From: an uncultured Eubacterium sp.
Lineage (GTDB): Bacteria; Bacillota; Clostridia; Oscillospirales; Acutalibacteraceae
Length of the DNA: 15,047 nt
Direction of reading: 5' to 3'
Assembly (NCBI GenBank): GCA_945980015.1
Contig: CAMFQI010000004.1
Coordinates: 1 to 15,047, forward strand
In this document: positions 1 through 15,047 of the stretch, piece after piece
Layout: each line of letters opens with the position of its first letter
How positions within the stretch are numbered: the first letter of the stretch is position 1
Translations under genes and position numbers: made by a program
The notes under the pieces: model-generated
What the model saw: only the letters and a program-made list of their open reading frames with translations
Databases searched by the model: none
What the model was told of the DNA's origin: nothing

Positions 1-646
1 GCTGATTTCCGAGATACGTTTTTGAATCGTTCAAAAATTTAACCGAATTTCCGTTTGGCAATTTATACTCCAAATTAACATAGCCTCCGACAAGAGCATT
101 CAATTTCTCCACTCTCGGCATTCCCTCAATATGAAGCTCGTTTATCTCGCTGATAAGCTGCTGCTTCATTTTTTCAAATTGACCGTTATCACTAAGCTCG
201 TCGTAACGCTTCCAGTAATCTAATGTAGGAAGCAAATCTTTCATATATGAACGAGCCTGCTCCTCAGTAAAATTCTCGTTTGCCATATTTTTAACACAAA
301 CTTCAATCAAGTCATCCATATCACTGTATGTATAGGTTCCGTCGGCATAGCACCACTTACAATAATCCTCATTCAATGTTCCGTCGTGGTTATGACTTAT
401 GATTGCGTCATCGTCAAGCGGCATACCGCAACACTGACATATCAGCTTTCTCGGCGTTCCCAAAAGCGTATTGATAGAAACGTCAAACAACTCGGAAAGC
501 AGCTTGAGTGTTTCTGTATTCGGTACTGTTTCGCCGTTTTCCCAACGTGATACCGCCTGTCTTGTAACAAAAAGCTTTTCGGCAAGCTCATCCTGTGACA
601 AGCCCTTTTTCTTTCGCAATTCGAGTATAACATCTTTTGTATCCAT
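1..646 (-). CDS. XRE-family transcriptional regulator with zinc-ribbon domain (3' end outside window)
   Basis: The frame is open from an ATG at 646 to the left edge, giving 215 codons with no stop, so the C-terminus is missing. The start has a strong Shine-Dalgarno (AGGAGGT, 652-658). Residues 5-62 form a Cro/CI-type helix-turn-helix (LSQDELAEKL, then VTRQAVSRWENG), which binds DNA. Residues about 69-105 hold a cysteine/histidine cluster (CQCCGMPLDDD, a His-x-His pair, then CKWCYADG) typical of the putative zinc ribbon found downstream of XRE domains in Firmicutes. The remainder resembles the usual C-terminal part of that family, ending near a YVNLEYKLPNG motif, so perhaps a few tens of residues are lost. 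It sits just beyond the lysS-end terminator and has its own promoter, so it is a separate unit. The domain calls are firm; the target genes are unknown, though a dyad at its own promoter suggests autoregulation. Confidence 0.85.
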   Translation of the reverse strand, partial: MDTKDVILELRKKKGLSQDELAEKLFVTRQAVSRWENGETVPNTETLKLLSELFDVSINTLLGTPRKLICQCCGMPLDDDAIISHNHDGTLNEDYCKWCYADGTYTYSDMDDLIEVCVKNMANENFTEEQARSYMKDLLPTLDYWKRYDELSDNGQFEKMKQQLISEINELHIEGMPRVEKLNALVGGYVNLEYKLPNGNSVKFLNDSKTYLGNQ

Positions 647-671
647 TAAATTACCTCCTTTGCTTACTAAC

Positions 672-716
672 ATTATAATACAGAAATAATCGTAACACAA
701 GCAACCCTCTGTTGCT
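672..716 (-). promoter_or_regulatory. Promoter of the XRE regulator with overlapping dyad
   Basis: On the minus strand a perfect -10 TATAAT (672-677) is separated by 17 bp from a weak -35 TTGTGT (695-700). An inverted repeat AGCAAC-N5-GTTGCT (700-716) abuts the -35 and is a plausible operator for the XRE protein encoded immediately downstream. The promoter comes from sequence pattern; the operator role is inference. Confidence 0.5.
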
Positions 717-733
717 ATAGAATATCATTAAAC

Positions 734-765
734 AAAAAAACAGGCAATCCCACTATGGAACTGCC
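734..765 (-). terminator. Rho-independent terminator, probably the original lysS terminator
   Basis: Read on the minus strand, GGCAGTTCC (765-757) pairs with GGGATTGCC (751-743) over nine positions including two G-T pairs, with a 5-nt loop, and is followed by a run of seven T (740-734). It lies 18 nt past the stop codon of the lysS tail remnant, where the terminator of an uninterrupted lysS would be expected. It now also ends transcription of the two-gene insert. Confidence 0.75.
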
Positions 766-782
766 CATTTATTAATAAATAT

Positions 783-824
783 TTACTTATCAAGCGGCTT
801 CATTGTCGGGATTCTGGCAGAAAC
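783..824 (-). pseudogene. 3'-terminal remnant of a lysyl-tRNA synthetase gene
   Basis: The minus strand reads V-S-A-R-I-P-T-M-K-P-L-D-K-stop (stop codon 785-783). This aligns with the end of the intact lysS ([15 protein letters not shown], stop at 3210), allowing one extra codon. PTMKPLDK is a common C-terminus for bacterial LysRS. The frame closes upstream with TAG at 852-854 and has no start, so it is not a gene. The two tails share the protein motif but differ at several wobble positions, which fits a tail of different origin rather than a recent duplication. Interpreted as the displaced original 3' end of lysS, cut off by insertion of the 2.4-kb segment. Confidence 0.65.
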
Positions 825-920
825 CGGGAATCCGCGGGAATTAACACGAATCTATCGCAATTTCGCAAATGGGAAATAGACAAATTAAGAATTATCTCTA
901 GTCATTTAGAATTGCAGCAT

Positions 921-938
921 GTGTAAATTGGTGTAAGT
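921..938. repeat. Left copy of an exact 18-bp direct repeat (putative arm-type site)
   Basis: GTGTAAATTGGTGTAAGT occurs here and again, in the same orientation, at 3129-3146. It is made of two GTGTAA half-units ten bases apart. It lies about 118 bp inside the left lysS-tail copy. Function as an integrase arm-binding site is inference. Confidence 0.6.
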
Positions 939-1017
939 GGTGAAATGGCGAACAATAAAGCACGTCTTGTTTATAAGTCGTTTTTACTGTCTGTACGACC
1001 AATAACTGATATTATAT

Positions 1018-1818
1018 TCACCAAGAATACTCTGATAAAACTATGTTATACGTTTCTCCGGGGACGGCATCATAAAAGCTGACTGAATCATCTTTGAATT
1101 TATCGCCTTTACTCAGAGATCGTAAATAGATATTACCGGAATCAACCAAATAGCCAGAACTATCATAGAGTTTATAGCTAATCATATCATAGTTTGAATT
1201 GCTACCTGATACTTTTTCACCACTAATCACGATATTAAGTATAGAAGTAACACTCTTATCATACGAATACTGAACATCAGTGATTTTAATAACGGACTCT
1301 ACCGAACCATCGTAGCCCTTAATAGATATTTGTTTTGGAATATCTGATGCAGTTAGTTGAACAGCAGCAACCGGTAGACAATACAAAGCCCTACAGTTAA
1401 CTTCATCAAAACGAACAATATTATCTTTGTATACTGTTAGATAAACTGTTCCGTTTGAGGACTTCCCGGTGGAAATATCTTTTTCGGGTATTCTGATCTC
1501 GGCAAGATACTGTTTGTCTGCTGCTTTGCTCTCATAGTAATCAAAATCTTTTCTCGTTACCGATGCTGTTGCCTTGTAGACTTCTTCATTTGAATCGTTT
1601 ACAATGCGAATATCAACATCTGCATCAGCAGAAATATATGTATCGTTGCTATTTAATAAGCCAAAAAATAAACTATAATCATTTGTACCTGAATTATATT
1701 GAAAGGACCATCCTTTAAGTGTTTCAATATCATTATTGAGAACTACTCCCGGTAAAAGAGAGCATCCACATAGAGAAATAAGCACTAAAGCAAAAAGACA
1801 ACACAAAAGCTTTTTCAT
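1018..1818 (-). CDS. Putative lipoprotein of unknown function
   Basis: This is a 266-residue protein starting at ATG 1818. A TTG at 1836 and an ATG at 1824 are also in frame, but the Shine-Dalgarno GGAGGT (1826-1831) is correctly spaced only for 1818. The N-terminus MKKLLCCLFALVLISLCGC is a lipoprotein signal peptide with lipobox L-C-G-C, so the mature protein should be anchored by lipidated Cys19 on the outer face of the membrane. The rest has no further membrane segment and is rich in short alternating hydrophobic stretches, suggesting two beta-sandwich domains (about residues 30-145 and 160-266). It starts 14 nt after the stop of the 383-residue gene, so the two are co-transcribed. I do not recognise a named family; similar cell-surface lipoproteins seem common in gut Clostridia, from memory only. 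It is one of the two cargo genes of the lysS-end element. Confidence 0.75.
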   Translation of the reverse strand: MKKLLCCLFALVLISLCGCSLLPGVVLNNDIETLKGWSFQYNSGTNDYSLFFGLLNSNDTYISADADVDIRIVNDSNEEVYKATASVTRKDFDYYESKAADKQYLAEIRIPEKDISTGKSSNGTVYLTVYKDNIVRFDEVNCRALYCLPVAAVQLTASDIPKQISIKGYDGSVESVIKITDVQYSYDKSVTSILNIVISGEKVSGSNSNYDMISYKLYDSSGYLVDSGNIYLRSLSKGDKFKDDSVSFYDAVPGETYNIVLSEYSW

Positions 1819-1832
1819 AGTCATTACCTCCG

Positions 1833-2984
1833 TCAACGCAAATCCTTATCTTTATCGTAATCAGTCATCATAATATCAAGCATTTCTTTATTTTGTTTTT
1901 TAACTGATTTATAAAGAGGACATATCTGCCGATTACATTGTTCGGAAAGATAACAAGCCTCACAAATTATGCTGTCAATTCTTTGTGCCATTAACTCCTT
2001 ATCCGAAGGTAGAGTGTACGGATCAATCTTTTTGATATCATTCGGATTTCTTAAACCGTAATCAATCGTTTTGCCGTTGCTTTTCTTCACATAGCGATAC
2101 ACATCGGCGACAAAAGAGAGACTGTCTCCAACTTCAAAGCCTTCAAATCCCGAAATATCCATCCAAACGTGTTCCTCTTTGTCGTCAAAGCAAACACCAT
2201 CTGAATACATACACTCTAACCAAATACGGTTGAAACAAACCGCTTTGGCAGTCTTTCTCTCAATCGTGCCTTTATAGGCTAAAACATAATTATAAACGGC
2301 ATTCAGAAAAGCTGTCCTTTGCTTTCCGGCAGAACGAAGTTGAACTTCGATATACTCATCATAAGAAAACTTCTCGGCCCCAACCACTTCCTTCATTCCG
2401 TTTGGGCTGAAGTCAACGATGCCATATTCGCTCAAATTACAAGTGGTATCTTTACCATAGTAATTACCGAAGAGTTCCCTTTCTTCCGGAAACTTTTCCA
2501 AAAGTTTAGCAGCATCTTTTAGTCTCTTATTTCGAGCGATATTATGTTTGCGATTTGACTCTTGTTTTTCTCTACGGATTTGTTTTTCAATATAATTGAT
2601 TTCGTTTTCAGTGAGAAGAGGCTCCAAATTTTCTGGGGAATCGTAAGTGCCACCCACAAGTTTCTTTTTGAAACGAACCAAGACAGCTTTTACCATATCT
2701 GGCGAAAGGTATTTTGCCTTGTCGATTGAACAACTATAGTAGCAGCCGGTAACAATATTACCATGACCTTTTCCGTAGAGAACAGCTGTGTTCCAAGGGC
2801 ATAACATATGTTCCTTTTGAACAAGGCTTCCTCGTTTTAATCCTTCCATAAACTCCGGAAAGATTTTCGGATTACCACAGCCTTCGTAGTCTTCCACCCA
2901 AAAGCCGGATGGACCTTTGTCTGCATTTTGAATCATTGTTTCCAAGATGCGTAGAGTTTCATTTTTTTTGCCTTTGTTAATCAT
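1833..2984 (-). CDS. Hypothetical cysteine-rich protein, element cargo
   Basis: The gene encodes 383 residues from ATG 2984, preceded by GGAGGT (2991-2996). No signal peptide or membrane segment is visible, so it is probably cytoplasmic. The N-terminal third has scattered cysteines (CGNPK, MLCPWN, GCYYSC). A Lys/Arg/Glu-rich, probably helical or coiled stretch covers about residues 122-165 (NEINYIEKQIRREKQ onward). The later part (about 275-325, around GFEVGDSLSFVADVYRY) looks like a small beta-barrel, possibly OB-like. Near the C-terminus is C-x2-C-x5-C-x4-C (CEACYLSEQCNRQIC), a likely zinc or Fe-S ligand set. No family is recognised. It lacks the R-H-R-Y signature of a tyrosine recombinase and any serine recombinase motif, so it is not an evident integrase. 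It heads the two-gene operon of the lysS-end element. Confidence 0.75.
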   Translation of the reverse strand: MINKGKKNETLRILETMIQNADKGPSGFWVEDYEGCGNPKIFPEFMEGLKRGSLVQKEHMLCPWNTAVLYGKGHGNIVTGCYYSCSIDKAKYLSPDMVKAVLVRFKKKLVGGTYDSPENLEPLLTENEINYIEKQIRREKQESNRKHNIARNKRLKDAAKLLEKFPEERELFGNYYGKDTTCNLSEYGIVDFSPNGMKEVVGAEKFSYDEYIEVQLRSAGKQRTAFLNAVYNYVLAYKGTIERKTAKAVCFNRIWLECMYSDGVCFDDKEEHVWMDISGFEGFEVGDSLSFVADVYRYVKKSNGKTIDYGLRNPNDIKKIDPYTLPSDKELMAQRIDSIICEACYLSEQCNRQICPLYKSVKKQNKEMLDIMMTDYDKDKDLR

Positions 2985-3007
2985 TACACTTACCTCCGAT
3001 AATAAGT

Positions 3008-3023
3008 GCTATCAAATGATAGC
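3008..3023 (-). promoter_or_regulatory. Perfect 6-bp hairpin in the leader of the cysteine-rich gene
   Basis: GCTATC-AAAT-GATAGC forms a perfect short stem about 11 nt upstream of the ribosome binding site of the 383-residue gene. It has no T-tract, so it is not a terminator. It could be a leader structure or a protein-binding dyad. Confidence 0.3.
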
Positions 3024-3077
3024 CTGACATGCTAACAAAGGTAGCGTAGTTAGTAAAGGCATAAAACCTCTAATTTA

Positions 3078-3102
3078 GTATACAGTAAGCTTTATTTATG
3101 CA
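3078..3102 (-). promoter_or_regulatory. Weak candidate promoter of the element genes
   Basis: On the minus strand TATACT (3078-3083) resembles a -10, with TTGCAT only 15 bp upstream as a poor -35. This is the best candidate between lysS and the two cargo genes. No terminator is visible between lysS and this point, so read-through from lysS is also possible. Confidence 0.25.
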
Positions 3103-3116
3103 ATTTTGCACAAAAT

Positions 3117-3156
3117 GGTGTACCAATGGTGTAAATTGGTGTAAGTTGTTGGTGTA
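3117..3156. repeat. Cluster of four GGTGTA repeats with right copy of the 18-bp repeat
   Basis: GGTGTA occurs at 3117, 3128, 3138 and 3151, all in one orientation and spaced 10-13 bp, about one helical turn. The block contains the exact 18-bp repeat also found at 921-938. Regular spacing fits binding of several protein protomers on one DNA face, as for integrase arm-type sites or replication iterons. It is immediately followed by three GAATTA units (3174-3198) leading up to the lysS stop codon. Confidence 0.6.
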
Positions 3157-3209
3157 AACCCGTTCATAAGTCGAATTATCGAGAATTACGAAGAATTATA
3201 AAGGGTTAT

Positions 3210-5042
3210 TTAATCGATGGGCTTCATCGTTGGAAAAGCGAGAACGTCACGGATAGAATAGCTGTCTGTAAGAAGCATAACAAGACGGTCAATACCGATG
3301 CCCAATCCTCCTGTCGGCGGCATACCGTATTCGAGTGCCATAACGAAATCGTTATCTATCATATTTGCTTCCTCGTCGCCTGCCTCACGAAGCTTCATTT
3401 GAGCCTCAAAGCGTTGCATTTGGTCAATCGGGTCGTTAAGCTCGGAATAAGCATTTCCGTACTCTCCGCCGAGAATGAACAGCTCAAAGCGTTCTGTAAG
3501 TGCAGGACAATCGGGCTTTCTCTTTGTAAGCGGGCTGACCTCAACAGGATAATCCATAATAAAGGTCGGCTGAGTAAGATTTTCCTCTACAAATTCCTCA
3601 AAGAAGCTATTGAGAATATCGCCCCAGGTAGCCTTACCGTTTTCGATTTCAATTCCCTTTTCCTTTGCAATAGCGACTGCCTTTTCGTCGTCGCTCATAA
3701 AATCTGCAAAGTCAACGCCGCTGTACTGCTTAACTGCCTCAACCATAGTAAGACGCTTAAACGGACTTTCAAGGTCGATTTCTGTGCCGTTAAATACAAT
3801 ATGAAGACTGTCGCAAACCTCGTTTGCAGCATTACGAATGAGTGCCTCGGAAATATCCATCATACCGTGATAATCTGTAAATGCTTGATAAAGCTCGATA
3901 CAGGTGAATTCGGGATTATGACGAACGTCCATACCTTCGTTGCGGAAGTTTCTGCCTATTTCATACACTCTTTCCATACCGCCTACAATAAGACGCTTCA
4001 AATAAAGCTCGGTTGCGATACGAAGATACATATCCATATCAAGAGTGTTATGGTGAGTAATAAACGGTCTTGCGGCAGCACCGCCTGCGATAGTGTTAAG
4101 AATCGGCGTTTCAACCTCAACAAAGCCGAGATTATCAAGATAATGGCGGATTGATGAAATGATTTTTGAACGCTTAATGAAGGTGTCCTTTACATCGGGA
4201 TTCATAATCATATCAAGATATCTTCTGCGATATCTTGTATCCGTATCGGTAAGACCGTGGAATTTTTCGGGAAGCGGAAGAAGTGACTTTGAAAGAAGAC
4301 GAAGCTTCTGCGCATGAACGGAAATTTCGCCCGTTCTCGTCTTAAAGACGAAGCCTGTTACTTCAACGATATCACCGATATCCCAGCCCTTAAATTCGGA
4401 AAAAGCATCTTCACCAACGTCATTCATTCTTACATAAGCCTGAATTCTGCCGTTTCTGTCCTGAATATCAACGAAGTTAGCCTTGCCCATATCACGCCAT
4501 GTCATAATTCTGCCGGCAACGGTTACTTCCTTATTTTCAAGATTTTCAAAATCAGCCTTGATTTCGTCGCTGTGATGAGTTTGAGTTGCAATAGTGATTT
4601 CAAACGGGTCTTTACCCTCGTCCTGCAATTTTTTGAGCTTATTAATTCTAATCTGCTTTTGCTCATTTTCGCTAAGTACGACCTCAGCCATCGTCATTTG
4701 AGCCGCATTTGCGTTATTGCCGATTTTTTCGATTATCTCAAGTGCTTCGGCTTCGGAGTCAGCCTTGCCGCTCAATGCAACGTCGCCCGTTTGCAGGAAA
4801 AGAGTATAGCAAGCCTTGTCGCCGTCGTTATCGACAACATATTTCGGATTTGTCTTTTCCTCATCGCCTGCAATATTATTCTGAACCTTCATTCGCGAGT
4901 TTTTCTTAACTGCCTTAACTCCACGCTTGCAGGCGTCCTCCTTTTCAAAAACAGGAGACGAACCGACGCTAACCTCGTCAATTAATAATTCAAATGTGAA
5001 AGTGCCGTCACCGTGCTTGGTGATTTCAAACTTTCCTGCCAT
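3210..5042 (-). CDS. lysS: Lysyl-tRNA synthetase, class II, with N-terminal YegP/DUF1508-like extension
   Basis: LysRS charges tRNA-Lys with lysine using ATP. The catalytic part begins near residue 118 ([15 protein letters not shown]) and shows the OB-fold anticodon-binding domain (about 172-250, [20 protein letters not shown]), class II motif 2 ([14 protein letters not shown], 366-379), motif 3 ([10 protein letters not shown], about 578-587) and the usual PTMKP ending. At 610 residues it is about 110 longer than typical LysRS. The extra N-terminus ([19 protein letters not shown], then GVKAVKKNS) resembles the first repeat of YegP/UPF0339 (DUF1508), and residues 66-110 look like a diverged second repeat. 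The fusion appears real: the ATG at 5042 has an upstream AGAGGT, while the internal ATGs at 4697 and 4691 lack a Shine-Dalgarno. It lies 21 nt after greA and shares its promoter. Its tail may have been supplied by the inserted element (it ends PID rather than PLDK). Confidence 0.95.
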
Positions 5043-5063
5043 AAATATATACCTCTGCTGTTA

Positions 5064-5525
5064 TTAGTCTATTGACTTGATTTCAAATTCAAGCATACCG
5101 ATTGGTGCTTCAACAGTTACCTTTTCGCCGATTGAAGCTCCCATAAGCGCTTTACCTACCGGACTTTCGTCGGAGATTTTTCCGTTTGACGGATCACTCT
5201 GCGAAAAGCCTACGATTTCATAAACAAACTCCTTGCCGTCACGAACAACCGTTACCTTTGAGCCCATAGAAACATGGTCGCCTGCAACAGAATCGATAAT
5301 AACTGCGTTTTCAAGCTGATACTCAAGCTCCTGAATACGAGCCTCAATTTTTGCTTGCTCGGATTTTGCTTCGTCATATTCGCTGTTTTCACTAAGGTCA
5401 CCGTAGGAACGTGCAACCTTAAGCTTTTCTGCAATGTCAATTCTGCCTTCTGTTCTTAATTGCTCAAGCTCTGCCTCTAATTCAGCCTTGCCTGCCGCAG
5501 TCATTGTAAATGTTTTAGCTGCCAT
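5064..5525 (-). CDS. greA: Transcription elongation factor GreA
   Basis: GreA binds the secondary channel of RNA polymerase and stimulates cleavage of backtracked RNA, rescuing stalled complexes. The protein is 153 residues from ATG 5525, preceded by AAGGGAG at good spacing; an upstream in-frame TTG at 5543 is not needed. Residues 1-75 form the N-terminal coiled coil with the conserved tip GDLSENSEYDEAK, whose acidic residues Asp43 and Glu46 coordinate the catalytic magnesium in the family. Residues 80-153 form the FKBP-like C-terminal domain (SDPSNGKISDESPVGKALMG). Length and motifs are standard. greA is first in an operon with lysS, an arrangement common in Firmicutes. Confidence 0.97.
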   Translation of the reverse strand: MAAKTFTMTAAGKAELEAELEQLRTEGRIDIAEKLKVARSYGDLSENSEYDEAKSEQAKIEARIQELEYQLENAVIIDSVAGDHVSMGSKVTVVRDGKEFVYEIVGFSQSDPSNGKISDESPVGKALMGASIGEKVTVEAPIGMLEFEIKSID

Positions 5526-5565
5526 ATTAAAACTCCCTTTCAATGTTATACAATTTAACTTAATA

Positions 5566-5594
5566 ATTATATATTATCAGCTAATCAATGTCAA
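5566..5594 (-). promoter_or_regulatory. Perfect consensus sigma-A promoter of greA-lysS
   Basis: On the minus strand TTGACA (5589-5594), a 17-bp spacer and TATAAT (5566-5571) match the housekeeping consensus exactly. The -10 lies about 40 bp upstream of the greA start codon. This predicts strong constitutive transcription of greA-lysS. Confidence 0.9.
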
Positions 5595-5613
5595 ACATTA
5601 TTTTTCAATAAAC

Positions 5614-5641
5614 AAAGGCTATGAAAAAAATCACAGCCTTT
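5614..5641 (-). terminator. Hairpin terminator of the envelope/ABC operon
   Basis: On the minus strand AAAGGCTGTGA pairs with TCATAGCCTTT (11 bp with one G-T pair) around a six-T loop, 6 nt past the permease stop codon. The following T-tract (TGTTTATTG) is weak, so some read-through toward greA is possible; on the plus strand the stem is followed by only a short T run. Confidence 0.6.
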
Positions 5642-5647
5642 TGGGAA

Positions 5648-7252
5648 TTATAATGATTTGAAGATTTCGACGCCCTTTTTATTCAACCAATGGATTTCAA
5701 CTAGATTGAGCAAAATGAATACCGCAACGAATATTGCCATATAAACAGAAATGTTAAGCACAGTGAGCGCAAGCGAGCTTAATGCAAGCATTGCAATGCT
5801 GATTACCGTTCCGATAAGCATATTGAAAAGCACGCTTATTCCCTGCTTAATCGGAATAACTTCGTTTGTCCATTCAAGATTATTATGCTTTAGGTTCAAA
5901 ATCAAGCCGAGTCTTGCGTCAAACCATATAAACATCCAAACAACACAGCACGAAAGCACGATGTTCAAAATATTCTGTCCGAAAGCAAAGCACATAATTG
6001 CCGTGCTTACTATTGCGGGTATTGAATTCAAAAGAACGTGTACATTTACCTTTGCCTCAAGCACGGCTTTTTCGCTAACGGGAAGTGACTGAAGCACCCA
6101 AAGATTTTTGCCCTCAAGTGAAATTGACGGAGAAGATATACCGTTTAGCGTACATATCATACACATTGCGCTGACAGGTGCAAGAAGCATCATATTTGAA
6201 TAATACTGTGATTCTGCCGAAAGCTCATTAAGTATACCGCCGACTGCGTCCTGCTTTGCAAAAGCCAATATTGCAACAACGGGCATAATAATCAATCCGA
6301 GACCGCAGTTCATCATATACGCAGTGCTTGTTGAAAAGCGTTTAAGTTCTTTTTTGAGCAAAGCGGATTTCAGAGAAGACGCCTTTATTTTTGCCTGCTT
6401 AACCTTTTTTGATTTAACATAGCTCGACCTTGATGCAATACTCATAAAGCTCTTGCACAAAACGAAAATAACTATACCGAAAGCAACGGCAGTTATCCCG
6501 AAGGATATGAAAAACGAGCCGATATTGCCGCAGGCGCCGTTTGCCAAATTATAAAGGAAGAAAGTTGAAGATTTGATTTTTTTACCGTAATAATCGGGAT
6601 TTTCGGCAATCGTCTGAATTAAGGCGTTCGCCTTGAAATAAGCGAAATAGTAAAGTGCCAAAAACGCAACCGAGCAGAACACGGAAACAAAGGTTTTGTT
6701 CTTTATTTTCGTAGAAAAAATTGCAACGACATAGCCCATAACAATGCTCAAAAAAAGAATGAAAAAGCTCATTACAGCAACGCTCAAAAGCTGAAATACA
6801 ACCGTTGAAAACGAGCCGCCTACTCTGAACCAATACACTCCGAGCGCCGGTAACGCAACAGGCAGACAATACATCAAGCCCATCAAATACACACCTACAA
6901 GACGAACCGTGATAATCATTCCCGGCTTAATCGGCATTGAAAAAAGCAAATCGTTATCCCCTGCCTTAAAAAGCGAGGAATATGTATTAAACACGCTTCC
7001 GAATACGCCGAGCAGCATCGAAAGTAAAAACATAATAAAGAAATACAGCCAATCAAGTCCGACCGTATGAAGAGAAGCCATAAGAAGCTCGCCTATTCCG
7101 ACAAACGCAAAAGCAATAAAGCACATCAGCAATGCGAACATAGTTATTATTCCGAAAGCTGATTTTTTTGAACGAAGCTCGCCTGTTTTCCTGTTTTGAA
7201 AAAAGTTCCTGTTAAGCTCCGTCATCTGCTTTTTCAGTAAAGCCTTAAGCAT
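5648..7252 (-). CDS. ABC transporter permease (putative exporter)
   Basis: This 534-residue membrane protein starts at ATG 7252, preceded by GGAGG (within TTGGAGGGAGAAA), and overlaps the end of the ATPase gene by 8 nt, indicating translational coupling. After a basic cytoplasmic N-terminus (LRSKKSAFG) it has roughly 10-12 hydrophobic segments, in two blocks separated by a Lys/Ser-rich cytoplasmic loop around residues 285-310 (SYVKSKKVKQAKIKASSLKS). This fits large ABC-2/EcsB-like permeases that work with a single ATPase and have no binding protein. The substrate cannot be read from the sequence. Being last in a TetR-led operon with LiaF-like, DUF4097 and PspC proteins suggests a role in envelope homeostasis or export of a membrane-active compound. 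Confidence 0.85.
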   Translation of the reverse strand: MLKALLKKQMTELNRNFFQNRKTGELRSKKSAFGIITMFALLMCFIAFAFVGIGELLMASLHTVGLDWLYFFIMFLLSMLLGVFGSVFNTYSSLFKAGDNDLLFSMPIKPGMIITVRLVGVYLMGLMYCLPVALPALGVYWFRVGGSFSTVVFQLLSVAVMSFFILFLSIVMGYVVAIFSTKIKNKTFVSVFCSVAFLALYYFAYFKANALIQTIAENPDYYGKKIKSSTFFLYNLANGACGNIGSFFISFGITAVAFGIVIFVLCKSFMSIASRSSYVKSKKVKQAKIKASSLKSALLKKELKRFSTSTAYMMNCGLGLIIMPVVAILAFAKQDAVGGILNELSAESQYYSNMMLLAPVSAMCMICTLNGISSPSISLEGKNLWVLQSLPVSEKAVLEAKVNVHVLLNSIPAIVSTAIMCFAFGQNILNIVLSCCVVWMFIWFDARLGLILNLKHNNLEWTNEVIPIKQGISVLFNMLIGTVISIAMLALSSLALTVLNISVYMAIFVAVFILLNLVEIHWLNKKGVEIFKSL

Positions 7253-7958
7253 TTTCTCCCTCCAATTCAAGAAATACCTCTTCAAGTGAGCCGTCGCCCT
7301 TAACCTCGTCAATAGTGCCCGACACAACAAGATTGCCGTTTTTGATTATCGCAACTCTGTCGCAAAGCTTTTCTGCAACCTCCAAAACGTGAGTTGAAAA
7401 GAATATTGCACCGCCGTCGTCACAAATTTGACGCATAATGCCCTTTAGTATATGGCTCGCCTTTGGGTCAAGTCCGACAAACGGCTCGTCCATAATAATG
7501 AGCTTGGGCGAATGAATAAGCGCAGAAATGATGACAAGCTTCTGCTTCATTCCGTGAGAATACGAATTTATCGCATCATTAAGGCTGTCGCTGATTTCAA
7601 ACATATCGGCATACTTTTTTATAAGCTCGCTTCTTTTCTGCTGTGACACCTCAAAAATATCCGCAACAAAATTAAGATACTGAATACCTGTCATAAAGTC
7701 GTAAATATCGGGATTATCGGGTATGTAGGCAAACAGTTTTTTGCACTCGATAGGCTGATTTTTTATTGATTTTGAATTAATATAAATCTCGCCCTCGTCA
7801 AAATCCTGTATTCCGACAATACATTTGAGCGTACTTGTTTTGCCGGCTCCGTTGTGCCCGATAAAGCCGTAGATTTCACCGGGCGCAATGTGAAGCGAAA
7901 GATTATTTACGGCAGTTTTTTCGCCGTAACGCTTTGTAAGATTTTCTATTCTCAGCAT
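7245..7958 (-). CDS. ABC transporter ATP-binding protein
   Basis: This 237-residue nucleotide-binding subunit powers the adjacent permease. It shows Walker A GHNGAGKT (34-41), the ABC signature as SYSHGMKQ (132-139, the form usual in ABC-2 exporters), Walker B LIIMDEP (153-159) with the catalytic glutamate, the D-loop GLD, and the switch histidine in STHVLE (188-193). A short C-terminal part ends acidic (LELEGENA). Its ATG follows directly on the stop codon of the PspC gene with no gap. The protein is complete with all catalytic residues, so the transporter is probably active. Confidence 0.95.
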   Translation of the reverse strand: MLRIENLTKRYGEKTAVNNLSLHIAPGEIYGFIGHNGAGKTSTLKCIVGIQDFDEGEIYINSKSIKNQPIECKKLFAYIPDNPDIYDFMTGIQYLNFVADIFEVSQQKRSELIKKYADMFEISDSLNDAINSYSHGMKQKLVIISALIHSPKLIIMDEPFVGLDPKASHILKGIMRQICDDGGAIFFSTHVLEVAEKLCDRVAIIKNGNLVVSGTIDEVKGDGSLEEVFLELEGENA

Positions 7959-8201
7959 TTATTTGTCCTCGTCAACGCTTGTAGGTGCGTAGTACGGGTC
8001 CTGATATGTGTTTTGAACAGGCTCCTCGGGAATAATGAGAGCGCATACGATATATGCAACAATTCCCGCACCGCCGCAAAATACAACAAGTGCCCATAAC
8101 AAACGAATTACAGTTGCGTCAATATTCAAATATTTTGCAAGCCCTGCACAAACGCCGCAAAGCTTTTTGTCTGTTGTTGATCTGTATAATTTTTTATCCA
8201 T
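7959..8201 (-). CDS. PspC domain-containing membrane protein
   Basis: This 80-residue protein has a PspC domain: a short N-terminal part (KKLYRSTTDKKLCGVCAGLA) followed by YLNIDATVIRLLWAL and one long hydrophobic segment (about 34-58) ending IIPEE. PspC proteins sense or modulate envelope stress at the cytoplasmic membrane and are often found next to LiaF-like proteins. The tail is short and acidic. It is preceded by a good AGAGGTG site, lies 23 nt after the DUF4097 gene and abuts the ATPase gene. Function inside this operon is inferred from family and context. Confidence 0.9.
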   Translation of the reverse strand: MDKKLYRSTTDKKLCGVCAGLAKYLNIDATVIRLLWALVVFCGGAGIVAYIVCALIIPEEPVQNTYQDPYYAPTSVDEDK

Positions 8202-8224
8202 AGTGATACACCTCTTTCAATAAT

Positions 8225-9043
8225 TTATTGTTCAAATGAAACAGTAATATTTCCGAGACCGCCGCTGATTTCGAGCTTATCGGGGCCGCTTCCCAAAACG
8301 CTGTCGTTCGACACACGCTGATTATTTACATTTACGGCGCCGAGTCCCTTTTCAACATCAACAGTATAGTTTTCATACGGTGCTTTGACATTAAGCTCAA
8401 GATTACCTACTCCGCAATCAAGCGACGAATTGCCGGTCAGAAGCGAAGTAATTACCGTTTCGCCCATGCCCATATCAAAGTCGAGATTGTTGACCGAGCC
8501 GTCCTTTACGGTAAGCTGACCTGCGCCTGCGTCAATATCCGCATAGCCCGATACCTCAAGACTGTCGAACACAACATTTCCTGCACCGAGGTCAATATCT
8601 GCATTACGGCATTTCAAACCCTCAACAGTAATATTTCCTGCGCCTGCATCTAAATCGAATGTTGCAAAAACAGTATCTCTCGGCAGCACAATATTAAGAT
8701 GCGTAATATCGGTTGTTCTATGCTCCTTTTCAATAATTTCGATAACGTCGCCGTCGTTTTTAACACGGATATATTCGTTATCTGTATTATATGAAAACTC
8801 GTCGCCGAGAGTTACGTTTACCTCGGTCGCTGTCAAATCAAGCACGATTTTTGCTTCGTCGTTAACCTGCGAGCTTCCCGAAATTTGCTGTGTAACGGAG
8901 GTTTTCGGCTCCTCCTCTTTGTCGAAAATGCTTTTTCCGATACCGAAGCACGCTTCAACAATACCGCTGATTATTCCCACAATCAGCACCACGGCAAAAA
9001 CCTTGGCTGCGATTGTTATTCCCTTTGATAATTGATTATTCAT
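8225..9043 (-). CDS. Membrane-anchored DUF4097-type beta-helix protein
   Basis: The gene encodes 272 residues. An N-terminal hydrophobic segment (about 8-31) acts as signal-anchor, so the remainder should face outward. From residue 65 on there are repeated beta-strand units built around glycine-rich turns (DLDAGAGNITV, DLGAGNVVF, DIDAGAGQLTV, DMGMGETVI, DCGVGNLEL, GGLGNITVSF) with about 20-residue periodicity, the pattern of DUF4097/putative-adhesin right-handed beta-helices. Its ATG overlaps the stop of the LiaF-like gene in ATGA, with GGAGG inside the upstream gene, so the two are translationally coupled. DUF4097 proteins frequently accompany PspC and LiaF-like proteins in envelope-stress operons; the molecular role is not established. 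Confidence 0.85.
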   Translation of the reverse strand: MNNQLSKGITIAAKVFAVVLIVGIISGIVEACFGIGKSIFDKEEEPKTSVTQQISGSSQVNDEAKIVLDLTATEVNVTLGDEFSYNTDNEYIRVKNDGDVIEIIEKEHRTTDITHLNIVLPRDTVFATFDLDAGAGNITVEGLKCRNADIDLGAGNVVFDSLEVSGYADIDAGAGQLTVKDGSVNNLDFDMGMGETVITSLLTGNSSLDCGVGNLELNVKAPYENYTVDVEKGLGAVNVNNQRVSNDSVLGSGPDKLEISGGLGNITVSFEQ

Positions 9044-9738
9044 TTTATATCGGTTCCTCCGAACAGATTGGTTGAATTAACGAATATTGTTTTTGCATCG
9101 GCAGGAAGACTCTTGTTTGATTTGTCACTCATTCCACCGAAAACTGAATTTGATTTTGCAATTACTCTGACATCCTGCGGTACGAGAATATCTATTCCGC
9201 CGAAGGTTGCGCTTGCATTAATCACGCAATTATCAACAATATCCGCATTACGAATATCAAGCGTTAAGCCGCCAAACGTGGCTGAGAATTTTCCGCCTGC
9301 AAATCCATTTGTAAAGCGGTATGTCTGTCCCGAAAATGTTGCATAATACTCTTGGTTAGACGGTGCAGTCTGTGTGTTGTCACCCTCAATTTGTACATTA
9401 TTAGTCGGAAATTCGGGATTTGAATTTTTCTTTGACGATACGGAATTAATTATCATCCACAGTCCGACTGCAACAACTGTAAGCGGCAAAATGAAAGCCT
9501 TGTACTGCCAAATATTCCAATAATATCCCGACAACAGCACCAAGCCTATGCAAAGTCCGATTAGGCTTCCTGTTTTGTTTTTGTCGGTAATAAGCGAGAT
9601 TAATGACGGTACTATGATGAACAATGTCCACCAGCCCTTAAATAGTAAGCCGTCGATAATACCTGCTTCGTTAAGTCCCCATACAACACCGAGCGCAATA
9701 ACAAATACGCCCCATAAAACTCCTTTTGTCTTTTTCAT
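9040..9738 (-). CDS. LiaF-like membrane protein (DUF5668/cell-wall-active antibiotic response)
   Basis: About 232 residues from ATG 9738 (AAAGG lies 8 nt upstream); a GTG at 9747 in frame is less well placed. Four closely packed hydrophobic segments fill residues 5-100 (GVLWGVFVIALGVVWGLNEAG; LFIIVPSLISLI; SLIGLCIGLVLLSGYYW; ILPLTVVAVGLWMIINSV). They are followed by a polar linker and a C-terminal soluble beta domain (about 140-232) with the recurring FGG motif (TFGGLTL, ATFGGIDILVP, VFGGMSDKS, NLFGGTDIK) typical of LiaF C-terminal domains. LiaF inhibits LiaRS signalling in Bacillus; no LiaRS pair is present here, so the partner is probably another operon product. It is the second gene of the operon, 12 nt after the TetR ORF if the GTG is used. 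Confidence 0.85.
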   Translation of the reverse strand: MKKTKGVLWGVFVIALGVVWGLNEAGIIDGLLFKGWWTLFIIVPSLISLITDKNKTGSLIGLCIGLVLLSGYYWNIWQYKAFILPLTVVAVGLWMIINSVSSKKNSNPEFPTNNVQIEGDNTQTAPSNQEYYATFSGQTYRFTNGFAGGKFSATFGGLTLDIRNADIVDNCVINASATFGGIDILVPQDVRVIAKSNSVFGGMSDKSNKSLPADAKTIFVNSTNLFGGTDIK

Positions 9739-9759
9739 ATTCTTCACCTTTCCTAAAAA

Positions 9760-10359
9760 TTATTTTTTGTGAGGAAACACGGTATATGCTTCCTTTTGTA
9801 AATTATTGATTGCCAAAACCGTACCCTGATAAGCCATTCCGAGATATATGTTCAAATCCTCGTCGCTAAAATCACACATTTTTGACGATACCAAAAAGGC
9901 AATTCCAAGCCCGGTCAAAAGCACCTGCTTAAATAACAATTTTGCTTTTTCGTAATCGTAGCCCGTCTGCTTCATTATTGTTTGAATACAAAAATCTGCT
10001 TTCGGCATATTCATTGTCATCGTTTCATAATCCTGTTCGGGATCATTCATAATGCATACCGACAAAAACAAATTCGGCTGCTGCCTTGCGTATTCAATCA
10101 TACGAAATCCGAATTGCTTAAACACCGGAGTATAATTAACGGAGTCCGCTATATAATTACTGTATTCCTCAACAGCGGCTTTGTGAACGCAGGAAATAAG
10201 CTCCTCCATACTGCCAAATGCAACAAACACAGGAGAGGACGATGTTCCCAAATAACGTCCAACCTCACGAGCGGTAACGGCTTTTATTCCCTTTTCACGA
10301 GCCACCTCCAAGGCGGCGGCAATAATTTCTTCCCTTGTAAACTTCGCTTTCGGCGGCAA
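9760..10359 (-). CDS. TetR-family transcriptional regulator
   Basis: This 199-residue protein has the TetR N-terminal DNA-binding domain at about 8-55 (TREEIIAAALEVAREKGI, then VTAREVGRYLGTSSSPVF, then FGSMEELI) and a helical ligand-binding/dimerisation domain behind it. The start is TTG at 10359, preceded by AAGGGAAGTGA. It heads an apparent six-gene operon with LiaF-like, DUF4097, PspC and ABC transporter genes, with small or no gaps to the permease, so it most likely represses its own operon until an envelope-active ligand binds. A dyad overlapping the promoter -10 supports autoregulation. The ligand is unknown. The cytoplasmic Met/Cys-containing ligand domain gives no clear hint. Confidence 0.9.
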   Translation of the reverse strand: MPPKAKFTREEIIAAALEVAREKGIKAVTAREVGRYLGTSSSPVFVAFGSMEELISCVHKAAVEEYSNYIADSVNYTPVFKQFGFRMIEYARQQPNLFLSVCIMNDPEQDYETMTMNMPKADFCIQTIMKQTGYDYEKAKLLFKQVLLTGLGIAFLVSSKMCDFSDEDLNIYLGMAYQGTVLAINNLQKEAYTVFPHKK

Positions 10360-10391
10360 ATAATCACTTCCCTTGTTAAAATCACTTGATA

Positions 10392-10449
10392 TGTAACGGT
10401 TGTTATATATCCTTTGTTACACAATATCATAAAACAAATAAAAAGTCAA
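10392..10449 (-). promoter_or_regulatory. Promoter and putative operator of the TetR envelope operon
   Basis: On the minus strand TTGACT (10444-10449), a 17-bp spacer and TATTGT (10421-10426) form a good sigma-A promoter about 60 bp before the TetR start. An inverted repeat TGTAAC-N18-GTTACA (10392-10421) begins at the last base of the -10 and covers the transcription start, the usual position for a TetR-type repressor. Binding by the TetR encoded downstream is inference. Confidence 0.6.
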
Positions 10450-10460
10450 GAGGAAAATGA

Positions 10461-10486
10461 AAAAACACAGACTGAGCTGTGTTTTT
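10461..10486. terminator. Bidirectional hairpin terminator
   Basis: AAAAACACAG and CTGTGTTTTT pair perfectly over 10 bp around a 6-nt loop, with T-runs on both strands. It stands between the hairpin array and the TetR promoter and would insulate that promoter from lysC read-through. Confidence 0.75.
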
Positions 10487-10488
10487 TA

Positions 10489-10598
10489 GTGATATACGCT
10501 TACAGCGTGTGATATATTCCCTTGCGGGAATGTGATATTTTGCGATAATAATCGCAAAGTGATATACGCCTTGCGGCGTGTAACAAACAGGGACTGTT
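10489..10598. repeat. Tandem array of unrelated hairpins joined by a constant GTGATAT linker
   Basis: GTGATAT occurs four times (10489, 10509, 10532, 10559). Each copy is followed at once by a perfect inverted repeat of different sequence: ACGCT/AGCGT (10496-10508), ATTCCC/GGGAAT (10516-10531), TTTGCGAT/ATCGCAAA (10539-10558) and ACGCC/GGCGT (10566-10579). Loops are 3-4 nt (TAC, TTGC, AATA, TTGC). A fifth small dyad AACAG-GGA-CTGTT (10586-10598) follows without the linker. There is no coding potential. Stems vary in sequence and length (5-8 bp) while the linker is invariant, which implies selection on structure. It is not a CRISPR array. It fills the gap between the lysC terminator and the TetR promoter. 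Confidence 0.8.
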
Positions 10599-10682
10599 CT
10601 CTTGTATTGTTTTATCTATATGTTTCCTTATCTTGATAATATATGAAAAAATGATGATTGTCAATATTGCTACTGTGAGCGC

Positions 10683-10720
10683 AAAAAAATGACCGTATGC
10701 AATGAGTACACGGTCATTTT
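10683..10720 (-). terminator. Rho-independent terminator of the hom-lysC operon
   Basis: On the minus strand AAAATGACCGT (10720-10710) pairs perfectly with ACGGTCATTTT (10696-10686), 11 bp, 13-nt loop, and is followed by a run of seven T (10689-10683). It lies about 22 nt past the lysC stop codon. Confidence 0.9.
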
Positions 10721-10742
10721 GCGTATTAAACTATGAAGAATA

Positions 10743-11216
10743 TCAGTCGTTCGGGATGAACTTATTATGAACGGCGCTGACAGCATTATCGGCATTCTCT
10801 GCGTCGATGATAACAGAAATCTTAATCTCCGATGTTGAAATCATCTTGATGTTGATATTTCTCTCATAAAGAGCCTCGAACATAGAGGTTGCGGTGCCCG
10901 GATGAGATTCCATACCTGCGCCTACGATTGAAACCTTTGCAACGGAAGTGTCGCAAACGATTTTTGCATCCTGCAAATGTGACGACTCGCTCAAAAGCTC
11001 AACTGCCTTCGGACCGTTATCCTTGCTTACCGTGAAAACGATATCCTTTGTACCGTCTCTGCCGAAGGACTGAAGAATAATATCAACATTGATATTCTTT
11101 TGTGAAAGCTTTGAGAAAATATTGAACGCTACTCCCGGATTGTCCTTAACACCCAAAACCGATACAAGCGCTACATCCGTATCCTTTGTTACGCCTCTAA
11201 TTAACATTTTTTCCAT
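10743..11216 (-). CDS. lysC: Aspartokinase beta subunit from an in-frame internal start within lysC
   Basis: Inside lysC, in the same frame, ATG at 11216 (residue 246, MEKMLIRGVT) is preceded by a perfect AAGGAGGT (11224-11231) with 7-nt spacing, better than the site of many full genes here. It would yield a 157-residue protein comprising only the two ACT domains. Bacillus subtilis LysC and Corynebacterium aspartokinase are known to make such a beta chain from an internal start, of about 160 residues. The site is seen directly; production of the protein is inferred by analogy. Confidence 0.75.
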   Translation of the reverse strand: MEKMLIRGVTKDTDVALVSVLGVKDNPGVAFNIFSKLSQKNINVDIILQSFGRDGTKDIVFTVSKDNGPKAVELLSESSHLQDAKIVCDTSVAKVSIVGAGMESHPGTATSMFEALYERNINIKMISTSEIKISVIIDAENADNAVSAVHNKFIPND

Positions 11217-11951
11217 TTTTGCTACCTCCTTAACGATTGTACCCGGTACCGGGTTAAGTGACGAGAGAACCTCAAGCTCTACCGAATATTTTTTTGCCAT
11301 TTCTACCGAACGGTTATTAAGCACCTGTGCGCCGAGAGTTGCAAGCTCAAGCATTTCATCATAAGTGATTTCTTTAAGCTTGCGAGCATTTTTCACCTTT
11401 CTCGGATCGGCTGTATATACGCCCTCAACGTCGGTGAAAATCTGACATTTATCGGCGTGAAGAGCGGCCGCAATAGCAACTGCCGAGGTATCCGAGCCGC
11501 CTCTGCCGAGAGTTGTCAAATCGTCATAGCGGTTAATACCCTGGAAGCCTGCAACAACGCAGATATTATGTCTTGCAAGCTCCGCCTGTAATCTATTGGG
11601 CTTAATATTTTTTATTCTTGCGGCTGAATAAACCGAATTTGTATTAAAGCCTGCCTGCCAGCCCAAAAGACTGATAACAGGAAATCCGAGAGATTCAATA
11701 GCCATTGCAAGAAGTGAAATCGAAATCTGCTCACCTGCCGCAAGAAGCTGATCCATTTCTCTGTTTTTTGCATGCGGATTTATTTCCTTAGCCTTTTCGA
11801 TAAGGTCGTCGGTTGTGTCGCCCTGTGCAGATACAACTACAACAACGTCGTTACCCTGCTTATAAGTATCTGTTACAATCCTTGCGACATTCATTACTCG
11901 CTCGGCGTTTGCAACGGAAGAGCCGCCGAACTTTTGAACAATAAGTGCCAT
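10743..11951 (-). CDS. lysC: Aspartokinase (aspartate kinase), alpha subunit
   Basis: This enzyme phosphorylates aspartate, the first step to lysine, threonine, methionine and diaminopimelate. The 402-residue protein shows the kinase signature KFGGSSV (7-13), GRGGSDTSA (about 148-156) and TDVEGVYTADPR (about 173-184). Two C-terminal ACT domains follow (about 260-335 and 340-402), the allosteric sites for lysine and/or threonine. The start has AGGAGG 5 nt upstream. It is the last gene of the ACT-hom-lysC operon, 30 nt after hom, and is followed by a strong terminator. An internal start (see the next entry) suggests the alpha2beta2 type of enzyme known from Bacillus LysC and Corynebacterium. 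No lysine riboswitch precedes it, so control is more likely allosteric. Confidence 0.95.
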   Translation of the reverse strand: MALIVQKFGGSSVANAERVMNVARIVTDTYKQGNDVVVVVSAQGDTTDDLIEKAKEINPHAKNREMDQLLAAGEQISISLLAMAIESLGFPVISLLGWQAGFNTNSVYSAARIKNIKPNRLQAELARHNICVVAGFQGINRYDDLTTLGRGGSDTSAVAIAAALHADKCQIFTDVEGVYTADPRKVKNARKLKEITYDEMLELATLGAQVLNNRSVEMAKKYSVELEVLSSLNPVPGTIVKEVAKMEKMLIRGVTKDTDVALVSVLGVKDNPGVAFNIFSKLSQKNINVDIILQSFGRDGTKDIVFTVSKDNGPKAVELLSESSHLQDAKIVCDTSVAKVSIVGAGMESHPGTATSMFEALYERNINIKMISTSEIKISVIIDAENADNAVSAVHNKFIPND

Positions 11952-11981
11952 ATTTTCCTCCTAAAATACTATCTTACTAAA

Positions 11982-13199
11982 TTAATAGTTTGTTACCTTA
12001 ATTATGTTGATTACATCAATTCCCTCAAGCTTTGACATCAGCTCGTTTTCGGTCATTGAGTCGGTGATAAACGCAATCTCGTCGGACGGCTGACCCTTGC
12101 GGTTTAAGAATTTAACATCACTGAATCGTGACAAAGCGTCATTGCACGAAGCCTTTGCCCTAACATAAAACGGCATTTCCAAAACTGCCTTTTCGTCAAC
12201 AACATAATCCTCTGCGCCCTCGCCCCAACCGAAGGTCTTTCTCTTTTCAACATGAACGGCACAGTCGACCATATCGGCAACAACGGCCGAAGCGGTCGGA
12301 AGCTTACCTGCGCCCGGACCGTAGAAGCACACGTCTCCTACTGCGTCGCCTCTTACAAGAATAGCATTGAACACACCATTTACGCTCGCAAGCTGTGAGC
12401 CATTGAAAACAACTGCAGGACTTACAAAAGCGGCAATGCTATCGTCGTCAATCTTTTTAATCTGACCCAAAAGCTTAATTACACCGTCGGCAGAGGAAAT
12501 ATACGATACGTCTTCTAATGTAATCTTTGTTATACCCTCGGCACGAACCTGATTAGGATATACGTGCTTACCGAATGCAAGAGAAGCGAGAATACAAACC
12601 TTACGGCAAGCGTCAAAGCCCTCAATATCTGCAGTCGGATCCTTTTCGGCGTAGCCGTTATCCTGTGCAAGCTTCAAAGCCTCCTCAAAGGTCATACCGT
12701 CTTCAATCATCTTTGTTAAAATGAAATTAGTTGTACCATTGAGAATACCTGCAATGCCCTCGATATTATTTGCGGTAAGGCATTGAGCCATCGGGCGAAT
12801 AATCGGAATACCGCCTCCGACACTAGCCTCAAAGAGATAGTTTACGCCGGTTTTCTCTGCTGCCTCAAGAAGCTCCAAGCCCTTTTGTGCAACAAGCTCC
12901 TTGTTTGAAGTAACGACGCTTTTACCAGCGTTGATGAGCTTCATTGTGAAATCAAAAGCAGGATTTACTCCGCCCATTGTTTCGGCAACGACCTTAATCT
13001 CATCGTCGTTCAAAATATCGTTGAAATCCTTTGTGAACAAAGCCTCGTGCTCGTCACCCGGAAAATCACGCAAATCAAGAATTTTCTTTACCTCTAATAT
13101 TTCGCCGCCGGTACGGTTTGAAATGCTCTTTTTGTGGGTTTCGATAACCTCAACAACTCCCGAGCCAACCGTTCCGTAGCCCATAACTGCAACCTTCAT
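11982..13199 (-). CDS. hom: Homoserine dehydrogenase
   Basis: The enzyme reduces aspartate semialdehyde to homoserine with NAD(P)H, committing flux to threonine and methionine. The 405-residue protein has the N-terminal Rossmann motif GYGTVGSG (7-14), then the catalytic/substrate regions ASVGGGIPII, GILNGTTNFI and GYAEKDPTADIEGFDA. A C-terminal regulatory ACT-like domain follows (about 345-405), as in monofunctional Gram-positive Hom. AGGAGG overlaps the stop of the upstream ACT gene and gives good spacing to ATG 13199. The gene lies between the HTH-ACT gene (10-nt gap) and lysC (30-nt gap), so the three form one operon. thrB, thrC and asd are not in the window. Confidence 0.96.
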   Translation of the reverse strand: MKVAVMGYGTVGSGVVEVIETHKKSISNRTGGEILEVKKILDLRDFPGDEHEALFTKDFNDILNDDEIKVVAETMGGVNPAFDFTMKLINAGKSVVTSNKELVAQKGLELLEAAEKTGVNYLFEASVGGGIPIIRPMAQCLTANNIEGIAGILNGTTNFILTKMIEDGMTFEEALKLAQDNGYAEKDPTADIEGFDACRKVCILASLAFGKHVYPNQVRAEGITKITLEDVSYISSADGVIKLLGQIKKIDDDSIAAFVSPAVVFNGSQLASVNGVFNAILVRGDAVGDVCFYGPGAGKLPTASAVVADMVDCAVHVEKRKTFGWGEGAEDYVVDEKAVLEMPFYVRAKASCNDALSRFSDVKFLNRKGQPSDEIAFITDSMTENELMSKLEGIDVINIIKVTNY

Positions 13200-13209
13200 T
13201 CTTATCCTC

Positions 13210-13638
13210 CTATACTATTTCTGCGGATATAACTCCGACTATACTCTTTATTTTTTGCTCAACACCCGATTTTGATACATCGGCGTCCGACAATCTCACA
13301 GTAATCGAAACATCTGCAACATCGTTTACGGGAATACTCTGGTTTACGGCAAGGATATTTGCACCCGCCATATAAAGTTCGTTCATAACGGAGCTGAGAA
13401 CACCTGCATTATCCCTGAGCTTTGCGTTAATGGTTGAAACGTCTTCACCCTGCTCGCTGTACTCAAAAATTTTGTCCTTATACTTATAGTATGCCGAGCG
13501 AGATATTCCTGCCATTTTCGCCGCCTGAGAAGCATTTGCCGCTTCGCCCGACTGCAAAAAATTCTTCGCCTTAATCACTCTTGTATAGACATCAGGCAAT
13601 ATCGACATATCAACAAGTAAATAATTTACTTTTCCCAT
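13210..13638 (-). CDS. HTH plus ACT-domain protein (UPF0735/PheB-like)
   Basis: This 142-residue protein starts at ATG 13638 (an AGGTGG-type site lies upstream); a GTG at 13653 is also in frame. After a short N-terminus (GKVNYLLVDMSILPDVYTRV) there is a helix-turn-helix-like segment (about 35-60, NASQAAKMAGISRSAYYKYK). An ACT domain follows (about 68-142, LRDNAGVLSSVMNELYMAGAN, then VSITVRLSDAD). This is the architecture of the UPF0735 ACT proteins, annotated PheB in some Firmicutes and often found before hom or phe genes. It heads the hom-lysC operon, so a role as an amino-acid-sensing regulator of this operon is plausible but not shown. Confidence 0.88.
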   Translation of the reverse strand: MGKVNYLLVDMSILPDVYTRVIKAKNFLQSGEAANASQAAKMAGISRSAYYKYKDKIFEYSEQGEDVSTINAKLRDNAGVLSSVMNELYMAGANILAVNQSIPVNDVADVSITVRLSDADVSKSGVEQKIKSIVGVISAEIV

Positions 13639-13690
13639 AAAAATGTCCACCACCTAAGGACAATTGTATTACTGTGAAAAACACTCTCAT

Positions 13691-13719
13691 ATATTAACAC
13701 AAAGCGTCAAGATAATCAA
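13691..13719 (-). promoter_or_regulatory. Candidate promoter of the ACT-hom-lysC operon
   Basis: On the minus strand TTGATT (13714-13719), 17 bp, then TAATAT (13691-13696) preceded by TG as an extended -10 (TGTTAATAT). It lies about 55 bp upstream of the operon's first start codon. The leader is too short for a lysine riboswitch or T-box. Confidence 0.5.
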
Positions 13720-13759
13720 CCCCTAATTACAAAAAAGCATTTTTTTATACTTAATAGAC

Positions 13760-13792
13760 AAAAGAAAGCGGCTCGGAGCAATTCCAAGCCGC
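13760..13792 (-). terminator. Rho-independent terminator of the AI-2E/YtvI gene
   Basis: On the minus strand GCGGCTTGGA pairs with TCCGAGCCGC (10 bp, one G-T pair) around the loop ATTGC and is followed by TTTCTTTTG. It lies about 36 nt past the stop codon at 13829. Confidence 0.8.
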
Positions 13793-13828
13793 AAATTTTA
13801 ACAAAATATACAAGTTTTAACGTTTTTC

Positions 13829-15004
13829 TCAATTACGAATTTGGGTATCCGAATTTTTCCACAGGCTTATTCTTCCTGCGTCGTTAAACGCCTTGAGCGT
13901 CATAATAACAAGAGGAACGAGGAACATTCCTATAAAGCCGAACATCTTTAAGCCGAAGTACAGGCCCATAAGAGTGATTATAGGATGAACTCCGAGAGTT
14001 GAGCCGACAATCTTCGGCTCGATATACTGACGAATAACGGTAATGAGAACATATATCACAATCAAGCCGATTGCCTGCTTTACATTGCCGCTTACAAGCG
14101 AGAACACCGCCCACGGAATAAGAATACCGCCGGAGCCTGCAACGGGCAAAATATCGAATATCGCAATAAGTGCGGCAATAAGCACAAAATAGTTATTTTG
14201 CATAATGCCGAGGGCACGAAGAACGGTAAAGCCGATAAGAAGCTCGGAGAAGGTTATGAGCATAATAATTCCGTAAGCCTTAAACATAGTCAAAACAGTC
14301 TTTGAGAAAAGCTGCTTGAGCTCGGAAAGTAAATTTTTCTTACCCTCGGGGAGCTGTCTTTTTATAAATCCGACAATATAGTCATAGTCCTTTGTAAACA
14401 AAATCCACGCAACAATGCCTATAACAAGACCTATAACTATTGACGGAACGCCCTTAAGTGCAGAATATACGCCTGTCACACCGGACGAAAGCTTTTCGGT
14501 AATAGACGAAAGATTGATACCCGAAACGATGCCGGAAGCATTTTGCATACCCTCGGAAGCAGATGGCTGAAGCTTCGTAAACCATTCGGTAATCGTTACG
14601 CTCACCGACTCATAAATATGCTTTGGCAAAAAATCAAGTGCATTCAACAGCCATTGTTCAATAGTTGCCAAAAGCGTCGGAATATCACTTAGCTGCGACA
14701 TAACATACGATACAAAATCAGAAATCTTTCCGATAATTGCGGCAAGCAAAAACGCAACCGGAACAATGATAATGCATATCGACAAAACTACCAAAAGCAC
14801 CGACCAAAACGAATGAGCCGTACGTTTTGTTTTTTTATCAATATAACGAAGCGGTTTTTGAAGTACAACCGCAAACAGAAACGACAGCAAAAACGGCGCA
14901 GTCAGCCAAAAAAAGTATTTCAAAAATACATAAGCAAGCGCCAAAATCAGCGCAACGAAGGCAAAGTTAATCAGAAATGCCCGTCTTTTTTCCACATTAT
15001 TCAA
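13829..15004 (-). CDS. AI-2E family transporter / YtvI-like sporulation membrane protein
   Basis: This 391-residue polytopic membrane protein has about seven to eight hydrophobic segments, with a long soluble stretch between the second pair and the third (about 95-185), as in the AI-2E (PerM/YtvI) family. The diagnostic C-terminal part includes FDILPVAGSGGILIPWA and, later, YIEPKIVGSTLGVHPIITL. The former resembles the sporulation protein YtvI closely. The start is TTG at 15004, well supported by AGGAGA (15013-15018) 8 nt upstream, and no alternative ATG fits. Family members transport small molecules or ions; the substrate is not deducible. It is transcribed alone, with its own terminator, and any promoter is at or beyond the window edge. 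No other sporulation gene is visible. Confidence 0.88.
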   Translation of the reverse strand: MNNVEKRRAFLINFAFVALILALAYVFLKYFFWLTAPFLLSFLFAVVLQKPLRYIDKKTKRTAHSFWSVLLVVLSICIIIVPVAFLLAAIIGKISDFVSYVMSQLSDIPTLLATIEQWLLNALDFLPKHIYESVSVTITEWFTKLQPSASEGMQNASGIVSGINLSSITEKLSSGVTGVYSALKGVPSIVIGLVIGIVAWILFTKDYDYIVGFIKRQLPEGKKNLLSELKQLFSKTVLTMFKAYGIIMLITFSELLIGFTVLRALGIMQNNYFVLIAALIAIFDILPVAGSGGILIPWAVFSLVSGNVKQAIGLIVIYVLITVIRQYIEPKIVGSTLGVHPIITLMGLYFGLKMFGFIGMFLVPLVIMTLKAFNDAGRISLWKNSDTQIRN

Positions 15005-15047
15005 AGCTAATATCTCCTAAAAAATGTCATTACATATATAATAGTAC

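Follow-up and report, generated by a model that had tools for sequence, protein, structure and literature searches.

The stretch of DNA analysed here (the window, 15,047 nt) is the whole of contig C4 in a 74%-complete assembly of 293 contigs. It carries an intact lysS gene on the minus strand (3210-5042; an open reading frame with a Pfam tRNA-synt_2 match), the presumed target gene of the insertion, whose product ends PTMKPID*. The order of features 3′ of lysS is an array of TTACACC/GTACACC repeats, a structured RNA leader, the genes ORF383 and ORF272, a smaller repeat array, a displaced copy of the lysS tail, a terminator-like hairpin and a regulator gene truncated by the contig end. The gene names ilvD, XRE-type regulator and nucleotidyltransferase are our presumptions, read from the sequence and taken from no family search. 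At its N terminus, the window lysS is extended by approximately 110 residues that weakly match DUF1508 (E 0.015); in most matches from other genera, the aligned part begins no earlier than residue 108.

The lysS tail is present twice, as the original prediction stated, and both copies can be read in the sequence: once on the gene (stop at 3210) and once at 783-809, where the minus strand reads PTMKPLDK*. The predicted exact stretch common to both copies, GGCTTCAT, is found at 796-803 and 3220-3227. The core is TTTCCAACGATGAAGCC on the lysS side (3220-3236, minus strand) and TCCCGACAATGAAGCC in the displaced copy, and the core copies differ at several bases. The remnant had been drawn as 42 bp (783-824), and this extent must be shortened. 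When 171 bases (700-870) were searched in 80 genomes of the genus, matches were obtained in 31 genomes; among the 35 matches listed besides the window, 22 start at base 811 and two at base 809 (the other 11 lie elsewhere in the query), which gives a lysS-like part of 29 bp at 783-811. All but one of the 24 matches starting at 811 or 809 are lysS 3′ ends or already known displaced tails, and the remaining one is in G014. The terminator expected directly after the remnant corresponds to a terminator-like hairpin of 15 pairs (738-770, minus strand) located 3′ of the displaced tail, which by eye resembles the sequence after the displaced tail of the genome G102. A degenerate 17-mer of the core matches in 57 of the 80 genus genomes, with two matches each in G028, G035 and G102; its reversed control gave none.

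Hybrid junctions and repeat arrays

The closest relative, G013, has a lysS gene 96% identical to that of the window and served as the reference for comparing the tails. The gene-side copy agrees with G013 at 17 of 20 bases before the core and at 5 of 13 after it, whereas the displaced copy agrees at 8 of 20 before and at 11 of 13 after. This opposite switch of identity at the core is the pattern that would be expected from a single strand exchange within the core, that is, from site-specific insertion. The displaced tail at 783-811 is thus likely to be the original end of the host lysS. Because the post-core bases of the gene-side copy agree with G013 in only 5 of 13 cases, lysS bases 3210-3219, which lie past the core, were likely brought in by the element. 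The mean post-core similarity over 24 uninterrupted loci (6.5 vs 7.1 of 13) hardly separates the two copies and was dropped as a discriminator; therefore, the polarity of the tails rests on G013. An argument from synteny, using a stretch at approximately 696-714 common to G013, was also set aside because that part of the query matches elsewhere in G094, G025 and G068.

Internal repeats were predicted at both boundaries and are present at both. Four TTACACC/GTACACC repeats occupy 3117-3158 on the lysS side, and the distal repeats, which are fewer, occupy 920-941 (both minus strand); these are the predicted arm sites of an integrase. A 21-nt stretch is common to the two boundaries at 95% identity (921-941 vs 3129-3149). 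The motif GGTGTA occurs at 930, 3117, 3128, 3138 and 3151, and the four occurrences within 45 bp on the lysS side compare with a maximum of two in 300 dinucleotide shuffles, none of which reached three. Relative to the core ATGAA, the window repeats lie at +70/+83/+93/+104 and the distal ones at -133/-123; with steps of 13, 10 and 11 bp, the lysS-side series is more irregular than in the relatives, which keep to 11 bp. In the insertions of these relatives, paired repeats with this 11-bp offset are located at +61/+72, +62/+73, +85/+96 or +95/+106, and the distal repeats range from about -146 to -120. The repeat sequence varies between elements (TTACACCAA, TTACATCAA, TTGACAACA, TTACGACC, TTACGACA), and this variation would fit different integrases with one common target.

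The repeated lysS piece is short (29 bp) and imperfect, as it might be if the tail had been duplicated locally, or had come by chance to resemble lysS, beside two unrelated genes. We consider such an origin very improbable in view of the hybrid junctions, the repeats at both ends, the same anatomy found elsewhere together with an integrase, and the published use of this site as an insertion hotspot.

Integrase-bearing elements and the occupancy of lysS in the genus

In G102, a single contig contains a complete 8.5-kb element that is flanked by two lysS tails and encodes a tyrosine integrase near its distal end. It resembles the window segment in its genus and site, its two lysS tails, its repeats at both ends and a similar terminator-like sequence, but it differs in having the integrase and other genes, and its repeats are TTACGACC instead of TTACACCAA. 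The integrase family of this type, defined at E <= 1e-40 over the 80 genus genomes, occupies seven places in six genomes. A displaced lysS tail follows the integrase at six of these loci (PTMKPLDK, PTMKPLDNN or PTMKPLD), and none was found at the seventh (32% identical). Integrase, repeats and displaced tail occur together in G024, G060, G027, G030 and G073; G024 and G073 each carry matching repeats in two places, next to the integrase and, on a different contig, next to lysS, and in G060, G027 and G030 the repeat is TTACACCAA, which the window also has. The larger elements that the original prediction proposed to search for were found as elements of the same anatomy (in G102 and these five genomes), but not as copies of the window's own end: taken as a whole, the 146 bp of the lysS-side end occur nowhere else in the 80 genus genomes, where matches are only 21-25 bp long. 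What the window and the genus elements have in common is the core, the repeats and the layout.

The window's own assembly (74% complete) contains two other tyrosine recombinase genes and no integrase of the G102 type at E <= 1e-40, and seven integrase queries detected no integrase remnant beyond chance at the ends of the segment (701-1100 and 2941-3220). A possible link between the two kinds of element comes from P0204, a 303-residue protein from a 63.7-kb contig that is known only as a protein, in which the front of a lysS-type integrase is fused in frame with the rear part of ORF272. Its integrase part matches that of G024 at 72% over 127 residues and that of G030 at 75% over 72 residues, and its ORF272 part is 90% identical over 69% of the query. 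P0204 suggests that a lysS integrase lies next to ORF272 in a relative, and it could also be an assembly chimera.

We examined 70 lysS 3′ ends taken from the 80 genomes. A gene that we take to be ilvD-like lies within 600 bp of the lysS 3′ end in 24 of the 70, and none of these 24 has a repeat pair. A pair of 8-mers 10-13 bp apart and 45-130 nt from the core is present in 11 of the 70, in one case (G072) with an unfamiliar sequence. The expectation that empty sites would be found in relatives was borne out insofar as lysS loci without an insertion exist (the 24 above), but the exact empty site, consisting of the lysS tail, the terminator and the same regulator gene, was not found among the 70 fetched loci. 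A close relative of the window regulator (71%) occurs only in G005 among these loci, and G005 has a decayed insertion there, the distal end of which is gone through a deletion reaching into the regulator gene.

Insertions at lysS can thus decay in place, as G005 shows, and the window segment might likewise be an old insertion with dead ends that now behaves as an ordinary chromosomal operon. The differences between the core copies and the smaller number of distal repeats are consistent with such a fixed remnant; however, both ends retain the core and the repeats at the usual distances, and metagenomic copies of ORF383, at whatever sites these may lie, reach 97% identity. We regard this as a reasonable possibility, albeit one that we do not favor over an element with ends that may still be usable.

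Several other insertions deserve mention. In G005 and G028 (L033 and L036), nearly the same end with TTACACCAA repeats follows lysS, and the insertions carry a zinc-ribbon-like gene and a nucleotidyltransferase-like gene, the latter a presumptive name for a gene that resembles drug-modifying ones. In G035 (L050, C60:2521-3137), a 600-bp insertion with one small ORF lies between two lysS tails, followed by terminator-like sequence; it is an even smaller integrase-less lysS insertion. Five species (G021, G022, G098, G100 and G101; L057, L055, L200, L193 and L198) have 30 identical bases from the core ATGAA onward, and because the contigs of four of them stop within 80 nt, more insertions may be hidden there; the common bases and the contig ends point to a repeated mobile end. 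In G030, G027 and G033 (L056, L058 and L059), lysS continues into a further domain, which we take to be of the tRNA-binding type, via a linker with two GGTGTAAA motifs, GGTGTAAA being the reverse complement of the TTTACACC repeat. A separate small ORF resembling this extra domain lies just before the displaced lysS tail of G028 (L237, C2:2955-3464), and by eye another repeat pair comes after that tail.

Cargo genes and the RNA leader

ORF383 (1833-2984, minus strand) encodes a cysteine-rich protein with a predicted OB-fold-like domain at about residues 223-327, and its downstream partner ORF272 (1018-1836, minus strand) encodes a predicted lipoprotein (lipobox by eye). These are the only two ORFs of the segment, which contains no recombinase, relaxase or other conjugation gene, and neither of them has a significant match in Pfam, PADLOC, PHROGs or NCBIfam (best E 0.058); the earlier description of the interior as two unrecognised genes without a recombinase is thus accurate. 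Presence of the same two genes in all relatives, with no empty site, had been named as speaking against an insertion; ORF383 is present in one of the 80 genus genomes. It has 382 homologues at E <= 0.001, and in genome contigs it was located at 55 loci, mostly in Clostridia MAGs, where ORF272 follows it in 19 cases and contig ends truncate some of the remaining loci. A viral origin was rejected, as two protein scans of IMG/VR, and one with the leader pattern, turned up no relative.

In one of these loci, L108, which belongs to another genus (lysS 68% identical), the ORF383-ORF272 pair also lies after lysS, its repeat arrays are laid out almost as in the window, and the query set used found no integrase on its 6.7-kb contig. 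A second end much like the lysS-side end of the window lies just beyond the pair, which suggests a tandem insertion. Together with the one-gene insertion of G035, L108 is what might be expected if the pair were a minimal cassette moved repeatedly in trans by lysS integrases as a two-gene unit, instead of what is left of a single decayed ICE or IME. However, we could not place the ends in L108 exactly, and lysS was not found within the fetched flanks of the other 54 genome loci; therefore, the pair is not tied to the lysS site. We consider a trans-moved cassette unlikely.

The RNA leader (2993-3036, minus strand) precedes ORF383 and has the form GTTAGCATGTCAGG-hairpin-CACTTATTATCGGAGG, with two stems and a ribosome-binding site. 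We aligned the window with 21 loci in which the leader is visible. The stems pair in 99.6% of the alignment cells, with changes on both sides in 5 of 12 pairs, and none of 500 shuffles reaches the observed pairing, double changes or covariation score. Versions of the structure that were slid along the alignment pair in 23-77%. One measure, the count of further pair types, does not exceed the shuffles (279 of 500 reach the observed value). The sequences are related, and the alignment that was tested is also the one that yielded the structure; we therefore take the covariation as support for the leader, not as proof.

A covariance model recovered the leader on the strand of the gene in 30 of 34 further homologous loci with E below 1e-5; the exceptions are L151, with a weak match, and L152, L156 and L161, with none. 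The leader lies near the start of the matched gene part, and slightly inside it in L132 and L137; ten of the further loci were read, and several of these have shorter homologues without the front part. Within the genome of the window, 150 of the 642 first-look candidates were scored, and no copy besides that of the window stood out. A strict pattern of the conserved bases is found in 2 of 398 family genomes, namely, the window and one case without an evident hairpin by eye. A search of the whole window against Rfam at E up to 1 gave no match at the leader; elsewhere in the window, it gave a Gut-1 RNA-like match at 10487-10570 on the plus strand (46.1 bits vs a gathering score of 50, E 1.6e-6). 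The leader could also be read as a short ORF from its ATG, and this peptide reading was set aside because homologues differ in hairpin length, and with it in reading frame, but retain the pairing (frames by eye).

Because the leader ends at the ribosome-binding site and accompanies one protein family, its role is likely to be translational control, perhaps by the ORF383 protein itself. We consider the leader a candidate new cis-regulatory RNA tied to an OB-fold-like protein family, and it may be the newer item of this locus.

Relation to known elements and origin of the segment

According to the published descriptions, CIMEs have kept their att sites and lost their recombination and transfer genes, and the classical class measures 1.2-13 kb (PMC7563491, PMC5704250). 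The window segment has two attachment-like ends and no integrase, relaxase or conjugation gene, and its 2.4 kb fits this size class. It shares with the CIMEs of streptococci, as those sources describe them, a site on each side, the lack of recombination and transfer genes, the presence of cargo, and the location at the 3′ end of a housekeeping gene. It differs in lying at lysS in another lineage; no ICE or IME was seen in tandem with it, the contig extending only 783 bp further, and its cargo has no counterpart in that literature as far as the sections cited go. The ends resemble those of integrase-bearing elements, with P0204 as a hint, but no parent ICE or IME was found for the window segment, and we saw no relaxase or transfer gene that would tie it to such an ancestor. 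Descent from an ICE or IME by deletion is nevertheless likely.

The 3′ end of lysS is a described insertion site of streptococcal ICEs (PMC4701971) and of the enterococcal vanD islands Tn6711-Tn6713 (PMC8301612). Repeats given for this site, such as TTCCCGACAATGA, follow the pattern TTCCC[AGC]ACAATGA, which coincides with the window core, and a core like it is present in both copies. The vanD islands are described there as about 112-126 kb in size and carry an integrase, whereas the window segment has none, so we do not file it as an ICE, an IME or an integrase island. Our literature searches found no paper joining CIMEs, cis-mobilizable elements and lysS, nor one joining integrase-less genomic islands, attL and action in trans, which is not proof of absence.

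The 2.4-kb segment combines a patchy distribution of its cargo with repeat arrays at both ends that are laid out as in integrase-bearing lysS elements. We conclude with considerable confidence, on the basis of sequence comparison, that the segment at 783-3236 is CIME-like, an element without an integrase that carries two cargo genes between two att-like ends and was likely put at the lysS 3′ end by a lysS-specific tyrosine integrase. The original prediction of a cis-mobilisable or decayed element that replaced the lysS tail and left the enzyme whole was right in substance. In this mechanism, the crossover would have fallen in the core, and the element would have supplied a substitute lysS tail, so that the enzyme remained intact. 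Insertion would have been the work of an integrase, since lost, that belonged to an ancestral or co-resident element. The ends may still be usable, either in trans or through accretion and cis-mobilisation, by an integrase that arrives later. The cargo would be a two-gene operon for an OB-fold-like, cysteine-rich protein, with translation likely controlled by the leader, and a predicted lipoprotein. A bolder proposal, which we hold to be improbable, is that the segment parasitises lysS integrases in a minimal form, its two ends being the only mobility parts. Any resident lysS integrase would then carry it between genera, and its OB-fold protein would control its own translation via a new class of leader.

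The CIME-like element described here extends integrase-less islands of this kind to lysS in this lineage, at the same site as is used by vanD islands in enterococci. The lysS 3′ ends of one genus take up elements with several repeat types, and it is likely that several integrase specificities have one target in common. Furthermore, a covarying leader before a widespread and unnamed protein family presents a directly testable question of RNA-protein regulation.
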